From positions 96,222 through 160,221 of the forward strand of contig JAOZPE010000001.1 of assembly GCA_029932915.1 (NCBI GenBank): a DNA stretch of 64,000 nt, written 5' to 3'. Positions 1-64,000 of the stretch are shown here, in pieces. Made by a program: the position numbers and the translations under genes. The notes under the pieces were generated by a model. It made no database searches. It saw nothing but the letters and a program-made list of their open reading frames with translations, and was not told the origin of the DNA. The first letter of the stretch is position 1. The number at the start of each line of letters is the position of its first letter. The stretch is from Candidatus Krumholzibacteriia bacterium. Its GTDB lineage: Bacteria; Krumholzibacteriota; Krumholzibacteriia; JAJRXK01.

Positions 1-588
1 CAGCTTCCGCCGCAGCGCCCGCACCTCCTGGGGAGAGGAGACCAGGCCGGTGGCGCCTTCGCGGATGGCGGCCCGGGCCAGGCGTTGCACCAGATGGGCC
101 GTCGAGTGGGGTTTCTGGGCCCACCATCGTCCCAGTGTGCCCTCCGCCCGCAGTTTCTCCCTTCCTCCCAGCAGCCGCTGCAACTCGCCCTCCTCGAAGC
201 TGGTGAGGACCGTCACCGCCAGCACGCCCACCGGCGGATTGTGGCGGGCTCCGGCCTCGGCCGCCGCGGCGACTCCCCGGCCCGCCGCCGCGTGGACCGT
301 GCACAGGCTGGCGCCCATGGCCGCTGCGCTGGCGACGGCGCCGGCCATGGTGGCCGGGATGTCGTGGAACTTCAGGTCGAGGAAGACCTTCAGACCGTCC
401 CTGCGCAGACGCTGGACGAGGGACGGACCCTCGGCGGTGAACAACTGCATGCCCACCTTCACCCACCGCAGCTCGTCGTGCAGTTCCTCGACCATCCGCA
501 GGGCCTCGTCGGCCGACGGGAAGTCCAGGGCCAGGGCCAGACGATCGCGGACGTCGTCCCGCCGGAAGAGGGGAGGGGAACTCGTCAT
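1..588 (-). CDS. pyrF: Orotidine 5'-phosphate decarboxylase, 3' end cut by the window
   Basis: The ORF track missed this gene because it has no stop inside the window. Reading the minus strand from an ATG at 588 gives 196 codons open to the left edge. The product decarboxylates OMP to UMP, the last step of de novo pyrimidine synthesis, in the cytoplasm. Family motifs are clear: the N-terminal LALDFPS, the VKVGMQLFTAEGP strand and the catalytic-loop segment FLDLKFHDIPATM with its Asp-x-Lys-x-x-Asp pattern. A complete enzyme is about 230-270 residues, so the C-terminal phosphate-binding part lies outside. It diverges from serS across about 120 nt, which must hold both promoters. Confidence 0.93.
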   Translation of the reverse strand, partial: MTSSPPLFRRDDVRDRLALALDFPSADEALRMVEELHDELRWVKVGMQLFTAEGPSLVQRLRRDGLKVFLDLKFHDIPATMAGAVASAAAMGASLCTVHAAAGRGVAAAAEAGARHNPPVGVLAVTVLTSFEEGELQRLLGGREKLRAEGTLGRWWAQKPHSTAHLVQRLARAAIREGATGLVSSPQEVRALRRKL

Positions 589-707
589 GGCTGAGATGAC
601 CTCTTGCTTGGGTGGACCACCCTCGGCTAGCTTGGGCGGCGGGGAAGTCCCGTCGGCGTGTTGATACCCTACCGCTGCCGCCGGTGCAACCAACACGAGG
701 AGAGGCC

Positions 708-1976
708 GTGCTCGATCGTCGATTCATCCGGGAAAATCTCGAGCTCGTGGGGGAGGCCATCGCCGCCAAACGGGAATCGGCCGACCTGGACCGCTTCGTC
801 GAGCTCGATCGCCGTCGCCGGGAGCTGTTGGGGGAGATCGAGACGCTCAAGGCCCGGCGGAACCAGGCCTCGGCGGCCATCGGTGAGGCGAAGAAGCGCG
901 GCGAGGACGCCCAGGAGGCGATCGCGGCGATGCGGGAGGTCTCCTCGCAGATCAAGGAGGGCGACGAACGCCTGGCGGAGTTGGAGGCCGAGCTCCTCCA
1001 GGAGCAGTTGCGCATCCCCAACCTTCCCGACCCGGACGTGCCGCGCGGCGGCGAGGAGGAGAACGAGATCGTGCGGAGCTGGGGCGAGCCGCGCCATCTG
1101 GAGTACGCCCGGCCGCACTGGGAGATCGGCGAGTCCCTGGGCCTGCTCGATCTCGAAGCGGCTTCCCGGATGAGTGGAAGCGGCTTCACCGTCCTCAAGG
1201 GGGACGGCGCGCGCCTGGAGCGGGCGCTCATCAACTGGTTCCTCGATGTGCATGTCGAAGGGCAGGGCTACGTCGAGGTCAACGCCCCCTACCTGGTCCG
1301 CAGCGAGGCGGTGCAGGGAACCGGTCAGCTTCCCAAGCTCGCCGACGACATGTACCGCACCACCACCGACGGACTGTGGCTCATTCCCACCGCCGAGGTG
1401 TCGGTGACGAACCTGCACCGGGAGACCATTCTCGGGCCGGACGAGATTCCCCGCCGTTACGTTTCCTTCAGCCCGTGTTTCCGGAGGGAAGCGGGCAGCG
1501 CGGGCAAGGACACCCGTGGGATGCTGCGGGTGCACCAGTTCCACAAGGTCGAGATGGTGCGCTTCGCCCGTCCGCAGGACAGTGAGAAGGAACTCGAGGA
1601 ACTGGTGAACGACGCCGCCGTACTGTTGGAGGGACTCGAGTTGCCCTACCGCGTGGTGAAGCTGGCCTCGGGCGACCTGTCCTTCGCCGCTGCCAAGTGC
1701 TACGACCTGGAGGTCTACAGTCCAGGGGTGGACGCCTGGCTCGAGGTGAGCTCGTGCAGCAATTTCCGCGACTTCCAGGCCCGCCGCGCGAACATCCGCT
1801 GGCGGGCGGAGAAGGGAAGCAAGCCCATCCATCCGCACACCCTCAACGGAAGCGGGCTGGCTCTGCCGCGGGTGCTGGTGGCCATCCTGGAGAACCACCT
1901 GACCGGCACGGGCAAGGTGCGCATTCCCGAGGTGCTGCGTCCCTACATGGGCGGCCGCGAGTACATCCACTCTTGA
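708..1976 (+). CDS. serS: Seryl-tRNA synthetase
   Basis: Class II aminoacyl-tRNA synthetase (423 aa) that charges tRNA-Ser and tRNA-Sec with serine. The first ~110 residues form the long antiparallel coiled-coil arm, rich in Glu, Arg and Lys. The catalytic core follows, with motif 2 (FRREAGSAGKDTRGMLR) and motif 3 (NGSGLALPRVLVAI). I chose the GTG at 708 because GAGGAG lies a few bases upstream and the protein then starts with the standard LDRRFIRENLELV. The ORF-track extension to 612 has no family similarity. The gene is followed after 13 nt by the porY-like kinase, so they are probably co-transcribed. Serylation of tRNA-Sec by this enzyme would also feed the selenoprotein proposed at 14708. 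Confidence 0.96.
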   Translation: MLDRRFIRENLELVGEAIAAKRESADLDRFVELDRRRRELLGEIETLKARRNQASAAIGEAKKRGEDAQEAIAAMREVSSQIKEGDERLAELEAELLQEQLRIPNLPDPDVPRGGEEENEIVRSWGEPRHLEYARPHWEIGESLGLLDLEAASRMSGSGFTVLKGDGARLERALINWFLDVHVEGQGYVEVNAPYLVRSEAVQGTGQLPKLADDMYRTTTDGLWLIPTAEVSVTNLHRETILGPDEIPRRYVSFSPCFRREAGSAGKDTRGMLRVHQFHKVEMVRFARPQDSEKELEELVNDAAVLLEGLELPYRVVKLASGDLSFAAAKCYDLEVYSPGVDAWLEVSSCSNFRDFQARRANIRWRAEKGSKPIHPHTLNGSGLALPRVLVAILENHLTGTGKVRIPEVLRPYMGGREYIHS

Positions 1977-1989
1977 GGGGAGGCCGGCG

Positions 1990-3282
1990 ATGACGCCCCG
2001 GGGCGTGTTGCGGGGACCCACCGTGCGGGCTCTGCTGAAGAGCTACATCCTCGTCGGCCTGGCTCTCATCGTCGTCGGCATCGTGGTCTTCTCCCTGGGA
2101 CTCAACGCCGATGTCGAGCGGCAATCGCGACTGACCACCCGTCTGCTGGCCGATCTGGCGGCCGAGCGTCTGCTCTCGGAGAATCCCTCGCAATTGCAGC
2201 AACTGAAGGAAGCGCTCGACGCGCTCGCCGTTCCGGTGATCCTCACCGACGCCTCGGGCCGGCCGGTGTTCTGGAACGCCAACCAGGTGGGCATTCCGCT
2301 GCCGTCGGATCCGAGCATCTTCGAGAGGGACGATCCTCTGGCCCCCCACGATCCCGTGCTGGCGGAGTTGATGGCGAAGGTGAAGATCTTCGACGCCCGC
2401 CGTTCTCCGCTGCCGGTGCGCGCCCCCGACGGAGGACCGGTCCTCTTCTACCTGCACTACGGCGAGAGCGAACTCTCCCGCCGCCTGACGGTCATGCCCC
2501 TGCTCGAGGCCGCATTGATCGTGGCCTTCATGGGCGTCGCGCTGTTCGCCTTCCGCAACCTCAAACGCAGTGAGGAGCGCAGCCTGTGGGTGGGCATGGC
2601 CAAGGAGACCGCGCACCAGATGGGCACGCCGCTGACCAGCATGAGCGGATGGCTCGCCCTGCTGGCCGAGGACGAAGGAAGGAAGCCCCCGGAAGCTCCG
2701 CCCTCGTCCACTCTCGAGGGGGTCGGGATCGATCGCCAGCAGGTGCTGGCCGAACTCCAGAGGGATCATCAGCGTCTGGCCAAGGTCTCCGCCCGTTTCT
2801 CCCAGATCGGAAGCCGCCCGAAGCTCGTCTCGGCGCGGGTCGATGAACTGGTCGAGAGCGCCTGCGCCTACTTCGACCGCCGCCTTCCCCACTTGAAGAA
2901 GCACGTGACCATCGTCACCGAGGTGGAGGAGACGCCGCTGGCTCCGATCAATCCCGACCTGCTGGAATGGGCCCTGGAGAACCTCATCAAGAACGCCCTG
3001 GACGCCATCGACAAGGACCCGGGCCTGGTGAAGGTGGCTTGCCGTTACGATCCCAGGACCCTGTCGGTGGTGATCACCGTGACCGACAACGGCAAGGGAA
3101 TGAGCGCGGCGGTGCAGCGCCGGATCTTCTCGCCGGGCTTCAGCACGCGGGAAGGCGGTTGGGGTCTGGGGCTGGTGCTCGTGCGGCGGATCATCGACGA
3201 GTATCACGGAGGGAAGGTCGATGTGGCCTGGAGCGAGCCCGGCCGGGGCTCCACCTTGCGGGTGCGGCTGAAGACACGCTGA
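1990..3282 (+). CDS. porY: Membrane sensor histidine kinase, PorY-like
   Basis: This is a 430-aa sensor kinase with two membrane segments (about residues 19-38 and 167-188) flanking a ~130-residue extracytoplasmic sensor domain. The phosphoacceptor is His209 in AKETAHQMGTPLTS. The ATP-binding domain shows the N box NLIKNALDAI (~331-340), DNGKGM (~366) and the glycine-rich GWGLGL (~390). The HYGES segment before the second membrane helix and the AKETAHQ-GTPL H-box resemble, from memory, PorY of Bacteroidota, which partners PorX in control of type IX secretion. The next gene is indeed a PorX-type regulator 38 nt downstream. Kinase function is certain from the motifs; the PorY assignment is inferred from these features plus neighbourhood. 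Confidence 0.88.
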   Translation: MTPRGVLRGPTVRALLKSYILVGLALIVVGIVVFSLGLNADVERQSRLTTRLLADLAAERLLSENPSQLQQLKEALDALAVPVILTDASGRPVFWNANQVGIPLPSDPSIFERDDPLAPHDPVLAELMAKVKIFDARRSPLPVRAPDGGPVLFYLHYGESELSRRLTVMPLLEAALIVAFMGVALFAFRNLKRSEERSLWVGMAKETAHQMGTPLTSMSGWLALLAEDEGRKPPEAPPSSTLEGVGIDRQQVLAELQRDHQRLAKVSARFSQIGSRPKLVSARVDELVESACAYFDRRLPHLKKHVTIVTEVEETPLAPINPDLLEWALENLIKNALDAIDKDPGLVKVACRYDPRTLSVVITVTDNGKGMSAAVQRRIFSPGFSTREGGWGLGLVLVRRIIDEYHGGKVDVAWSEPGRGSTLRVRLKTR

Positions 3283-3320
3283 ATAGGGTATGTGAACATC
3301 GGTGCATGGCAGGAGAAGAC

Positions 3321-4877
3321 ATGAATTCCAGGACCATCCTCTGGGTCGACGACCAGATCTCCGAACTTCGCAGCCAGATCCTCTTCCTGGAGTCGAAGGG
3401 CTACGAGGTCATCGGGGTCAGCAACGGTGACGACGCGCTCGAGCAACTGAGGAATCGGCGTTTCGACGCCATCCTCCTGGACGAGATGATGCCCGGGCGC
3501 AACGGGATGGAGACCCTTCAGGGAATCCGCGAGATCGACGGCACCGTGCCCGTGATCATGATCACCAAGAGCGAGGAAGAGGAGCTGATGGATCGCGCCC
3601 TGGGTCGGCGCATCAACGACTTCCTGGTCAAACCGGTGAATCCCAACCAGATCCTGCTCTCCCTGAAGAAGACCCTGGACGAGACGGCCATCCTCGAACG
3701 CCAGTTGAGCCAGGACTACCTGAAGGTCTTCCAAGCTCTCAGCCAGGAGCGCATGGAGGCCTCGACACCGGAGGAGTGGAGCAGCATCCATGAGCGGATG
3801 GTGGACTGGGAGATCAAGCTCAGCGGTCTGTCGGACACCTCGCTGGTGCAGAGTCACCGCGAACAGGTGCGTGACGCCAACGCCAACTTCGGGCGTTTCG
3901 TGGAGAAGAACTACCGTCGTTGGATGCAGGGGGAAGGCCGGCCTCCCATGAGCACCGATGTCCTGGAACGCTGGGTGGCGCCTCACCTTCGTGCGGGCAA
4001 GAAGGTCTTCTTCTTCGTGATCGATTGCATGCGCCTCGATCAGTGGCGCCAGCTCGTGGGCTTCCTCGAGCCCATGTACCGGGTGCAGGAGGATCTCTAC
4101 TACAGCATCCTGCCCACGGCCACGCCCTTCGCGCGCAACGCCATCTTCTCGGGAATGATGCCTTTGGAGATCGCCCGACGCCATCCCCAGTGGTGGCGGG
4201 GGTCGGCCCAGGAGGAGCGCAGCAAGAACGCCTTCGAAGCGCAACTGTTGGGGGATCAGTTGAAGCGCATCGGCCTGGGCAAGATCGCCTACAAGTACTT
4301 CAAGACCTTCAACATCGAAGAGACCGAGTTGATGGCCAAACAGATCCCCAGTCTGGGGGACGTCCCGCTGGTGGTCGGGGTCATCAACTTCCTGGACATC
4401 CTCGCCCACGGCCGTTCCACCAATGAGCTGTTGATGGAACTGGCTCCGGACGAGGTGGCCTTCCGCAGCGTCATGCGTTCGTGGTTCCAACACTCGGCGC
4501 TGTACGAGTTGCTGCGTTCGCTGTCGGAGAAGAAGGGCAATGTGGTGGTCATCACCACCGACCACGGTTCGGTGCAGGTGCGCAAGGCCGCGAAGGTCAA
4601 GGCGAAGCGGGAAGCGTCGACGAACGTGCGCTACAAGTACGGGGACAACCTGGTGGTCGACGAGCACGCCGCCCTGATCATGAAGAACCCGGAGGAATAC
4701 GGCCTGCCCCAGGACAGCCCCATCCAGAACTACATCTGTGCCAAGGAATACCACTACTTCGTGTATCCGACGAACTTCCACGAGTACGAGCGTCAATACC
4801 GCGGCTCATTCCAGCACGGCGGCATCTCCATGGAGGAGATGATCATTCCCTGCTGTACCCTGACGGTGGACGAGTGA
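3321..4877 (+). CDS. porX: PorX-like response regulator with PglZ phosphatase domain
   Basis: The 518-aa protein has a receiver domain (residues 1-120; phosphoacceptor Asp54 in DAILLDEMMPG, conserved Lys104 in FLVKPV). A helical linker and a PglZ/alkaline-phosphatase-superfamily domain follow. Metal and nucleophile motifs are visible: FFFVIDCMRLDQW (~230), a candidate nucleophile Thr at about 268 in TPFARNAIFSGM, and ITTDHGSV (~413). This architecture and length match PorX, which in Bacteroidota regulates type IX secretion. I chose ATG 3321 because AGGAGA sits 4-5 nt upstream; the track start at 2967 runs back into porY and an ATG at 3306 lacks a ribosome site. Co-oriented with its cognate kinase. 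No DNA-binding domain is visible, so output is enzymatic or by protein contact. Confidence 0.9.
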   Translation: MNSRTILWVDDQISELRSQILFLESKGYEVIGVSNGDDALEQLRNRRFDAILLDEMMPGRNGMETLQGIREIDGTVPVIMITKSEEEELMDRALGRRINDFLVKPVNPNQILLSLKKTLDETAILERQLSQDYLKVFQALSQERMEASTPEEWSSIHERMVDWEIKLSGLSDTSLVQSHREQVRDANANFGRFVEKNYRRWMQGEGRPPMSTDVLERWVAPHLRAGKKVFFFVIDCMRLDQWRQLVGFLEPMYRVQEDLYYSILPTATPFARNAIFSGMMPLEIARRHPQWWRGSAQEERSKNAFEAQLLGDQLKRIGLGKIAYKYFKTFNIEETELMAKQIPSLGDVPLVVGVINFLDILAHGRSTNELLMELAPDEVAFRSVMRSWFQHSALYELLRSLSEKKGNVVVITTDHGSVQVRKAAKVKAKREASTNVRYKYGDNLVVDEHAALIMKNPEEYGLPQDSPIQNYICAKEYHYFVYPTNFHEYERQYRGSFQHGGISMEEMIIPCCTLTVDE

Positions 4878-4879
4878 CC

Positions 4880-5401
4880 ATGGACCGCGTCGTCGAAGCC
4901 GTCAGCCGCTCGTTGGAGGACACCGCGGCCCTGGGGGCCTTGCTCGCGGCGCAACTGGAGCAGGACGAGGCGGTGTGTCTGGACGGTGACCTCGGTGCGG
5001 GCAAGACCACCTTCGTGGCGGCCCTGGTGAAGGCCCTGGGTGGGGACGAGATGGCGGTGAGCTCGCCGACCTTCACCCTCGAGAACCGCTACCCGCCGCC
5101 GGCGGGGCCGTTCACGGAAGTGGTCCACGCCGATCTCTACCGCATGGACGGGGGATTGGATGAGGGGCTGGTCCTGTCGCTGATGGAGGCGCGGGAGATG
5201 GGAGCCCTGGTGGTGGTCGAGTGGGCGCGGCCGGTGACCGGGATCCTGCGCCCGTGCTGGGTGGTGCAGATCCGCCTCGACCGGGGTGAATGGGCGGCGC
5301 CGGCGGACGAGGTGCCCCGGGTGTTCGCACTCGCGCACTCGGACCATGCGGTCGAGGAGACCCTGGCCGCGAAGTGGAGACGGGTGGGAGTGGCGGGATG
5401 A
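4880..5401 (+). CDS. tsaE: tRNA threonylcarbamoyladenosine ATPase subunit
   Basis: Small P-loop ATPase (173 aa) that works with TsaB, TsaD and TsaC/Sua5 in t6A37 modification of ANN-decoding tRNAs. The Walker A motif is GDLGAGKTTFV, followed by SSPTFTLENRY and HADLYRM, all typical of TsaE. ATG 4880 overlaps the porX stop region, and an in-frame GTG at 4874 would make the overlap 4 nt (GTGA), consistent with translational coupling. tsaB follows immediately, the common tsaE-tsaB-rimI arrangement. The C-terminal ~45 residues after the conserved core are Arg/Glu-rich and less conserved. Function is essentially certain. Confidence 0.94.
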   Translation: MDRVVEAVSRSLEDTAALGALLAAQLEQDEAVCLDGDLGAGKTTFVAALVKALGGDEMAVSSPTFTLENRYPPPAGPFTEVVHADLYRMDGGLDEGLVLSLMEAREMGALVVVEWARPVTGILRPCWVVQIRLDRGEWAAPADEVPRVFALAHSDHAVEETLAAKWRRVGVAG

Positions 5402-5432
5402 TTTCCTCCGGCTCGATCGAGGTGCACAGAAG

Positions 5433-6194
5433 GTGAAGCTGATCCTGGCATTGGACTCGTCGCAGCGTCTGGGTGGATCGGTGACCCTGCTCGCCGAGGA
5501 CGGCCGCAGGGCGGAGGTCTTCCACGACCGCGACCAGGGTTACGCCGAGTCGTTCTTCGCCCTCGTCGACGAGGGGCTCGAACGCCTCGGCTCACGGATC
5601 GAGGAGGTCGGGGCCATCGTGGTCATCCGCGGGCCGGGCTCGTTCACCGGGCTGCGCATCGGGGTGATGACCGCCAAGAGTCTGGCCTTCGCGCTCGACC
5701 GCCCCTTGTACGCGGCGGGGAGTCTCCAGATGCTGGCTCTGGCCGCCGGGGCGGAAGACGGATCGCCGCCGTCGCCGGATGGGGCGGGCAGCGTCCTCGC
5801 TCTGCTCGACGCCGGGCGGGGCGCCGCCTATGCGGCCGCCTGGTCCTTCTCCGCGGCCGCCCGCGAGGCGATCGCCGAGCCGCAGCGGCTCTCCCTGGAC
5901 GAAGTCGCCGCCCTGGCTTCCCGGCTCGGGCCTGCCCGCAGGGTGGTGGCCCTGGGCGAGAACGTCGCTTCCTTGGCCGAGGAACTCGCCGGCGGGGGCT
6001 TCGAGCCGGTGGTGGTGTCCTCTCTGGCGTCGATCGCGGCGGCGGCCTGCCGGAGGGGAGATCCCTGGTGCCCTTCGGTGGAACCCTCCACCCTCCTTCC
6101 GGTCTATCTGGGTCTGAGCCAGGCCGAGCGGATCCACGGAATCGATCTGGGCGACGAGGTCCACCGTCTCCGCCCACCCCGGCCGGGGAAGTAG
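5433..6194 (+). CDS. tsaB: t6A synthesis scaffold TsaB
   Basis: Inactive ASKHA-fold partner of TsaD in t6A synthesis (253 aa). The family start (V)KLILALDSSQ and the conserved VIRGPGSFTGLRIG segment are present. I chose GTG 5433 because it is the only in-frame start just ahead of the family N-terminus; the track extension to 5286 is tsaE read in another frame. The ribosome site is weak (CGAGG about 10 nt upstream), which fits coupling to tsaE. A Gly/Ala/Pro-rich insertion around residues 100-120 is longer than in E. coli TsaB. rimI follows after the stop, overlapping in the regulatory bases. Confidence 0.92.
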   Translation: MKLILALDSSQRLGGSVTLLAEDGRRAEVFHDRDQGYAESFFALVDEGLERLGSRIEEVGAIVVIRGPGSFTGLRIGVMTAKSLAFALDRPLYAAGSLQMLALAAGAEDGSPPSPDGAGSVLALLDAGRGAAYAAAWSFSAAAREAIAEPQRLSLDEVAALASRLGPARRVVALGENVASLAEELAGGGFEPVVVSSLASIAAAACRRGDPWCPSVEPSTLLPVYLGLSQAERIHGIDLGDEVHRLRPPRPGK

Positions 6195-6211
6195 GAATGG
6201 CAGGAGAAGGA

Positions 6212-6694
6212 GTGAACATCCGCCGGGCCCGGCCCGAGGATCTCCAGCTCCTGCTGGGCCTGGAGAGGGCGATCTTCCCCCATCCGTGGAGCCGCGCCAT
6301 GATCGAGGCCGAGATCGGGGGCGAGCCCGGGCGGATCTCACTCGTCGCCGAGACGGACACGGAGGCGGTGGGTTTCGCCTTCTGCTGGCGGGTGGCCGAC
6401 GAGCTGCATCTGGTGAATCTGGGCGTCCTGCCCGGCCGCCGGCGCCACGGGATCGGACAGGCGCTGCTCAAGGCGATCCTCGATCAGCCGGAGGCCGCCG
6501 GCGCGACGATCATGACCCTGGAGGTACGCCGCAGCAACCGTGAGGCCCTGTCCTTCTACGAACGTCATGCCTTCCGGGCGGTGGCCCTGCGGCCCCGATA
6601 CTACCCGGACGGCGAAGAGGCGGTGATCATGATCCGGCCGTTGGAACGGCCGCCGCGGAAAGAGCCATTGTCGGATCCCGCCGGTGGGGCCTAG
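6212..6694 (+). CDS. rimI: Ribosomal-protein S18 alanine N-acetyltransferase
   Basis: GNAT acetyltransferase (160 aa from GTG 6212). It carries the pattern LGVLPGRRRHGIGQALL (acetyl-CoA pyrophosphate loop, R-x-x-G-x-G/A) and the C-terminal NREALSFYERHAFR segment typical of RimI, which acetylates the N-terminus of S18. Start choice: the strong AGGAGAAGG at 6202-6210 lies 5 nt before GTG 6212, whereas the alternative ATG 6197 has only a sequence abutting it (GTAGGA). The family N-terminus (NIRRARPEDL) fits the GTG. Adjacent to tsaB as in many genomes. Other GNAT substrates cannot be excluded. Confidence 0.86.
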   Translation: MNIRRARPEDLQLLLGLERAIFPHPWSRAMIEAEIGGEPGRISLVAETDTEAVGFAFCWRVADELHLVNLGVLPGRRRHGIGQALLKAILDQPEAAGATIMTLEVRRSNREALSFYERHAFRAVALRPRYYPDGEEAVIMIRPLERPPRKEPLSDPAGGA

Positions 6695-6723
6695 ATTGGA
6701 AGCCGTGCAACAGGAGGAAGCCC

Positions 6724-7641
6724 ATGCCATCGTGGCTCAAGCGCGCCCGCAAGGGACTCGATCTGCTTCGCAAGGACGGCACCCCCCCGCGCCAGCGCCT
6801 GGAGGTGCCCGAGAACCTGTGGACCAAGTGTCCCGCCTGCGGCGATCTCATCTACCACAAGGAGCTGGAGGCGAACCTCTGGGTCTGCTACCAGTGCGGG
6901 CACCACATGCCCATCACCACCGAGCAGTATCTGGAGCTGCTGGTGGACGAGGGGAGCTTCCAGGAGCGGCACCGCGGTCTGGTGAGCGCCGATCCCCTGA
7001 ACTTCAAGGACTCCAAGCGTTACCGTGACCGGATCAAGGCCTACCGCGCCAAGACCGGCAAGGAGGACGCGGTCATCACCGGCCTGGCCCGCATCGAGGG
7101 CATCGAGGTGGCCCTGGCGGTGATGGACTTCTCGTTCATGGGCGGGAGCATGGGCTCGGTCGTCGGGGAGAAGATCGCCCGTTGCGCGAAGGACAGTCTC
7201 AGCAACCGCCTGCCGCTGGTCATCCTCAGCCGCAGCGGCGGCGCGCGGATGCAGGAGTCGGTGCTGTCGCTCATGCAGTTGGCCAAGACCAGCGCCATGC
7301 TCGCGCGGCTGTCCGAGGAGAGGCTGCCCTTCATCTCCATTCTCACCCATCCCACCACCGGAGGCGTCACCGCCAGTTTCGCCATGCTGGGCGATGTCAT
7401 CCTGGCCGAACCCGGGGCACTCATCGGCTTCGCCGGGCCGCGGGTCATCCAGCAGACCATCAACGCTGAACTCCCCGAGGGATTCCAACGCAGCGAATTC
7501 CTGCTCGAGCACGGCATGATCGACCGCATCGTCGAGCGCCGTGAACTCAAGCGTGAAGTCTACGAAGCGCTCCGATTCCTCACTCGATCCACGGGGTCCA
7601 GTCAGCAGGAGGAGTCCGATGCGGCCGGCGCCGGGGCTTGA
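6724..7641 (+). CDS. accD: Acetyl-CoA carboxylase carboxyltransferase beta subunit
   Basis: Beta subunit of the carboxyltransferase that makes malonyl-CoA for fatty acid synthesis (305 aa). An N-terminal four-cysteine zinc ribbon (CPAC at ~38, CYQC at ~57) precedes the crotonase-like core with MDFSFMGGSMGSVVGEK, SGGARMQESV and the HPTTGGVTASFAMLGD oxyanion region. GGAGGA lies before ATG 6724. It overlaps folC by 23 nt, the classic accD-folC pair. The last ~20 residues are low-complexity and encode the folC ribosome site. accA is not in the window. Confidence 0.96.
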   Translation: MPSWLKRARKGLDLLRKDGTPPRQRLEVPENLWTKCPACGDLIYHKELEANLWVCYQCGHHMPITTEQYLELLVDEGSFQERHRGLVSADPLNFKDSKRYRDRIKAYRAKTGKEDAVITGLARIEGIEVALAVMDFSFMGGSMGSVVGEKIARCAKDSLSNRLPLVILSRSGGARMQESVLSLMQLAKTSAMLARLSEERLPFISILTHPTTGGVTASFAMLGDVILAEPGALIGFAGPRVIQQTINAELPEGFQRSEFLLEHGMIDRIVERRELKREVYEALRFLTRSTGSSQQEESDAAGAGA

Positions 7642-9031
7642 CGCTCTCGATCTCGACGCGCTCGACCCTCCCTTCCACGCCCGAGACGAGGCCCAACGCT
7701 GGCTGTTCCAGTTGCATCGTCTGGGCATCAAACCCGGTCTGGAGCGCATCGAGGAACTCCTCGATCGCCTGGGCAATCCCCAGAGGGCCCTGGAGAGCGT
7801 GGTGGTGGCCGGGACCAACGGCAAGGGCAGCGCGGCCATCTACTTCGACGCCCTCTCGCGGGCGGCGGGTCTGCGCACCGGCCTGTACACCAGTCCCCAT
7901 CTGCTCGACCTGCGCGAGCGCATCCAGGTGGACGGTGCTCTCATCTCCTCTTCGTCACTGGCCGCCCTGGTGAAGCGCTGCCGCAGGGACATCGAAGAGA
8001 GCGGGGCCACCTTCTTCGAGGCGATGACCGCCATGGCCCTGCTGCACTTCGCCGAGGAGGGTGTCCGCCTCGCCGTCCTGGAGACCGGGCTGGGGGGGCG
8101 ACTGGACGCGACCAACGCCGTGGGGGCCCGCGCCGTCCTGCTCACCTCCGTCGGCGAGGACCATCAGCACATCCTCGGAGGCAGCCTGCCGGAGATCGCC
8201 CGCGAGAAACTGGGCCTGGCCCGGCCGGGTGTTCCCTTCTTCCTGGCTCCACTTCCGGCGGAGATCCGCGAGCTCGCCCTGGACTTCCTGCAGCGGAAGC
8301 GGGCGGAGGTCTTCGACCTCGGAGCGATCGGCTCGCACGATGCCTCCCCGGCGGACACGGCGGATGAGCCGGCGCCGGGGCCGCACCGTCAGGTCCTGGC
8401 CGCGGTGGTCGAAGCGGCCTGGGCCGAGCTGGCCGGGTGCTACGGATGGCCGCCGGTGGAGGGGGCGGGAGACGTGCTGGCCCGCACCCGTCTTCCCGGG
8501 CGTTGGGACCGGGTGGGGCAGCGGCCGCCCCTGATCGTCGACACCGCGCACAACGCCCCGGCGCTGGAGAGCCTCCTGCAGCGGTGGATGGAGTGTGGAC
8601 GGCGGGAGGATCGCATCCTGGTGATCGGGGTCATGCGCGACAAGCAGGTGGACCGGGTCCTGCCGCTGATCCGCCGTTCGGCGGGGACGATCCTGGTGAC
8701 GGCCCCCCGCTGGTACCGCTCGCGTCCGGCGGCCGAACTGGCCGAGGCGCTGCGCAGCGTACCCCACGGCGGATCGAGTCCGGTGGAGCCCACGGCGAGC
8801 GTGCGGGAGGCCCTGGAACGGGCGCGCGAGCTCGCCCGGGGAATCGCCCGGCAGGGGGGTTCTCCTTCGATCCTGCTGACCGGCTCGAATTTCACCGTGG
8901 CCGAGGCTCTCGACCGCCTCGGCATCGACGAGATCCACCGTCCACCCCATTCCCTTCGATGGGAGAAGGGCGAAGCCCTGCGCCGCCGGCCGAGGATCGC
9001 CGGGCCGCTTGACCGGGAGGTCGATGCATGA
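7619..9031 (+). CDS. folC: Folylpolyglutamate / dihydrofolate synthase
   Basis: ATP-dependent ligase of the Mur-ligase family (470 aa) that adds glutamate to folates and, when bifunctional, to dihydropteroate. The P-loop is VVVAGTNGKGSAAI, followed by TSPHLLDLRERIQVDG, LETGLGGRLDATN and VGEDHQHILGGSLPEIAREK. The C-terminal domain has VDTAHNAPALESL. ATG 7619 is chosen because AGGAGGAG is 5 nt upstream; the track start at 7541 lies deep inside accD. A linker of ~40 residues between the two domains (about residue 235-275) is Ala/Pro-rich and unusually long. Its stop overlaps the next start as ATGA. Confidence 0.93.
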   Translation: MRPAPGLDALDLDALDPPFHARDEAQRWLFQLHRLGIKPGLERIEELLDRLGNPQRALESVVVAGTNGKGSAAIYFDALSRAAGLRTGLYTSPHLLDLRERIQVDGALISSSSLAALVKRCRRDIEESGATFFEAMTAMALLHFAEEGVRLAVLETGLGGRLDATNAVGARAVLLTSVGEDHQHILGGSLPEIAREKLGLARPGVPFFLAPLPAEIRELALDFLQRKRAEVFDLGAIGSHDASPADTADEPAPGPHRQVLAAVVEAAWAELAGCYGWPPVEGAGDVLARTRLPGRWDRVGQRPPLIVDTAHNAPALESLLQRWMECGRREDRILVIGVMRDKQVDRVLPLIRRSAGTILVTAPRWYRSRPAAELAEALRSVPHGGSSPVEPTASVREALERARELARGIARQGGSPSILLTGSNFTVAEALDRLGIDEIHRPPHSLRWEKGEALRRRPRIAGPLDREVDA

Positions 9032-10005
9032 AGACCCTGGTGGGAGTCGATGTGGGAGGAACGGCCTGCAAGACCGTGCGGATCACGCCGGAGGGCGAGC
9101 TTCTCCAGGAGAAGGTCTTTCCCACCCGCGGAGAGGAGGGGCGGGCGGCATTCGTCGAGCGCCTGGCCTCGGAGATCGAGCCGTGGATGATCGGCGAAGA
9201 CGGAGCCGAGGCCCTGGGAGTGGCCGTGGCCGGCCTGGTGGATGAGACCGGAACGGTGGTGGAGGCGCCGAACCTGCTCGACTTCGAGGGCTGGAAGGTG
9301 GCCGAGGAACTCTCCCCGCGCCTGGGTGGGGTACTGGTCGAGGTGGCCAACGACGTCAATGCCATGGCCTGGGGTGAACGGATCCTGGGAGCGGCCCGTG
9401 GTGCCTCCAACGTCCTCCTGCTGGCCCTGGGAACCGGGGTCGGGGGCGCGATCATCATCGACGGCAAACTGTACCGGGGAACTCACGGGGTGGCCGGGGA
9501 GTTGGGACATGTGACCCTGCAGGTCGATGGTCCCCCGTGCAGTTGCGGTCAGTCCGGCCACGTGGAGGCCTACCTCGGTCAGAAGGGGATCGCGGTCCTG
9601 GCCGGGGGACGTCTGGACGCGGCGACGGAAGAGGAGAAGGAGAAATTGCTGGAGGCCTGCCGCGAGGAGGGGGAGTTGAACACCCGGGCGGTGGCCCGGG
9701 CCGCCGAGGCCGGCGATCCCCTGAGCCTCTCCATCCTCCAGGACGTCGGGCGTCTGCTGGGCCTGGTCTGCGCGAACTACGTCAACATCTTCAACCCCGA
9801 GGTCATCGTGATCGGGGGAGGAGTGGCGCTGAGCGGCGACCTCCTGCTCGCCCCGGCCCGGCGGAGCATGAAGGAGCGCGCCATGAGGGCGACCCAACGT
9901 GGGGTGAGGCTGGTCCGCGCCGAGCTGGGTCTGTCGGCGGCCGCGATCGGCGCGGCCCTGCTGGCCCAGGGTGCGCTTTCCGAGAGCGGGGAGATGGAGT
10001 CCTGA
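9028..10005 (+). CDS. ROK-family sugar kinase (glucokinase-like)
   Basis: ATP-dependent sugar kinase of the ROK family (325 aa) without an N-terminal repressor helix-turn-helix, so an enzyme rather than a NagC-type regulator. It has the DVGGTACKT phosphate loop, NDVNAMAWGE with catalytic Asp, LGTGVGGAIIIDG, the GELGH motif and the ROK zinc loop. That loop reads CSCGQSGHVEAY: the third cysteine usually found here (C-x-C-G-x-x-G-C-x-E) is histidine. Zinc may still be held by His, or be lost. Translation is coupled to folC by an ATGA overlap. Substrate is probably glucose, but N-acyl amino sugars or other hexoses are possible. Confidence 0.88.
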   Translation: MKTLVGVDVGGTACKTVRITPEGELLQEKVFPTRGEEGRAAFVERLASEIEPWMIGEDGAEALGVAVAGLVDETGTVVEAPNLLDFEGWKVAEELSPRLGGVLVEVANDVNAMAWGERILGAARGASNVLLLALGTGVGGAIIIDGKLYRGTHGVAGELGHVTLQVDGPPCSCGQSGHVEAYLGQKGIAVLAGGRLDAATEEEKEKLLEACREEGELNTRAVARAAEAGDPLSLSILQDVGRLLGLVCANYVNIFNPEVIVIGGGVALSGDLLLAPARRSMKERAMRATQRGVRLVRAELGLSAAAIGAALLAQGALSESGEMES

Positions 10006-10006
10006 G

Positions 10007-13000
10007 TTGAGCCGTTGTCCGGCGTCCTCGTCTCCTGATCCGGCCGCGGCAACGCCCGGCCGCCGTCGGCCTGTGTCCTGGCCGCTCGTCCTCTGTGCAG
10101 CGGCGGCGATGGCGGCCGCCGTCCTCCACGGCGGAGGGATCTCCCGTGCCCAGGACGACTCTCCTTCGCCTGCGTCCGCTCATCTCTACTACGAGGCCGA
10201 GGAGGGCCGCCGGCGCCTGACGCCGGACGGCCCCGTGGTGTTCCTGGAGGGGAAGGTCCGCTTCACCCGCCAGGGAATGACGCTGACCGCCCAGCGCGCC
10301 CGCTACTACGAGCGCCAGCGCTTCGCCTGGATCAACGGGGAGGTCCATGCCGTCACCGAGTCGCTGGAGGTGTGGGCCGATTCGGTGCGGGTGGAGGAAC
10401 TCACCAACACCGCGTGGCTGTACAGCCGCGTTCGCCTGGAGACCTTCGACGGTATCCTGGGCAAGGGCGACCGTGGTGTCTTCTGGCGCGACCGCGATTG
10501 CATGGCTCTGGCCGGATCGGCCCGCATCATCGACTCGACCTTCACCCTGGAGGGCGACAGCCTCTTCTTCGACCGCCGGGGGGACATGGTGGAGGCCTTC
10601 GGCACGGTGAAGGTGGTCGATACCGAGGCGCAGACCATGGTCACCGGCGAGCACGGCCTGATGTACCGGAGTACGGGCATCGCCTATGTCGATTCGCTGC
10701 CCCGTTTGAACAATCGCAGTGAAGAGGGAGCGACCGCCACGGTCCGCAGCCGATGGATGAGCTTCGATCGTGAACACGATCACAGCCGGGCCGTCGGCGA
10801 TGTCGATTTCCACCAGGGTGAGACGGTGGCCCACGCCGACACGGCCGATTTCCATGGGCGGGATCTGCTGATCCTCACCGGCACTCCCCAGGTGGAACAG
10901 GGGCGGCGCCGGATGAGCGGACGCGAGATCCGCTTCCACTATCGGCAGGGTGAGCTCCACACCATCGAGATCTTCGGTGGGGCCGCGCTCATCGATTCCA
11001 CCCCGGATTCCCTTTCCAGGTCCTTCACCGGCATTCCCCTGGCGAACGAGCTGCACGGTGACAGCCTGCGGATCGATTTCGAGGAAGGGGAGATCCGCCG
11101 CACCCGGATGGCCGGGCATGCCCAGAGCATCTACCTGCCGGAGGACCAGAGCGACGTGGTCTCCGTCAACGAGGCCGAGGGCGACTCCATCCAGATCGAG
11201 TTCGTCGGCGGGCAGGTGGACCGCGTGTCGGTGATGGGCCACACCCTGGGGAACTACCACTTCCTCGAGCGGGAGACCATCCTCCGCGTGCGGGCACGAA
11301 GCGATTCGCTCAGCCGGATGAGGAAGGCACGGCTGGACAGCCTGGCCGCGGTCGAAGGCGTCGATCTGGACAGCTTGATGGCGGTGGAGAGCATCGGGGA
11401 GGAAGGCGAAGGGGAGCTCATCGACTACGAGCACATGGCCGACAGCGTGCACTACGAGGGCGGCAGCACCGCGTTCCGGGTCAAGGTGGGCCGGATCCAC
11501 ATCCACGGCAATGCACTGGTGAGCCATGCCGAGCTGACCCTCACCAGCGACGACATCTACTTCGACACCAACGAGCGGGAGATGATCGCCGAAGGCAGCC
11601 CGATGATCATCGACAACAGCAGCAAGCTGGTCGGCAAGAAGATGGGCTATCTCTTCGACTACAAGACCGGTGCGGTCGAGGACGGGATCACCCGTTACGA
11701 GGATGGGTTCTACTACGGGAAGAAGGTGCGCAGGATCGATGACGAGACGCTGCTGGTGAACGACGGATCGTACACCTCGTGCGACCTGGCGCACCCCCAC
11801 TATCACTTCAGCGCCAGGAAGATGAAGTTGAAGATCGGCGAGAGCGTCGTGGCCCGCGATGTCACCGCGTACGTCAGTGACATGCCGGTCTTCGTCTTCC
11901 CCTTCTTCTTCAAGAAGATCGATTCGGGCCGGCATTCGGGCATCATCTTTCCCAATATCAACCTGGGGGTGAGCAGCCGGGAGGGCCGCTACATCCGCGA
12001 CATGGGTTACTACTGGGCGACCAACGACTACACGGACTTCACCTTCAAGGGTTCCTACAATGAGCGGCGTGATCTCTCATTGCGGATCAAGAACCGCTAC
12101 AAGGTGCGTTACGGTTTCGAGGGCGGGGTCGAGTTCACCTGGACCAATTCCCTGTCGGATGACCAGAAGGGAACCGAATGGAAGTTCCTGGCCTATCATC
12201 GGCAACCCCAGCTCTTCGACGCCTGGAACCTGACCACGAACGTGAATCTCACTTCGAACAACATCACGAACATCGATCCGATCACCGGCAATTCGAACGA
12301 CCTGCTGCCGACCGAGCTGCGCAGCAATGTCACCATGAGCCGGGGCTTCGAATCGGGGATGCGCCTGAACACATCGGCCAGCCGGACGCAGTACGTGAAC
12401 GCCACCGATGACGATCCGACCACCGACAATCTGCTCTACCGGCAGACCCTTCCCAAGGTGTCGCTCAGTTTCAAGAGTCGTCCGCTGCTGGGTCCTGCCC
12501 GCCGGCGGGGAGAGGGCGGAGGACTGGAGCAGATCCTCCGGGACATGACCTTCGGTCAGAGCTACAGCGGCGATGTCCAGATGGAACGGAGGGAAGTCGG
12601 CAAGACCGATCAGCTCAGCGCGGCGGGGAACTGGTCGCTCAGCTACAACCCGCAGTACCGGATCGGTCCCTTCAACTTCACCTCATCGGCGGCCTTCTCC
12701 GAGGCCTACCGGCGCAGTGATCGGTATCAGGAGACGTGGGAGGCGGTCCAGGACACCCTCAAGGACGTCAACGGCGATCCCATTCTCGATCCCAACGGCG
12801 ATCCCATCGTCGAGGAGAGGGCCGAGCTGGTCGACGTGGTGGACGAGACCCTGGAGGAGACCACGCCCAGTCTCTCCTGGCGCAACTCCCTCAACACGAA
12901 TCTCTACGGCATCTTCAACACCCGCATCGGAGCCCTCAGGGGGATCAAGCACAAGTTCTCCTTCTCTGCGTCCTACTCGTGGAGACCACGTCTGGGAGAG

Positions 13001-13870
13001 AAGCAGTTGGCCAGCCAGACCATCGGTCTGAGCGTGGGCAACGAGCTGAGTTTCAAGTATGCCACCCGCTCCCATGGCGGGGGCGGAGGTGAAGGTGCGG
13101 AGAGCGGCACGGGGACGGATGGGGAGGTGGACGGGTCGGCGCCGGTGGAGAAGGAACAGTTCAAGAAACTCGAGAGGTTGTTGACCTGGAACCTGCGCAC
13201 GTCCTACCGGCCGGACAAACCGACCGGCCAGAACTGGGACAACATCAGTTCGACCATCCGCATCAGCCCCGGCTTCACGCGGGTCATCGACTTCACCATG
13301 AGCCAGACCGTCGACCCCTACCGCTTCGACGTCCTCTCGACGAGCGTGAACACCAACCTGCGTCTGGAGGGAAAGGTCGATTTCGGCGGGGAGATCCTCG
13401 AGCGCGAGGAGCCTCGCAACGCGGTGGTGGAGAAGCTGGGGTCGCCGCCGGACACCACCGCGACCACCCGTCCGGAGAATCCGTGGTACTCGGGGGTACC
13501 CAAGGCCCAGCCCCTGCAGCGCAGCGGCGAGGAGAACAGCATGCCGTGGCAGCTGCAGACCCGCGCCAGCATCACCAATACCCAGGGTCAGCCGACGCGG
13601 GCGAGCATCTCGGTGCGGGGAAGCGTGATGCTGCCCATCTCCTGGAACCTCGAATATTCATCCAATTTCGACATCGAAACCGGGAATTTCAACAATCAGG
13701 CCTTCAGCCTCAGCCGCGACATCCACTGCTGGCGGGTCGAGTTCCGGCGGACGGTCACCGACGCCACCGACTTCTCCTTCCGCATCTACCTCAAGGGCAT
13801 GCCCGATGTGCAATTCCGGCGGGGGAACCAGAGCGCGGGTGGCTACTTCAACCAACTGGGCTCCTACTGA
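10007..13870 (+). CDS. lptD: LptD-like outer-membrane LPS-assembly protein
   Basis: Very large (1287 aa) exported protein. A hydrophobic signal segment (~25-45) is followed by several OstA/LptA-type beta-jellyroll stretches (for example LEGKVRFTRQGMTLTAQRARYY near the start and again around residues 480-560). A C-terminal half then reads like the LptD barrel (YVSDMPVFVFPFFF, HSGIIFPNINLG, YYWATNDYTDFTF). The role is inserting lipopolysaccharide into the outer leaflet. Typical LptD is 700-900 aa, so the N-terminal OstA region is expanded. I prefer TTG 10007, 2 nt after the ROK stop, with GGAG 7 nt upstream; the track GTG 9971 overlaps the ROK gene by 35 nt. A short DPNGDP repeat occurs near residue 930. 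Partner genes lptA, lptB and lptC are not in the window. Confidence 0.84.
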   Translation: MSRCPASSSPDPAAATPGRRRPVSWPLVLCAAAAMAAAVLHGGGISRAQDDSPSPASAHLYYEAEEGRRRLTPDGPVVFLEGKVRFTRQGMTLTAQRARYYERQRFAWINGEVHAVTESLEVWADSVRVEELTNTAWLYSRVRLETFDGILGKGDRGVFWRDRDCMALAGSARIIDSTFTLEGDSLFFDRRGDMVEAFGTVKVVDTEAQTMVTGEHGLMYRSTGIAYVDSLPRLNNRSEEGATATVRSRWMSFDREHDHSRAVGDVDFHQGETVAHADTADFHGRDLLILTGTPQVEQGRRRMSGREIRFHYRQGELHTIEIFGGAALIDSTPDSLSRSFTGIPLANELHGDSLRIDFEEGEIRRTRMAGHAQSIYLPEDQSDVVSVNEAEGDSIQIEFVGGQVDRVSVMGHTLGNYHFLERETILRVRARSDSLSRMRKARLDSLAAVEGVDLDSLMAVESIGEEGEGELIDYEHMADSVHYEGGSTAFRVKVGRIHIHGNALVSHAELTLTSDDIYFDTNEREMIAEGSPMIIDNSSKLVGKKMGYLFDYKTGAVEDGITRYEDGFYYGKKVRRIDDETLLVNDGSYTSCDLAHPHYHFSARKMKLKIGESVVARDVTAYVSDMPVFVFPFFFKKIDSGRHSGIIFPNINLGVSSREGRYIRDMGYYWATNDYTDFTFKGSYNERRDLSLRIKNRYKVRYGFEGGVEFTWTNSLSDDQKGTEWKFLAYHRQPQLFDAWNLTTNVNLTSNNITNIDPITGNSNDLLPTELRSNVTMSRGFESGMRLNTSASRTQYVNATDDDPTTDNLLYRQTLPKVSLSFKSRPLLGPARRRGEGGGLEQILRDMTFGQSYSGDVQMERREVGKTDQLSAAGNWSLSYNPQYRIGPFNFTSSAAFSEAYRRSDRYQETWEAVQDTLKDVNGDPILDPNGDPIVEERAELVDVVDETLEETTPSLSWRNSLNTNLYGIFNTRIGALRGIKHKFSFSASYSWRPRLGEKQLASQTIGLSVGNELSFKYATRSHGGGGGEGAESGTGTDGEVDGSAPVEKEQFKKLERLLTWNLRTSYRPDKPTGQNWDNISSTIRISPGFTRVIDFTMSQTVDPYRFDVLSTSVNTNLRLEGKVDFGGEILEREEPRNAVVEKLGSPPDTTATTRPENPWYSGVPKAQPLQRSGEENSMPWQLQTRASITNTQGQPTRASISVRGSVMLPISWNLEYSSNFDIETGNFNNQAFSLSRDIHCWRVEFRRTVTDATDFSFRIYLKGMPDVQFRRGNQSAGGYFNQLGSY

Positions 13871-13965
13871 GCCCGGCAGGTGAGCGCTCAGGGGCGGCCC
13901 GCCGGTCCCCAGGAAATGGGTGGTCTCAGGTTCCCGAAAAATCGGCGGTTCCCGGGCATTTTGCA

Positions 13966-13995
13966 TTGACAGCCCCCGTGGTTGGGGGCTAATGG
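13966..13995 (+). promoter_or_regulatory. Promoter/operator region of the HU gene with a G/C hairpin
   Basis: A perfect -35 hexamer TTGACA (13966-13971) is followed by a perfect 7-bp inverted repeat, AGCCCCC and GGGGGCT with a 6-nt loop (13971-13990). The candidate -10 overlaps its end (TAATGG, 13990-13995, a poor match). The hairpin occupies the spacer, so it is either an operator or the lptD 3' hairpin. It lies about 25 nt before the HU start. Confidence 0.45.
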
Positions 13996-14019
13996 GAGGT
14001 CTGAAAGGAGGTCTGTCGC

Positions 14020-14319
14020 ATGAACAAGACCGAGTTGACCGCGAAGTTGGCCAAGAAGACCGACCTGTCCGGCCGTCAGGCCAAGGCGATCATCGACCTT
14101 CTCTTCGATACCGATCCGAAGAAGGGCATCATCGCCTCGGAGCTGACCCGGGGCCGCAAGGTCCAGATCACGGGTTTCGGTACCTTTGAGAGCCGCAAGC
14201 GGAAGAAGAGGATGGGCCGCAACCCCCAGACGGGTGCGACCATCACCATCCCTGCGAGCCGGGTTCCCGCCTTCAGCGCGGGCAAGGCTCTCAAGGATCG
14301 CGTGAACAAGCGGAAGTAG
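14020..14319 (+). CDS. HU-family DNA-binding protein
   Basis: Nucleoid-associated histone-like protein of 99 aa. It starts MNKTELTAKLAKKTDLS, has the arm region GFGTFESRKRKKRMGRNPQTG with the conserved Arg-Asn-Pro tip that intercalates DNA, and ends SAGKALKDRVN. A strong AAAGGAGG sits upstream of ATG 14020. A five-residue insert (TDPKKGI) between helix 2 and the first strand makes it slightly longer than E. coli HU. It is monocistronic: its own TTGACA promoter region is upstream and a strong terminator downstream. HU and IHF subunits cannot be separated from one sequence. Confidence 0.94.
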   Translation: MNKTELTAKLAKKTDLSGRQAKAIIDLLFDTDPKKGIIASELTRGRKVQITGFGTFESRKRKKRMGRNPQTGATITIPASRVPAFSAGKALKDRVNKRK

Positions 14320-14375
14320 CCCTTTCGCCGTTCGCGGTCCTGGATCCGCCCCTCCTGTGCCCAGATCCACATTCG

Positions 14376-14409
14376 ACGGGGCCTCCGCACGCTGCGGGGG
14401 CCCCGTTCT
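14376..14409 (+). terminator. Rho-independent-type terminator of the HU gene
   Basis: A 13-bp stem with one G-U wobble (ACGGGGCCTCCGC / GCGGGGGCCCCGT, loop ACGCT) is followed by TTCT. It lies 57 nt after the HU stop. The U tract is short, but the stem is very stable. Confidence 0.75.
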
Positions 14410-14707
14410 GGTCGGGGTGTCCCGTCTTCCAGGCTCGTCTCCTTCGGGTGCCCGCGCGGCCGGCCCGCGCAGCGCCCCGCGTGTCCGCCGCCTTCGGCCG
14501 CTCCCTTCCTCTCCATGCCGCAAGGCAGGTGGAACCCCATCCGCCGGGCGGTGTTGAAGAGGAGAATGTGCCCGGCGTCGGGGGGTTCACCGGGTGGTGG
14601 GCGACGACGGGGCCGAGTTGCCGATTGCCAGGGAGGAGGCGTTCTTGCTAAGATGCTGCCGGACCCGGCTGTGGCCGGGTTCTCCCGTTACCTCCTGGAG
14701 GATGATC
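14410..14707 (+). other. Intergenic region and 5' leader of the selenoprotein gene
   Basis: No convincing ORF. The only signals I see are the promoter at 14625-14654 and the ribosome site GGAGG at 14697-14701. The track ORFs here are frames of noncoding or coding DNA with no family similarity. Confidence 0.5.
14625..14654 (+). promoter_or_regulatory. Predicted housekeeping promoter of the selenoprotein gene
   Basis: TTGCCA (14625-14630), an 18-nt spacer and TAAGAT (14649-14654) preceded by TGC, an extended -10. Transcription would begin near 14661, giving a leader of about 47 nt. Confidence 0.55.
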
Positions 14708-16066
14708 ATGCACAGATGGTGGATGCCGGCAAGCTGGCTCGCTCTGGTGGCAGCGTTGGCGCTGTCGACGTCTTCGCCCGGGGCGGAGGATTTCGTCGAC
14801 CTGACGTTGACCTTCCAAGGCGCGGTGCACGGTGAGATCGCGCCCTGTGGGTGAAAATCGAAACCGATGGGTGGGCTGGCCCGGAGGGCCGCCATTTTCC
14901 AGTTGATCGCCAAGGATCATCCCCATGTCCTCCACCTGGACGCGGGGAACATGTTCGGCCGCCGCACCGAGGCGGCCAGGGCCCAGACCGTCTTCCTCCT
15001 CGATGAGGTCGAAAAGCTCGGCTACGAGGTGCTGGGCGTCGGCCAGTGGGATCTCAACTACGGACTGGACTTCCTGAGGGAACAGGCCGCCAAGCACGGC
15101 TTCCACTACGTCTGCGCCAATCTCCACCTGGGGGACGATTCCGAGCTCCTCTTCGATCCCTATGCAGTGGTGAAGGTCAACGGCATCCGGGTGGGCATCA
15201 TCTCGGTGCTCGGCCAGAGCAACGACCAGCGCTACAAGATCGTCACGATGTCGCCGAAGGTGGACGACTTCGTGGTCGACTCTCCGCGGGACGCGCTCGA
15301 GAAGTACGTCCCCGAGTTGCGCAAGAAGTCCGATCTCGTCGTGCTCCTGTCCAACGCCAACGCGCGGGACACCCGCCAACTGCTGCTCGACCTGGGGCCG
15401 GAGGCCGCGGTGGACATCTGCGTGGAGGGAGCCGATTCGAAACAGTATCGCCGCCTGAACAAGGTGGGCGACACCTATCTGGTCTCGGCCAATCCGCAGG
15501 GCAAGTATCTCGGCCAGCTCGACCTGATGCTCAGCCATGACGGGAAGATCCAGGATGCGGTGCTGAAGATCCACGAGTTGGGGAAGCAGGCGCCCGAGGA
15601 CGAGACGATCAAGAAGCGGGTGGACACCTTCCTGGAGGCCAACAAGCAGAAGGGCCACACCGCCCGGCTGAAGCCGACGCCGACCATGGGCGACCCCAAC
15701 GAACACTTCCTGGGCGTCCAGCGCTGCGCGAACTGCCACAAGAAGGAATACGAGGTGTTCCGTACGAGCGCGCACGCCAAGGCCTGGCAGACCCTGGTGT
15801 CGAAGGGGCAGACCAACAATCCCGAGTGTGTCGCGTGTCACGTCACCGGCTGGAACTGGTACGGAGGCTACGATCCCGGCGTGGCGACCGACGGCCGGAA
15901 CATTCTCTTCAACGTCCAGTGCGAGGCCTGTCACGGGTACGGGAGTGAACACACCCGCGACGGTCAGTGGGCCAAGAAGGCGAAGGACTCCTGTGTGCAA
16001 TGCCACACCGAGAAATTCGATCCCGACTTCGACTACGAGACCCGCTGGTCGGCCATCGCCCACTGA
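14708..16066 (+). CDS. Secreted nucleotidase-like tetraheme cytochrome with in-frame TGA read as selenocysteine
   Basis: Reading from ATG 14708 (GGAGG 6 nt upstream) gives a signal peptide (~1-26), then VHGEIAPCG, a TGA at 14852-14854 (codon 49), and directly KSKPMGGLARRA. In relatives as I remember them this block reads PCGC..PLGGLARR, so the TGA sits on a conserved Cys and similarity continues in the same frame on both sides. A SECIS-like hairpin follows (separate entry). The middle ~230 residues resemble the calcineurin-like/5'-nucleotidase family (LDAGNMF, GQWDLNYG), though the usual TND metal motif is TFQ here. The C-terminus has four CxxCH haem motifs (CANCH, CVACH, CEACH, CVQCH) of cytochrome c554 type. 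Total 452 aa including Sec49. Substrate is unknown; a periplasmic redox role is inferred. The alternative, a broken gene starting at 14867, would leave an exported-type haem protein without its signal peptide. Confidence 0.82.
14852..14899 (+). promoter_or_regulatory. Candidate bacterial SECIS element directly after UGA
   Basis: The RNA starting at the UGA can fold with a lower stem GAAAAU/AUUUUC (14853-14858 with 14894-14899). Above it is GGC/GCC (14874-14876 with 14891-14893), a single bulged U at 14877, then GGCCC/GGGCC closing the apical triloop GGA (14883-14885). A bulged U on the 5' side and G-G at the start of the apical loop are the features SelB reads in E. coli fdhF. The loop begins 28 nt after the UGA, within the range known for bacterial SECIS elements. 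Confidence 0.8.
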
Positions 16067-16092
16067 TCGACCGGTCCCCTCCGGTTCAGTCC

Positions 16093-16130
16093 GCGCCCGG
16101 GGATGCCATCTCCGGGCGCCGGCGTTTTCC
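16093..16130 (+). terminator. Rho-independent terminator of the selenoprotein gene
   Basis: A 12-bp stem with one wobble (GCGCCCGGGGAT / ATCTCCGGGCGC, loop GCC) is followed by GTTTTCC. It lies 27 nt after the stop and separates the next gene, which must have its own start signal close by. Confidence 0.7.
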
Positions 16131-16150
16131 CCCGGTGAAGGAGCATCGTG

Positions 16151-16924
16151 ATGCGTCCCGTGCTGCCCTTGCTCTTGGTGCTCTTGCTGTGGCCGGCGGG
16201 ATCGTCCGCCCAGGAGGTGTTCTCGTGGTGGCGGCGTGGGCTCATCGATCTCGACCTGCGGGCCGGCTCGTGGGTCGAGGTGGTCGATGAGGAGATGGCC
16301 GAGGGGGAGCTCTCCACCCAGCGGATCCGGGTGACCGTCCTGGCCGACGCCGCCGAGGGGGGGCATTGGATCGAGCTGTGGTATCCCGAACAGGGAGAAG
16401 GCTATGTCCTTCGGGTGGGCGACGAGGAGGAGCTTCGCACGGCGGAGATCCTCGACGGCCTGCAGGAGATCTACCACCTCCTGCCGGCCGGTGCGGTGAA
16501 GAAGGAGGACGTGGGGAAGGTGAGGGAGCAGCGCCTGCTCCGCCGCCAGTTCGAGGATCCCTTCCTCGCGCCGGCCGTCACCCGCCGCGCGATGTCCGAC
16601 ACGGTGATGGCGGGTCAGCGGCTCTCCCGCGAAGAGGTTCGGCTCAGCGAGACCCGGCGGGACACGGTGGACATGGGGCGCCGGCGCCTGGTCTACCGCA
16701 ACGAGATCGAATCGGTGGCCGAGATCTCCCCGCAGATCCCGGTCTTCGGCCTCCTTCGCGCCCGCACCACCACGGTCCTGTCGGCCGAGGGGGAGGGCCG
16801 CGACACGCCGCCTCCGCTGGTCACCCGAAGGGAACTGCGCTGCGTCGACTTCGGGCGGAAGGTGCCGGCTCCGGGCCTTCCCGACGGGGTGCGTGCGCTG
16901 CGTTCCCCGCCCGAGGGGCCGTGA
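16151..16924 (+). CDS. Secreted protein of unknown function
   Basis: I do not recognise this 257-aa protein. It has a clear signal peptide (MRPVLPLLLVLLLWPAGSSA, cleavage near residue 20) and no lipobox or further membrane segment. The mature part is rich in Glu, Arg and Val with alternating hydrophobic residues, suggesting a beta-rich periplasmic protein. It has a single Cys near the C-terminus. ATG 16151 is chosen over the track GTG 16148 because AAGGAG is 7 nt upstream. Located between the cytochrome-like selenoprotein, from which it is separated by a terminator, and an exonuclease gene. No function can be inferred from context. Confidence 0.7.
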   Translation: MRPVLPLLLVLLLWPAGSSAQEVFSWWRRGLIDLDLRAGSWVEVVDEEMAEGELSTQRIRVTVLADAAEGGHWIELWYPEQGEGYVLRVGDEEELRTAEILDGLQEIYHLLPAGAVKKEDVGKVREQRLLRRQFEDPFLAPAVTRRAMSDTVMAGQRLSREEVRLSETRRDTVDMGRRRLVYRNEIESVAEISPQIPVFGLLRARTTTVLSAEGEGRDTPPPLVTRRELRCVDFGRKVPAPGLPDGVRALRSPPEGP

Positions 16925-16928
16925 TCTG

Positions 16929-16937
16929 TGTTACAAT
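16929..16937 (+). promoter_or_regulatory. Extended -10 promoter candidate for the exonuclease gene
   Basis: TGTTACAAT is a TGN extension plus TACAAT (5 of 6 to TATAAT). No -35 match is visible at the proper distance. It would start transcription near 16944, 36 nt before the GTG start. Confidence 0.4.
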
Positions 16938-16979
16938 TGGGTTCCTTTCCTCTTCCGGTGATCGACCACGGAGAATCCG

Positions 16980-17810
16980 GTGGAATCCAGCCTCGAACTT
17001 CGCAGGGAAGATCTGGAGAGTCTGCGCCGCCGCGCGCAGGCGTATTTCCTGCGGGTGAACCGTCCGGTGGCGAGCCAGGAACTGGCCCGGCATCTCTTCC
17101 GGCTTCGGCCGAACGAATCCATCTCTCCTCTGCTGATCCGGACCCTGCTGGGGCGTGACCGTCGTTTCCAGCGGACCCACCGGGAATTCTGGGAGCTGGC
17201 CCGCTCTCCCTATCGCTACCTGCGTCTGGAGGACGCCACCTTCACCGTGGTCGATCTGGAAGCCACCGGCAGTTCGGTCGCGGCCGACCGGATCATCGAG
17301 GTCGGAATGGTCAGGATCGAGCGCAAGCGGATCCAGAGGCGTTTCTCCAGTCTGGTGAACCCTCTTCGTCCCGTTCCCCGGTGGATCCGTCATCTCACCG
17401 GGATCGAGGATGCCATGCTGCAGGACGCGCCGCGCTTCCACCAGCTCGCACCGAGGATCCTCGAGCTCATGGACGGAAGTATCTTCGTCGCCCACAACGT
17501 CGACTTCGACTACCCCTTCCTCCACCGGCAACTCGAGCAGGCTGGCCATCGGCTCGAGCCCATGCCTCAGCTCTGCACCGTTCGGCTCTCCCGCCGTCTG
17601 CATCCGGAGTGGGGCCGCTTCCGTCTGGAAGCGGTGGCGCGTCGCCTGTCCATTCCCATGTCCACCCGTCACCGGGCGCTCTCGGACGCGACGGCCACCG
17701 CCTGGGTCCTCCTGGAGGAACTCGAGGAGATGGAGCGCGCGGGTGCGGCGACGGTTGGGGAGGCCCTGGCCATGGCCTGGTCTGCGGCTCCGTCGGCATC
17801 GAGGAGCTGA
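16980..17810 (+). CDS. DEDDh 3'-5' exonuclease, DnaQ/PolC-epsilon type
   Basis: 276-aa protein whose residues ~85-260 form a DnaQ-fold exonuclease. Exo I is FTVVDLEATGSS (Asp, Glu), Exo II AHNVDFDYPFL (Asp) and Exo III HRALSDATAT (His, Asp). It removes nucleotides from 3' ends; related stand-alone proteins act as proofreading subunits or in repair and RNA trimming. The N-terminal ~80 residues (RRRAQAYFLRVNRPVASQEL...) look like a small helical, possibly winged-helix domain I cannot name. GTG 16980 has CGGAG 6 nt upstream. It is separated from the cysteine synthase by a promoter-containing gap. No polymerase gene is adjacent. Confidence 0.85.
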   Translation: MESSLELRREDLESLRRRAQAYFLRVNRPVASQELARHLFRLRPNESISPLLIRTLLGRDRRFQRTHREFWELARSPYRYLRLEDATFTVVDLEATGSSVAADRIIEVGMVRIERKRIQRRFSSLVNPLRPVPRWIRHLTGIEDAMLQDAPRFHQLAPRILELMDGSIFVAHNVDFDYPFLHRQLEQAGHRLEPMPQLCTVRLSRRLHPEWGRFRLEAVARRLSIPMSTRHRALSDATATAWVLLEELEEMERAGAATVGEALAMAWSAAPSASRS

Positions 17811-17865
17811 GCTGCATCCAACCCACTTCCTTCTCCCCGGCCGTTCCTCCCTCGGGGTGGGGCGG

Positions 17866-17895
17866 TTGACGCGGACCTTTCCGAGGTGGTAGCGT
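17866..17895 (+). promoter_or_regulatory. Predicted promoter of the cysteine/cystathionine synthase gene
   Basis: TTGACG (17866-17871), an 18-nt spacer and TAGCGT (17890-17895). The -35 is strong and the -10 weak. It would give a 5' leader of about 57 nt. Confidence 0.45.
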
Positions 17896-17958
17896 GCGGC
17901 CGCAGCCACGCCGCACCCATCGTCGTGAAAGGAGCCAGGGCCCGACGGCCCGCCGTCC

Positions 17959-18993
17959 ATGAGTACCCAGGAAGGAAGCCGCGATCTGCGGGTCTACGAA
18001 GTCATCACCGATGCCATCGGCCATACCCCACTGGTGCGTCTGCACAAGTTGCCCGATCCCGATGGGGCGAAGGTCTACGTGAAGGTGGAGATGATGAATC
18101 CCGGCGGCAGCGTGAAGGATCGGATCGGTGCCTCCATGCTCGACGCGGCCGAGAAGGAAGGACTGCTGCGTCCGGGCGGAACGGTGGTGGAATCGACCAG
18201 CGGGAACACCGGGGTGGGCCTGGCGCTCTCCTGCGCGGTGAGAGGATACAAACTCATCTGCACCATGCCGGACAAGATGAGCCAGGAGAAGATCGATCTG
18301 CTGAGGGCCATGGGCGCCGAGGTCATCGTGACGCCGACCGCCGTCGCGGCCGACCATCCCGACAGCTACTACTCGGTGGCCAAGAGGATCGCCGAGAGCA
18401 CCGAGAACTGCTACTGGACGAACCAGTACTTCAACGACGCCAACCCCCGCGCGCACTACGAGACGACCGGCCCGGAGTTGTGGGAACAGACCGAAGGCAG
18501 GATCTCCGCCTTCGTGGCCGGGATGGGCACCTGCGGCACGGTCAGCGGAACCGGTCGTTACCTGAAGGAACAGAACCCGAAGGTGCGGATCGTCGGGGTC
18601 GACGCCGTCGGCAGCGTGCTCAAGCAATGGTTCGACACCGGTGAGATGGGTGACGCCCACCCCTACAAGGTGGAAGGGATCGGCGAGGACCTCATTCCCA
18701 GTGTGTTCTACCGGGATGCGGTGGACGAGGTCCGTCAGATCGACGACAAGACCTCGTTCCTCACCACTCGCCGTCTGGTGAAGGAAGAGGGAATCTTCGC
18801 CGGTGGTTCGAGCGGGGCAGCGGTGGCGGCAGCCATCGATGTCGCGCGCGAGATGAAGCCCGATGACATCGTGGTTGCTCTGTTGCCCGATTCGGGTAGC
18901 AAGTACATCTCGAAGATCTTCAACGACGAGTGGATGCGTGAGAACGGTTTCCTCGACGAAGAGGAAGGGAAGTCGGCGAGTGGAGCCGAGTGA
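17959..18993 (+). CDS. PLP-dependent cysteine synthase / cystathionine beta-synthase
   Basis: Fold-type II PLP enzyme (344 aa). It has the Schiff-base lysine in NPGGSVKDR, the substrate loop STSGNTG, the phosphate-binding glycine loop GMGTCGTVSGTG and the C-terminal PDSGSKYISKIF. The C-terminal segment NDEWMRENGFLDEE and the overall length resemble bacterial cystathionine beta-synthases without regulatory CBS domains. O-acetylserine sulfhydrylase activity cannot be excluded. The reaction is beta-replacement on serine or an activated serine to give cysteine or cystathionine. Monocistronic by context: a promoter precedes it and another promoter overlaps its stop. No met or cys genes flank it. 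Confidence 0.88.
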   Translation: MSTQEGSRDLRVYEVITDAIGHTPLVRLHKLPDPDGAKVYVKVEMMNPGGSVKDRIGASMLDAAEKEGLLRPGGTVVESTSGNTGVGLALSCAVRGYKLICTMPDKMSQEKIDLLRAMGAEVIVTPTAVAADHPDSYYSVAKRIAESTENCYWTNQYFNDANPRAHYETTGPELWEQTEGRISAFVAGMGTCGTVSGTGRYLKEQNPKVRIVGVDAVGSVLKQWFDTGEMGDAHPYKVEGIGEDLIPSVFYRDAVDEVRQIDDKTSFLTTRRLVKEEGIFAGGSSGAAVAAAIDVAREMKPDDIVVALLPDSGSKYISKIFNDEWMRENGFLDEEEGKSASGAE

Positions 18994-18994
18994 C

Positions 18995-19023
18995 TTGACG
19001 TCACGGCCCCGCTTCCGTATGAT
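18995..19023 (+). promoter_or_regulatory. Strong sigma-70-type promoter for the small Cys-motif genes
   Basis: TTGACG (18995-19000), a 17-nt spacer and TATGAT (19018-19023) make the best housekeeping promoter in the window. It starts just after the upstream stop codon. Predicted start is near 19030, leaving an ~85-nt leader. Confidence 0.7.
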
Positions 19024-19113
19024 CGGCCCTGCCGTTGGTTGCTTCTGTGTGTTCAGCTTCCTGAGCAACGGTGACGTTCGAGGTAAGTGATGATTCAGTC
19101 TCAGGGAGGGAAG

Positions 19114-19299
19114 ATGACGAAGTCGGAAGACTCGACCCTGGTCAAGGAAAAACGCTTCGTAAGGTATGATCAACTCATTGCAAAGGCTGAACGAGAGGGA
19201 CGGATCAACGGGAACTACCGGTGCCTCGTTTGCGGAATGCGTTACCACACCAAGGAAGAGGCCGAGGACTGCTGCAAGATCGTGGGCACATCGCGGTAG
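19114..19299 (+). CDS. Small protein with CxxC and CC motif, putative zinc ribbon
   Basis: 61-aa cytosolic protein, charged at the N-terminus (MTKSEDSTLVKEKR). Its C-terminal half reads CLVCGMRYHTKEEAEDCC, four cysteines able to hold one zinc. ATG 19114 is chosen because GGGAGGG lies just upstream; the track GTG 19087 adds nine unlikely residues. It sits under a strong promoter and is followed after 30 nt by another CxxC protein, so the two are probably one transcript. I do not know a named family. Similar small zinc-ribbon proteins often bind nucleic acid or act as assembly factors, which is only a guess here. Confidence 0.72.
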   Translation: MTKSEDSTLVKEKRFVRYDQLIAKAEREGRINGNYRCLVCGMRYHTKEEAEDCCKIVGTSR

Positions 19300-19329
19300 G
19301 ACTCGTCATCCCGGGAAGATCGATCACCC

Positions 19330-19716
19330 ATGTCGCCACAGGACACTCTGATGCGCCAATACTGCTCGGTGTGCAAGGACCACCTCGAGATGACGGTGGT
19401 GAGCGACACCAGCGAGGACGGTGTGATCTGGCTGAAGTGTCCACGCTGCAAGGGAATCCTGCCCTACATGGAAGACGTGGAGGGGGAAGAGGATGCCGCC
19501 TCCGGTGCCGAGGACGCACTCGACGAAATCGACATCAGCCGGGCCGTGCCCTATGACCCTTCGCGCGACTACGAGGTGGGCGATGTGGTCCACCATCGGG
19601 GGTGGGATGACTACGGAGTGGTCATCGAGAAGGTGACGCTTCCGGGAAATCGGCAGACCATCCGGGTTCGCTTCAGTGAACACGGTGTGATCCAGCTCAT
19701 CGTCGGCGAGAGTTGA
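19330..19716 (+). CDS. Zinc-ribbon protein with CarD/SH3-like C-terminal barrel
   Basis: 128-aa protein with an N-terminal pair of CxxC motifs (CSVC at ~12, CPRC at ~37) making a probable zinc ribbon. An acidic linker follows (EDVEGEEDAASGAEDALDE). The C-terminal ~50 residues (YEVGDVVHHRGWDDYGVVIEK ... RVRFSEHGVIQLIV) have the small beta-barrel pattern found in CarD/TRCF-like and DUF3553-like domains. Such proteins often touch RNA polymerase or DNA, but function here is inferred. An alternative ATG at 19351 is preceded by AGGA and would still keep both CxxC motifs. Likely co-transcribed with the 61-aa Cys protein. Confidence 0.75.
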   Translation: MSPQDTLMRQYCSVCKDHLEMTVVSDTSEDGVIWLKCPRCKGILPYMEDVEGEEDAASGAEDALDEIDISRAVPYDPSRDYEVGDVVHHRGWDDYGVVIEKVTLPGNRQTIRVRFSEHGVIQLIVGES

Positions 19717-19757
19717 TCCTCCCGCACGGCTCCTGGCCCCCACCGGGGGAATGACAG

Positions 19758-20600
19758 ATGAACACCCTCGTTCGGGTCGCGGTGACCGTTCTGCTTCTGT
19801 CGTCCGCCGCGGGAGGGACCCGTGCGGCCGTCGGTGTGCATCAGCCGCTCATGCCCCCGGTGCCTTTCGATCCCCTCGACTTCCCCGATCGCTCCAGTCC
19901 CATCGATCTGCAGGCGTGTGTCTACCGTCTCGGCGACGGCACCCGGGCGGAGTGGTACCACCTCAACGGGTGGACGCGGCTGACCTCGCGGGTCTCCCTG
20001 GGCGGCGGGATCAGCTATACGATGCTCGAGGAGGACGGTGAGGTGGGCAACGGGGGTGCGCCGGCCTGGGTGGCCCTGTCCACCCATCTGGGTGGCCCAG
20101 GACGCTTCGGCCTGGCCTTCGACATCGATGGCACCGTTCCCTTCGGCGACGACGACCTCTACCCCGTCTCCAGTGATGCAGCCTCGGTGGGGCTGCGTGT
20201 ACGCCTGTCGCCGGGGTGGGTGGCCGGGGGGCGAAGCTGGATTGGCTGGAGGACGCGCCGGGTGTCGCCTCCGAGCAAGGGGAATCGCCCCGATGGGCGT
20301 CCGGGGGAGGATTGGCCCTCGGGCAGCGCTCTCGTGGCCGGCTGGCACACGGTGACCCCGCGCTGGGACGGGGCACTCATCATCCGCTACGACATGGCCG
20401 GCCTGCCCGAGACCTTCTGGTACCAGGGAGAGGCCACCTGGTATCCCACCGGGGATCTGGGCCTGAGGGTGGGGGCTGCGGCCACCAGCGGTCCCGCCGA
20501 GCATCGCCCCATGGACTGGTCGTGGCTGGTCGGGGTCCGGTGGCGGCCGGCGGCGGTCCACGCCGTTCCGGGGGCAGGAGACCTTCCTGCCGGAAAATAA
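19758..20600 (+). CDS. Exported beta-rich protein, possibly a small outer-membrane barrel
   Basis: 280-aa protein with a signal peptide (MNTLVRVAVTVLLLSSAAGGTRA). The mature part is rich in Gly, Trp and aromatic residues with alternating hydrophobicity (SLGGGISYTML, FGLAFDIDGTVPFGDDD, GLRVGAAATSG), typical of an outer-membrane beta-barrel of the DUF3187/porin-like kind. I cannot name the family. No catalytic motif is seen. ATG 19758 lacks a strong ribosome site (GGGGGAATGAC upstream). It is the last gene before the divergently styled AT-rich gap that carries the promoter of the sigma-54 activator. Confidence 0.65.
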   Translation: MNTLVRVAVTVLLLSSAAGGTRAAVGVHQPLMPPVPFDPLDFPDRSSPIDLQACVYRLGDGTRAEWYHLNGWTRLTSRVSLGGGISYTMLEEDGEVGNGGAPAWVALSTHLGGPGRFGLAFDIDGTVPFGDDDLYPVSSDAASVGLRVRLSPGWVAGGRSWIGWRTRRVSPPSKGNRPDGRPGEDWPSGSALVAGWHTVTPRWDGALIIRYDMAGLPETFWYQGEATWYPTGDLGLRVGAAATSGPAEHRPMDWSWLVGVRWRPAAVHAVPGAGDLPAGK

Positions 20601-20616
20601 ATTTACGGACGATAAC

Positions 20617-20646
20617 TTGTTTTCTGCCTTGAAGATGGCGTAGAGT
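20617..20646 (+). promoter_or_regulatory. Promoter candidate for the giant sigma-54 activator
   Basis: TTGTTT (20617-20622), an 18-nt spacer and TAGAGT (20641-20646), within a locally AT-rich stretch. Predicted start is near 20653, which supports translation from ATG 20694 rather than the leaderless ATG 20652. Confidence 0.45.
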
Positions 20647-20693
20647 CACAAATGGAACCTGCGTGGGGCGGGATCCATCTGCCGGAGGCGGAC

Positions 20694-23600
20694 ATGGACG
20701 AGAGTCTGGTGGCGCATCGTTTCCAGCGCCTGGTGCCCTTGCACGAAGACGAGGACCTCCGTCTCGACCTGGCCCGCGATGTGGCCTCCGATACCCTGGG
20801 CTCCTTGCTGACGGTGGGCTCGAAGGCCGACAGCACCGGAGAACTGTCGCTGCGGATCCGGCTGAAGTTCTTCAAGTCGGGCCGTCTGTTCCGGCCCATG
20901 CGTCCGGTGGCGGTCGTCGCCAGCGACGAGGGACTCCATTTCCTGTTGCCGGCGATCGAGGCCCATCCCTGGGAGAGCCACCTGCTGGCCTCCGATGGAG
21001 AGGTGGCACTGCGGGACCTGAGGGCCATCCGTGACGGTCTGAACGAGCACGAGAAGGGGGGCTTCCCCGCCGGGCGTCTGCGGCTGGATACCCTGTATCG
21101 TGACGAACAGGGCCCCTTCTTCCTGCCGGTCGCCTACGTGTTGCCGTCCGCCTCGAGTTCGTCCTATCACGATCCGGTCCTGTGCCGTCAGGAGTGCCGG
21201 GAGCTGCGCGAGGAACTGGCCGGCCTGTGCCGGCGCTACCTGAAGATGGCCGGTACGCGGCTGCCCGAGGAACAGCGGGCCGAGGTCGAGGCGATCCAGC
21301 ACGAGCTGGTGCAGGAGCGGCCGGAGGCGCCGACCGCCCGTCATCTACGTCCGCTGGTGCAGACCCTCGATGTGCTTCGGGAGGAGGGTGGGGCCCTCCT
21401 GGTCAAGGGGAGCACCGCCAGTCTGCTGGAGGCGGCCGAGGTCGTCGTCTCCTGGGCGCGCACATCGGAGCGGAGATTGGCGATCCTTCGCCCCCACACC
21501 TGCTCCCCCATCCAGCGGATGCGCCGCGGTGGCGTTCAGGAACACGGCCCGCTCATCCTGCTCCACGGCTTCTCCTCCTACCCGTCCTTCGCCCAGGGGC
21601 TCCAGTATCTGCGTTCGGCGGGTTGGCTGAATTCCCGGGCGATCGTGGTGGTCCTGATCGAGGGTCCCCTGGACGGCGAGGCCACCCGTCTCTTCCTGGA
21701 CGGTCTGCGCGGCAAGGGGTCCGACCGGGGCTTCGAGTGGAACCTGCCGGGCAACGGCTCCTCGCCGCCGGCGGTGATCGATGCCGGCTCGGGACTATCG
21801 GGCCGGATCCTCGAGGCGCTTCAGATCGCCGGCCGGCCACTGGCGGCGGACTTTGTCTGCCGGGCCTTCTCCATCACCGACGATGAGCTGGCCGACGCAG
21901 TAGGGGAGCTTCAGGAGCGGAAGAAGATCGAATGCCTGTACGGCATGGCGGACGACACCGGCTCGCAGCGGCGTCTGCTGGTGAGCTTGCCGATGAACGT
22001 GAAGGTGGAGGTGGGAAGGGAGCGCGAGAGGGAACTCTCCGGTCTGCTGTCCTCGACCCTGGACGCTGCGAAGGGGCGCATGGGTTGGGGACGACTGTGG
22101 CTGCACCTGCAATCGACCCTGCAGGGCGATTCCTCCCGGGCTCCCCTGCTGGTCCGCCAGATCGTCGAACAGTGTGAGAAGGACGATGAGCAGCTCCTGC
22201 AGTACGCCGCGTACGAGTACCTGCTGAAGAGCCCGGAGGGAAGGAAGCAGTCGAAACTGGAGGACCGGGCGCGTGCCGCACTGGTCATGGGCCGGATCCA
22301 CAGCGAGATGGGGGAGACCGACCGGGCGATGGAGATCCTCCGGGAAGCCCTGGACGAAGTGGAGGAACAGGGGGCCCCGGCCAATCCCAAGCTGGTCCTC
22401 CTGGCGGTCGAACTCACCCTGGCCTTGACCGCCATCCACACCAAGCGAAGCGCCTATCTGGAGATCAACCGGCTGGTGCGCGAAGCGCTCGAACGCTATG
22501 AGGAGGACCTCAGTGCGCTTCCCCGCTGCCGTCTGTACCTCGATCTGTCCTGGGCGCTCTTCCGGCTGGGCAGGACGCGCGAGGCGGCGCGCTACTCGGA
22601 ACTGGTGCTGAAGATCCTCGATGCCGAGCACAATCCGCTGGAGGTGGCGCGGGCCTACAACCAACTCGGCCTTCTGCAGTACGAGGAGAGCAATTACTCC
22701 CAGAGCCTGATCAACCTCGAGCGCGCGCTGGTCCTGCGCGAACAGGCGGGCGATTCGATCGCCGTGGCCCGCAGCTACAACAACCTCTCGCTGGTCTACC
22801 GCGCGCTGGGGCGCCTCCTGGAGGCCGAGCGCTGTCTCCATCGCAGTCTCGAGGTGAAGACCAAGGCCGCCGATACCGCCGGTGTGGCGAGCGCGCAACT
22901 CAATCTCGGTTTGCTCGCCATCGTCCAGGGTGATTTCGAGAAGGCGCGGACCTGTGCGGCCGAGTGTCTGCACGCCGCGCGCAGTTGCGGTTCCCTGCGG
23001 CACGAAGCCGAGGCGCATGGGCTGCTCGGCGAGGCGGCCATGGAGGAGGGCAAGTGGGAGGAGGGCCGCGACTACCTGCTTCGCGATCTGGAGATCTGCC
23101 GCACCATCCATCACGACACCGAGCGCCTGGCCACCCTGCGCCGGCTCATCCGGGCCCAGCTCGAGCTCGCTGAATTCGATGAGGTGCGCCAGAGTCTCCG
23201 CGAGGCCCGTGAACTGCTGGACATGGTGCCGTCGCGTTTCGAGGCCTCGATGCTCGATGTCTACGAGGCGCAACTCCTGCGCGGAGAGGGTGAAGCGGAG
23301 AAGGCCCTGTCGCTGCTGGCCAAGGCGGCGCGGAACTTCGGGGCGATCCGCCGCTTCGATCTCCAGGTGGACAGTCTCGCGCGCAAGGTCGACCTGCAGT
23401 GGGAACTCAAGAAGGTCGCCGAGGCGCGGGCCACGCTCCGTCAGGCCCGTGAGATCGCGGCCCGGCAGGAGATCCATCGTCTGCCCGAGCTCTTCGTTCA
23501 ACTCGAGACACGGGTCGGGGGCCACCCGGTCTCCAGCGAGGGCGCCGTCGATCACCACCTGGAGAGTCTGGCCGATCTGCTCGCCCCGGGCGGCGATCTG

Positions 23601-25019
23601 CAGGGCGGCCGGCTGGAGGGCGTGTTGCGATCGATCGCGGCCACCCTGGGCGCCTCGCAGGTGCACCTGATCCATTCCTCGCCCCAGCGGGCGATCAGCT
23701 GGGTGGAGACGGAGATCGTCCGCGACTCGGTTCCCGACGAACTGGAGAAGATCCTGGCCCAGGGGAGGACCGAACCCCTCGACGGCGATGGAGATGTCGA
23801 GCCCTGGCGGATCGTGCGGCTCTGGGGCCAGGAGCCGGGCTGGCTGTGTGTGAAGCGCACCCGGCCCTTCGACGAGAAGGAATTGGCCTTCCTCGCCACG
23901 GTGGCCGGTGTCCTGAGTCTGGGGAGGCAGTCCCCGGTCGTCCAGGCGGTTCCCCACCACAGCCTGGTCGAGGAGCCCGATGCCCAGCCGGGGGCCGCAT
24001 ACGGGATCATCGGAACCAGTCCGGAGATCGTGGGCGTCCTGCGGATGATCGAGATGGTCAAGGACAACGACGTGACCATTCTCATCCTCGGCGAGAACGG
24101 GACGGGCAAGGACCTGGTGGCGCGGGCCATCCACAATGCAGGGGTCCGGTCGAAGAAGGAATTCGTGGCGGTCAACTGTGCCTCGATTCCCTCTTCCCTG
24201 CTGGAGAGCGAACTCTTCGGACACGAGAAGGGGGCGTTCACCTCGGCGGTGGATCGGCGCATCGGGATCTTCGAGCGGGCCGAGGGTGGCAGCGTCTTCC
24301 TCGACGAGATCGCCGAGATGCCTCTGGCCATGCAGGCGAAGCTGTTGCGGGTGTTGCAGGACAAGACCTACACCCGGGTGGGAGGCAGCAAGACCCTTCA
24401 CAGTGACGTTCGCTTGATCGCGGCGACGAACCGCGATCTGTCCCAGGAAGTCGAGCAGGGGCGTTTCCGGATGGACTTGTTCTACCGGCTGAACGTCATC
24501 ACCATCCATCTGCCTGCGCTGCGCGAACATCGCGAGGACATCCGCCCTCTGGTCCATCACTTCCTGCACTCGTTCTCCGAGGAATTCCACCGGCCGGTGC
24601 GGGGCATCACCGACGAGGCCATCGAACGGCTCATGGATTACGACTGGCCGGGCAACATTCGCGAGCTGGAGAACGTAATCAAGAAGGCCATCGTCTTCGC
24701 CAGCCACGATCTGCTGCGGGTGGAAGACATGCCGCGTCTGGGTTCGCGGTCGTTGTCGACGCGACCCCGGGCCGGAGTCGCCGAAACCGTGCGGAGTCTG
24801 GTGGAGGGACGGGATTTCTCCGAGGACCGTCCCCTGATGCCGCGCCTGGAGCTGGAGTTGGCCTGGGAACTGGTCCAGGCGGTGGGCAACAAGACCAAGG
24901 CCGCCCGTCTGCTGGGCATCACCAAGCCCACGCTCTACAGTCGTCTACGACGGTACCAGGAGCTGGGTGAAGGGGATGTGGCCCGTCTGCGCTCGAAGAG
25001 TGGGCGGGGGGGAAAATGA
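20694..25019 (+). CDS. Giant TPR-GAF-AAA sigma-54-dependent transcriptional activator
   Basis: 1441 aa from ATG 20694, which has GGAGG 5 nt upstream (track start 20652 lacks one). Residues 1-~200 are divergent and may be a degenerate kinase-like domain. A region near 290-430 resembles a STAND ATPase with winged helix but shows no P-loop. About 520-960 is a TPR array (repeats of the type ARAYNQLGLLQYEESNYSQS). A GAF-like region (~980-1090) precedes the sigma-54 AAA+ module: Walker A GENGTGKD (~1133), the sigma-54 contact loop reading GAFTSA instead of GAFTGA (~1181), and DEIAEMP. A Fis-type helix-turn-helix ends it (ARLLGITKPTLYSRLRR). It should activate sigma-54 promoters in response to a protein or ligand sensed by the TPR/GAF parts. 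A sigma-54 promoter lies 650 nt downstream. Confidence 0.9.
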   Translation: MDESLVAHRFQRLVPLHEDEDLRLDLARDVASDTLGSLLTVGSKADSTGELSLRIRLKFFKSGRLFRPMRPVAVVASDEGLHFLLPAIEAHPWESHLLASDGEVALRDLRAIRDGLNEHEKGGFPAGRLRLDTLYRDEQGPFFLPVAYVLPSASSSSYHDPVLCRQECRELREELAGLCRRYLKMAGTRLPEEQRAEVEAIQHELVQERPEAPTARHLRPLVQTLDVLREEGGALLVKGSTASLLEAAEVVVSWARTSERRLAILRPHTCSPIQRMRRGGVQEHGPLILLHGFSSYPSFAQGLQYLRSAGWLNSRAIVVVLIEGPLDGEATRLFLDGLRGKGSDRGFEWNLPGNGSSPPAVIDAGSGLSGRILEALQIAGRPLAADFVCRAFSITDDELADAVGELQERKKIECLYGMADDTGSQRRLLVSLPMNVKVEVGRERERELSGLLSSTLDAAKGRMGWGRLWLHLQSTLQGDSSRAPLLVRQIVEQCEKDDEQLLQYAAYEYLLKSPEGRKQSKLEDRARAALVMGRIHSEMGETDRAMEILREALDEVEEQGAPANPKLVLLAVELTLALTAIHTKRSAYLEINRLVREALERYEEDLSALPRCRLYLDLSWALFRLGRTREAARYSELVLKILDAEHNPLEVARAYNQLGLLQYEESNYSQSLINLERALVLREQAGDSIAVARSYNNLSLVYRALGRLLEAERCLHRSLEVKTKAADTAGVASAQLNLGLLAIVQGDFEKARTCAAECLHAARSCGSLRHEAEAHGLLGEAAMEEGKWEEGRDYLLRDLEICRTIHHDTERLATLRRLIRAQLELAEFDEVRQSLREARELLDMVPSRFEASMLDVYEAQLLRGEGEAEKALSLLAKAARNFGAIRRFDLQVDSLARKVDLQWELKKVAEARATLRQAREIAARQEIHRLPELFVQLETRVGGHPVSSEGAVDHHLESLADLLAPGGDLQGGRLEGVLRSIAATLGASQVHLIHSSPQRAISWVETEIVRDSVPDELEKILAQGRTEPLDGDGDVEPWRIVRLWGQEPGWLCVKRTRPFDEKELAFLATVAGVLSLGRQSPVVQAVPHHSLVEEPDAQPGAAYGIIGTSPEIVGVLRMIEMVKDNDVTILILGENGTGKDLVARAIHNAGVRSKKEFVAVNCASIPSSLLESELFGHEKGAFTSAVDRRIGIFERAEGGSVFLDEIAEMPLAMQAKLLRVLQDKTYTRVGGSKTLHSDVRLIAATNRDLSQEVEQGRFRMDLFYRLNVITIHLPALREHREDIRPLVHHFLHSFSEEFHRPVRGITDEAIERLMDYDWPGNIRELENVIKKAIVFASHDLLRVEDMPRLGSRSLSTRPRAGVAETVRSLVEGRDFSEDRPLMPRLELELAWELVQAVGNKTKAARLLGITKPTLYSRLRRYQELGEGDVARLRSKSGRGGK

Positions 25020-25137
25020 TTCCGGAGTCGGGCGAAGAATCTGCGTTTGGGGGATTCCCAGATGGCGCAGAATTTCGTATAGTGTCTTGGGGTGGTGTCG
25101 GTGGATGTGGGGGATCTCGGCAGTTCGATTCTTCTCG

Positions 25138-25512
25138 ATGAAAGGTTCGTTGGTGTCACGCATTGGCCTTTTCGCTGCCCTGGCGCTGCTTGTCGCCGTG
25201 TTGCTCTCTGTCGTGGTGCAACCGGTCGAGGCGGCCAATACCCTGAGATTCACCCTGGAGGCGGGCCGGCACGAGGTGCGGGTCGACGACCAGACGCTGA
25301 TCATCGAGACCAACCGGGATCTGGTCGTGCGCATCCAGGCCGAGGACGGGTTCATCGAAGGTGTCATCGAAGCGGCCCGGGCCTCCGATGTGGCCCATGT
25401 CGTCATCACGCTGGTGGGCCCTCCCGATCGGGTGATCTTCGGGGGCGATGTCTCCGGCCCGACCACCTTCGACTCGAGCAGTCCAGAGGAGACAGGCGCC
25501 TCGGACGAGTAG
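25138..25512 (+). CDS. Small secreted protein of unknown function
   Basis: 124-aa protein with a strong signal peptide (SRIGLFAALALLVAVLLSVVV, cleavage after VEAA near residue 33). The ~90-residue mature part is beta-rich, begins NTLRFTLEAGRHEVRVDD and ends in a Ser/Asp/Glu tail. ATG 25138 has no good ribosome site. GTG 25153, preceded by AAAGG, would shorten the product by five residues and keep the signal peptide. A TATAGT hexamer at 25078-25083 may be its -10. I recognise no family. Position between the sigma-54 activator and a sigma-54 promoter suggests shared regulation, but it has its own upstream region and probably precedes the sigma-54 start. Confidence 0.65.
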   Translation: MKGSLVSRIGLFAALALLVAVLLSVVVQPVEAANTLRFTLEAGRHEVRVDDQTLIIETNRDLVVRIQAEDGFIEGVIEAARASDVAHVVITLVGPPDRVIFGGDVSGPTTFDSSSPEETGASDE

Positions 25513-25540
25513 AGCCTCGGTTTCAATCCGTTAAAATTCA

Positions 25541-25563
25541 TTACGGACCCGTAAATGTTTTTT
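25541..25563 (+). terminator. Weak terminator after the small secreted gene
   Basis: A 5-bp stem TTACG/CGTAA (loop GACC) is followed by ATG and six T (25558-25563), 28 nt after the stop codon. The U tract is good and the stem is short. Confidence 0.45.
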
Positions 25564-25671
25564 CATGTTTTGCGGGAGGGAGTCTTCTTTCCCCTCTTGG
25601 CCCCTGTGTCTATTTCCTTGTTTCCCAGTGAGTTGAGCGATCCGCCGGGGCCGGCGATAGCCGATCGTGAC

Positions 25672-25688
25672 TTGGCACGCCTCATGCT
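25672..25688 (+). promoter_or_regulatory. Sigma-54 (RpoN) promoter
   Basis: TTGGCACG-CCTC-ATGCT matches the -24/-12 consensus TTGGCACG-N4-TTGCT at all but one base and has the required GG-N10-GC spacing (GG 25674-25675, GC 25686-25687). It points to the beta-propeller gene at 26062. The sigma-54 activator gene ends 650 nt upstream. No other good sigma-54 site was noticed in the window. Confidence 0.8.
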
Positions 25689-26061
25689 TTCGTATGATGT
25701 CGGATAGGCAAACAGGCCAAGTTTGCTGGCTCAGGGCGGTCGGAGGTGTGTCAGGAATACGAGGGGCTTCCGCCGCCTGGCCAGCAAAGACTCCGGCATG
25801 AGACGCCGTCCGTTCGATCGCGAATCTCGTTGTGCTACCGGGCGCCGGGTTCCTGCAAGGGGGGCCCGGCGTCCGTACGTTCCGGCCCCTCTGGACGGTC
25901 CAGTCTCACATCGACAGGGCCGGGGGCCTGCGCTACCTTGGATCCACCGGGCCGTATCTGGCGGCATGGGCTGACGTTTCCCCGGCCATCGGGGACAGGA
26001 CCTTCCGAAGAGGCGTCACGCATCGGAGGAAGGGGTATCGTGGGAAAGGTTCGGGTCGAAG

Positions 26062-26898
26062 GTGTTCCTGCGCTGGCTGCTCGCTCCACTCTCCTCTTGC
26101 CAGGCTGCATCCGGGGCCCGAGGCATCGGCCTCGCCGTCCTGCTCGCCGTCTCCGTCCTGGGCGGGATCGCCTCGTCTCCAGGAATGGCCAGGGCGGGAG
26201 ACCTGAGCGGGCTGCCCCGCCTGGAGGTGGCTGAGCGTGAGATCGTTCCCCTGCCGACCGATGGGGTGCGGGGTCTGATCGTCTCGGGCTCCTCGCTGAT
26301 CCTCCTCGCCGACGACCACCGCGGGCTCTCGGCGCCGGACTCGTCCTATCTGGCCCGTCTGCTGCGTTTCCAGCCGTCCACCGGTGAAGTGGAGCTCCTG
26401 GCCGCCCAGCGCGACGCCTTCGAGACCGGCCTGACCGGAGACGGCCAGGCCTGGTGGAGTTGCGGCAGTCTGTTGGGGGCCGACGGAGGGATCTACCGGA
26501 TCTCGCCGGAGGACGGATCGATCCTGTCGAGCCTGCCCCTTCCCGGTCATCATCCCGGCGGGATCGCCTTCGATGGCAGCTATCTGTGGGTCGTCGACTG
26601 CGATGCCCGCAAGCTGCTGCGCGTGGAGGTCGAGGAGGGTCTGATCTCACGCAAGGTGGCGACGCCCTCGCTGTATCCCACCGGTCTGGCCTACGACGGC
26701 TATCACTTCTGGTGCGCCGATGCCACCACGGGCCGGATCTACCGTCTGAAGGGCTACAACGGGCGCGTCGATGCCGTTCTCTCCCGCGAGGCATTCTACC
26801 GTCCGGGCGCGTTCGTCAGCCTGGCGTGGGGAGCAGGGGCGCTCTGGGCGGTCACGGCTTCGGATTCCTTCGCACTGCGGATGAAGCTCGCGCGCTGA
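26062..26898 (+). CDS. Secreted beta-propeller protein
   Basis: 278-aa exported protein. A long N-terminal hydrophobic stretch (IGLAVLLAVSVLGGIASS, ~22-40) ends in a signal-peptidase site. The mature part has repeated blade motifs of the YncE/NHL/Vgb type (GIAFDGSYLWVVDCDARKLLRVE, GLAYDGYHFWCADATTGRIYRL). Roughly five to six blades are visible. Such periplasmic propellers act as binding scaffolds or lyases; no catalytic residue set is recognisable. GTG 26062 is the first in-frame start after a stop at 25974; its ribosome site (GGGTCGAAG) is poor. It is the likely target of the sigma-54 promoter 370 nt upstream. Confidence 0.72.
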   Translation: MFLRWLLAPLSSCQAASGARGIGLAVLLAVSVLGGIASSPGMARAGDLSGLPRLEVAEREIVPLPTDGVRGLIVSGSSLILLADDHRGLSAPDSSYLARLLRFQPSTGEVELLAAQRDAFETGLTGDGQAWWSCGSLLGADGGIYRISPEDGSILSSLPLPGHHPGGIAFDGSYLWVVDCDARKLLRVEVEEGLISRKVATPSLYPTGLAYDGYHFWCADATTGRIYRLKGYNGRVDAVLSREAFYRPGAFVSLAWGAGALWAVTASDSFALRMKLAR

Positions 26899-26943
26899 GC
26901 CGTGAACTTGACGAGCGGGCGTGGGGGAATCTACATTCCCGTT

Positions 26944-26958
26944 TGAAAATGGATTTCA
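26944..26958 (+). promoter_or_regulatory. Candidate Fur-family operator in front of the tandem fur gene
   Basis: TGAAAAT-G-GATTTCA is a 7-1-7 inverted repeat with 5 of 7 symmetric pairs. This is the classic arrangement for Fur/PerR boxes and is AT-rich in GC-rich surroundings. It lies 53 nt before the fur start, suggesting autoregulation. Confidence 0.5.
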
Positions 26959-27010
26959 TCTTCAGCTTCCGGCCCTTCGCGACCGGGCTCGTCCGAGAGG
27001 GTGGCCTCCG

Positions 27011-28060
27011 ATGTCGTCCCCCCCTGTGATGCCCGACTCCTCTTCGGCGGAGCCACTGGTCGAAGCCTTCCGCTCCTACCTGTCCCGGGAGAAATTGAAG
27101 GCCACCCGCCAGCGGGACCTCATCGTCCAGGTCTTCGCTTCGGTGTCGGGACACGTCAATGCCCAGGAACTGTGGGCGGAGGTCACGGCTCGCGACCCCT
27201 CCATCGGCTACGCCACGGTCTACCGTACCCTGAAGCTGCTGGCCGCCGCCGGTCTGGCCATCGTCCATCGTTTCGGCGATGGCCAGACCCGCTACGAGGT
27301 GCAGAGGGCCGGCCACCACGATCACCTCATCTGTCTCGAGTGCGGACTCATCCTCGAGTTCCATTCCCGACGACTGGAACGTCTGCAGGAAGAGGTGGCC
27401 CGCCGGCACCATTTCCACGTGGTACGTCACCGACACGAACTCTTCGGGGTGTGCGAGGCCTTTCTCTCGGGCCGGACTTGTCCCTATCGCCGGGATGCTG
27501 CCCATCAGTCGGGCCGCCTGCACACCTCGTCCTCCGGCGTCGACCGCGGCTTCATCGAGGAGATCCCGCCGGTCGATCAACTGCCGGCGGCCTTTCGCTC
27601 CTATCTCCTGCGCCGCAAACTCAAGTCGACACGTCAGCGGGAACTCATCGTGGAGGTCTTCGCCACGATCGATGGACACGTGACGGTCGATGAGCTGTTG
27701 ACCGCCGTACGGCAGCGTGACGTGAGGGTGAGTTATGCCACCGTCTACCGGACCTTGAAGATCCTGGTCGAGGCCGGGCTTGCCATCGAACGGGAATTCA
27801 GCGAGGAGCGGCATTGCTATGAGCGGCGCAGCCGGGAACATCACGACCACATGATCTGCGAACGCACCGGGACGATCATCGAATTCCATGACGACGAGAT
27901 CGAGGCATTGCAGGAGAAGATCGCCCGCGAGCGGGGCTTCCGTCTCTTCCGGCATCGCCACGAACTGTACGGATACCTGGAGGAAGACGCGGAAGGTGGG
28001 CGGCGCCGGTCGGGAAGGACACGGTCGCCGGACCGCTCCCGAGGAGGTGATGCGCGGTGA
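27011..28060 (+). CDS. Tandem Fur-Fur fusion metalloregulator
   Basis: One 349-aa polypeptide contains two complete Fur-family units (about 17-160 and 192-325). Each has the winged helix (KATRQRDLIVQVF and KSTRQRELIVEVF; YATVYRTLKLL and YATVYRTLKIL) and the metal-binding HHDH plus RHRHEL segments. Unit 1 keeps the structural zinc cysteines (C108-x2-C111, C148, C157). In unit 2 the equivalent site reads C283-E-R-T286 and the second pair is gone, so structural zinc is probably lost. Ordinary Fur is ~140 aa and dimeric; this protein could fold as an intramolecular dimer. ATG 27011 is chosen as the start nearest the family N-terminus. A Fur-box-like site lies upstream and feoAB downstream. alr overlaps its stop (GTGA). 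Confidence 0.92.
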   Translation: MSSPPVMPDSSSAEPLVEAFRSYLSREKLKATRQRDLIVQVFASVSGHVNAQELWAEVTARDPSIGYATVYRTLKLLAAAGLAIVHRFGDGQTRYEVQRAGHHDHLICLECGLILEFHSRRLERLQEEVARRHHFHVVRHRHELFGVCEAFLSGRTCPYRRDAAHQSGRLHTSSSGVDRGFIEEIPPVDQLPAAFRSYLLRRKLKSTRQRELIVEVFATIDGHVTVDELLTAVRQRDVRVSYATVYRTLKILVEAGLAIEREFSEERHCYERRSREHHDHMICERTGTIIEFHDDEIEALQEKIARERGFRLFRHRHELYGYLEEDAEGGRRRSGRTRSPDRSRGGDAR

Positions 28061-29208
28061 GTCGAGCCGAACCCGGAATGCAGTGGATCGAGGTGGACAC
28101 CGCCCGGCTGAGGGACAACCTGCGCTCCTTCCGGCAGGTCCTGCCCGAGGGCGCCGAACTCGCGCCGGTGCTCAAGAGCAACGCCTACGGCCACGGATTG
28201 TCGATCGCCGCGAGAGCCTTCGCCCGCGCGGGCGCGCAGTGGTTCTGCGTGCACTCCTTCGCCGAGGCCGAGGCCCTCGACCAGCTCGGTCTCGGTCTGC
28301 CCATCCTCATCCTCGGCCCCCTGGGCCGGGCGGAAGTGGAGGGGGCCGTCGAGCGGGGGTTCCACTGTACGGTGTACGACGCCGTGCGCCTGGAGGAGAT
28401 GGCCGAGGCGGCGCAGCGCCTGGACAAGACCGCACGGGTGCATCTGAAAGTGGAGACCGGGACCTGGCGCCAGGGGGTGACCGGGGCGGAATTCCTCGAG
28501 TGTCTGTCGGTGATCAAGAGGCATCCCCGCTTGGGGCTGGAGGGCCTGCACAGTCACTACGCCAACATCGAGGACACCACCGACCATTCCTATGCGGACG
28601 CCCAGAGGCGGGCCTTCGAGGAGGCCCTGGCAACGGTTCGCCAACAGGGACTGCAGCCTCGCCGGGTCCACATGAGCTGCAGCGCGGCGGCCATCCTCTT
28701 TCCCCGGCGGCACATGGACCTGGCCCGCATCGGGATCGCCGCCTACGGCTACTGGCCCAGCGCGGCCACCCAGGTCTCGGCCGGCCAGATGCGGGCGACC
28801 CCCATGGACCTCTCTCCGGCCCTGCAATGGAAGGTCAAGGTCGCCCAGGTGAAGCGGGTGCCGGCCGGCTCGTACATCGGTTACGGCTGCACCGACAAGG
28901 TGGAGATCGACACCCGCCTGGCGGTCCTGCCCGTCGGCTACGCCGACGGCTACGATCGGGGCATGGGCGGGCAGGCGCACGTCCTCCTGCATGGCCGCCG
29001 CTGCCCGGTCCGGGGGCGGATCTGCATGAATCTGATGATGGTGGACGTGAGCCACCTGCCGCAGGTGGCGGTCGGGGATGAAGCGGTCCTGTTGGGCCGT
29101 CAGGGAGAGGAGGAGATCGATGCGGAGACCCTGGCGCGCTGGGCCTCCACCATCCACTACGAGATCCTGGCCCGCCTGCGGGTCGACCTGCCCCGGATCG
29201 AGGTCTGA
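28057..29208 (+). CDS. alr: Alanine racemase
   Basis: PLP enzyme (383 aa) that makes D-alanine for peptidoglycan. The cofactor lysine is K40 in APVLKSNAYGHG. The HSHYANIEDT segment, the GYGCTDKVEIDT catalytic-tyrosine region and VGYADGYDRGM are all characteristic. The usual KxDTGMxRxG motif is VETGTWRQGV here, a divergent but recognisable form. The GTG start overlaps the fur stop by 4 nt, so translation is coupled to an iron regulator, an unusual partnership. Its 3' end overlaps the convergent FeoB-partner gene by about 52 nt. Confidence 0.93.
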   Translation: MSRAEPGMQWIEVDTARLRDNLRSFRQVLPEGAELAPVLKSNAYGHGLSIAARAFARAGAQWFCVHSFAEAEALDQLGLGLPILILGPLGRAEVEGAVERGFHCTVYDAVRLEEMAEAAQRLDKTARVHLKVETGTWRQGVTGAEFLECLSVIKRHPRLGLEGLHSHYANIEDTTDHSYADAQRRAFEEALATVRQQGLQPRRVHMSCSAAAILFPRRHMDLARIGIAAYGYWPSAATQVSAGQMRATPMDLSPALQWKVKVAQVKRVPAGSYIGYGCTDKVEIDTRLAVLPVGYADGYDRGMGGQAHVLLHGRRCPVRGRICMNLMMVDVSHLPQVAVGDEAVLLGRQGEEEIDAETLARWASTIHYEILARLRVDLPRIEV

Positions 29209-29363
29209 GTGAGGGCGGCGTGCGCCGCCGGGCAGCTCGAGCACCCCGCGCTACCGGAGAAATCGGTGTCGGCGACGGAGAACTGCCGCAGCAGATGACG
29301 GACGGTGACCACTGCCGAAGCCGCCACCAGGGCGATCACGATTGCCCACTGCACGATCTGCAT
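29157..29363 (-). CDS. FeoB-associated small membrane protein with CSSC motif
   Basis: 68-aa protein with one N-terminal membrane helix (VQWAIVIALVAASAVVTV) and a short cytosolic part carrying GCSSCPA, as in the Cys-rich membrane proteins found after feoB in many bacteria. It probably assists FeoB-mediated Fe(II) uptake. ATG 29363 lies just after the feoB stop; a GTG at 29369 would overlap it. Its basic C-terminal tail (TSIRGRSTRRRARIS) is encoded antisense to the last 52 nt of alr. Translation of this tail is therefore the least certain part. Confidence 0.72.
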   Translation of the reverse strand: MQIVQWAIVIALVAASAVVTVRHLLRQFSVADTDFSGSAGCSSCPAAHAALTQTSIRGRSTRRRARIS

Positions 29364-29365
29364 CG

Positions 29366-31543
29366 TCACCCCCAGCCCAACAGTCGTCCGCCCTGATACA
29401 CGACGAAGGACGCCACCCATGCCAGGACGAACATGTAGGTCCACATGAAGAGGGGCCAGCGCCACGAATTGGTTTCCCTCTTGACCACCGCCAAGGTCGA
29501 CATGCATTGGCAGGCGAGGACGAAGAAGATGAGCAGGCTGGCCGCGACCAGCGGCGTCCAGACCGGTCGGCCGTCGGGGTAGCGGTCCCGCCGCATGCTC
29601 TCGATGAGCGAATGGCTCATGCCACCGCCTTCGGCCGCGGGGTCACCGCTGTCTCCCACGCTGTAGATGGTTCCCAGGGCACTGACCACCACTTCCCGGG
29701 CGGCGAAGGAGGAGAGCAGGGCCACCCCGATCTTCCAGTCGAAACCCAGGGGGCGCAGCATCGGTTCCCACACCTGTCCCGCGCGTCCCATGAACGACTG
29801 ACGCAACTGGCTGCCCGGATCGACCTGGCCGGTGAGCGGGTCGGCCGGGGCCTGCGGGAATGCGGCCAGTGCCCACAGGAGGATGCTCATGGCGAGGATG
29901 ATCGTGCCGGCGCGGGTGAGGAAGACCTTGACCCGTTCGGTCATGCGCCACGACACGTCGCGCAACCGTGGACGGTGGTAGGGGGGAAGCTCCATGAAGA
30001 AGGTCGATTCGGCCCCGTCGATGAGTTTGCGGCGCAGCACCCAGGCCGCGATCATCGCCGTCGCGGTGCCCATGACGTACAGGGCGAGCAGGGTGGCGGC
30101 CTTGTAGCTGATGAAGAGGATCCCGCCGGAGGGGACGAAGGCGGCGATGACCAGGGTATAGACGGGCAGACGCGCCGAGCAGGTGATGAACGGAGCCACC
30201 ATGATGGTGGTCAGCCGGTCCTGTTCGTTGTCCATGGTCCGGGTGGCCATGATGCCCGGCACCGCACAGGCGTAGGAGGAGATGAGGGGGACGACCGAGC
30301 GACCGCTCAGACCGAAGCGGCGCATGGGCCGGTCCATGATGAAGGCGACGCGGGCCATGTAACCGGTGTCCTCGAGCAATCCCAGGAAGAAGAAGAGCAG
30401 GAGGATCTGCGGAAGGAAGATCACGATCCCGCCCACGCCGGCCAGGGCTCCGTCCACCACCAGACTGCGCAGGATGCCCGGGGCCATCGCGCCCTCCACC
30501 AGGGTGGACAGCGAAGCCATTCCCTGGTTGATCCAGTCCATGAACGGCTGGGCCCAACTGAACACCGCCTCGAAGACCACGAGCAGCACGAGCAGGAAGA
30601 AGAGCGGCCCGAAGATGCGGTGGGTGAGGAAGGCATCGATGCGTTCGCTCAGGGTCCGGTGACTCTCCGCCCGCCGGTAGTGCACCACGCGCTTGGTCAG
30701 AGGGGTGATCCACTGGTAGCGGGCGATGATCTCCGCCTGTTCATAGAGGACGCCCTTCTTGCGCAGACGTTGCCGTGCCGCCTCCACCTTCTCCCAGAAG
30801 GGAGGGGAGTGATGGCTCTCGTAGCTCTTGGCCGTGGTGTTGACGATCGCCCGCAGGGCGTCGGCGAAGCGGGCGGTGGGACAGAGGTTGGGGATCTCCC
30901 TTGCCAGGTCTTCGGCGAGCTCGTTCACTTCCTTCTCGAGCTCGGGGGGGACGATCCAACGCCGGGGGGCGACCGGTGGCAGGGGGCCCTTCAGGGCCGC
31001 CTTCAGTTCGTCGATTCCCCGGCCGCTGCTCGCCGCCAAGGGGATCACCGGAACGCCGAGCTCCCGCGACAGTCCCTCATGGTCGATGAAGATGCCGTTG
31101 CGCTCGGCCGAATCGGTCATGTTCAACGCGACGATGGTGGGAATGCCCAGGTCGATCACCTGGCTCGTCAGATAGAGGTTGCGTTCGAGGTTGCCCGCAT
31201 CGACCACGCAGACGATGAGATCGGGACGGCGGTGATCCCCCATTTCCCCGACCAGGACGCGGTAGGCGATCTCCTCGTCCAGGGAACGGGGATTGAGGCT
31301 GTAGGTCCCGGGCACATCGACGATCTCCACTGCCGGACCGCCGTTGGCCGGGAGCAGGCCGGTCTTGCGCTCGACGGTCACACCGGGGTAGTTGCCGACC
31401 TTCTGCCGCATCCCGGTGAGCTGATTGAAGACCGTGGTCTTGCCGACGTTGGGATTGCCCGCCAGGGCGACGAGGCGCGGCGGCTGGGTCGAGGTGGCCG
31501 ACGAGAGGGCCGCTTCGCCTGGCTGGGACGAGGAGGTGGACAT
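29366..31543 (-). CDS. feoB: Ferrous iron transporter FeoB
   Basis: Inner-membrane Fe(II) transporter (725 aa) with a cytoplasmic GTPase domain. G1 is GNPNVGKTT (29-36) and further G motifs include NYPGVT and DVPGTYSL, with ALNMTD as G4. Two Gate domains follow, with about eight membrane helices (for example PLFFLLVLLVVFEAVF and AGTIILAMSILLWALAAFP), including SYACAVPGIMATRTM. It is downstream of feoA with an 8-nt gap and upstream of the CSSC protein. A near-consensus Fur box in front of feoA predicts repression by iron. The ~85-residue C-terminus with a CxC-type cysteine pair (FFVLACQCMSTLAVVKRE) is typical. Confidence 0.96.
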   Translation of the reverse strand: MSTSSSQPGEAALSSATSTQPPRLVALAGNPNVGKTTVFNQLTGMRQKVGNYPGVTVERKTGLLPANGGPAVEIVDVPGTYSLNPRSLDEEIAYRVLVGEMGDHRRPDLIVCVVDAGNLERNLYLTSQVIDLGIPTIVALNMTDSAERNGIFIDHEGLSRELGVPVIPLAASSGRGIDELKAALKGPLPPVAPRRWIVPPELEKEVNELAEDLAREIPNLCPTARFADALRAIVNTTAKSYESHHSPPFWEKVEAARQRLRKKGVLYEQAEIIARYQWITPLTKRVVHYRRAESHRTLSERIDAFLTHRIFGPLFFLLVLLVVFEAVFSWAQPFMDWINQGMASLSTLVEGAMAPGILRSLVVDGALAGVGGIVIFLPQILLLFFFLGLLEDTGYMARVAFIMDRPMRRFGLSGRSVVPLISSYACAVPGIMATRTMDNEQDRLTTIMVAPFITCSARLPVYTLVIAAFVPSGGILFISYKAATLLALYVMGTATAMIAAWVLRRKLIDGAESTFFMELPPYHRPRLRDVSWRMTERVKVFLTRAGTIILAMSILLWALAAFPQAPADPLTGQVDPGSQLRQSFMGRAGQVWEPMLRPLGFDWKIGVALLSSFAAREVVVSALGTIYSVGDSGDPAAEGGGMSHSLIESMRRDRYPDGRPVWTPLVAASLLIFFVLACQCMSTLAVVKRETNSWRWPLFMWTYMFVLAWVASFVVYQGGRLLGWG

Positions 31544-31550
31544 CGCCCGA

Positions 31551-31772
31551 TCAGAGAGGCCGGACCTCGATGAGGCCGGCTTCCTGTCGACGGAGGGAGA
31601 GGTGATACCCCCGGACCCGCACGTCGATGGGATCGCCCATGGGGGCGGTGCGGATGATCTCGAGCTGCGTTCCCTGGAGAATGCCCAGCTCCAGCAGGCG
31701 ACTGGGAGGCTCGGGGCTGGTCCAGCCGGTGACGATGCCGCGTTCTCCGGGTTTGAGCTGATCGAGGGTCAT
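31551..31772 (-). CDS. feoA: Ferrous iron transport accessory protein FeoA
   Basis: SH3-like FeoA protein (73 aa from ATG 31772) with the family pattern MTLDQLKPGERGIVTG and LLELGILQGTQLEIIRTAPMGDP, ending with HLSLRRQEAGLIEV. It is thought to stimulate FeoB GTPase or permeation. The track start at 31835 and inner ATGs at 31793 and 31784 are possible, but the shortest form begins exactly like known FeoA and matches their length. First gene of the feoAB operon, with a Fur box about 95 nt upstream of this start. Confidence 0.9.
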   Translation of the reverse strand: MTLDQLKPGERGIVTGWTSPEPPSRLLELGILQGTQLEIIRTAPMGDPIDVRVRGYHLSLRRQEAGLIEVRPL

Positions 31773-31865
31773 GGGGGTCCGCATCCTTCGCATGGGTGTA
31801 CACGAGAGCCGTCCGGCTGGGCCGAAGACCGGCACGGGGGCCCAGGATCAAGGTACTCGAAATCA

Positions 31866-31888
31866 GTGAAATTGCAAATCAATTTCAC
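31866..31888 (-). promoter_or_regulatory. Fur box controlling feoAB
   Basis: GTGAAATTG-CAAAT-CAATTTCAC is a perfect 9-bp inverted repeat. The central 19 bases match the Fur consensus GATAATGATAATCATTATC at 13 positions. It is an AT-rich island in GC-rich DNA just upstream of feoA. Repression by an iron-loaded Fur is the natural reading. Confidence 0.82.
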
Positions 31889-32092
31889 TTGGATCCGAGC
31901 CCCCCCGGCTCGACTGCGACTCTATTGTAGGCAAGGACGCGCGGCTTGACCAACGCGAATCGCCGTCCGGCTGCGCCCGCTTCCATCTCCCATCGGAGGC
32001 CGGGGGATCCGGCTGCCGGCGCTCGGCGGCCGGAACGACGCGCTGCGGCACGCCGGCACCGTGCTGAGCCGCCGTCGAGAAGGGGGAAGGGG

Positions 32093-32794
32093 CTAGTTCG
32101 TCTTCGGTGGGGAAGGCAGGACCGCGGGCAGCTCGGCGAGCGAGTCGATCCGCCAGTCGGCTGTGTCCAGCTCGCCGGGCCGGGCGAAGCCCCAGCTCAC
32201 CCCGGCGGTGCGGGTTCCCAGTCTGCGGCCCGCTTCGATATCCTCTCTTCGGTCTCCGACCATCACCGCCTGCCGGGGCTCGGTGGACAGGGCATGAAGC
32301 GCGCGTTGAACGAGCACCTCCTTGCCGCCGGCCGACTCCGGTGGAAGCTGTTCGTGACACTCGCGGTGGTCGATGAGTGGATCGAGGTCGAGGTAGTGCA
32401 GGGCGGCGACGAAGTACGGTTCCTGCGCATTGCTCACGATCGCCAGGAGGAAGCCCTCGTCCTTGAGCTTGCGCAGGGTGTCCGCGACTCCGGGATACAG
32501 GCGTCCCCTGCCCTCGGCGAGCGAGCGCACCTCCTCATCGGTGGAGGCGCTCTGGACTTCGGCTGCCAGGTGTGACAGTTCGGGGGGGAGGATGCGGCGG
32601 TAGTATTCCGAGGGCGGAAGTCCCATGGCGTCCATGATGAGGTTCCGGTCGGCGCGAAGACGATCGAAGCCGTGTCGGCGCAGGACGGCTTCCATTCCCG
32701 CAGCCACTGCGTCGACCACTGCCTCGCGGGAATCGACCAGGGTTCCGTCGAGATCGAAGATGACCGTGGTGATGATGGATGGGGGAGGGTTCAA
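32093..32794 (-). CDS. HAD-superfamily phosphatase, phosphoglycolate-phosphatase-like
   Basis: 233-aa HAD hydrolase. Motif I is VIFDLDGTLVDS (two catalytic Asp), motif II IVSNAQ, motif III Lys in the AGGKEVLV region and motif IV VMVGDRREDIEAG. The alpha-helical cap after motif I is of Gph/PGP type. Likely substrate is a small phosphomonoester such as 2-phosphoglycolate or a nucleotide. Start: TTG 32794 has AGAGGT 6 nt upstream and gives the standard short N-terminus. ATG 32836 and the track ATG 32896 lack spaced ribosome sites and add unlikely residues. Confidence 0.85.
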   Translation of the reverse strand: MNPPPSIITTVIFDLDGTLVDSREAVVDAVAAGMEAVLRRHGFDRLRADRNLIMDAMGLPPSEYYRRILPPELSHLAAEVQSASTDEEVRSLAEGRGRLYPGVADTLRKLKDEGFLLAIVSNAQEPYFVAALHYLDLDPLIDHRECHEQLPPESAGGKEVLVQRALHALSTEPRQAVMVGDRREDIEAGRRLGTRTAGVSWGFARPGELDTADWRIDSLAELPAVLPSPPKTN

Positions 32795-33279
32795 CGGGAC
32801 ACCTCTGGTGGTGGGGTTGACGTTGGGTGTCGGCATTCGTAAGTTGAATACAAGAAGACTCCGAAGTCTCGGGACTGTTTGCCTATCCAACGACATCTCC
32901 GCTGGCTCGGAGCCTCAAGGCAACACGGGAGTCCGAAACCTCCATCTCGCATCTCTCGCTGTCACCCTCCTGAGGTCTCTGGACGCGTTCCCGCAGAACA
33001 TACCCATGGCCGTTGGTCCGCGTCATCGTCGAATTCGCCGTATGACGCGGTAGAGCCTTCCGGAACCAGGAATCTCGGTCCTGCTCTTCCATGGTCTGGT
33101 AAGCAGGACCGGCTGAGGTGCACGGACATGCTTCAGATTCGATCCCAGAGGTGAAGCCAGGCGACGAGGGTCCCTCGTACGACTGACACGCTCTCGGCGT
33201 CAGCCGCCACCCTCCAACCCCGGCGCAGGTCGAACTTCGTGGAGTGTGAACACGACACAGTCGGCTGGTCCTGCTTCCC
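32795..33279 (-). other. Hairpin-dense intergenic region upstream of the HAD gene
   Basis: About 480 nt without a convincing ORF (the 69-aa minus-strand ORF has no family similarity). It contains perfect inverted repeats CCGCGTCAT/ATGACGCGG (33018-33050), CGGTCCTGCT/AGCAGGACCG (33076-33111) and ACGAGGG/CCCTCGT (33164-33178). A third copy of GGTCCTGCTT (33267-33276) can compete for the 33101-33110 arm. On the minus strand near 32900 it carries GATGTCGTTGGATAGGCAAACAG, shared with the sigma-54 leader at 25697. It may encode a structured RNA. Confidence 0.5.
33076..33111. repeat. Perfect 10-bp inverted repeat with a competing third arm
   Basis: CGGTCCTGCT (33076-33085) pairs with AGCAGGACCG (33102-33111) over a 16-nt loop. 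GGTCCTGCTT at 33267-33276 is a second perfect complement of AAGCAGGACC (33101-33110), so two exclusive structures are possible. Confidence 0.6.
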
Positions 33280-35307
33280 CTATTTCACCAGCGTGATGTG
33301 CTGTCCCTGCCGTGCTCCCGGGGTTTCGATGATGACCGTGTAGACGCCCGAGGCCACCCGCCTTCCCTGGTCGTCCTTCCCCTGCCACTGCCATTCATGC
33401 AGCCCGCCCGAGAGCACCGCGCTCAGCGCATGGCGTACGGTGCGGCCGCGTGCGTCGACGATGCGCAACTGGACGGGAAGCTCACCGGGGGCGACGAAGC
33501 GCAGGGTGGTGGAGGGATTGAAGGGGTTCGGCGTATTGGGCAACAACTGCAGGGAATAGCCGTCCAGATGCGGGGTCGAGGTGACCGTGTCGTCGGTCTG
33601 GTTCCACCGCAGCACCCATTCATCGGGGTCGAGGCGCACGTCGAGGGGCTCGGCGTGCACGAGGAAGGAGGTCGTCTGGTAGGCCCCGTCGTTCCACACG
33701 GTGAAGGTCTCGCTGCCCGCAGTGGTGTCCACCACGAAATCCAGCGGCATGCGGTAGATCTCGCTGTCCTGCACCTGTTCGATGGAGATCGTCACCCGGT
33801 AGTCCTCTCCTTCCGGCTGACTGTGCCAGGTGACGTCGTAGTCGGGGCGCCCGATGCGATACAACCACTCGTCGAAGAACCAGCTCAACTCGGTGGAGCT
33901 GACGTCCTCGGCGATGCGGATGAAGTCGTCGAAGGTGGCCGCGCCGAAGCGCAGCGTGGGATCGGAGGTGTAGGTGCGCAGGATCTCGAAGAAGTCGTTG
34001 TCGCCGACCATGTGGCGCAGCATGTGGAGGATCCACGCCCCCTTCTGGTACACCGTGTCGCCGAAGAGGGGGGTCGGCGGACACACGGGACCCCAGAAGC
34101 CAATCTGGTAGGCGGAAATCGAACGCATGTAATGCCGCATGGCGGCGAAGCCGCTCTTGTGTTCGATCCACAGCGCCTCGGCGTAGGTGGCGAAGCCCTC
34201 GTGCAGCCACACCTGGTCCCAATCCTTCACCGTCACCAGGTTGCCGAACCACTGGTGGGCCATCTCGTGGCCGACCAGCCGCTCGAAGAAGCCGTCGCCG
34301 GTGACGAGCTCCTGCCCGTAGCTGGTCATGGTCTGGTGTTCCATGGCCCCGTCGTAGATGAACTCGGCCATGCCGTACTTCTCGTCGACGAAGGGGTACT
34401 CGCCGAAGAGGACCGAATAGAGGTCGAGCATGTCCCGGGTAGCGGCCCAGTCGACCAGCGCCTTCTCCAGATCCTCGGGGAAGACCTTGTACTCGAGGGT
34501 CATCTGCTTGCCGCTCGGCGCCGTCCACGTCTCGGTCCATCCCACGTAGTTGGTGACCGCCACGGAGATGTTGTAGGCGCTGATGGGATAGCTCTCCTCC
34601 CAGGTGAAGAGCGTGCGTCCGTCGGGCATCTCCTGCTGCTCGGTGAGCACACCGTTGCCCGCGCAATAGTAGCCTTCGGGGGCGAGCAGGCGCAGACGCA
34701 TGGTGGCCTTGTCGTCGGGGAGATCCTTGCACGGCCACCACGAACGCGAGTAGTAGGGTTCGCTCAAGGTGGCCAGGATGGGTGTCCCATCGTGTTCGAG
34801 GAATTGCATGCCCAGGAAACCGGCCGGTTCGGGTGTTCCCTCGTAGTCGACGACGACGGTGATCGTGTCGCCCATCGCCAATGGGGTCATCAGTTGCAGG
34901 ATGACCAGGTCGTCCTGGTGGGTGAAGCTCAAGGGCCGGTGCAGGCCATCGTGGGCTCCGGTGGCCTCGAGGTCCTGGAATAGATCCAGATCGACCTTGT
35001 CGAGTCCGTCCGCGAGACTGGAGAGCTTGATGCAGACCGTTCCCTGGATGCTCTTCTCGCCGAAGTCCGGTTCGAGATACAGGTCGTAGTGCTCGATGTC
35101 GTAGAGCAGTTGGTTGGGTGTGGCGACCTTGGTACTGGTGGTCTTGGACGAGGCGGAGAAGTCGAAGTAGGGATGCTCGCCGTGTGCCGAACGGGGGACG
35201 GGAGAGGACACACCTCCACCCTGGGCCGAAAGAGGCGCGAGGACACAGAACATACATGCGGCGATCGCGGTCAACCAGACCCGCCGCGGGCGAGATGAAG
35301 GAATCAT
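33280..35307 (-). CDS. Secreted M1 zinc aminopeptidase with FlgD/Por-type C-terminal sorting domain
   Basis: 675-aa exported metallopeptidase. After a signal peptide (~8-29) comes the M1 beta domain, then the exopeptidase motif as GAMEH rather than GAMEN (~320). The zinc site HEMAHQWFGN (~348) has its second ligand in WLHEGFATYAE (~371). The last ~90 residues, LLPNTPNPFNPSTTLRF through ASGVYTVIIETPG to ITLVK, are a FlgD-Ig-like/Por-type C-terminal domain, a sorting signal for type-IX-like secretion in FCB bacteria. It trims N-terminal residues of peptides, probably outside the cell or on its surface. Fits the PorYX pair at 2-4.9 kb. Diverges from the lipoprotein gene at 35693. Confidence 0.9.
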   Translation of the reverse strand: MIPSSRPRRVWLTAIAACMFCVLAPLSAQGGGVSSPVPRSAHGEHPYFDFSASSKTTSTKVATPNQLLYDIEHYDLYLEPDFGEKSIQGTVCIKLSSLADGLDKVDLDLFQDLEATGAHDGLHRPLSFTHQDDLVILQLMTPLAMGDTITVVVDYEGTPEPAGFLGMQFLEHDGTPILATLSEPYYSRSWWPCKDLPDDKATMRLRLLAPEGYYCAGNGVLTEQQEMPDGRTLFTWEESYPISAYNISVAVTNYVGWTETWTAPSGKQMTLEYKVFPEDLEKALVDWAATRDMLDLYSVLFGEYPFVDEKYGMAEFIYDGAMEHQTMTSYGQELVTGDGFFERLVGHEMAHQWFGNLVTVKDWDQVWLHEGFATYAEALWIEHKSGFAAMRHYMRSISAYQIGFWGPVCPPTPLFGDTVYQKGAWILHMLRHMVGDNDFFEILRTYTSDPTLRFGAATFDDFIRIAEDVSSTELSWFFDEWLYRIGRPDYDVTWHSQPEGEDYRVTISIEQVQDSEIYRMPLDFVVDTTAGSETFTVWNDGAYQTTSFLVHAEPLDVRLDPDEWVLRWNQTDDTVTSTPHLDGYSLQLLPNTPNPFNPSTTLRFVAPGELPVQLRIVDARGRTVRHALSAVLSGGLHEWQWQGKDDQGRRVASGVYTVIIETPGARQGQHITLVK

Positions 35308-35692
35308 GATGATGTCAAGCCAACGCCACTCTCAAGTTGCCATGAAACTCCTGGAGATCCGCAGGTGGGGATGGTGGAGAGGGGTACCATCCCTTTCGTC
35401 GATTATGGGCTTCCGGGAGGCGCTTCGTCAAGGTGCCCGAAGCTGGACGCGCCAGGAGGGTTCGACCGGTCCCACCGGGGGGACGATCCGGACCCCTCGA
35501 CTGTACCTGGCTCGCCAGGGTGTACGTGAGGGTACGCCCGGAGGGTCTTCCCCGATCCTTCGCGGAATCTCCATCTGTTGGCTTTCCAAGGACTTGCGCC
35601 AAACCGGATCGTACGGTCCCTCCTTTGCTCCTTCCCGGGCGAGCCTACCATCGGGCCGGAAGGAACCGGCCGAACCCGGGAGGAGAATGTCC
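35308..35692 (+). other. 385-nt divergent intergenic region
   Basis: Separates the minus-strand M1 peptidase from the plus-strand lipoprotein. Track ORFs here overlap each other and show no family similarity. A weak promoter candidate for the lipoprotein is TTTGCT (35624-35629), 16 nt, TACCAT (35646-35651). I see no strong repeats. Confidence 0.45.
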
Positions 35693-36802
35693 ATGAGATT
35701 TGCGACCCTTGTCCGCTGGGGTGTCGTGGCCCTGGCCGCGGCGCTGCTGGTGTCCGGCTGTGGCAACGATGCCGATCCTCTATCCACTTCGTCCGCCGTG
35801 GTGGGCGGAGACAACGCGATTGATCAGATCGACCTCGACGAGGCCTACGGCGGCCTCGCCTTCACGGACGAGCCGACGGCTTTCGGCGACGAGGAGCTCC
35901 TGCGGGAGTCCCTGACCATCGATCAGGATCTGTCGATCGAGGACGATGAGAACAGCATTCTCCACCATGATCCGCGGGCGCGGAACCATCGCGAGATGAA
36001 GCGCACGATCGTGCGGATTCTCTGGGGACGGCTCGATGGCCTCAGCGATTCCACCGAGTGGAATCCGCAGGACATCGTGGACTGGACGGGCCAGTTGGAG
36101 GTCAGCGAGGGCGTCGTCGCCCTGAAGCGCACGATTCTCTTCGAGACCCCGATCGATCACATCCTGCCGCGTGAGGATCGCAGTATCCTGGCCTGGCAGA
36201 GCTTCACCGGTCCCCACTTCGACGGGATCCTGGTGAACGTGATCCAGTTCGCCGACAGCAACGGGGTCTATCCGGACGGAGAGTTCCGCTTCCGTACCGG
36301 CCCGTACAGCACGAGCTTCTCCCTGGCCCAACTCGACAGCGTCCAGTTGCTCGAAACCGTCGACGAGTTGGGCAATGCCGTCTCGATCGAGGCAATGCCG
36401 GTTGACCTGCCGTGCCCCCGCGGTTTCGTGCGCGGCCATTGGGCCCGGACACCCGGTGAGGAAGGCGGGATCTTCGAGGGGATCTGGATCAGCCGCTTCG
36501 CCGCCGCCACCGGTTTCGTCCGGGGACGTTGGGGTGTCAACGCTGCCGGAGAGCGGGTGCTGGCCGGCAAGATCATCGGGCGGGACGGCGAGATCCGGGG
36601 GCTCATGGAAGGCCGATGGGAGCTCCTCGACGACGGCCGCGGCGTCTTCCGTGCACACTGGGCCGGCAGCTCCGGTGCGGTCGAGGGATTCCTCCGCGGG
36701 GAGTTCCGTTGCCGCCACGATGGCGACCTGGGCTTCTTCCGGGCCCGTTGGCGTGCCCGGTGTGGGGGGATGCCTGTCGACGGTCCCGACGGCGGCGACT
36801 GA
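35693..36802 (+). CDS. Lipoprotein with C-terminal RGxW repeats
   Basis: 369-aa lipoprotein. The signal peptide RWGVVALAAALLVSGC ends in a lipobox (LVSGC), so Cys21 should be lipidated. An acidic linker follows, then a ~130-residue region I cannot classify. The C-terminal ~120 residues contain at least six short repeats of the form G-F-x-R-G-x-W (FVRGHW, IFEGIW, FVRGRW, LMEGRW, VFRAHW, FLRGEF, FFRARW) spaced 17-24 residues, most likely stacked beta-hairpins. ATG 35693 is chosen because GGGAGGAG lies 7 nt upstream; ATG 35687 is too close to it. No function can be assigned. It ends at a shared terminator facing rpsA. Confidence 0.75.
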   Translation: MRFATLVRWGVVALAAALLVSGCGNDADPLSTSSAVVGGDNAIDQIDLDEAYGGLAFTDEPTAFGDEELLRESLTIDQDLSIEDDENSILHHDPRARNHREMKRTIVRILWGRLDGLSDSTEWNPQDIVDWTGQLEVSEGVVALKRTILFETPIDHILPREDRSILAWQSFTGPHFDGILVNVIQFADSNGVYPDGEFRFRTGPYSTSFSLAQLDSVQLLETVDELGNAVSIEAMPVDLPCPRGFVRGHWARTPGEEGGIFEGIWISRFAAATGFVRGRWGVNAAGERVLAGKIIGRDGEIRGLMEGRWELLDDGRGVFRAHWAGSSGAVEGFLRGEFRCRHDGDLGFFRARWRARCGGMPVDGPDGGD

Positions 36803-36873
36803 TCGTCGCGTCTTCCTTGTGCTTCGTCCTGGCCCTTCCCGGCCGGATGGGCACGCGTTCGACGACACGGAAG

Positions 36874-36898
36874 GAGGGCGGCCCCTGGGGCCGCCCTC
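36874..36898. terminator. Bidirectional terminator between the lipoprotein and rpsA
   Basis: A perfect 12-bp inverted repeat (GAGGGCGGCCCC / GGGGCCGCCCTC with one central T) is flanked by TTCTCTC on the plus strand and CCTTCC on the minus strand. It sits between two convergent genes. Confidence 0.75.
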
Positions 36899-36962
36899 TT
36901 CTCTCGTCGACGAACGGTTCGCTCGGGAGGGCGATGTGCGTCGGTCGCTCCTGGCCGGGACC

Positions 36963-38663
36963 TCAGTCGCCCCGGAACTTGTGCTTGAGTGCCTCCAGGG
37001 CGTCCTCGAAGGGCATCTTGGTGACGTCCTGCTTGACCTCTTCCTCCGGAGTGGAGGAACGGTGATGATGGATGGAGTCGTCCGCTTCCTCGCCGCCGGG
37101 CCGCCCGCGACGGGGCGGATGACGGTGGTGCACCATCTCCGATTCCTCCTCGCTGAGCAGGCTCAGTGAGATCCTCCGCTGGTCGCGATCGACCCGCAGG
37201 ATACGCACCTCGACCTCCTGTCCCTTCTGGAGCTTCTCGCTGGGGTGCTGGATGCGTTCGGTGGAGATCTCGGAGATGTGGATGAGACCGTCGACGCCCT
37301 TCTCCAGCTCGACGAAGGCGCCGAAATCGGTCAGGCGTACGACCTTTCCCGCAACGGTGGCTCCTGGGGAGAAACGCTCTTCGATCTTCTCCCAGGGATC
37401 TTCCTCGAGTTCCTTCATCGACAGACTGATCCGGCGCTTGTTTCCCTCGCCTTCGAGCTTGATCACCTTCACCCGGACCTTGTCGCCGACCTTGAGCATG
37501 TCCTGGGGGTTGGTCACCCTGCCGTGGGAGATCTCGCTGACATGGACCAGGCCGTCGATGCCGCCGATGTCCACGAAGGCTCCGTACGGTTGGAGGCGAC
37601 GCACGACGCCGTCGAAGACTGCGCCTTCTGCGAGCTTCTCCAGGGTCTCCCCGGCCGCGGCCTTGCTCTCCTCCTGGAGCAGCTTGCGCCGGCTGAGCAC
37701 GATATTGCGTCCACCGCGCTCGAAGGTGATGACCATGAAGGGAAGTTTCTGTCCCACGTACTCTTCGGGATGGTCACAGTAGCCGAGCTGGATCTGGCTG
37801 AAGGGACAGAAGGCGCGCACTCCGTGCAGATCGACCTCGAAGCCGCCCTTGTTGGTCGACTTCACCTTTCCCTCCATGGGAACCTGTTGCTCGAACGCCT
37901 CCTTGACCTTCGCCAGATTCGCCGGCGCACGCCTGCGTCCGAGGGTGAAGACCGGCGTGTCGTCGAGTTTCCGCACCACGGCGTTGATCTCGTCCCCGAC
38001 GTTGTACTTGAGTTCACCCTTTTCGTTCTTGAGCTCGCTGGTGGCGATGGTCCCTTCGCTTCGTCCTCCGAAGTCGACGAAACTGTCTCGTTCGCCCACC
38101 TGGACGATGGTCACCTTCATCCGCTTGCCCACGCGCAGTGGCGGACCCACCGTGGCCGCCGAGTTCTTCAGGGCCTTGGCCACCTCCGGATCGGTCTTGG
38201 CCGGCTCGAGGGCCTGGGCTTCGTCGACGCCCTTCTCCTCGGTGGCCTCGTCCGTCGGCGCCGCGTCGGCGGATTCCGCCGTGGCGGCACTCTCCTGCGA
38301 GGCCATCTCCACCGCGGGTGCGGGTTCCTCCTCGCTGGGGGGAGTGATCTCCACCGCCGGAGCGGATGCTTCCTCGGGGGGCGCTTCCGCGTCGTCCGGC
38401 GGCTCCTCGGCCGCGGCGTTCTCCACTTCGGACGGCATCTCGGCGGCGGGGGCCGATGCTTCTTCCGCTGGGGAGGAGGGTTCTTCGTCCGAAGATCTCA
38501 TCTCCGCGGCAGAGCTGTCCTCGGCCGGAGCATCATGATCTTCCGGGGAAGGCTCTGCGGGAGTGGATGTCTCGGGGGTGGGGGTCTCGGATTCGGGCGC
38601 GGTGGGCTCCACAGGCGCCGCGGCCTCTTCAGGCCGCTGGGCCTCGTTGTCCTTCGGGGTCAT
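36963..38663 (-). CDS. rpsA: Ribosomal protein S1 homologue with long acidic N-terminal tail
   Basis: 566-aa RNA-binding protein with four S1 (OB-fold) domains. They begin at KRMKVTIVQVGERDSF, PMEGKVKSTNKGGFEV, VFDGVVRRLQPYGAFV and TVAGKVVRLTDFGAFV; the last two carry the strong LVHVSEISHG / LIHISEIS signatures. It helps the 30S subunit bind structured mRNA leaders. E. coli S1 has six domains; four is common in other phyla. The first ~150 residues are an Ala/Pro/Glu-rich, repeat-like acidic tail, and the last ~50 are His/Arg-rich. ATG 38663 is chosen because the track start adds a non-family leader overlapping the promoter. Transcribed from its own extended -10 promoter with a ~90-nt leader that could carry S1 autoregulation. 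Confidence 0.9.
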   Translation of the reverse strand: MTPKDNEAQRPEEAAAPVEPTAPESETPTPETSTPAEPSPEDHDAPAEDSSAAEMRSSDEEPSSPAEEASAPAAEMPSEVENAAAEEPPDDAEAPPEEASAPAVEITPPSEEEPAPAVEMASQESAATAESADAAPTDEATEEKGVDEAQALEPAKTDPEVAKALKNSAATVGPPLRVGKRMKVTIVQVGERDSFVDFGGRSEGTIATSELKNEKGELKYNVGDEINAVVRKLDDTPVFTLGRRRAPANLAKVKEAFEQQVPMEGKVKSTNKGGFEVDLHGVRAFCPFSQIQLGYCDHPEEYVGQKLPFMVITFERGGRNIVLSRRKLLQEESKAAAGETLEKLAEGAVFDGVVRRLQPYGAFVDIGGIDGLVHVSEISHGRVTNPQDMLKVGDKVRVKVIKLEGEGNKRRISLSMKELEEDPWEKIEERFSPGATVAGKVVRLTDFGAFVELEKGVDGLIHISEISTERIQHPSEKLQKGQEVEVRILRVDRDQRRISLSLLSEEESEMVHHRHPPRRGRPGGEEADDSIHHHRSSTPEEEVKQDVTKMPFEDALEALKHKFRGD

Positions 38664-38760
38664 GGAATCTGCTTTCTCGAACCATCGTGGGCTCGGGGGT
38701 GAGAGGACGGACGGTTGTCGGCCCCGGTCGCCGGCCATGGCCGGAGGACCAGGGACGCAC

Positions 38761-38791
38761 AGTATAGCAGGATTGGCGGGGAAAAGGGCAA
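38761..38791 (-). promoter_or_regulatory. Promoter of rpsA
   Basis: On the minus strand TTGCCC (38791-38786) is followed after 19 nt by TATACT (38766-38761) preceded by TGC, an extended -10. Predicted start near 38754 gives a 5' leader of about 90 nt. Confidence 0.65.
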
Positions 38792-38803
38792 GCGAGCTTC
38801 TGA

Positions 38804-39466
38804 TCAGCTCTTCCGGAAGAAGGAGATGACCGCATCGACGGCCTCGTCCTCCTGTCCGATGAAGAGATGCCCGGCTCCCTTGACCACCTCGATCCGAGGG
38901 GGATGGGGCAGACCGCGGACGAATTCGGCCAGCTCGGGGGCTGTACCGAACTCGTCCATCTCCCCGTGGACGAGGAGCCAGGGGATCCGGATCCTCTCCA
39001 GGAAGGAGAAATCGTAGGGCAGCCGTACGGGCAGGCCCAGACCGGCCATCATCTCCACTCGGTGGTCATCGACCCCGGCCTCGAGGCCGACCATCGCGCC
39101 GAAGGAATAGCCGATCACGGCCAGGGGCAGGCCACGATAGCGATCGGCGAGCCAGTCGAGCGCCGTGTCGACATCGTCGACCTCGCCGCAGCCCCCGTCG
39201 TGCCGGCCCTCGCTCTTTCCACTGCCGCGGAACTGCAGCCGCAGGGCAGCCGTATCCGCTTCCAGGGGCAGACGCTTGGCGATCCGGTAGAGGATCTTGT
39301 TGTGCAGGGTTCCCCCGTAGAGGGGATGGGGATGCAGCAGGACCGCCGCGCGCCGTGGCGGGTGGTCCCGAGGGAGCGGCCGCAGACGTGCCTCCAGCCG
39401 CCCGGCTTTGCCCTGCAGGCTCAAGAACTCCTCGCGGGGAGGTGGGTCAGTGTCCGGGCTCGGCAT
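38804..39466 (-). CDS. Alpha/beta hydrolase
   Basis: 220-aa cytosolic hydrolase resembling the COG2945 group of small alpha/beta hydrolases. It has the oxyanion-loop segment HPHPLYGGTLHNKIL (~45-59), the nucleophile Ser121 in IGYSFGAM, the acid in VHGEMDEFG (~171) and the base in GAGHLFIG (~202). Substrate is unknown; esters or thioesters are typical. It lies between the saccharopine-dehydrogenase-like gene, 34 nt upstream, and rpsA, whose promoter is just beyond its stop. Probably co-transcribed with the dehydrogenase. Confidence 0.83.
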   Translation of the reverse strand: MPSPDTDPPPREEFLSLQGKAGRLEARLRPLPRDHPPRRAAVLLHPHPLYGGTLHNKILYRIAKRLPLEADTAALRLQFRGSGKSEGRHDGGCGEVDDVDTALDWLADRYRGLPLAVIGYSFGAMVGLEAGVDDHRVEMMAGLGLPVRLPYDFSFLERIRIPWLLVHGEMDEFGTAPELAEFVRGLPHPPRIEVVKGAGHLFIGQEDEAVDAVISFFRKS

Positions 39467-39500
39467 ATCCGGTTTGCTCGGCTCGTCCTGCGTCGCCGGA

Positions 39501-40853
39501 TCAGGACAGGGGAAATCTCTCTTCCTCGAAGGCGATGCCGTTGGCCTCGAGTTCCTCGAGGATCGGTTCGTAGATGGAAGGATGCGTGGGAATCTGTGAA
39601 CCGATCAGGTTCAGTCTTCCCTGCAGGAAGAGTTTGGTCACGATGCCGGCGGGCATTCCCACCGTCTTGGACATGGCGGTGAAGCCGCCGATCTCGCCTT
39701 TGACGATCATCGTCGAGACGATGCGCTCGGCCGGCCGGCCGTCTTCGTACTCGACATCGAGTTGATGCTTGAGGATCACCATGTCCCGTTGTCCGGGCAG
39801 CAGGGGGAGTTTCTCCTTGAGGATGCATTCCATCATGCGGGCGGAGGTGTCACCTGGACACCCGCACGGACGGGTGTCGAAGAGCCCGAGCCAACGCATG
39901 TTGTCCATCACCCGGCCGGTGCGGGAGATCCCCAGGGTGCGGGCGACACGGTCCTCGATGTCGGCCACATCACCTTCGATGTTCAGGGGAAGGAACATCT
40001 CCACGACTTCCTTGGGACTGCGCTGGGCCAGATCGGGGATGCGGAGGGTCTCGTTGGGAAGGCCCAGGTGGACGATCGCCGACCAGGTCTCGCTCCATCC
40101 CGGATAGCGCAGGGTACCGCGGATCATGGTGTGCACGTCGTCCAGGCCGAAGAGTTTCATGTAGGAGAGCGAGTCGCGGTTGGCGTAGGCCTCCAGGGTG
40201 CCCAGTCCCTTCACCTCGACTGGCCAGGTGCGATCGAAGACACGGTGGTATGGGGTGAGCTTGATGCGTCCCTTCTCCAGGTACTGCGCGCCCGCCTCGC
40301 CGGCCATGACCACGTTTCTCGGATTCCAGGTGATGAAGTAGCGCAGCGGATTCATCTCCTGATCGGGCGCGGGGATTCCGCTTCCGTACGAACAGAAGCC
40401 CACGACCTTGCCGCCGTCCTCTCCGATCCGGTGGATCAGACGCATGGCCGACATGTGGTCGATGCCCGGATCGAGGCCCATCTCGCACAGGACGAGCACC
40501 CCATGCCGCTTGGCATCGCGGTCGAGATCGCGGATCTCCGCGCTTCGGTAGGAGACGGAGATCATGGGTCGCTTCAGGCGCACGCAGTCCACCGCCAGCA
40601 TCGACTGGAAGATCGGAGGCATCATGCACAGGACCACATCGGAATTCTCGATGAGGGTCTGCCGGAGTTCGGCGTCATTGACATCGAAGTAGACCGCTTC
40701 GGCCCGTTCGGAATGTCCAACCCTCGTGTGTGCCAGTTCCTCGTCCAGATCGCCCACGGTGACGAACCAGTCCTCCTGGGCCGCGTGCTCCAGCAGATAG
40801 TGGATGAGGTAGGGCGCGCTCTGGCCGGCCCCCAGTACGAGAATTCTCTTCAT
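39501..40853 (-). CDS. Saccharopine dehydrogenase-like oxidoreductase
   Basis: 450-aa enzyme of the saccharopine reductase/LYS9 type. It has an N-terminal Rossmann fold (MKRILVLGAGQSAPYLIHYL) and conserved CEMGLDPGIDHMSAM, SYGSGIPAPDQEMNPLRY and KLFLQGRLNLIGSQIPT segments. It should catalyse NAD(P)-linked oxidation or reduction of a saccharopine-like imino/amino acid, in lysine metabolism or polyamine-related pathways. ATG 40853 has AAGGAAGGA just upstream; the track start at 40988 reads into noncoding DNA. It is the first gene of a pair with the alpha/beta hydrolase. No lys genes are adjacent, so the pathway remains open. Confidence 0.88.
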   Translation of the reverse strand: MKRILVLGAGQSAPYLIHYLLEHAAQEDWFVTVGDLDEELAHTRVGHSERAEAVYFDVNDAELRQTLIENSDVVLCMMPPIFQSMLAVDCVRLKRPMISVSYRSAEIRDLDRDAKRHGVLVLCEMGLDPGIDHMSAMRLIHRIGEDGGKVVGFCSYGSGIPAPDQEMNPLRYFITWNPRNVVMAGEAGAQYLEKGRIKLTPYHRVFDRTWPVEVKGLGTLEAYANRDSLSYMKLFGLDDVHTMIRGTLRYPGWSETWSAIVHLGLPNETLRIPDLAQRSPKEVVEMFLPLNIEGDVADIEDRVARTLGISRTGRVMDNMRWLGLFDTRPCGCPGDTSARMMECILKEKLPLLPGQRDMVILKHQLDVEYEDGRPAERIVSTMIVKGEIGGFTAMSKTVGMPAGIVTKLFLQGRLNLIGSQIPTHPSIYEPILEELEANGIAFEEERFPLS

Positions 40854-40920
40854 CGATCCTTCCTTCGCTGTGACGGCGTTCGATGGTGACCGGGCAACTC
40901 TCGTCCGGTCGGATCCGGAA

Positions 40921-43065
40921 TCAGTCTTCCCGCGGAAACAAGAGGTTGCGCGAGAAGTCCCGGGCATCCCAGGGAGCCGGGTCTCCACCGAGGTATTTCG
41001 CGAACCACCTCAGGTGCTCGTTGTAGTAGAAGGCCATTTCATACCAGCTCGGCCAGTGCCCGGCCCGGGGGAAGACCACCAGGCGGCTGGGCACGCCCCG
41101 GCGCTTCAGAGCGGTAAAATAGGAAAGACTCTGGGTGTAGGGAACCCTGAAATCCTTTTCACCGGTGATGACCAGGCAGGGGGTGCGGAAGCGATCCTCG
41201 AAGTTCGAGGGAGACCACTTCTGGTAAAGCTCACTGGTCCAGGGGGTTCCCTCGAGGTCGTGCTCGGGGAACCAGAGTTCCTCCGTCCCTCCGTAGAAGG
41301 AATGCAGGTCGTAGAGCCCCATCATCGAGACGGCCGCCTGGAAGCGGTCGGTGTGTCCTTCCATCCACATCACCATGTAGCCGCCGAAGGACCAGCCCAT
41401 GAGCCCCATGCGGGTGGAGTCGACGTAGGAGAGAGCGGCGAGCTGGTCGGTGACCTTCATGACGTCCCGGTAGACCCGGCCGCCCCAGTCGCCCTCGATG
41501 GCGTCGGTGAAATCCTGTCCGTAGCCCGATGATCCGGTGGGATTGGGCATGGCGATGACGTAGCCCTTGCCCGGGTACACCTGCCAATCCCCGCGCCAGT
41601 TGTCCGTCCACTGTCCCTGAGGGCCTCCGTGGACGTTGACGATCAGCGGATACTTCTTCTGGGGATCGAAGTCATGGGGCTTGATCACCAGGACGTGCAC
41701 CTTGTAGTCGCCGGCGCCGTCCAGCCACATCTCCTCCGGCGGACGCAGATCCACCTCTTCCTCGAGTTGCCGGTTGAAGAAGGTGAGCCTCTCGTTCTTG
41801 CGTCCGTTGGTCCGTACCCGATAGATCTCCAAGGGTCGGACCATGGCCCGTTGGTTGTAGATGATGGTGCGCCCGTCGGGGGTGAGGCTGAAGCCATGGA
41901 TGAGGTGTTCGCGGTGGATCTCCTCGATCTGCGCGTTGCCCAGATCGATGCGGAAGAGGGCGTTGCGCGCGGGTACCGCACCGAGGAAGTAGATCGAGTG
42001 GCTGTCGGGCGACCACCGGAAGTCGGAGATCCAGTTGTCGAAGTTCTCCCGGTCGGTGAGCACCCTCCGCTGTCCGCTGCTGCGGTCGTAGAGCATGAGA
42101 CGGTAGAGATCGCTCTCGTAGCCGGGGGTCTCCTGCGAGAGATAGGCGATGTAACGGCCGTCGGGCGAGTAGAGGGGGCTGCCGTCGAAACCGTGGTTGT
42201 CGGCGGTGATGTTGACCGCTTCACCACTTCCGTCGAAGGGGACGATCCACAGGTCCGAGTTGGTGGAGATGGCGGCAACGGAGTCGTGATTGCTGACGAA
42301 ACACAGTTCATCGCTCTCGGGAGCCAGGGCAAAGCCCCGGCCACCCAGCGAGAAGGTAGGGGCATCCCATCGGCCAGGGGTCAGGTCGCGGACGATCTCG
42401 CCGCTCTCAGCGTCGACGAGCAGGATATGGGTGTAGAGTCCGTCCCTCCACGAGGTCCAGTGGCGGAAGAGCAGTTCGTCGGCCACATGGACCTCGAGCT
42501 CACCGTCTTCGCGCGCCTTGCTGATGTGTTCGTGACAGTCGCCGTCCACTCCGCATTCGGGGTAAACCTCACTTACCGCCACGATCCACCGTCCGTCGTG
42601 GCTCCATTCGGCGTCCCACAGGCCGGCGGGGAAATGGGTGAGCTGGCGCGCCTCTCCACCGGCGGTGGGCATCACGAAGAGCTGTTGGACGTCCTCGCGG
42701 TCGCTGACGAAGAGGAGGTGTCTTCCATCGGGCGAGTAACGGGGGTGTTCGTCGCTCTTGTGCAAGTGGGTGATCTGATGGACGTCCCCGGTCTTCAGGT
42801 CGAGGGTCCACAGGTCGGACCATTTCTCCGCCTTGGGCAGATCGGTGCATTCGACGGTGAAGACGGCCGTGCGTCCGTCCGGACTCAAGGCTGGTTCACC
42901 TGCGTTGCGGCTGCGATAGTAGTCGGTGATCTCGAACGCGCGCTTCTCGCTGGCATCGACGTTGCGGATGGCCTCGGCTCGGGTCGAACCGGCCGGCAGG
43001 AGCAGGAGGAGAAGGAGGAAGGCCCCCTTCACGGCAGAGCGCAGAGGAAACGGCGAACGGTTCAT
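40921..43065 (-). CDS. Secreted S9 prolyl-oligopeptidase-type peptidase
   Basis: 714-aa exported serine peptidase. After a signal peptide (~8-31) a beta-propeller with TolB/WD-like blades fills the first ~430 residues (LSPDGRTAVFTVEC, YSPDGRHLLFVSD, YSPDGRYIAYLSQ). The alpha/beta-hydrolase domain follows with nucleophile GWSFGGYMV, acid GEKDFRVPY and base RAGHWPS. It resembles acylaminoacyl peptidase/dipeptidyl peptidase IV-like enzymes and should cleave short peptides in the periplasm. ATG 43065 overlaps the RND stop (ATGA), so it is translationally coupled to the efflux pump. That link is unusual and may mean peptide substrates or processing of pump-related peptides. Confidence 0.9.
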   Translation of the reverse strand: MNRSPFPLRSAVKGAFLLLLLLLPAGSTRAEAIRNVDASEKRAFEITDYYRSRNAGEPALSPDGRTAVFTVECTDLPKAEKWSDLWTLDLKTGDVHQITHLHKSDEHPRYSPDGRHLLFVSDREDVQQLFVMPTAGGEARQLTHFPAGLWDAEWSHDGRWIVAVSEVYPECGVDGDCHEHISKAREDGELEVHVADELLFRHWTSWRDGLYTHILLVDAESGEIVRDLTPGRWDAPTFSLGGRGFALAPESDELCFVSNHDSVAAISTNSDLWIVPFDGSGEAVNITADNHGFDGSPLYSPDGRYIAYLSQETPGYESDLYRLMLYDRSSGQRRVLTDRENFDNWISDFRWSPDSHSIYFLGAVPARNALFRIDLGNAQIEEIHREHLIHGFSLTPDGRTIIYNQRAMVRPLEIYRVRTNGRKNERLTFFNRQLEEEVDLRPPEEMWLDGAGDYKVHVLVIKPHDFDPQKKYPLIVNVHGGPQGQWTDNWRGDWQVYPGKGYVIAMPNPTGSSGYGQDFTDAIEGDWGGRVYRDVMKVTDQLAALSYVDSTRMGLMGWSFGGYMVMWMEGHTDRFQAAVSMMGLYDLHSFYGGTEELWFPEHDLEGTPWTSELYQKWSPSNFEDRFRTPCLVITGEKDFRVPYTQSLSYFTALKRRGVPSRLVVFPRAGHWPSWYEMAFYYNEHLRWFAKYLGGDPAPWDARDFSRNLLFPRED

Positions 43066-46000
43066 GAAGACTCCTGGGTCGTAGTTGAAACTCGGTCGGA
43101 ACCGGCGGGAGGCAGGTGCAGGATCCGCCGAAGCCCTCGTTTCATCGGATCGAGCGAAGAGTACATCACCGGCACCACGATGAGGGTGAGGAAAGTCGCT
43201 ACGGCAAGCCCCCAGATCACCGCCACTCCCATGGGGCCCCACCACTGGCTGCTCTCCCCGCCCAGCACCACCGCACGGCGGAAGTGGCCCTCGAAGAGGC
43301 GCGCGAAGTCCAACGAGAAACCGGTGGTGAGAGGGATGAGACCGAGAATGGTGGTGATCGCGGTGAGGATGACCGGCCGGAAGCGGGTCTTGCCTGCTTC
43401 GATCAGGGCCTGTTGCTTGGCCATTCCACGGCGGCGGAGCTGTTCGACGTAATCGAGCAGGACGATGGCGTTGTTCACCACGATGCCCGCCAGGGAGATC
43501 ACTCCGACTCCGGTCATGATGATGCCGAAGGGCAGGCGCGTGATCATCAGGCCGAGAAAGACCCCCATCAGGGAGAAGACCACGCTGGCCATGATCACCA
43601 GAGGTACGGTGACCGAGTCGAACTGGGTGATGAGGACGACGAAGATGAGCATCAGGGCGATGGTGAACGCCTTCGACAGGAATGCCTTCGATTCCTCCTC
43701 ATCTTCGTTCTGCCCCTTGTACTGGATGTGGTAGCCGGCCGGCAACTCCATCTCGGCGACTCGCCTCTGCACCTCGCTGAGGATCCGGTTGGCATTGTGG
43801 CCCGCTGCCACGTCGCCCAGGACGTTGACCACCCGCTGATTGTCGATGCGCTGGATCTCGGCGATTCCACTGGCGTAGGAGACGGTGGCGAAGGCGGTGA
43901 GGGGAATGCTTCGGCCCTCGTAGAAGACGGTCAGCTCTTCGAGTTTCTCCACGTTCTGCCTCGAGGGCTGGTCGTAACGGACGATGATCTCGTACTCGTC
44001 CTCGCCCTGGCGGTACTTGGAGACCTCCACTCCCTTGATGGCGGTCTGGATGGTCGCAGCGATGTCCATGGTCCGCAGACCATAGCGCGCGGCCTTCTCG
44101 CGGTCGGGACGTACGACGATCTCCGGCCGTCGTCGATCGATGTCGTCGTGGAGATCGACGAGGCCGGGGATATCGCGGATGAGATCCTGGATGTCGGTGG
44201 AGAGGGCGGACATCACGTCGAAATCGTCGCCCTGGATCTGCACGTCCACCGGAGCGCCAACCGACGGTCCCATGCTCTGCTTGTCGATGGTCAGTTCGGC
44301 GCCGGTGAAGCGGCTGAGTCTCTTGCGGAGATCTTCCAGATACGCACGGGTGCTTCCGTGCCGGTCCTCCGAACGGAGGAACTCGATGTCGACGCGTGCC
44401 AGATTCGACGGCGCCTTGGTCGGATCGCCGAAGTTGTCCGAGGAGACGCCGACTCCCGTCAGATAGGCCTTCAGATCGGGCAGCTTGGAGACCTCCTCTT
44501 CGAGGCGCCGGGCGTAGCCGTCGCTCACCTCGATGCGGGTGCCCGAGGGGGCCTTGGCCTGGACGTAGGCGAAGGTGGGGTCGATGTCCGGGAACAGTTC
44601 GATACCGGTGTTGAACAAGCCGAAGGCGAAGAGGACCAGGACGAAGAGTCCGGTCATGCCCAGCAGGGTCCACGCGCGATGTTCGAGCGTCCATCGCAAG
44701 GTGGGTTCGTAGGTGCGCAGCCCGAAGTCGAGGAGACGGTCGCCGAATTTCCGGCGGTCCGAATGGCCGACCCGCATGAAACGGGAACAGAGGACGGGAT
44801 TGAAGACCAGCGCCACCAGGAGCGATGCGGTGAGGGTGATGATGACGGTGATGGGCAGGTACTTCATGAACTCGCCCATGATGTTGGGCCAGAACACCAT
44901 CGGCGCGAAGGCACACAGGGTGGTGATGGTCGAGGCGGTGACCGCCACCCCTACTTCGTTCGAACCGAAGATGGCTGCTTCATCCGCTCCCTTGCCCAGG
45001 GTCCGGTGACGGTAGATGTTCTCGACGATGACGATGGCGTTGTCCACCAGCATTCCCAAAGCGAGGATGAGGCTGAACAGAACCACCATGTTCAGGGTGA
45101 TCCCGGTCGCCTGCAGGACGACGAAGCTGATGAGCATGGAGAAGGGGATGGCCATACCGACGAAGATGGAATTGGTGAATCCCAGGAAGAGCAGCAGAAC
45201 CACGACCACCAGGAGCAAGCCGCTGAGGATGTTGTTCTGCAGCTCGTTCACCAGGTATCGGATATCGGTGGACTCGTCCGATACGATGGCCACCTTCGTG
45301 CCCTGGGGGAAGTTCTCCTTCCAGCGGTCGACGGTCCGGTGAACCTCGTCGGCGATGTGGATGACGTTCTCCCCGCTGCGCTTCTTCACCGAGAGGGTGA
45401 CAGAGGACTTTCCGTTGAGGCGGCTGATGGTGTCCAGATCCTTGGTTCCGAAGCTGACGCGGGCCACGTCGCGGACATAGACCGGGGTCTTGGCCTCGGG
45501 ATTGAGGACCAGATCGTTGATCTCCTCGTAGCTGTCGAAGTCGCCGGGGACCCGCACCTGGTATTCGTAGGTACCCAGGGGGATGTCTCCGCCGGGCAGG
45601 GTCACGTTCTCCAGGGCGATGGCGTCTTCGACGTCCGCCAGGGCCAGCCCGTAGAAGCGCAGACGGTCGGGGTCGACCTCCACCTTGACCTCCCGCTCGA
45701 TTCCTCCGAGCAGGTCGACGCTCAGGACGCCGTGGATCTGCTCGAGATCCTCCTGGAGGTCTTCGGCGACCTGCTTCAGTTTCCACGGGTCGTAGTCGGC
45801 CGAGAGGACCACCTGCATGATGGGCCACTGTTCGGAGGAGATCTCCTGCACCACCAGGTCGTCCTTGACCTTCTGGGGCAGGTCGGGCTTGGCCATCTCC
45901 ACCGCGTCGCGCACCTTCTGCAGGGCGTCGGACATCTCCACGTCGGAGGTGAACTCCAGCACGATGGTCGACGCGCCCTCGCTCGAATGGCTCGTCATCT

Positions 46001-46235
46001 CCTTGAGCTTGTCCAATCCCTTCAGTTGCTTCTCGAGCTTGCGGGTGACGATGTTCTCCATGTCCTGCGGTGAGGTTCCGTAGTAGGGGGCGAACACCAT
46101 CACATAGGGAATCTTCACGTCGGGGCTGCTCTCCCGGGGCAAGCTGACGTAGGAGGCGATACCCAGGAGGCTGACCACGACCATCAGGGCCAGGGTCGTC
46201 ATGTGTTTGCGGACCGCGAGCTGGGTGATCTTCAT
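43062..46235 (-). CDS. RND efflux transporter, AcrB/HAE1-like
   Basis: 1057-aa inner-membrane proton-driven exporter with the standard two repeats, each six membrane helices plus large periplasmic loops. Recognisable signatures are the N-terminal LPRESSPDVKIPYVMV and, in helix 4, LALGMLVDNAIVIVENIYRH. There the usual Asp-Asp pair of AcrB is Asp-Asn, a form frequent in FCB-group pumps. Second-half signatures include SLAGIVVNNAIVLLDY. It exports amphiphilic compounds through the MFP and TolC partners encoded just upstream; the MFP stop overlaps its start by 4 nt. The last gene of the operon, an S9 peptidase, overlaps its stop. Confidence 0.95.
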   Translation of the reverse strand: MKITQLAVRKHMTTLALMVVVSLLGIASYVSLPRESSPDVKIPYVMVFAPYYGTSPQDMENIVTRKLEKQLKGLDKLKEMTSHSSEGASTIVLEFTSDVEMSDALQKVRDAVEMAKPDLPQKVKDDLVVQEISSEQWPIMQVVLSADYDPWKLKQVAEDLQEDLEQIHGVLSVDLLGGIEREVKVEVDPDRLRFYGLALADVEDAIALENVTLPGGDIPLGTYEYQVRVPGDFDSYEEINDLVLNPEAKTPVYVRDVARVSFGTKDLDTISRLNGKSSVTLSVKKRSGENVIHIADEVHRTVDRWKENFPQGTKVAIVSDESTDIRYLVNELQNNILSGLLLVVVVLLLFLGFTNSIFVGMAIPFSMLISFVVLQATGITLNMVVLFSLILALGMLVDNAIVIVENIYRHRTLGKGADEAAIFGSNEVGVAVTASTITTLCAFAPMVFWPNIMGEFMKYLPITVIITLTASLLVALVFNPVLCSRFMRVGHSDRRKFGDRLLDFGLRTYEPTLRWTLEHRAWTLLGMTGLFVLVLFAFGLFNTGIELFPDIDPTFAYVQAKAPSGTRIEVSDGYARRLEEEVSKLPDLKAYLTGVGVSSDNFGDPTKAPSNLARVDIEFLRSEDRHGSTRAYLEDLRKRLSRFTGAELTIDKQSMGPSVGAPVDVQIQGDDFDVMSALSTDIQDLIRDIPGLVDLHDDIDRRRPEIVVRPDREKAARYGLRTMDIAATIQTAIKGVEVSKYRQGEDEYEIIVRYDQPSRQNVEKLEELTVFYEGRSIPLTAFATVSYASGIAEIQRIDNQRVVNVLGDVAAGHNANRILSEVQRRVAEMELPAGYHIQYKGQNEDEEESKAFLSKAFTIALMLIFVVLITQFDSVTVPLVIMASVVFSLMGVFLGLMITRLPFGIIMTGVGVISLAGIVVNNAIVLLDYVEQLRRRGMAKQQALIEAGKTRFRPVILTAITTILGLIPLTTGFSLDFARLFEGHFRRAVVLGGESSQWWGPMGVAVIWGLAVATFLTLIVVPVMYSSLDPMKRGLRRILHLPPAGSDRVSTTTQESS

Positions 46236-47329
46236 CGAGGCGCACCTTCCCGCACCACGTCCGGGTCGCTGGGGATGCTTCCGTCGGGGGCGGTCGCCGT
46301 CTCCTGGATCACCACCGGTGCGCCGTCGCTGAGGTCACGTTGTCCGCGGACCACCAGCTTGTCCCCCGGGCGAAGGCCCTTCCGTACCAGGACCATCAAG
46401 CCCTCGTCCGGTCCGAGCTCCACCGGGCGTTCCACCGCCCGGTCTTCTTCCACCACGAAGACCACGAGCTTGCCGGGCCGCTGAACCACCGCGTCGCGGG
46501 GAATGACGACTGCGTCGTGGTAGACGGTCTTGAGGACCCGGGCCCGGGCCACCACGCCCGGGCGCAGGCGCAGATCGGGATTGTCGATGCGGATCTCGAC
46601 GGGGAACTTCCCCGTCGTCTCCGATGCCTCCATCCCGATCCAGGAGACCGAGCCCTTTGCGGTCATGCCGCCATCATCGAGGAAGATCTCCGCTTCGGCA
46701 CCTTCCTTCAGATAGGCGATGTCCTTCTCGGTCACGCCGCCGTCGAGTTGCAGGGTGAAGGGGTCGACCACGCGGGCCACCTTCTGTCCGACGACCACCA
46801 GCTGACCGGGCTCGACCATCCGTGCGGTGACGATGCCGTCGAAGGGAGCCTTGATGGCGGCTCTCTCGTAGCGGATGCGCGCGATCTCCTCGGCGGCCTT
46901 GGCGTTCTCAAGCTGGGTGTGGGCCAGGAGCATCTCCTGCTTGCTGACCGAGTTCTCCTCGAAGAGCGATCGGGTGCGTTCCTCGTTGTAGGCCTTCATC
47001 TTGCGATCGGCCCGGGCCGCCGCGAGCTGGGCGGCCAGCAGCTCTCTCTTCAGCAGGACGATGACGTCGCCTTTCTTCACCCTCGAACCCTTGTCGTGCT
47101 CGATGGAGGCCACCGTTCCCGCTTCCTCCGTGCTCAGATCGGTGGCCCGTACCGCCCGCAGGGGCCCGGAGATGTTGAGATATTCCCTCAGGTCGCGGGG
47201 TTCGATCACGAGCACCCGGACGTTCTTGGACGCTTGCTCCTCGCTCGTTCTCTCGGCCTCGGCCGTCTGGCGGGCGCAGGCGCTCAGGACCAGGACGGCC
47301 AGCAGGACGAACGGAATGAGGTGTTTCAT
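46232..47329 (-). CDS. RND membrane-fusion lipoprotein
   Basis: Periplasmic adaptor (365 aa) with a lipoprotein signal peptide (MKHLIPFVLLAVLVLSAC). It has the lipoyl/barrel-sandwich halves (STEEAGTVASIEHDKGSRVKKGDVI and AIKAPFDGIVTARMVEPGQLV), a coiled-coil hairpin between them, and beta-barrel and membrane-proximal domains. It bridges the RND pump and TolC. I prefer ATG 47329 with AAGGAG upstream because it starts the signal peptide. ATG 47395, which overlaps the TolC stop as ATGA, would add 22 residues in front and may serve reinitiation. Its 3' end overlaps the RND start. Confidence 0.92.
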   Translation of the reverse strand: MKHLIPFVLLAVLVLSACARQTAEAERTSEEQASKNVRVLVIEPRDLREYLNISGPLRAVRATDLSTEEAGTVASIEHDKGSRVKKGDVIVLLKRELLAAQLAAARADRKMKAYNEERTRSLFEENSVSKQEMLLAHTQLENAKAAEEIARIRYERAAIKAPFDGIVTARMVEPGQLVVVGQKVARVVDPFTLQLDGGVTEKDIAYLKEGAEAEIFLDDGGMTAKGSVSWIGMEASETTGKFPVEIRIDNPDLRLRPGVVARARVLKTVYHDAVVIPRDAVVQRPGKLVVFVVEEDRAVERPVELGPDEGLMVLVRKGLRPGDKLVVRGQRDLSDGAPVVIQETATAPDGSIPSDPDVVREGAPR

Positions 47330-47391
47330 CGTTCGCGTCTCCTTCGCCGGTCCCATCGAGTGCATCCCATCGAAGATCGCTCGGGCGTTTC

Positions 47392-49017
47392 TCATGGCTG
47401 GATTTCCTTCAATGATGACAGCGCCTGGGTGGGCCGCATTCCCATGGCCCGCTTGAGGGTGGCGGTCCAGGCCAGCACGTCGTGGTAGGCCTGGATGAGG
47501 TTGCTGCTCGCGGTGAAACGCGCCGCCTGTGAATTGAGGATGTCCAGGTACCCGGCCTTGCCCAGTTCATAACGGCGGTTCGTCTGGGCCAGGGCCTTGT
47601 CGGCCTGTTCCAGATTGATGCGCGCCACTCTCAGGTTCTCCCGGGCGATGGTCACCTCTCCCAGGGCCGACAGGACCTCCTCCTCGGCGCTGTGCCGCAG
47701 GCCGGAGGTCTGATGCTGGGTGCGCCGGATGGAGGCGTCGCGTTCCTGGACCCGTCCCTTGGTCAACCACCCGTCGAAGACCGGAATGGTCAGAGCGACA
47801 CCGGTACGCCAGAAATCATGTCCCCGGTCGACGAACTCGTCGATCTTGCGGGTAACGTAACCGTACTGGGCGTTCACCGTGAGGTAGGGATGCATCTCAC
47901 TCTTGAGGGTGTCCCGTTCACGGTGGAGGTATTCCTCATTCATCTCCGACTGTTGGACATCGGGGCGTCTCAGGGCCAGAGCCACCGCCTTGGACGCATC
48001 GATCTCGTCGAGTTCCACCTGGAAGCGGGCCACCAGGGTGAGGGGGGTGCGGGCATCCCGTCCCATCTGGACATTGAGGGCCCGGCCCGCGTTCTCCACG
48101 TCCTGTTCGGCGCGTCGCAGCTTCGGCAGCAGATTCATCATCTGCACCCGCGCTTGCAGGGTGTCCAGACCGGTGGCCATGTCGAGGAAGTACCGGCGTC
48201 GGGTGATGTCGAGGAATTCCTTCCGCGCCTGCAACTCGGCATCGATCGAGCGAGCCAGGGCGTGTGCCGCCAGCACCAGGTAGTAGTTGTGCATCGTCTG
48301 TTCGATGGTGCGATTCTCGGTGTCGACGATGGTCAGGCTCTGCTGGTCGATGGCGATGTTGGCCGCCTTCAGGGCGTAGATGACCCGGGTGGGGTGGAGT
48401 TCCCAGTAGAGATCGGCGCTCGCACGCCAGAAGGTCTGCGCGGGGATGTCCTCCGGTGGAGGGATGAAACTCGTTCCCCCGAAGAGCTGTCCCATGGCGG
48501 TGGTGAACAGCGAGTCGAAGACCGCATTGCCGGTGTCGATGTCGCCTCCGAATCCTCCGCTTCCGCTGAAGGTGGAATCGAAGGCGAAACTGGGGTCACG
48601 CCCGCGGTCGAAGCGTCCAACGAGGTTCAGGCTGGGAAGGCCGTCGGCCCGGGCCTGGACCTTCTGGGCCCGCAGTTCGGCCAGGCGGTTGCGCTGGGCC
48701 TGGAGTTGGTCGTTGGCGTCCAGGCTCGCGTCGATGCAGTCCTGAAGGGTCAGGGCCCGTTCCACCTGCCCCGGGACGGCAGTGATCAGGCTGTCCTGGG
48801 CGGTCACCGTGATCGGAGCCGGGCTGATCCGGGAAACGGCGTCCGGAGGCGGGGGGGTGGAGCCGGCGCGGGCATCCGTGCCCGCCCAGAGCAGCAGAGC
48901 GACCAGGGTGAGTGCTGTCATCCATCCCGCCCGGGCGACGGGTCGCGTCGGCGCAGTCGGGCCCACTGCTGCGGGCAAGGCATACGCCCGGCCGTTTCGG
49001 CGGTCGGTGACGAACAT
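47392..49017 (-). CDS. TolC-family outer-membrane efflux protein
   Basis: 541-aa outer-membrane channel. A signal segment at ~32-50 (MTALTLVALLLWAGTDARA) is followed by a ~40-residue Pro-rich linker, then the two OEP repeats with long coiled-coil helices (LTLQDCIDASLDANDQLQAQ...; VEEEVLSALGEVTIARENLRV-like) and GKAGYLDILNSQAA near the end. It forms the exit duct for the pump. First gene of the operon. ATG 49017 has GGAGG about 10 nt upstream; an internal start at the Met of MTALTL would remove the odd N-terminal extension. Confidence 0.9.
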   Translation of the reverse strand: MFVTDRRNGRAYALPAAVGPTAPTRPVARAGWMTALTLVALLLWAGTDARAGSTPPPPDAVSRISPAPITVTAQDSLITAVPGQVERALTLQDCIDASLDANDQLQAQRNRLAELRAQKVQARADGLPSLNLVGRFDRGRDPSFAFDSTFSGSGGFGGDIDTGNAVFDSLFTTAMGQLFGGTSFIPPPEDIPAQTFWRASADLYWELHPTRVIYALKAANIAIDQQSLTIVDTENRTIEQTMHNYYLVLAAHALARSIDAELQARKEFLDITRRRYFLDMATGLDTLQARVQMMNLLPKLRRAEQDVENAGRALNVQMGRDARTPLTLVARFQVELDEIDASKAVALALRRPDVQQSEMNEEYLHRERDTLKSEMHPYLTVNAQYGYVTRKIDEFVDRGHDFWRTGVALTIPVFDGWLTKGRVQERDASIRRTQHQTSGLRHSAEEEVLSALGEVTIARENLRVARINLEQADKALAQTNRRYELGKAGYLDILNSQAARFTASSNLIQAYHDVLAWTATLKRAMGMRPTQALSSLKEIQP

Positions 49018-49128
49018 GCGGCATCTTCCTCCCGACGAAGAGAATGGTGACCAGTGGGGGAAATCGTCCCCCGGTGGGGGGATGGCGATTCTGCAGGTGT
49101 GGGAGGTGGCTCGCCGGCTCTGCGGCTG

Positions 49129-49165
49129 GGGGACCGGCCCATGGCTCGTTCACGGGCCGGTCCCC
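49129..49165. terminator. Long perfect hairpin downstream of mdh
   Basis: GGGGACCGGCCC and GGGCCGGTCCCC form a perfect 12-bp inverted repeat with a 13-nt loop, 16 nt after the mdh stop. No U tract follows, so termination by this hairpin alone is uncertain. Confidence 0.5.
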
Positions 49166-49180
49166 GATCTGCCTGTTCGC

Positions 49181-50164
49181 TCAACCGAGGAGGTCGGAGA
49201 CGGTGTCCCTTTCCTCGATGAGTTCGTTCACCGACGCCTGCAGGCGTTCCCGACTGAAGTCGTTCATCTCTACGTCGAGAACGGGGGTCGGGGTTCCACT
49301 TCCATCGCAGGTGACCGGGACGGAGCAGATGAGACCCTCCGGAATGCCATAGTTACCCGTACTGGGGATGGCCATGGAGGTCCACCGGTCCTTGGGGGTT
49401 CCCTGGTACAGCTTGCGGGCGTGCTCGATGGCGGCGTTCGCCGCACTCATGGCCGAGGAATGCCCCCGGGCGGCGATGATCTCCGCTCCACGCTTCTGCA
49501 CGTGGGGGATGAAGGTCTCGCGGAACCAGGATTCCTCGATCAACTCGCTGGCCGGCTTGTCCTTCACCATCGCATGGTGCCAGTCGGGGTACTGGGTGGA
49601 CGAGTGATTGCCCCAGATGATCACGTTCCGTACGTCCCGGCTCTGGACACCGGCCTTCTTGGCGATGGCGCTCTGGGCGCGGTTGTGATCGAGCTGCGTC
49701 ATGGCGCTGAAGCGATCGCGGGGGATATCGGGCGCATTGGCCATGGTGATGAGGCAGTTGGTGTTGCAGGGGTTGCCGATCACGACGACACGGACCTCGC
49801 TTCCGGCCACCGCCTGGATGGCTGCACCCTGGGACACGAAGATCGGGCCGTTCTCGCGGATGAGATCCTTGCGCTCCATACCCTTGCCGCGGGGCTTGGA
49901 TCCCACGAGCAGGCAGAGATCGGCGTCCTTGAACGCCACCTTGGGGTCGTCGGACAACACGATGTCCTCCAGCAGGGGGAACGCGCCGTCGTCCAACTCC
50001 ATGGCGACCCCCTCGAGGGCCTTCATCACGGGCGGAATCTCGAGACACTGGAGAATCACCGGTTGATCCTTGCCGAAGATCTCGCCGGCGGCGATGCGGG
50101 GGAGAAGGCTGTAGCCGATTTGACCGGCGGCTCCGGTCACGGCCACGCGCATGGGCCTGTCCAT
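49181..50164 (-). CDS. mdh: Malate dehydrogenase
   Basis: NAD(P)-dependent malate dehydrogenase of the 327-aa type related to eukaryotic cytosolic MDH. It has the Rossmann motif [14 protein letters not shown], the substrate arginines in [14 protein letters not shown], the NPCNTN segment and the catalytic His in [13 protein letters not shown]. It interconverts malate and oxaloacetate in the TCA cycle. ATG 50164 has TAGGAG 6 nt upstream; the track extension to 50596 is noncoding. Preceded by a TTGACA promoter with a ~110-nt leader. Confidence 0.96.
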
Positions 50165-50518
50165 GATCACTCCTACCTGAGGGTTTGGGGTTGACTCCAC
50201 TTCGTCGATCAGATCCAGCGACGGGTTGGAGTTCTCGAAACGAACGACACAACCGTCTGCAGATTGGAATCCTGACCTATGAACATCCTCTCCCGATCGA
50301 AGGGTGTCAAGCGCAGCGGTGTCTCGCAGGGTGCGAGGCCCGTTCTCGTCGGCGACGACGCCGGCACCGCCTCCATGGGTAAGGGAAGGGAGTGGGGAGA
50401 AAGGAGGGGTGATCCTGAGGTGCAAGTCGGCCCCTTGAGACATCCAACCTGAAGTAGGCAAAGAAGTTGCTGCGACGCGCGCGGGGGCGGCACGGCAGCT
50501 CAGCCAGGGGAGAACATC
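50165..50518. other. 354-nt divergent intergenic region
   Basis: Holds the mdh promoter on the minus strand and, next to 50519, the ribosome site GGGGAG of the lipoprotein gene. I see no ORF with family similarity and no strong repeat. The lipoprotein promoter is not obvious. Confidence 0.45.
50282..50310 (-). promoter_or_regulatory. Promoter of mdh
   Basis: On the minus strand a perfect TTGACA (50310-50305), a 17-nt spacer and GATGTT (50287-50282). The -35 is strong and the -10 weak. Predicted start near 50275. Confidence 0.55.
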
Positions 50519-51271
50519 ATGGCTCGCGCAGCACTGGCAATGTACCTGGTCCTGGTCCTGGCCGGGTGCTCGGCTTCCAAGGGAGGGGTCCAGCACGATC
50601 CTGCCGAGGTCGAAGGTGCCACCACGCTCAGTGGAGTGACCAGTGATTACAGCATCCGGCTGGCCGAACTACCCCGATACGAGGAGCTCGGCCCGCGCTC
50701 ATCCATGCTCGAGGGACTGGTGGCCGGAGACAAGACGGTCCACGTCGCCGTCGCTGCCTTCGAGGTGACGCCCTATCTGGCACTGGATCTGATCGTGAAC
50801 AATCTGCAGAACATTCCCCTGCGGATCGATCGCTCCGACGTGCGCCTGGTCGATTCGAAAGGACAGTGGATGAGTCCCGTCGACGATTTCCCCGGCGCAG
50901 AGAAATACGGCCTGCGGGGCCGCTCGTATCGTCCCGATCCCACGGTTCCCTACGATGGCCTTGGTCTGTACGATCCGGAGACCACGCCCGACGCCATGGG
51001 CTATGCGTCGTCGCCGTCGACGGGAAAGGGAAGTCAGAATCTGCCGGCAGCCCAGTCGTCCAGGGTCAATGACAGCGGCCCCGTCTATCTCGGTTGGAAC
51101 GAACAGGCACCGACGGCTCCCCCGACCCTGAAGGTTCCCGGAGGAGAAGGCAGGGCCTGGTGGGTGTATTGGCGATACGAAGAGGAGCCGGTGTTTCCCC
51201 TGACCGCATTCGTGACGGTCGAGGGCCGGCACATGATCTTCGTCTTCGACGAGGCTGGCGCCTCCCGTTAG
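50519..51271 (+). CDS. Lipoprotein of unknown function
   Basis: 250-aa lipoprotein: signal peptide [17 protein letters not shown] with lipobox LAGC. The mature protein has a region [20 protein letters not shown] followed by [20 protein letters not shown], which reads like an immunoglobulin-like beta-sandwich of the kind that discusses extracellular additive domains in many lipoproteins. Then comes a Pro/Ser-rich stretch and a final strand block ([19 protein letters not shown]). No catalytic residues are recognised. ATG 50519 has GGGGAG 6 nt upstream. Monocistronic by context. Confidence 0.72.
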
Positions 51272-51550
51272 AAGATCCGGGGAGAATGCACCCCCCCGTC
51301 CATGAAGGGGGATGATCCGGACCCGATCGTTCCTCTGGACACCCCGAGAACAGCAAGATGGGCAGTGAACTGGTATGGGAGGGAGCGGTTCCCGGCGAGA
51401 GCAGATCGGTCGGTGTGAAAGTCGAATGCGATCTGTGATGGGGGTTTCCCGCCCTTTCCCGAATATCCGTTGCAATCCTGGTTCTTTGGTGGATCCTCGA
51501 TGGGCGGGGATATGTCCGTGGACCTGTCGACCAGAGATCAAGGAGTTGTC

Positions 51551-52096
51551 ATGACGGATACCACCGAATCTGTACTGGAAAGCAGCAAGTCGTGGAAGTG
51601 GGTCTTCGCCCTTGGGGTTCTGCTGTTCCTGGGCGGATTGCTGTGCGTGGGGAACCCTCTCTTTGCCGGCATGGCCGTGTCGATCATCTTCGGGTGGGTT
51701 CTGCTTCTCAACGGCGGGATGTACTTCATCAACTCGTTCGCGGCCATCAATACCGGACAGACCTTCTTGAGATTGATCATGGGAATCATCTACGCAGTGG
51801 CCGGAATCTGGTTGATCGTCCAGCCGGGGCTGGGCCTTGCGATGCTCACCCTCATCCTGGGGATCGCTCTGCTCGCCGAGGGAATCGTGACCTCGATCTA
51901 TGCGTTCTCGCTTCCGGCGTTCGTCGGGAAGGGGATGATCATCCTCAGCTCCATCCTGGGAGTCATCGCGGGCATCATCATCCTGGTCCACTGGCCGAGC
52001 AGCTCGATCGTGGTGATCGGCCTCATCCTGGGTCTGCGTCTTCTCTTCGCCGGCTTCAGTTTCCTCTGGCTGGGTTGGGCGATCAAGAAGCTGTAG
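51551..52096 (+). CDS. HdeD-family membrane protein
   Basis: 181-aa integral membrane protein with six predicted helices in pairs, each with Gly-rich small-residue stretches (VFALGVLLFLGGLLCVG, ILGVIAGIIILVHWP, VVIGLILGLRLLFAGFSFLWLG), the pattern of the HdeD/DUF308 family. E. coli HdeD is linked to acid resistance at high cell density; the biochemical role is unknown. ATG 51551 has AAGGAG 5 nt upstream; the track start 51470 adds a non-hydrophobic leader. It faces the PLD-like gene across a long hairpin. Confidence 0.87.
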   Translation: MTDTTESVLESSKSWKWVFALGVLLFLGGLLCVGNPLFAGMAVSIIFGWVLLLNGGMYFINSFAAINTGQTFLRLIMGIIYAVAGIWLIVQPGLGLAMLTLILGIALLAEGIVTSIYAFSLPAFVGKGMIILSSILGVIAGIIILVHWPSSSIVVIGLILGLRLLFAGFSFLWLGWAIKKL

Positions 52097-52166
52097 AGGG
52101 GGAGACGGCAGGTCGGGGATACCGACGTGCCCCGCTTGTTGGTGAAAAAGGGTGGAGAGCGACTGG

Positions 52167-52205
52167 AGGCCGGCCTGTGCAGCGATGACTGCAACAGGCC
52201 GGCCT
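52167..52205. repeat. 39-nt near-perfect hairpin between convergent genes
   Basis: AGGCCGGCCTGT-GCAG and CTGC-A-ACAGGCCGGCCT form a 16-bp stem with a single bulged A and a CGATGA loop. On the minus strand it is followed some 20 nt later by CCCTTTTTC. It may act as a terminator or as a mobile REP-like palindrome. Confidence 0.6.
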
Positions 52206-52230
52206 GCAGGGATGCCCGCAGGGAGCCGAC

Positions 52231-55200
52231 CTACAGAGACAGCTTCATGAACCCGGCGATGGTTCGCGTCCAACCGCCCGGTGGCGGCAGGTACTCATTG
52301 AGTTCTTCTGGAGTGTCCATCCATTCGCACAGGCCGGGCAGCATGAGGAAGTCGAGGAATCCGTAGAGCGCCTGCCAGTGGCTGACGAGGGTCATCACCT
52401 CACCGTCCATGACCATGCTGCGGTAGTCCATGTTCACACTGCCTACGGTGAAGTAGTACATGAGCTGCTCACGCTCCCGAGGTGTCGATTCCTCGAGGAT
52501 GTTGTGGATGATCTTCATCCACACCTCGGCCAGGGCCTGGGGGAACTCGCGAAGATCCCGGGCTTCCTCTGCTTCATGGACTGCTTTGCTCTGTTCAGCG
52601 AGGTACTGCAGGTAGGTACGCAGCAAGGCGGGAAACTCCGGCCGGTTGCCGAGTTTGTTCCACGCGACGGGAGAGGCGAAGAAATTCGCCTTCAAGTGCA
52701 GCTTCGGCTTCACCACCTCGCCTTCCTGCGTGAAGTACCTCACCTTGTATCCAATGGAATCGAGGAAGGCCGGCGCGTGTTTGGCGAACTCGGTCACTTC
52801 GGGGTGGTCGAAGAACACGCGACTCTTCCACGGCACGCGGGTATTCGCAGCCTGCTGAAACCGTCCCGCCCAATCTCCAACTCCCTGCTTCGGTGCATAT
52901 AGGCCCACCTTCAGCAATCCTCCGTGGCGGAGCATCTCCGGATCCATGGTGTTGGAGAAGACGATCAAGCGGCCCATCAATCCGTGGGCCCGGGCCATCG
53001 TCGGCGCAGCGGCGCTGGGCGCCGATTCCAGGGTGGGGGCGATGATCAGCGCCCGGCAGCCGCGCAGTGCGCTGCCGGCGAGCAGGGAGGCGTAGAGATA
53101 GTCCTGCCACAGCGAATCGGGGATGTTCAGCACCGATCCCGCCGGCATGAGGTTGTACAGCACCGCCTTGGCCACATCGATGGGCTTGGGATGGAAGCCG
53201 GTCTCGTTGTGGAGCTGGATGACCTTGCCCCGGTCGTCGAGCCACGAGGGAGCCGTGGCACGATATTCGGCCAGCCGATTGGCATAGGAGTCGGGGAAGG
53301 GACGAGCTCGCAGTGGATAGGGGATCTCGTCATCTTCGAGACCCTGGGCCACGAGCAGCTCGCGCGCCGCGGTCTTCACCGCCAGGGCACCCGGTCCCCG
53401 GATCAGGATGGCCCGATCCTCCCAGTTGGGTCCGGTGTAGTGCTCACCGATTCCCATGCCGGTGAACGCAGCCAGGCCCCGGTAGGGATCGTCCTCGGTG
53501 ATGTCGTAGAAGAAGATCTTGCGGTGATCACGCATCAGAGCGTCGGGGACGGGGAAGATACCCATCGAGTGCATGCTGCGGAACGATGGATCAGCCGGAT
53601 TGGTGATGTTCACGTGGACCTTGATCAGATTCTTCAGCCAATCCTCTCCATATTGGGAGCGCCCCAGGGAGAGCAGCAGTGATTGATCGACTGCATCGCG
53701 CAGCTCGTCCTGGGCCGCCTGGAGCCGGTTCTCCCATTCGGAGAATTCCTTGGGCAGGGAGACGTGTTCATCGAGGGGCTTGGTGAGCAGGCGTAACCAC
53801 AGACGTCCCTTGTTGAGTTCGAAATAGTGCTGGTCGAGCAGGATGAGATACATGGGCATCTTGCCCGTGTGGTCGTAGGCCAGCGCCCGTTCGGTCAATG
53901 CCTGCAGGTAGTTGAGGGTCTGTTCGAAGGCCACTCGGTCGGGTTTGCCCTCGGCCGTCTTTCCGCGATAATCGTGGATCCACAGGACATGGTAATCCTC
54001 GGCGAGGCGGACCGAGCTGGCGAATTCGTACTGGAACTGTTCGTTGATGACATACCACACCCGGTTCTCCGGCGTGAGTCGGCGCTTCAGGGCGCATTCG
54101 ATGATGTGGTCCATCTCCTCCTGGGTGTCGCATTCCTCCGGTGTGAAGCCATACTGCAGGGGAAGCCATACGAAGCGGGAGTCCTCCCAGCGCTCCTTCA
54201 GCTCCGCCCGCGTCTTCTCCAGGTCGTCGCAGAGGGTCTGGAAGACGAGCCAGATCAGATCGATCCTCTCGTTGTCCAGGTTCATGTCGATGGCGGGATG
54301 TTGCAGCACCCACGATCCGAATTCGGTCTGGGCGATGGCGATCATTCCGGTCAACGAATCATGGGTCTTGCGCTGTCCGAGCAGGCGGTTGTAGGGGAAG
54401 ATGACGTCGTCCAGGAGAATGCGTCGGGCCACCGAGCTCGCCTCACGGCCCTGATCGGTGAGGCCCGGGGCGGCTCCGCCAGAGGGGTCGGTGGAGGAGG
54501 ACGCGCCGAAGGCAAGGGAGAACGCGCGGGCGAGACTCTCGTGGTACGCGGTGATCTCCGACGGGAGATCGTGTCCGTGGGGGAAGTCTGCATCGGTGCT
54601 GTCGATGTGGGCGAGAATGGGATCGAGATAGGGCTGCATCGCCCGCACCGGGTCGGCTCCGGAATGTTCAGCGAAGGGTTGGGTGAGCCAGGCCACCCAA
54701 TGCATGCGCTCGGCCAGGTTCTTCAGTTCGCTTTCCAGTTCAGGCGGAAGCGTCGGCATCTCCAGGCGCTCGGGCCGGCGGTCGTCGAGCTTCACATTGT
54801 CCCTCTTGGGACGGGTGGCGCCGAGGTTGCGCCCCCATAGAGGAGCGTTGATTCCCAGGCTCAGGGTCTGCTCCCTCGCCGGCAACCAGCGGAAGGTCAA
54901 GGTGGTGGCCCGCCCCAGGATGCCTCCTCTTCGGATGGGCAGATCCAGCCGGAAGAGGGCGACGATATCGCCGTCGGTGGCGTTCCAGTCGGCTCCTACT
55001 CCAAGTCCCAGATTGGGCATGAGGAAGTTCGCCCGGGCCCCACCGTCAATTGCGGTTCCACGGACCCCGCCGTAGCCTTCGAGGCTCAAGGCGGCGATCC
55101 CGATGATCGGGCTGCCCAGGTCTTTATAGACCCCCGCGTTGAGGAAGGCGGCGAGTTCGGTATAGGCGTTCGAGGTGCGGAACGATTGCATCTCGAAGCC

Positions 55201-55377
55201 GGAGAAGCCCTTGTACACCGGAGGCATGCCCAGAGAATAGGTGAGGCCGCCCTTCTCGGGTGGATAGTCGAAGTTTCCTCGCGCGTAGACCGCCGCGTTC
55301 CAGGAGACGGCCATCAGTAAGGTGAGAGCCAACGCGGTGAGCGAGGCGAACAGAAGGCGTCGGGAAGTCGAGTTCAT
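52231..55377 (-). CDS. Giant exported phospholipase-D-like protein with barrel-like N-terminal part
   Basis: 1048-aa exported protein. A signal peptide (~8-33) precedes a ~170-residue beta-rich, Gly/aromatic region (FDYPPEKGGLTYSLGMPP ... LGLGVGADWNATDG) that looks like part of an outer-membrane barrel. The rest resembles the PLD superfamily in two halves. The first contains HVLWIHDYRGKTAEG and the second HLKANFFASP and then TVGSVNMDYRSM, which matches the GSxNxDxRS half of an HKD motif. The HxK and GSxN elements are ~110 residues apart instead of adjacent, so the site is either split by an insertion or degenerate. ATG 55377 has GAGGAG 6 nt upstream. Substrate unknown; envelope phospholipid is a guess. 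Confidence 0.68.
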   Translation of the reverse strand: MNSTSRRLLFASLTALALTLLMAVSWNAAVYARGNFDYPPEKGGLTYSLGMPPVYKGFSGFEMQSFRTSNAYTELAAFLNAGVYKDLGSPIIGIAALSLEGYGGVRGTAIDGGARANFLMPNLGLGVGADWNATDGDIVALFRLDLPIRRGGILGRATTLTFRWLPAREQTLSLGINAPLWGRNLGATRPKRDNVKLDDRRPERLEMPTLPPELESELKNLAERMHWVAWLTQPFAEHSGADPVRAMQPYLDPILAHIDSTDADFPHGHDLPSEITAYHESLARAFSLAFGASSSTDPSGGAAPGLTDQGREASSVARRILLDDVIFPYNRLLGQRKTHDSLTGMIAIAQTEFGSWVLQHPAIDMNLDNERIDLIWLVFQTLCDDLEKTRAELKERWEDSRFVWLPLQYGFTPEECDTQEEMDHIIECALKRRLTPENRVWYVINEQFQYEFASSVRLAEDYHVLWIHDYRGKTAEGKPDRVAFEQTLNYLQALTERALAYDHTGKMPMYLILLDQHYFELNKGRLWLRLLTKPLDEHVSLPKEFSEWENRLQAAQDELRDAVDQSLLLSLGRSQYGEDWLKNLIKVHVNITNPADPSFRSMHSMGIFPVPDALMRDHRKIFFYDITEDDPYRGLAAFTGMGIGEHYTGPNWEDRAILIRGPGALAVKTAARELLVAQGLEDDEIPYPLRARPFPDSYANRLAEYRATAPSWLDDRGKVIQLHNETGFHPKPIDVAKAVLYNLMPAGSVLNIPDSLWQDYLYASLLAGSALRGCRALIIAPTLESAPSAAAPTMARAHGLMGRLIVFSNTMDPEMLRHGGLLKVGLYAPKQGVGDWAGRFQQAANTRVPWKSRVFFDHPEVTEFAKHAPAFLDSIGYKVRYFTQEGEVVKPKLHLKANFFASPVAWNKLGNRPEFPALLRTYLQYLAEQSKAVHEAEEARDLREFPQALAEVWMKIIHNILEESTPREREQLMYYFTVGSVNMDYRSMVMDGEVMTLVSHWQALYGFLDFLMLPGLCEWMDTPEELNEYLPPPGGWTRTIAGFMKLSL

Positions 55378-55851
55378 CAGCTGCTCCTCGAGCGGACAAC
55401 GATGTGTCCGAACCGCTTCCAGCCAGTGGAATCCGGGTCCATGGCCGGGGGAGTCAAGATCTGGGGGAAGAGATGGGTATTCACCTTGGGCATGGTATCC
55501 CTGGGACCGAGATTTCGTCCAGCGCCGGTCTGCGGATGTGTCCGGTGTCCCGGTTTCCGGACACCCGCCCATTTCAGCTCGGTAACCCCTGGTTCTTGTA
55601 AGTAGGGGAGGGTTTCGGATTCTTGGAGCCTGGATGTGCCCGGCTTGCCGGACACTTCATCAAGATGCCCATCTTCGTTGAAAACCGTGCGAACTACCGC
55701 AACAACAACTCCTTAGATGTGAACTCATACTGGCCATATTCCCGGCATGAGCCATGCCTTGGGTACAAGTAAAGGTTTGAAGAGATGCCTCCTTCGTAAT
55801 CGATCTCGCCGGAACGATTGCGCCACCCTCTCTCGCCAAGGTCACAACAGA
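55378..55851. other. 474-nt divergent intergenic region, partly AT-rich
   Basis: Contains the upstream region of the PLD-like gene (minus) and of the three-gene exported operon (plus). Two related inverted repeats are listed separately. From ~55660 the base composition becomes visibly more AT-rich than the rest of the window. No convincing promoter could be fixed and no ORF is supported upstream of 55852. Confidence 0.45.
55534..55657. repeat. Two related inverted repeats with GATGTG(T/C)CCGG arms
   Basis: Copy 1: GTGTCCGG (55538-55545) with CCGGACAC (55557-55564). Copy 2: GTGCCCGGC-TT-GCCGGACAC (about 55636-55655), one mismatch. Both start with GGATGTG. A further half-copy, GATGTGTCCG, lies near 55401. 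They flank the start of the PLD-like gene and could be operators. Confidence 0.5.
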
Positions 55852-56364
55852 ATGCCACCGACTGGAAAGGAGCTGGACAAGAAAGCTGTTCATGGAGCGA
55901 TTCTATTCTTGATCATTCTTGGTCTCGCAGCATGTGCCACGGAAAACGACGATGGAACAACACCATTACAACCTGGTGTTTCAGTATCGATCACGGCGAA
56001 GCTGGTCTTGTGGAATGTCGATACAGGCGCGGACAGGACCCTGTTTGTCGAGAAATCTTCCACCGTTTCTCGTCTCTTGCAGGAGATTCCCGATGAGTGG
56101 GAGGCACAAGTCCAAGACGATGGGATTACGGTACTCCCGACCAGTGATGAGCAAGGAGATGTCTTCCTCGCCAATATCAGCGATCTCCTGGGTGGGGAAG
56201 GGTTCCCTGCAAAGGTCCATCTGCTCGAGATAGACCTGAATGGATATAGATCCTTGGCCTCGAAAGTTCAGATTGCAACCCCCTGTGAGCCGTGTGACAC
56301 CTGGGGAGAGCTCAAGACCTGCTATACGGACAACCCGGCGTTCTGTTGTGGCTGTATGAAGTAG
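55852..56364 (+). CDS. Lipoprotein with Cys-rich C-terminus
   Basis: 170-aa lipoprotein from ATG 55852. The signal peptide KKAVHGAILFLIILGLAAC ends in lipobox LAAC. The ~110-residue middle part is beta-rich (VSVSITAKLVLWNVDTG...). The C-terminus carries seven cysteines in ~30 residues (CEPCDTWGELKTC ... CCGC), suggesting disulfides or a metal site. I do not recognise the family. The track start at 55747 adds 35 basic residues without export features. First gene of a compact operon (10-nt gap, then 4-nt overlap) whose codon use is more AT-rich than neighbouring genes. Confidence 0.7.
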   Translation: MPPTGKELDKKAVHGAILFLIILGLAACATENDDGTTPLQPGVSVSITAKLVLWNVDTGADRTLFVEKSSTVSRLLQEIPDEWEAQVQDDGITVLPTSDEQGDVFLANISDLLGGEGFPAKVHLLEIDLNGYRSLASKVQIATPCEPCDTWGELKTCYTDNPAFCCGCMK

Positions 56365-56373
56365 GAGGCGCAA

Positions 56374-57252
56374 ATGGAACACAAGACATGGATACGTAGC
56401 AAAGTGCTCTCGTCCAGGCTGTTTCAGATACGAAGCAGTTCGACGGCGTTGTTTATCGGCCTGGGAATCTTCTTTGCACAGGCAGTTCTCTGGGCTCAGG
56501 TACCTATCGATGCAGCAACCGATTCCTCCGGAAGGGTGACGCAGACGGTGGGACGTGAGTCGATTTCAGTGACGGGCAGGGTGATTGTGAACGGGGTGAT
56601 GCACGAAGATCCGGTGATCAGCCGGGTAGGAATGCAGATCTTCGTGGATGGCGTTCTGGCAAAGAAGATCATGACCCATGCGGAGGAAATGGCACGGAAG
56701 AAGAGAGCTGAGGACAGGAACTTTGCACAGTACGTCATCGATTCCTCATCTGAGGCAGCGGCGCATGTAGCATGCAGTGGGGGAAGTGTCGAAGAGATCC
56801 AAGAAGCGTGGCTCAAGACCTTTCGCGAGAAGATTGAGAAAGGCCCAGGTCAGCGCAGACCGGCCACTCTGGAGGTAGTGAACGTTGATGGTCTTAAGAT
56901 TTCGGTTCGAATCAGTCGCGAGGGAGAAAAGCCCTATGTCAATGAGTGCATTTTGTTGAGTCCTGAGGAATGTGAGCATGCCCCTCCTCTCAAGAGCGAC
57001 GAAGAACGAGCACATGAGCGTTTTCTCTGGCTTGTGAAAGATATCGAATCGAATGATCTCGTTGTGATCACCCATAACTTCGTGTCGACCTCCACGGGTG
57101 AAGTAGCAATGGAGGAATATCGCTACATTCAAGAGGTCAAACGCAAGCTCCGCGATGGGAAGAAGGTTACCACCGAAGACTACATGTTCAAGTTGCCCGA
57201 AGGGCTCGTCGACGATCTGAAGCGTCTCCATGAGAAAGGAGCTTTGAAATGA
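56374..57252 (+). CDS. Exported protein of unknown function
   Basis: 292-aa protein with an N-terminal basic region and one hydrophobic segment (TALFIGLGIFFAQAVLWAQ, ~24-42) that is probably a signal peptide. The mature part contains RVIVNGVMHEDPVISRVGMQIFVDGVLAKK and a charged helical region (HAEEMARKKRAED). Three Cys are present. No known domain is recognised. GGAGG 5 nt upstream of ATG 56374 is a strong ribosome site. It is the middle gene of the AT-richer operon and overlaps the next start by ATGA, so the three products are made together and all are exported. Confidence 0.7.
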   Translation: MEHKTWIRSKVLSSRLFQIRSSSTALFIGLGIFFAQAVLWAQVPIDAATDSSGRVTQTVGRESISVTGRVIVNGVMHEDPVISRVGMQIFVDGVLAKKIMTHAEEMARKKRAEDRNFAQYVIDSSSEAAAHVACSGGSVEEIQEAWLKTFREKIEKGPGQRRPATLEVVNVDGLKISVRISREGEKPYVNECILLSPEECEHAPPLKSDEERAHERFLWLVKDIESNDLVVITHNFVSTSTGEVAMEEYRYIQEVKRKLRDGKKVTTEDYMFKLPEGLVDDLKRLHEKGALK

Positions 57253-58487
57253 AGTTCCTGAAAACCCGTATTGCTCTCCTTCTGATGTCGATGGCTTTCT
57301 CCAGTGTGTCCGTAGCCGGTGAATTCCAATGGAAGGGTCAGCGTACGGTGGTGGAAGGCGTTGTTCACGTGTCCAATCCTTCTGAGCCGGTGGAAGGCAC
57401 CCATGTGATGAGAACGCAGTTGGTGTGGAGTGTGGGGGAGGAAGATACCGGTGATGTGGTCTTCGGCGACATCATATCGGCCGCGCGCGACCGCGCGGGA
57501 AACACCTATCTCCTGGATGAGCAGCAGGCGAAGGTCTACGCGATCGCGCCCGGCGGTGGGTTTCTCGGCACGAGGGGAGGGCCAGGAGAAGGCCCCTCCG
57601 AGTTCGATCCATCCTGCGGCCTGACGGTTCTCGAGGACACCCTCTTGTGCGTCACCCAGATGATGCCGCCCCGTGTGGTTCTCATGAATCTCGATGGAAG
57701 ATCCGCCGGAGACTATCCTCTCTCCCATGAACTGGACGCGGTGGTGATTTTCGGAAGTGCACCCTCCCGTGGAGGGTTGGCGCTGTTTCTTGGGGAATAC
57801 ATCCAGAAAGTGGAAGAGCATGCGATCGGCATGCGCTCGTTCATTTGTCAGGTCGATCGGAAGGGAGATCCCCTTCCGGCCTGTTGGGAGATGATGCAGG
57901 AATCCGATCTCACCGACATCGAATTCAACGAAAAGATCGACGGGCCTCCGGTGTGGGCGGTGAGTCCAGCAGGAAGAGCTTTCGTGAGCAAGGATTGGGA
58001 CGCCTACGAAATCGAATCCGTGGACGTCGATGGACAGAACCGGATGGTCTTTGGACGAGCCTATCAACCCATTGCCCGGGCGCAGTGGCAACTGGAGTTG
58101 AATGGAAAGCGCATCGAGAAGAAGGAAATGTCTCCGGACACCAGGTTGAGCGAGACCGGCCGGACGATCGTACAGATCTTCCCTCGTGACGATGGGGGGA
58201 TCTGGGTACTGAGCGATCGGGGGGAAAACGGCGTTGCCGACGGTGTCGTGGCCGAATTCGATGTCTTTGACCCCGAAGGGCGGTTCGTGCGCAGAGAGCG
58301 AGTGCCGGGGGAATACCAAGCCGGACGAGATCGCTTGTTTCTGGTCGACGACTACCTGTATGTCGTTGTCAACGGGGGGGAACTCGGTGGCGATCCGATC
58401 TTCTCCAGCGGCGGGGAAGCATCCGATACGATGGAGGTGCAGTGCCTGGCACTGGAGTTTCCGCAGAGAACCGCTGGGGCAAGATGA
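57249..58487 (+). CDS. Exported six-bladed beta-propeller protein
   Basis: 412-aa protein with signal peptide (TRIALLLMSMAFSSVSVAG). It has the blade signature GTRGGPGEGPSEF (~100-112), which in 6-bladed propellers of FCB and Gemmatimonadota genomes follows AIAPGGGFL-type strands. Further blades include RAFVSKDWDAYEIESVDVDG and VAEFDVFDPEGRFVRRERV. Function is unknown; such proteins usually bind ligands at the envelope. ATG 57249 overlaps the preceding stop by 4 nt. Its codon use returns towards the GC-rich norm along its length. The neighbouring lipoprotein and 292-aa protein may be its partners. Confidence 0.76.
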   Translation: MKFLKTRIALLLMSMAFSSVSVAGEFQWKGQRTVVEGVVHVSNPSEPVEGTHVMRTQLVWSVGEEDTGDVVFGDIISAARDRAGNTYLLDEQQAKVYAIAPGGGFLGTRGGPGEGPSEFDPSCGLTVLEDTLLCVTQMMPPRVVLMNLDGRSAGDYPLSHELDAVVIFGSAPSRGGLALFLGEYIQKVEEHAIGMRSFICQVDRKGDPLPACWEMMQESDLTDIEFNEKIDGPPVWAVSPAGRAFVSKDWDAYEIESVDVDGQNRMVFGRAYQPIARAQWQLELNGKRIEKKEMSPDTRLSETGRTIVQIFPRDDGGIWVLSDRGENGVADGVVAEFDVFDPEGRFVRRERVPGEYQAGRDRLFLVDDYLYVVVNGGELGGDPIFSSGGEASDTMEVQCLALEFPQRTAGAR

Positions 58488-58582
58488 AGTTCTTCGCCCC
58501 GTTGGATTGCCCCTGGCCTTCCATGCAATACGGACTGCGGTAGCCGGGCTTCCCGTGTGTGCGTACGCCGAGCGGTCCCGAG

Positions 58583-58996
58583 TCAGTCAGGCCACACGAA
58601 GCGGACCGGGCGGATGACCTTTTCCCCGAGGCTTTGGTATACCGGAGAAGTCAGAGCAGCCTCTTCGATGATCTGGCGCTGCTCGGCTGGAAGATCACGG
58701 GGCATGGTGATCGTACAGTCCAGGCTGGCGATACGGCGGTAGGGATCGGCGATCATCTCCTTGATCACCTTCGCCCGGGCTCCGATGATATCGATGTCGT
58801 GATCGCGGGCGGCGATGCCCATGATGGTCAACATGCACGAGCCCAGCGCGGTGGCCACCAGGTCGGTGGGGGAGTAGGATTCTCCCTTGCCCTGGTTGTC
58901 GACGGGAGCAAGACGAAGTGGACTGGAGAAATCCCGGTGAGCTGCAGAACAGGTCCTCGGACCTGAGGAACTCCGGAGAAATGGCCGGAACCGCAG
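58583..58996 (-). CDS. OsmC-family peroxiredoxin-like protein, start codon unclear
   Basis: The C-terminal ~110 residues are a clear OsmC/Ohr-family protein: VDNQGKGESYSPTDLVATALGSCMLTIMGIAA with the first redox Cys, ITMPRDL, and PVRFVWPD at the end. Such proteins reduce organic hydroperoxides. Similarity reaches upstream to about RTCSAAH, but no in-frame ATG, GTG or TTG lies nearby. CTG 58996 would give 137 aa, the normal family length. The next true ATG, at 59179, lies inside the divergent NUDIX gene. Possible readings: a CTG start, a 5' frameshift (a GTG at 59024 opens another frame), or decay. The second family Cys is replaced in LTSPVYQSL, where relatives often have Cys. Confidence 0.7.
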   Translation of the reverse strand: MRFRPFLRSSSGPRTCSAAHRDFSSPLRLAPVDNQGKGESYSPTDLVATALGSCMLTIMGIAARDHDIDIIGARAKVIKEMIADPYRRIASLDCTITMPRDLPAEQRQIIEEAALTSPVYQSLGEKVIRPVRFVWPD

Positions 58997-59016
58997 GAGA
59001 CCACAGGAAGAGAGAC

Positions 59017-60261
59017 GTGAACACCTTGCATCCGGCCCCTCAGGAAGATCACAGCGATGGCATCCTTCGCCGTCGAGAGCATCTGCGGGAACTGCTCGAT
59101 GCCCATGTTCCGGCCGACGAAATCGAGGCCACTCATCTGCGGCGGATGCGCGAGCTCCTGGAGAACGACGACGATCCATTCTCCCGCTCGCACTTCCATC
59201 CCGGCCACTTCACCGCCAGCGCCTTCGTGCTCGATCCCGAGCAACGCCGCCTGGTGTTCATCCACCATCTCCAGCTTCAGCGTTGGCTTCAGCCCGGAGG
59301 CCACGTCGACCCCACGGACCAAGACGTACTGGCTGCCGCCCGGCGCGAGGTGAAGGAGGAGTGCGGTCTGGTCGATCTGCGTCTGGTCGGCGAAGGTCTG
59401 CTCGATGTCGACGTGCATCGGATTCCGGCTCGTGCGGCCGGCAAGGACCGCCTGGCCGAACCCTCCCACGAGCACTTCGATCTGCGCTTCGTCTTCCACT
59501 CGCGCAAGACGCGCCTGCGGCCGGCCAGCGACGCGGTCGACGCGCGATGGATCCCTTTCGACGAGGTGGACCGGCTCGGTGCGGGTGAGTCGCTGCGACG
59601 GGCCGTCCGCAAGCTGAAGGAACGTCCATGGCGTTACCCCCACTACTGGCGGGCCCAGTTCGTCGACGGACACTACCCCTGGGAGCTGGGAGAGCCTTCG
59701 CCCACACTCCTCGAATTGGCCCAGGACCATCTGCCTCACCCCGAACGCGGAGAAACCCCGGCGCGGGTCCTCGTGCCCGGTTGCGGACGGGGAGACGATG
59801 CACTGGCCCTGGCCCGCCTGGGGCACCGCGTCTGTGCGCTCGACTGGTCGGCGACGGCGCTGAGGGAACTCACCGCACGCGCCGAGGAGGAAGGTCTGAC
59901 GGTGGAGATCCACGAGGGCAGTGCCTTCGATCTGCCTGCTTCCTTTCTCGGGGCCTTCGACGCCTGGGCCGAACACACCTTCTTCTGCGCCGTCGATCCC
60001 GACGAAAGGGCGCGCTACGCCGTGGCTGCGGCCCGTGCCCTGCGGCCGGGCGGTCTGCTGCTGGGGGCGGTGTTCCTGGGCGAGAATCCCCCACAGGGCT
60101 CCTCGTACGCGGCGAACCGCCCGCCGTGGCTCACGCCCCGCGGCGAATTCGAAGCGCTGTTTGCCCGTGACTTCGAGATCGTGGCCCTGTGGCCTTCGGC
60201 GGTGGCGCCGGCCCGGCGCAGCAAGGTCGAGTGGGGGGCGGTGTTGAGGAAGAAGGGGTGA
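59017..60261 (+). CDS. NUDIX hydrolase fused to a TPMT-like SAM methyltransferase
   Basis: 414-aa two-domain protein. Residues ~30-190 are a NUDIX hydrolase (WLQPGGHVDPTDQDVLAAARREVKEECGL; the REVKEE metal-binding core is intact, an upstream Glu is Asp). Residues ~205-414 are a class I methyltransferase of the thiopurine-methyltransferase group, with PWELGEPSPTLLELA, the SAM motif VLVPGCGRGDDALALARLG and ALDWSATALREL. Such methyltransferases act on thiols or on selenium and tellurium compounds; the NUDIX part would hydrolyse a nucleoside-diphosphate-linked substrate. The fusion suggests linked detoxification steps. GTG 59017 with AGGAAG 6 nt upstream is preferred; the track ATG 58918 overlaps OsmC. 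Confidence 0.87.
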   Translation: MNTLHPAPQEDHSDGILRRREHLRELLDAHVPADEIEATHLRRMRELLENDDDPFSRSHFHPGHFTASAFVLDPEQRRLVFIHHLQLQRWLQPGGHVDPTDQDVLAAARREVKEECGLVDLRLVGEGLLDVDVHRIPARAAGKDRLAEPSHEHFDLRFVFHSRKTRLRPASDAVDARWIPFDEVDRLGAGESLRRAVRKLKERPWRYPHYWRAQFVDGHYPWELGEPSPTLLELAQDHLPHPERGETPARVLVPGCGRGDDALALARLGHRVCALDWSATALRELTARAEEEGLTVEIHEGSAFDLPASFLGAFDAWAEHTFFCAVDPDERARYAVAAARALRPGGLLLGAVFLGENPPQGSSYAANRPPWLTPRGEFEALFARDFEIVALWPSAVAPARRSKVEWGAVLRKKG

Positions 60262-60311
60262 CGGCACGGCTGAGCCCTGAGTGGCAAAGCGTCCCCGGTT
60301 CCTTCCCCTGC

Positions 60312-63300
60312 TCACTGCAACAACTCCACCTTCTCGGCGGTGAGGGTAAGGCTACCGTGGTCGTCCTCCACCCGGCCGGTGACCAGGTAGGGCCCGCGGG
60401 TGAGCAGTACGTGTCCCCAGCGTCGGTAGACGCGCGGAAACAGCGTCACCTCGATGAGATCGGTCTCGTCTTCGAGACTCAGGAACTTCATCGGCTCCCC
60501 GCTGCGCTGGACGGTGGTGCTCTTGGCGGCGATGAGGATGCCCGCCACTCTCACCCGCCGGCCCACATGATGGACGAGTTCGCGGGCGGGCAGCACACCG
60601 CGGCCGTCGAGATGGGCGCGCAGCATCCCCATCGGGTGCAGGCTCGCACTCAGATCGAGCCCTTCCTGTTCGAGGCGCAGCCGTTGGCGGGCGCTCCAGT
60701 CGGGGATGCGCGGGACGATGGAGGCATCTTGGCTCGTCCCCATCTCGCTTTCGGGAAAGAGGGAAGCGAGCCCGCCTGCGCGGGCGACGGGGTGGGCCGC
60801 AGGCGCTCGGTGATGTCGCTGCTGCCGCCGCAGGATCTTGTGTTTCCACAGCAGTTCGGGCCGGCTGAGTTCGAAGCCGTCCATCGCTCCGACGCGGATG
60901 AGGGCGTCGATCTCATTCTCACTGGCCTCCCTCACCCGGTGTAGCACGTCGCTCAGGGAGACGAAGAAACCCCGGCTCTCCCGTTCACGCACGATGGCCT
61001 GCATGGTCGCGGTGGAAAGCCCTTTCACTTGCATGAGCCCCATGCGCAGCTCGCGGTCTCTTCCGGTGAAGACGATCTCGCTGTGGTTGATGTCGGGAAG
61101 GAGGATCTTCAGGCCGAGCCTTCGCGCCTCCTCGAGGTAGGCGCTCGCATGGTAGTAGCCGCCCTGGTTGCTCAGGACCGCGGCCATGAACTCGGCCGGC
61201 CAGTGGACCTTGAGGTAGACGGCCTGGAAGCTCACCACCGCGTAGGCGGCCGAGTGCGCCTTGCAGAAGGCGTAGCCGGCGAAGCTCTCCATCTGCCGCC
61301 AGATCTCCGTGGCGACCGCGTCGTCGACACCGCGCCGGCGGGCGCCATTCAGAAACTTCTTCTTCAGCGAGAGAAACTGGTCGGTGGTTCCCTTGAAGCT
61401 CATGGCGCGGCGCATGAGATCGGCCTCGCCCAGGCTCAGCCCGCCGATGATGTGGGCCACCCGCATCACGTCCTCCTGGTAGACCATCACCCCATAGGTC
61501 TCGTCGAGAAAGGCCAGGTCAGGATGTAGGCGCTGAGGTGGCTCCAATCCCAAATGCGCCTGTACGTAGCGGCGCATCATGCCGCTGTCGCTGGGGCCGG
61601 GGCGGATGAGCGAGGAGGCGGCGACCACCAGGGGAAAAGTATCAGCCTGCAGTTTGCGCAGCAGGGCGCGCATGCCCGGCGATTCCACGTAGAAGCAGCC
61701 CATGGTCTCGCCGCGGCCCATGGCCCGACGGGTGGCCGGGTCATCGGAGTAGTCCTGTTGGAAGTCGATGCGCCGGCCGGTGTGGCGATGGACCGCCTCG
61801 ACCGTGTCGGCCACCACCGACAGCCCGCGCTGGGCGAGCAGATCGATCTTCACCAGGCCGATGTCCTCCATCGAGTACATGTCCAGCTGGCTGATGATGA
61901 AGCCCTTGCGCGACCACTGCAGGGGGAAGCGGTCGGTCAACGGCGTGCGGCCGATGACGATGCCCCCGGCGTGGGTGCCCATGTGACGGGGGAAGCCTTC
62001 CAGGGAAAGCCCCACCTCCAGGATGCTGCGCCAGGGTTCCTCGTGCAGGGGCAGCTCGCGGGCCTCGGGGATGCGCTCCTGCCAGCTCGCAAGGTCCTGC
62101 AGGCTGCGATGGGGGAGGTGGTCGGTGACCGGGGTGATCTCGCGATCGCTCAGACCGAGGGTCCTGGCCACCTCGCGCACACCGCTGCGCGCGGCGAAGC
62201 GCGCGATGGAGCCGATCATGGCGACACGGTCGGGCCCATAGCGTTCGTAGACGTAGCGCAGGACCTTGTCGCGGCGGCGCCAGCAGAAATCCAGATCGAT
62301 GTCCGGCGGGTTGACGCGCTCGGGGTTGAGGAAACGCTGGAAGAAGAGATCGTGGGCGAGAGGATCGATGTTGGTGATGCCCAGCACATAGCAGAGCAGG
62401 CTGTTGGCGGCCGAGCCACGGCCCACCACCGGGATGCCCTCCTCGTGGGCGAAGCGCGCGATGTCCCACACCACCAGCAGGTACTCGGCGAAGCCCAGGC
62501 GGGTGACCACCTGCATCTCCTCCTGGAGGCGCTCCATGGCCCGTGGCGGGATGGGCTGGAAGCGCCGGGCCAAACCGTCGAAGGCGATCTTCCACAGATG
62601 GCTCTCGGTGGTCTCCCCCGCTGGCAGGGGGAACTGGGGATAGCTCCACTTCCCCAGTTCCATCTCGAAGGCACAGGCCTCGGCGATGTCCGCGGTGGCG
62701 GCCACTGCCTGGGGGAATTCGTCGAAGAGGGTGACCATCTCCTCGGGCGGGCGCAGCCAGGCGCCCTCCGGGGCGAGATCGGCGGCGGCCACCCCGGCGA
62801 GGGTGCTGCGGGTGCGGATGGCGCTGAGAACACGTTGGGTGAGAAGGCCGTCGGGCTCGGCGAACCACACTTCGCCGCTGGCCACCGTCGGCAGATGGAG
62901 GCTTCGGGCGAGCTGATCGAGGTGGCGCAGACGGCGGCGATTGGGCACGCGCGGAGCGTGGCGCCAGATCTCCACCGCTTCCAGCGGTGAACGGGGGCCG
63001 GCCAGGCGCTCCGGATGGGGGATGCACTCCTGCCAGGCGAGGAGGACATGGAGGGGGGAGAGGCTGCTTTCGCCACGCGGCGTGCGGTTGCCCCCTGCTC
63101 CAGCTGTTCTCCGCGTCACCAGCGGCGCCCAGCTTCGCAGCAGATCGACATCGTCGCTCAGCACGAAGAGATCGTGGGGGTGTTCCACCAGGAGCTGGCG
63201 TACCGTCTGGCCGAGCTCGAAGTCGGGCCGCAGCTGCCGCAGGCTCACGGCGCGGCAGAGGGCGGCCCAGCCCTCCTCGTTGCGAGCGAGCAGCACCGCC

Positions 63301-63650
63301 CGCCTCTGGGCTCCGCGCAGGGGACCCGAGGGTACCCGGAAGGTGCCCTTGGCTTCACCAGCTGTGGTGCCCCCGGCTTCCCCGGTGGTGGTGCTCCCGG
63401 CTTCGCCCGGACCGCGCTTGCCGGCTTCGTTCTCCGCGCTGAGTTCGACGCCGTGGACGGGTGTGATGCCGGCGGCGGCACAGGCCTTCTGGAACACCAC
63501 GTTGCCCCACACCCCGTTCCGATCGGTCAGGGCCAGGTGGCTCTGGCCCTGCCGGGCCGCGCGCTCGACCAGATCGGCCACGGAGGAGGCGCCCGCGAGC
63601 ATGCTGTAATGACTGCGGACATGCAGATGGACGAAGGAGGCGTGGGGCAT
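60312..63650 (-). CDS. DNA polymerase III alpha-type subunit, probably DnaE2-like
   Basis: 1112-aa C-family DNA polymerase. It has an N-terminal PHP domain (VHLHVRSHYSMLAGASSVADLV), the palm with VGRGSAANSLLCYVLGIT and catalytic PDIDLDFCWRRRDKV, then FGYAFCKAHSAAYAVVS-type fingers (written AGYAFCKAHSAAYA), a helix-hairpin-helix and an OB fold (VRVAGILIAAKSTTV). Length and C-terminus suit the error-prone DnaE2/DnaE3 group better than the replicative DnaE1, but this needs phylogeny. A low-complexity insertion (GEAGSTTTGEAGGTTAGEAK) sits near residue 80. ATG 63650. The usual partners imuA/imuB or lexA are not adjacent. It is convergent with the NUDIX gene. Confidence 0.85.
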   Translation of the reverse strand: MPHASFVHLHVRSHYSMLAGASSVADLVERAARQGQSHLALTDRNGVWGNVVFQKACAAAGITPVHGVELSAENEAGKRGPGEAGSTTTGEAGGTTAGEAKGTFRVPSGPLRGAQRRAVLLARNEEGWAALCRAVSLRQLRPDFELGQTVRQLLVEHPHDLFVLSDDVDLLRSWAPLVTRRTAGAGGNRTPRGESSLSPLHVLLAWQECIPHPERLAGPRSPLEAVEIWRHAPRVPNRRRLRHLDQLARSLHLPTVASGEVWFAEPDGLLTQRVLSAIRTRSTLAGVAAADLAPEGAWLRPPEEMVTLFDEFPQAVAATADIAEACAFEMELGKWSYPQFPLPAGETTESHLWKIAFDGLARRFQPIPPRAMERLQEEMQVVTRLGFAEYLLVVWDIARFAHEEGIPVVGRGSAANSLLCYVLGITNIDPLAHDLFFQRFLNPERVNPPDIDLDFCWRRRDKVLRYVYERYGPDRVAMIGSIARFAARSGVREVARTLGLSDREITPVTDHLPHRSLQDLASWQERIPEARELPLHEEPWRSILEVGLSLEGFPRHMGTHAGGIVIGRTPLTDRFPLQWSRKGFIISQLDMYSMEDIGLVKIDLLAQRGLSVVADTVEAVHRHTGRRIDFQQDYSDDPATRRAMGRGETMGCFYVESPGMRALLRKLQADTFPLVVAASSLIRPGPSDSGMMRRYVQAHLGLEPPQRLHPDLAFLDETYGVMVYQEDVMRVAHIIGGLSLGEADLMRRAMSFKGTTDQFLSLKKKFLNGARRRGVDDAVATEIWRQMESFAGYAFCKAHSAAYAVVSFQAVYLKVHWPAEFMAAVLSNQGGYYHASAYLEEARRLGLKILLPDINHSEIVFTGRDRELRMGLMQVKGLSTATMQAIVRERESRGFFVSLSDVLHRVREASENEIDALIRVGAMDGFELSRPELLWKHKILRRQQRHHRAPAAHPVARAGGLASLFPESEMGTSQDASIVPRIPDWSARQRLRLEQEGLDLSASLHPMGMLRAHLDGRGVLPARELVHHVGRRVRVAGILIAAKSTTVQRSGEPMKFLSLEDETDLIEVTLFPRVYRRWGHVLLTRGPYLVTGRVEDDHGSLTLTAEKVELLQ

Positions 63651-64000
63651 GGAGGGCTCGTTTCGGTTTCAGCGATTCAGCCTCATGGTTTCGATCTTTG
63701 TTTGCCTGCAAAAAGGGCAAGGAAACCCCCTTTGCAGACAGACCGGATCTCCAACCCTGCCGAGGATTCAACGCCATCGTCGCCGGACAGCGACGTGCCC
63801 GGTGACGATGGAGGTCTTCATTTGTTCGGGGAGGTGGAATCAATCTACCACAAAATCCGTTTGGCTCAAGGAGAAAGATCACCCTCCGCAGGACAGGATG
63901 GAGGGAGCCGGTGAGGGGTCTCCTCGATCCACCATCTGCGCGCCCGGGCCGGTTTCGATGTGACGGCGGGTTTCGCTCCCATCGTGGGCGCTCTGCTGGC
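63651..64000. other. 350-nt right-edge region without a supported gene
   Basis: Contains the upstream region of the DnaE-type gene. The 104-aa plus-strand track ORF shows no family similarity. A plus-strand frame from GTG 63960 (VTAGFAPIVGALLA) stays open to the edge but is too short to judge. Confidence 0.4.
63706..63737 (-). promoter_or_regulatory. Candidate operator upstream of the DnaE-type gene
   Basis: CTGCAAA-AA-GGG and CCC-TTTGCAG form a 10-bp inverted repeat with a 2-nt offset, about 56 nt before the start codon. It is not a standard LexA box. It could bind a repressor or form a leader hairpin. Confidence 0.4.

Follow-up and report, generated by a model that had tools for sequence, protein, structure and literature searches.

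In the Bacteroidota, the sensor kinase PorY and the response regulator PorX form a two-component pair that controls the type IX secretion system (T9SS). Phosphorylated PorX docks on the cytoplasmic part of PorL/GldL (PMC5005315, PMC10951265), and current models treat PorX as a switch of the CheY type that acts on the GldL motor. SigP, a sigma factor, has been reported as a further route of PorX action (PMC4800418), and oligoadenylates, both cyclic and linear, are substrates that the PglZ domain of PorX hydrolyses (PMC11320123). The step from PorY to PorX is debated even in P. gingivalis, since deletion of porY does not abolish the T9SS of this organism (PMC11320123). The T9SS itself is described as Bacteroidota-specific in two papers (PMC10994853; PMC6851124). 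Sorting domains outside the Bacteroidota have already been noted in Fibrobacter succinogenes and other FCB phyla (PMC6851124, PMC11285876), in passages that neither describe PorXY nor test for the motor. A search of the literature open without subscription found no paper treating Krumholzibacteriota and the T9SS together.

The window discussed here is a 64,000-nucleotide stretch from the 2.92-Mb draft genome of a member of the Krumholzibacteriota (the host). The original prediction, made from the letters of the window, was that a membrane kinase followed by a receiver-PglZ regulator formed a PorY/PorX-type pair outside its Bacteroidota context. The reading favored here, with a probability of about 0.75, is that PorXY is a vertically inherited, orthologous two-component system controlling an SprA-type T9SS that lacks a detectable GldL/GldM/GldN motor. 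The features of the window that bear on this reading are listed in Table 1.

Table 1. Window features, with coordinates counted from the first nucleotide of the window.
Feature	Coordinates	Strand	Description
serS	708..1976	+	Conserved upstream neighbour; ends 13 bp before porY
porY	1990..3282	+	Predicted membrane sensor histidine kinase of 430 aa, with an extracytoplasmic domain (~130 aa) between its two TM helices; H209 lies in H-box MAKETAHQMGTPL; N box NLIKNALDAI; G boxes present
porX	3321..4877	+	518 aa, ATG at 3321; receiver (D54, K104), linker and PglZ phosphodiesterase domain (T268, D359, H363, D414, H415, H499)
tsaE	4880..5401	+	Conserved downstream neighbour, immediately 3' of porX
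tsaB	5436..6194	+	Conserved neighbour
rimI	6197..6694	+	Conserved neighbour
accD	6724..7641	+	Neighbour conserved across FCB
Candidate T9SS cargo, M1 aminopeptidase-like	33280..35253	-	657 aa; sorting-domain-like C-terminus, residues ~570-646

The regulator has the length of PorX and, as predicted, combines Response_reg and PglZ domains, both of which were matched in a domain search. Its score against NF052313, the "T9SS response regulator PorX" equivalog model, was 651 bits (cut-off 300), and the solved PorX structures of P. gingivalis (7pv7, E 1e-135) and F. johnsoniae (8ted) align with it over their full length. An ORF listing places the start at 2967, which is merely an in-frame start further upstream, and the ATG in Table 1 was taken instead. 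The Asp54, Lys104, candidate Thr268 and TTDHG metal motif of the original prediction are intact: D54, K104 and T268 align with D58, K108 and T272 of P. gingivalis, TTDHG includes D414/H415, and all eight tabulated residues, with D359, H363 and H499 as the further metal ligands tallied, are invariant in an alignment of 70 PorX sequences; the last Asp ligand sits in FFVID, a column outside this tally. These residues correspond to the phospho-Asp, catalytic Thr and zinc ligands of F. johnsoniae and P. gingivalis PorX (PMC10951265, PMC11320123), which suggests that the phospho-switch and the phosphodiesterase are both held by selection. On these grounds the product is assigned as a PorX orthologue, like its Bacteroidota counterparts in length, domain order, phospho-Asp, Thr nucleophile and tallied ligands. 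It differs from them in that PorL/GldL, which was shown to be the partner of PorX in Bacteroidota, is undetectable in its genome, and in that porX adjoins porY, whereas the porY of P. gingivalis lies elsewhere (PMC5005315, PMC11320123). A whole-genome search found this to be the single PglZ gene of the host, and PorX scored above the cut-off in 55 of 58 Krumholzibacteriota genomes. Three genomes (G020, G047 and G052) gave no PorX match above the cut-off, and in two single-contig assemblies (G027 and G040) PorX occurs as two far-apart pieces that are either assembly artefacts or true splits.

The predicted membrane kinase upstream of the regulator was likewise recovered, with an HATPase_c domain scoring 72 bits, an H-box of the AKETAHQ-GTPL type, MAKETAHQMGTPLTS, and H (H209), N and G boxes that are all intact. 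The gap between its second TM helix and the H-box is too short for a HAMP domain. A PorY profile made with sequences of Krumholzibacteriota, of Zixibacteria and of a single MAG labelled as Bacteroidota picked out a single clear outlier kinase in 11 of 12 genomes: 546 bits in the host, 539 in Zixibacteria, 398-452 in Ignavibacteria-type genomes, 352 in Owenweeksia and 306 in Bacteroidetes ADurb.Bin217, the next-best kinases reaching at most 127 bits. In the remaining genome of the twelve, a 1.8-Mb Lutibacter MAG, the profile found no such outlier. All 11 outliers carry the H-box AHQxGTP, and the three next-best kinases that were checked carry AHEI(K/R)NP. With one best full-length outlier per genome and this common H-box, the window kinase is identified from sequence as orthologous to Bacteroidota PorY, from which it differs in its position directly 5' of porX and in an extracytoplasmic domain that is weakly similar. 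Attempts to identify the sensor domain by fold were set aside; the PorY model (mean pLDDT 81) resembled only generic histidine kinases and LOV-kinase chimeras, with low TM-scores.

As PorY and PorX are best known from the Bacteroidota, the pair could conceivably have been acquired from that phylum by horizontal transfer and be unrelated to local biology. This is extremely improbable. In a midpoint-rooted tree of PorX sequences only, with no non-PorX PglZ outgroup, the window protein groups with its own family (support 100/99), all 21 Krumholzibacteriota rows fall on one side of a branch (98/94), Zixibacteria are adjacent (99/99), and Bacteroidia are separate with full support (100/100). This topology is as vertical descent predicts, and the nearest named PorX relative, at 65% identity, comes from a Candidatus Krumholzibacteriota MAG (JAJRXK010000050.1). 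The record of this MAG (G058) has PorU at coordinates identical to those in G004, a genome listed as belonging to the family of the window. The tree places the regulator inside the PorX family rather than as a lone or transferred outlier, and the claim that the pair lies outside the Bacteroidota is supported by the tree and by these Krumholzibacteriota relatives. The presence of PorX in 55/58 genomes of the phylum and the conserved local gene order also stand against transfer, which the tree and gene order together rule out.

The serS and tsaE neighbours of the original prediction were both found, and the arrangement is widely kept. Within the Krumholzibacteriota, serS lies upstream of porY-porX in 24 of 30 loci (several others are too short to test), and porX adjoins tsaE in 26 of 30; serS is also upstream in both Zixibacteria loci (2/2). 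The porY gene is immediately 5' of porX in 26 of the 28 Krumholzibacteriota loci with room and in 2/2 Zixibacteria loci, and in three other Krumholzibacteriota loci it lies 700-790 bp from porX, one short locus having been counted as adjacent, so that the two groups overlap; gene calls suggest an extra ORF in between in at least two of the three. Elsewhere in FCB, porY mostly lies apart from porX, and porX-tsaE adjacency persists in 30 of 35 loci, often with tsaB and accD alongside. The housekeeping run is the ancestral location of porX, since the porX-tsaE order persists across FCB, and sprA is retained there in at least one branch. In four Ignavibacteria- or Bacteroidetes-labelled MAGs (L003, L004, L005 and L006), an SprA homologue lies directly 5' of porX-tsaE (167-256 bits by BLAST against host SprA). 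With serS-porY-porX-tsaE kept across the phylum and Zixibacteria, and porX-tsaE across FCB, the housekeeping setting is nothing unusual.

Parts of the T9SS were sought by profile (SprA, PorU, the PorV family, the sorting domain, GldL, GldM and GldN), in draft assemblies throughout. SprA was matched in all 58 Krumholzibacteriota genomes, 55 of them above the cut-off, with zero matches in control genomes. Host SprA is a single 2330-codon frame on contig C95, where no motor gene was found in its neighbourhood. The order at this locus (L089:3443-11421) is infB-L7Ae-nusA-rimP-x-sprA, followed by divergent lptF/lptG-like genes, and a 349-aa protein of unclear function is encoded behind sprA. The sorting domain TIGR04183 occurs in 58/58 genomes of the phylum, with 52 matches in the host, and in 2 of 14 controls, one above the cut-off; in the host proteins inspected, the sorting-domain tails are at the extreme C-terminus. 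PorV-family proteins are also found in 58/58 genomes (11 matches in the host), and PorU matched in 33 of 33 genomes searched, the host exceeding the cut-off with 428 bits against 420.

PorU and PorV of the host are adjacent on contig C50, and behind them comes an M6-like protein that carries a sorting domain (L150:5712-14502), a row that forms a candidate attachment-complex locus. Four more stretches are called as large proteins with terminal sorting-domain tails, three of them at C25-like PorU-profile matches. Elsewhere, a 1222-aa sorting-domain protein is paired with a 309-aa PorV-family protein (L176:2106-6793, contig C9), which suggests cargo-specific PorV shuttles. Taken together, these matches rule out a genome with no T9SS. 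The regulator belongs to the PorX clade, T9SS genes and sorting domains are both present, and, contrary to the earlier suggestion, the pair is not out of T9SS context. The observation that no por structural genes lie nearby does hold: the T9SS genes are scattered, and the window contains only the one candidate cargo of Table 1, whose tail scores 17.6 bits against TIGR04183 (under the cut-off of 23) and best matches PorU/PorZ tails. This tail is also similar to FlgD.

The resemblance to the Bacteroidota T9SS is one of SprA, PorU beside PorV, PorV paralogues and C-terminal type A sorting domains, and the differences are dispersed genes and no match to GldL, GldM or GldN. The claim made from these profile matches is accordingly confined to a putative translocon/sortase module, as opposed to a canonical complete T9SS. 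GldM was matched by profile in none of the 58 Krumholzibacteriota genomes, nor in the Ignavibacteria-type, Kapaibacteria, Chlorobiota-labelled and Zixibacteria genomes reached through loci. GldL and GldN, each searched in 33 genomes, had no credible match outside three Bacteroidia; as G004 and G058 appear to be the same genome, this set holds 29 independent negatives. The GldL model TIGR03513 likewise found nothing in the host genome and matched its positive controls. All three proteins, the motor pair GldL and GldM and the ring protein GldN, were matched in each Bacteroidia control (Owenweeksia, Lutibacter and Bacteroidetes ADurb.Bin217), with best stretches of 243-473 bits for GldM, 132-191 for GldL and 128-276 for GldN. 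One GldL-like match in genome G008 (E 9e-4, 19.8 bits, positions 100-235 of an 894-aa frame) fell below the cut-off of 68.3 and was taken as a chance match in an unrelated long protein. Among the papers listed in a search of the literature open without subscription, none addressed the distribution of the motor across other FCB groups.

It would appear from these searches that GldL/PorL, the partner of PorX, is absent from the genome. There is, of course, a distinct possibility, short of being probable, that a relative of GldL, GldM and GldN drives secretion here, is too diverged for the models, and is bound by PorX as in Bacteroidota. The absence comes from profile searches alone, with models derived from Bacteroidota; divergence is rapid in short TM proteins, of which GldL is one; and GldLM is needed for secretion in F. 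johnsoniae (PMC10994853). However, SprA, PorU, PorV and PorX models of the same training range readily match in the genomes negative for the motor, scoring hundreds of bits, and three independent proteins all lack a credible match outside the Bacteroidia. The best reading is that an ancestral PorXY serves a T9SS in which no GldLMN motor can be recognised. The original prediction stands as to the identity of PorY and PorX and their occurrence outside the Bacteroidota; control of the Bacteroidota type does not transfer unaltered to this genome, GldL/PorL, GldM and GldN being undetectable.

Another motor could conceivably be provided by ExbB. When MotA/ExbB proton-channel proteins were searched in 28 genomes and compared with PorV-family positions, each of the 15 Krumholzibacteriota genomes examined proved to have one ExbB-type copy that shares its strand with a PorV-family gene at a distance of 1-5 kb. 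The operon order is TonB-dependent receptor, sorting-domain protein, PorV-like, GWxTD protein, ExbB, ExbD, ExbD, TonB, TolC-like and ABC ATPase, and the host copy is at L135:904-11817 (G000:C70:32903-43816). Two loci (L141 and L142) yielded no sorting-domain protein, and the ExbD/TonB genes were unmatched in two others (L139 and L140), some loci being cut by contig ends. Since PorV-family genes pair with sorting-domain proteins elsewhere in the host (L176 and L150), the PorV-cargo link alone is not special; the special part is the link to ExbB-ExbD-TonB. Similar sets that are not linked to PorV exist as well, ExbB-ExbD-ExbD-TonB in Zixibacteria and Ignavibacteria-type genomes and ExbB-ExbD-ExbD in Owenweeksia (Bacteroidia), so that ordinary nutrient uptake is the simpler reading of the operon. 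It is quite unlikely that the T9SS of Krumholzibacteriota, and perhaps of all FCB outside Bacteroidia, is driven by a Ton-type ExbB-ExbD-TonB rather than GldLM, with the motor genes sharing an operon, in this phylum, with those for a TonB-dependent receptor, a PorV paralogue and, in most cases, a sorting-domain protein.

The phosphotransfer, signal, substrate and T9SS control that we infer for the pair would run as follows. The porY and porX genes are encoded as one unit within the serS-porY-porX-tsaE-tsaB-rimI-accD run. The periplasmic domain of PorY would sense an envelope signal, and PorY would autophosphorylate at H209 and pass the phosphate to D54 of PorX. Phospho-PorX, as a PglZ zinc phosphodiesterase (active on (cyclic) oligonucleotides in Bacteroidota), would then tune a T9SS made up of the SprA pore, PorV shuttles, PorU sortase and sorting-domain cargoes, with no detectable GldL, GldM or GldN. 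If GldL is truly absent, PorX would act by a route other than GldL docking, via another motor, transcription or its nucleotide substrate; the routes favoured here are a different protein partner or the nucleotide substrate. A related possibility is that PorXY, though ancestral and orthologous, is mainly engaged here in general nucleotide or envelope signalling, and that T9SS control is a Bacteroidota specialisation. The undetectable GldL partner in a genome with both PorX and PorY, the placement of porX within a translation/tRNA-modification run, and the fully conserved PglZ active site would all fit such a role, which is nonetheless unlikely: the phyletic range of PorX is that of SprA, PorU, PorV and the sorting domain in every group sampled, and sprA is directly 5' of porX in the four MAGs mentioned above. 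Within the phylum, the co-occurrence of PorX (55/58) and SprA (58/58) is a test with almost no negative cases, because both are so nearly universal. T9SS control by PorXY remains the preferred reading.

The pair is real and not out of place, and the point of note for specialists is the missing GldLMN. For annotation, a T9SS translocon is now assigned to a phylum in which the literature searched mentions none. That porY and porX stay linked in Krumholzibacteriota and Zixibacteria also provides independent genetic support for PorY as the native kinase of PorX. If PorXY, SprA, PorU, PorV and sorting domains are FCB-wide and GldLMN is confined to Bacteroidia, an origin of PorX as a switch for GldL is not required, and what powers the T9SS elsewhere becomes a testable question. 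Finally, were the Ton-type motor to prove true, PorX/PorY would be an older control layer, to which GldLM and PorX docking were added later in Bacteroidia.
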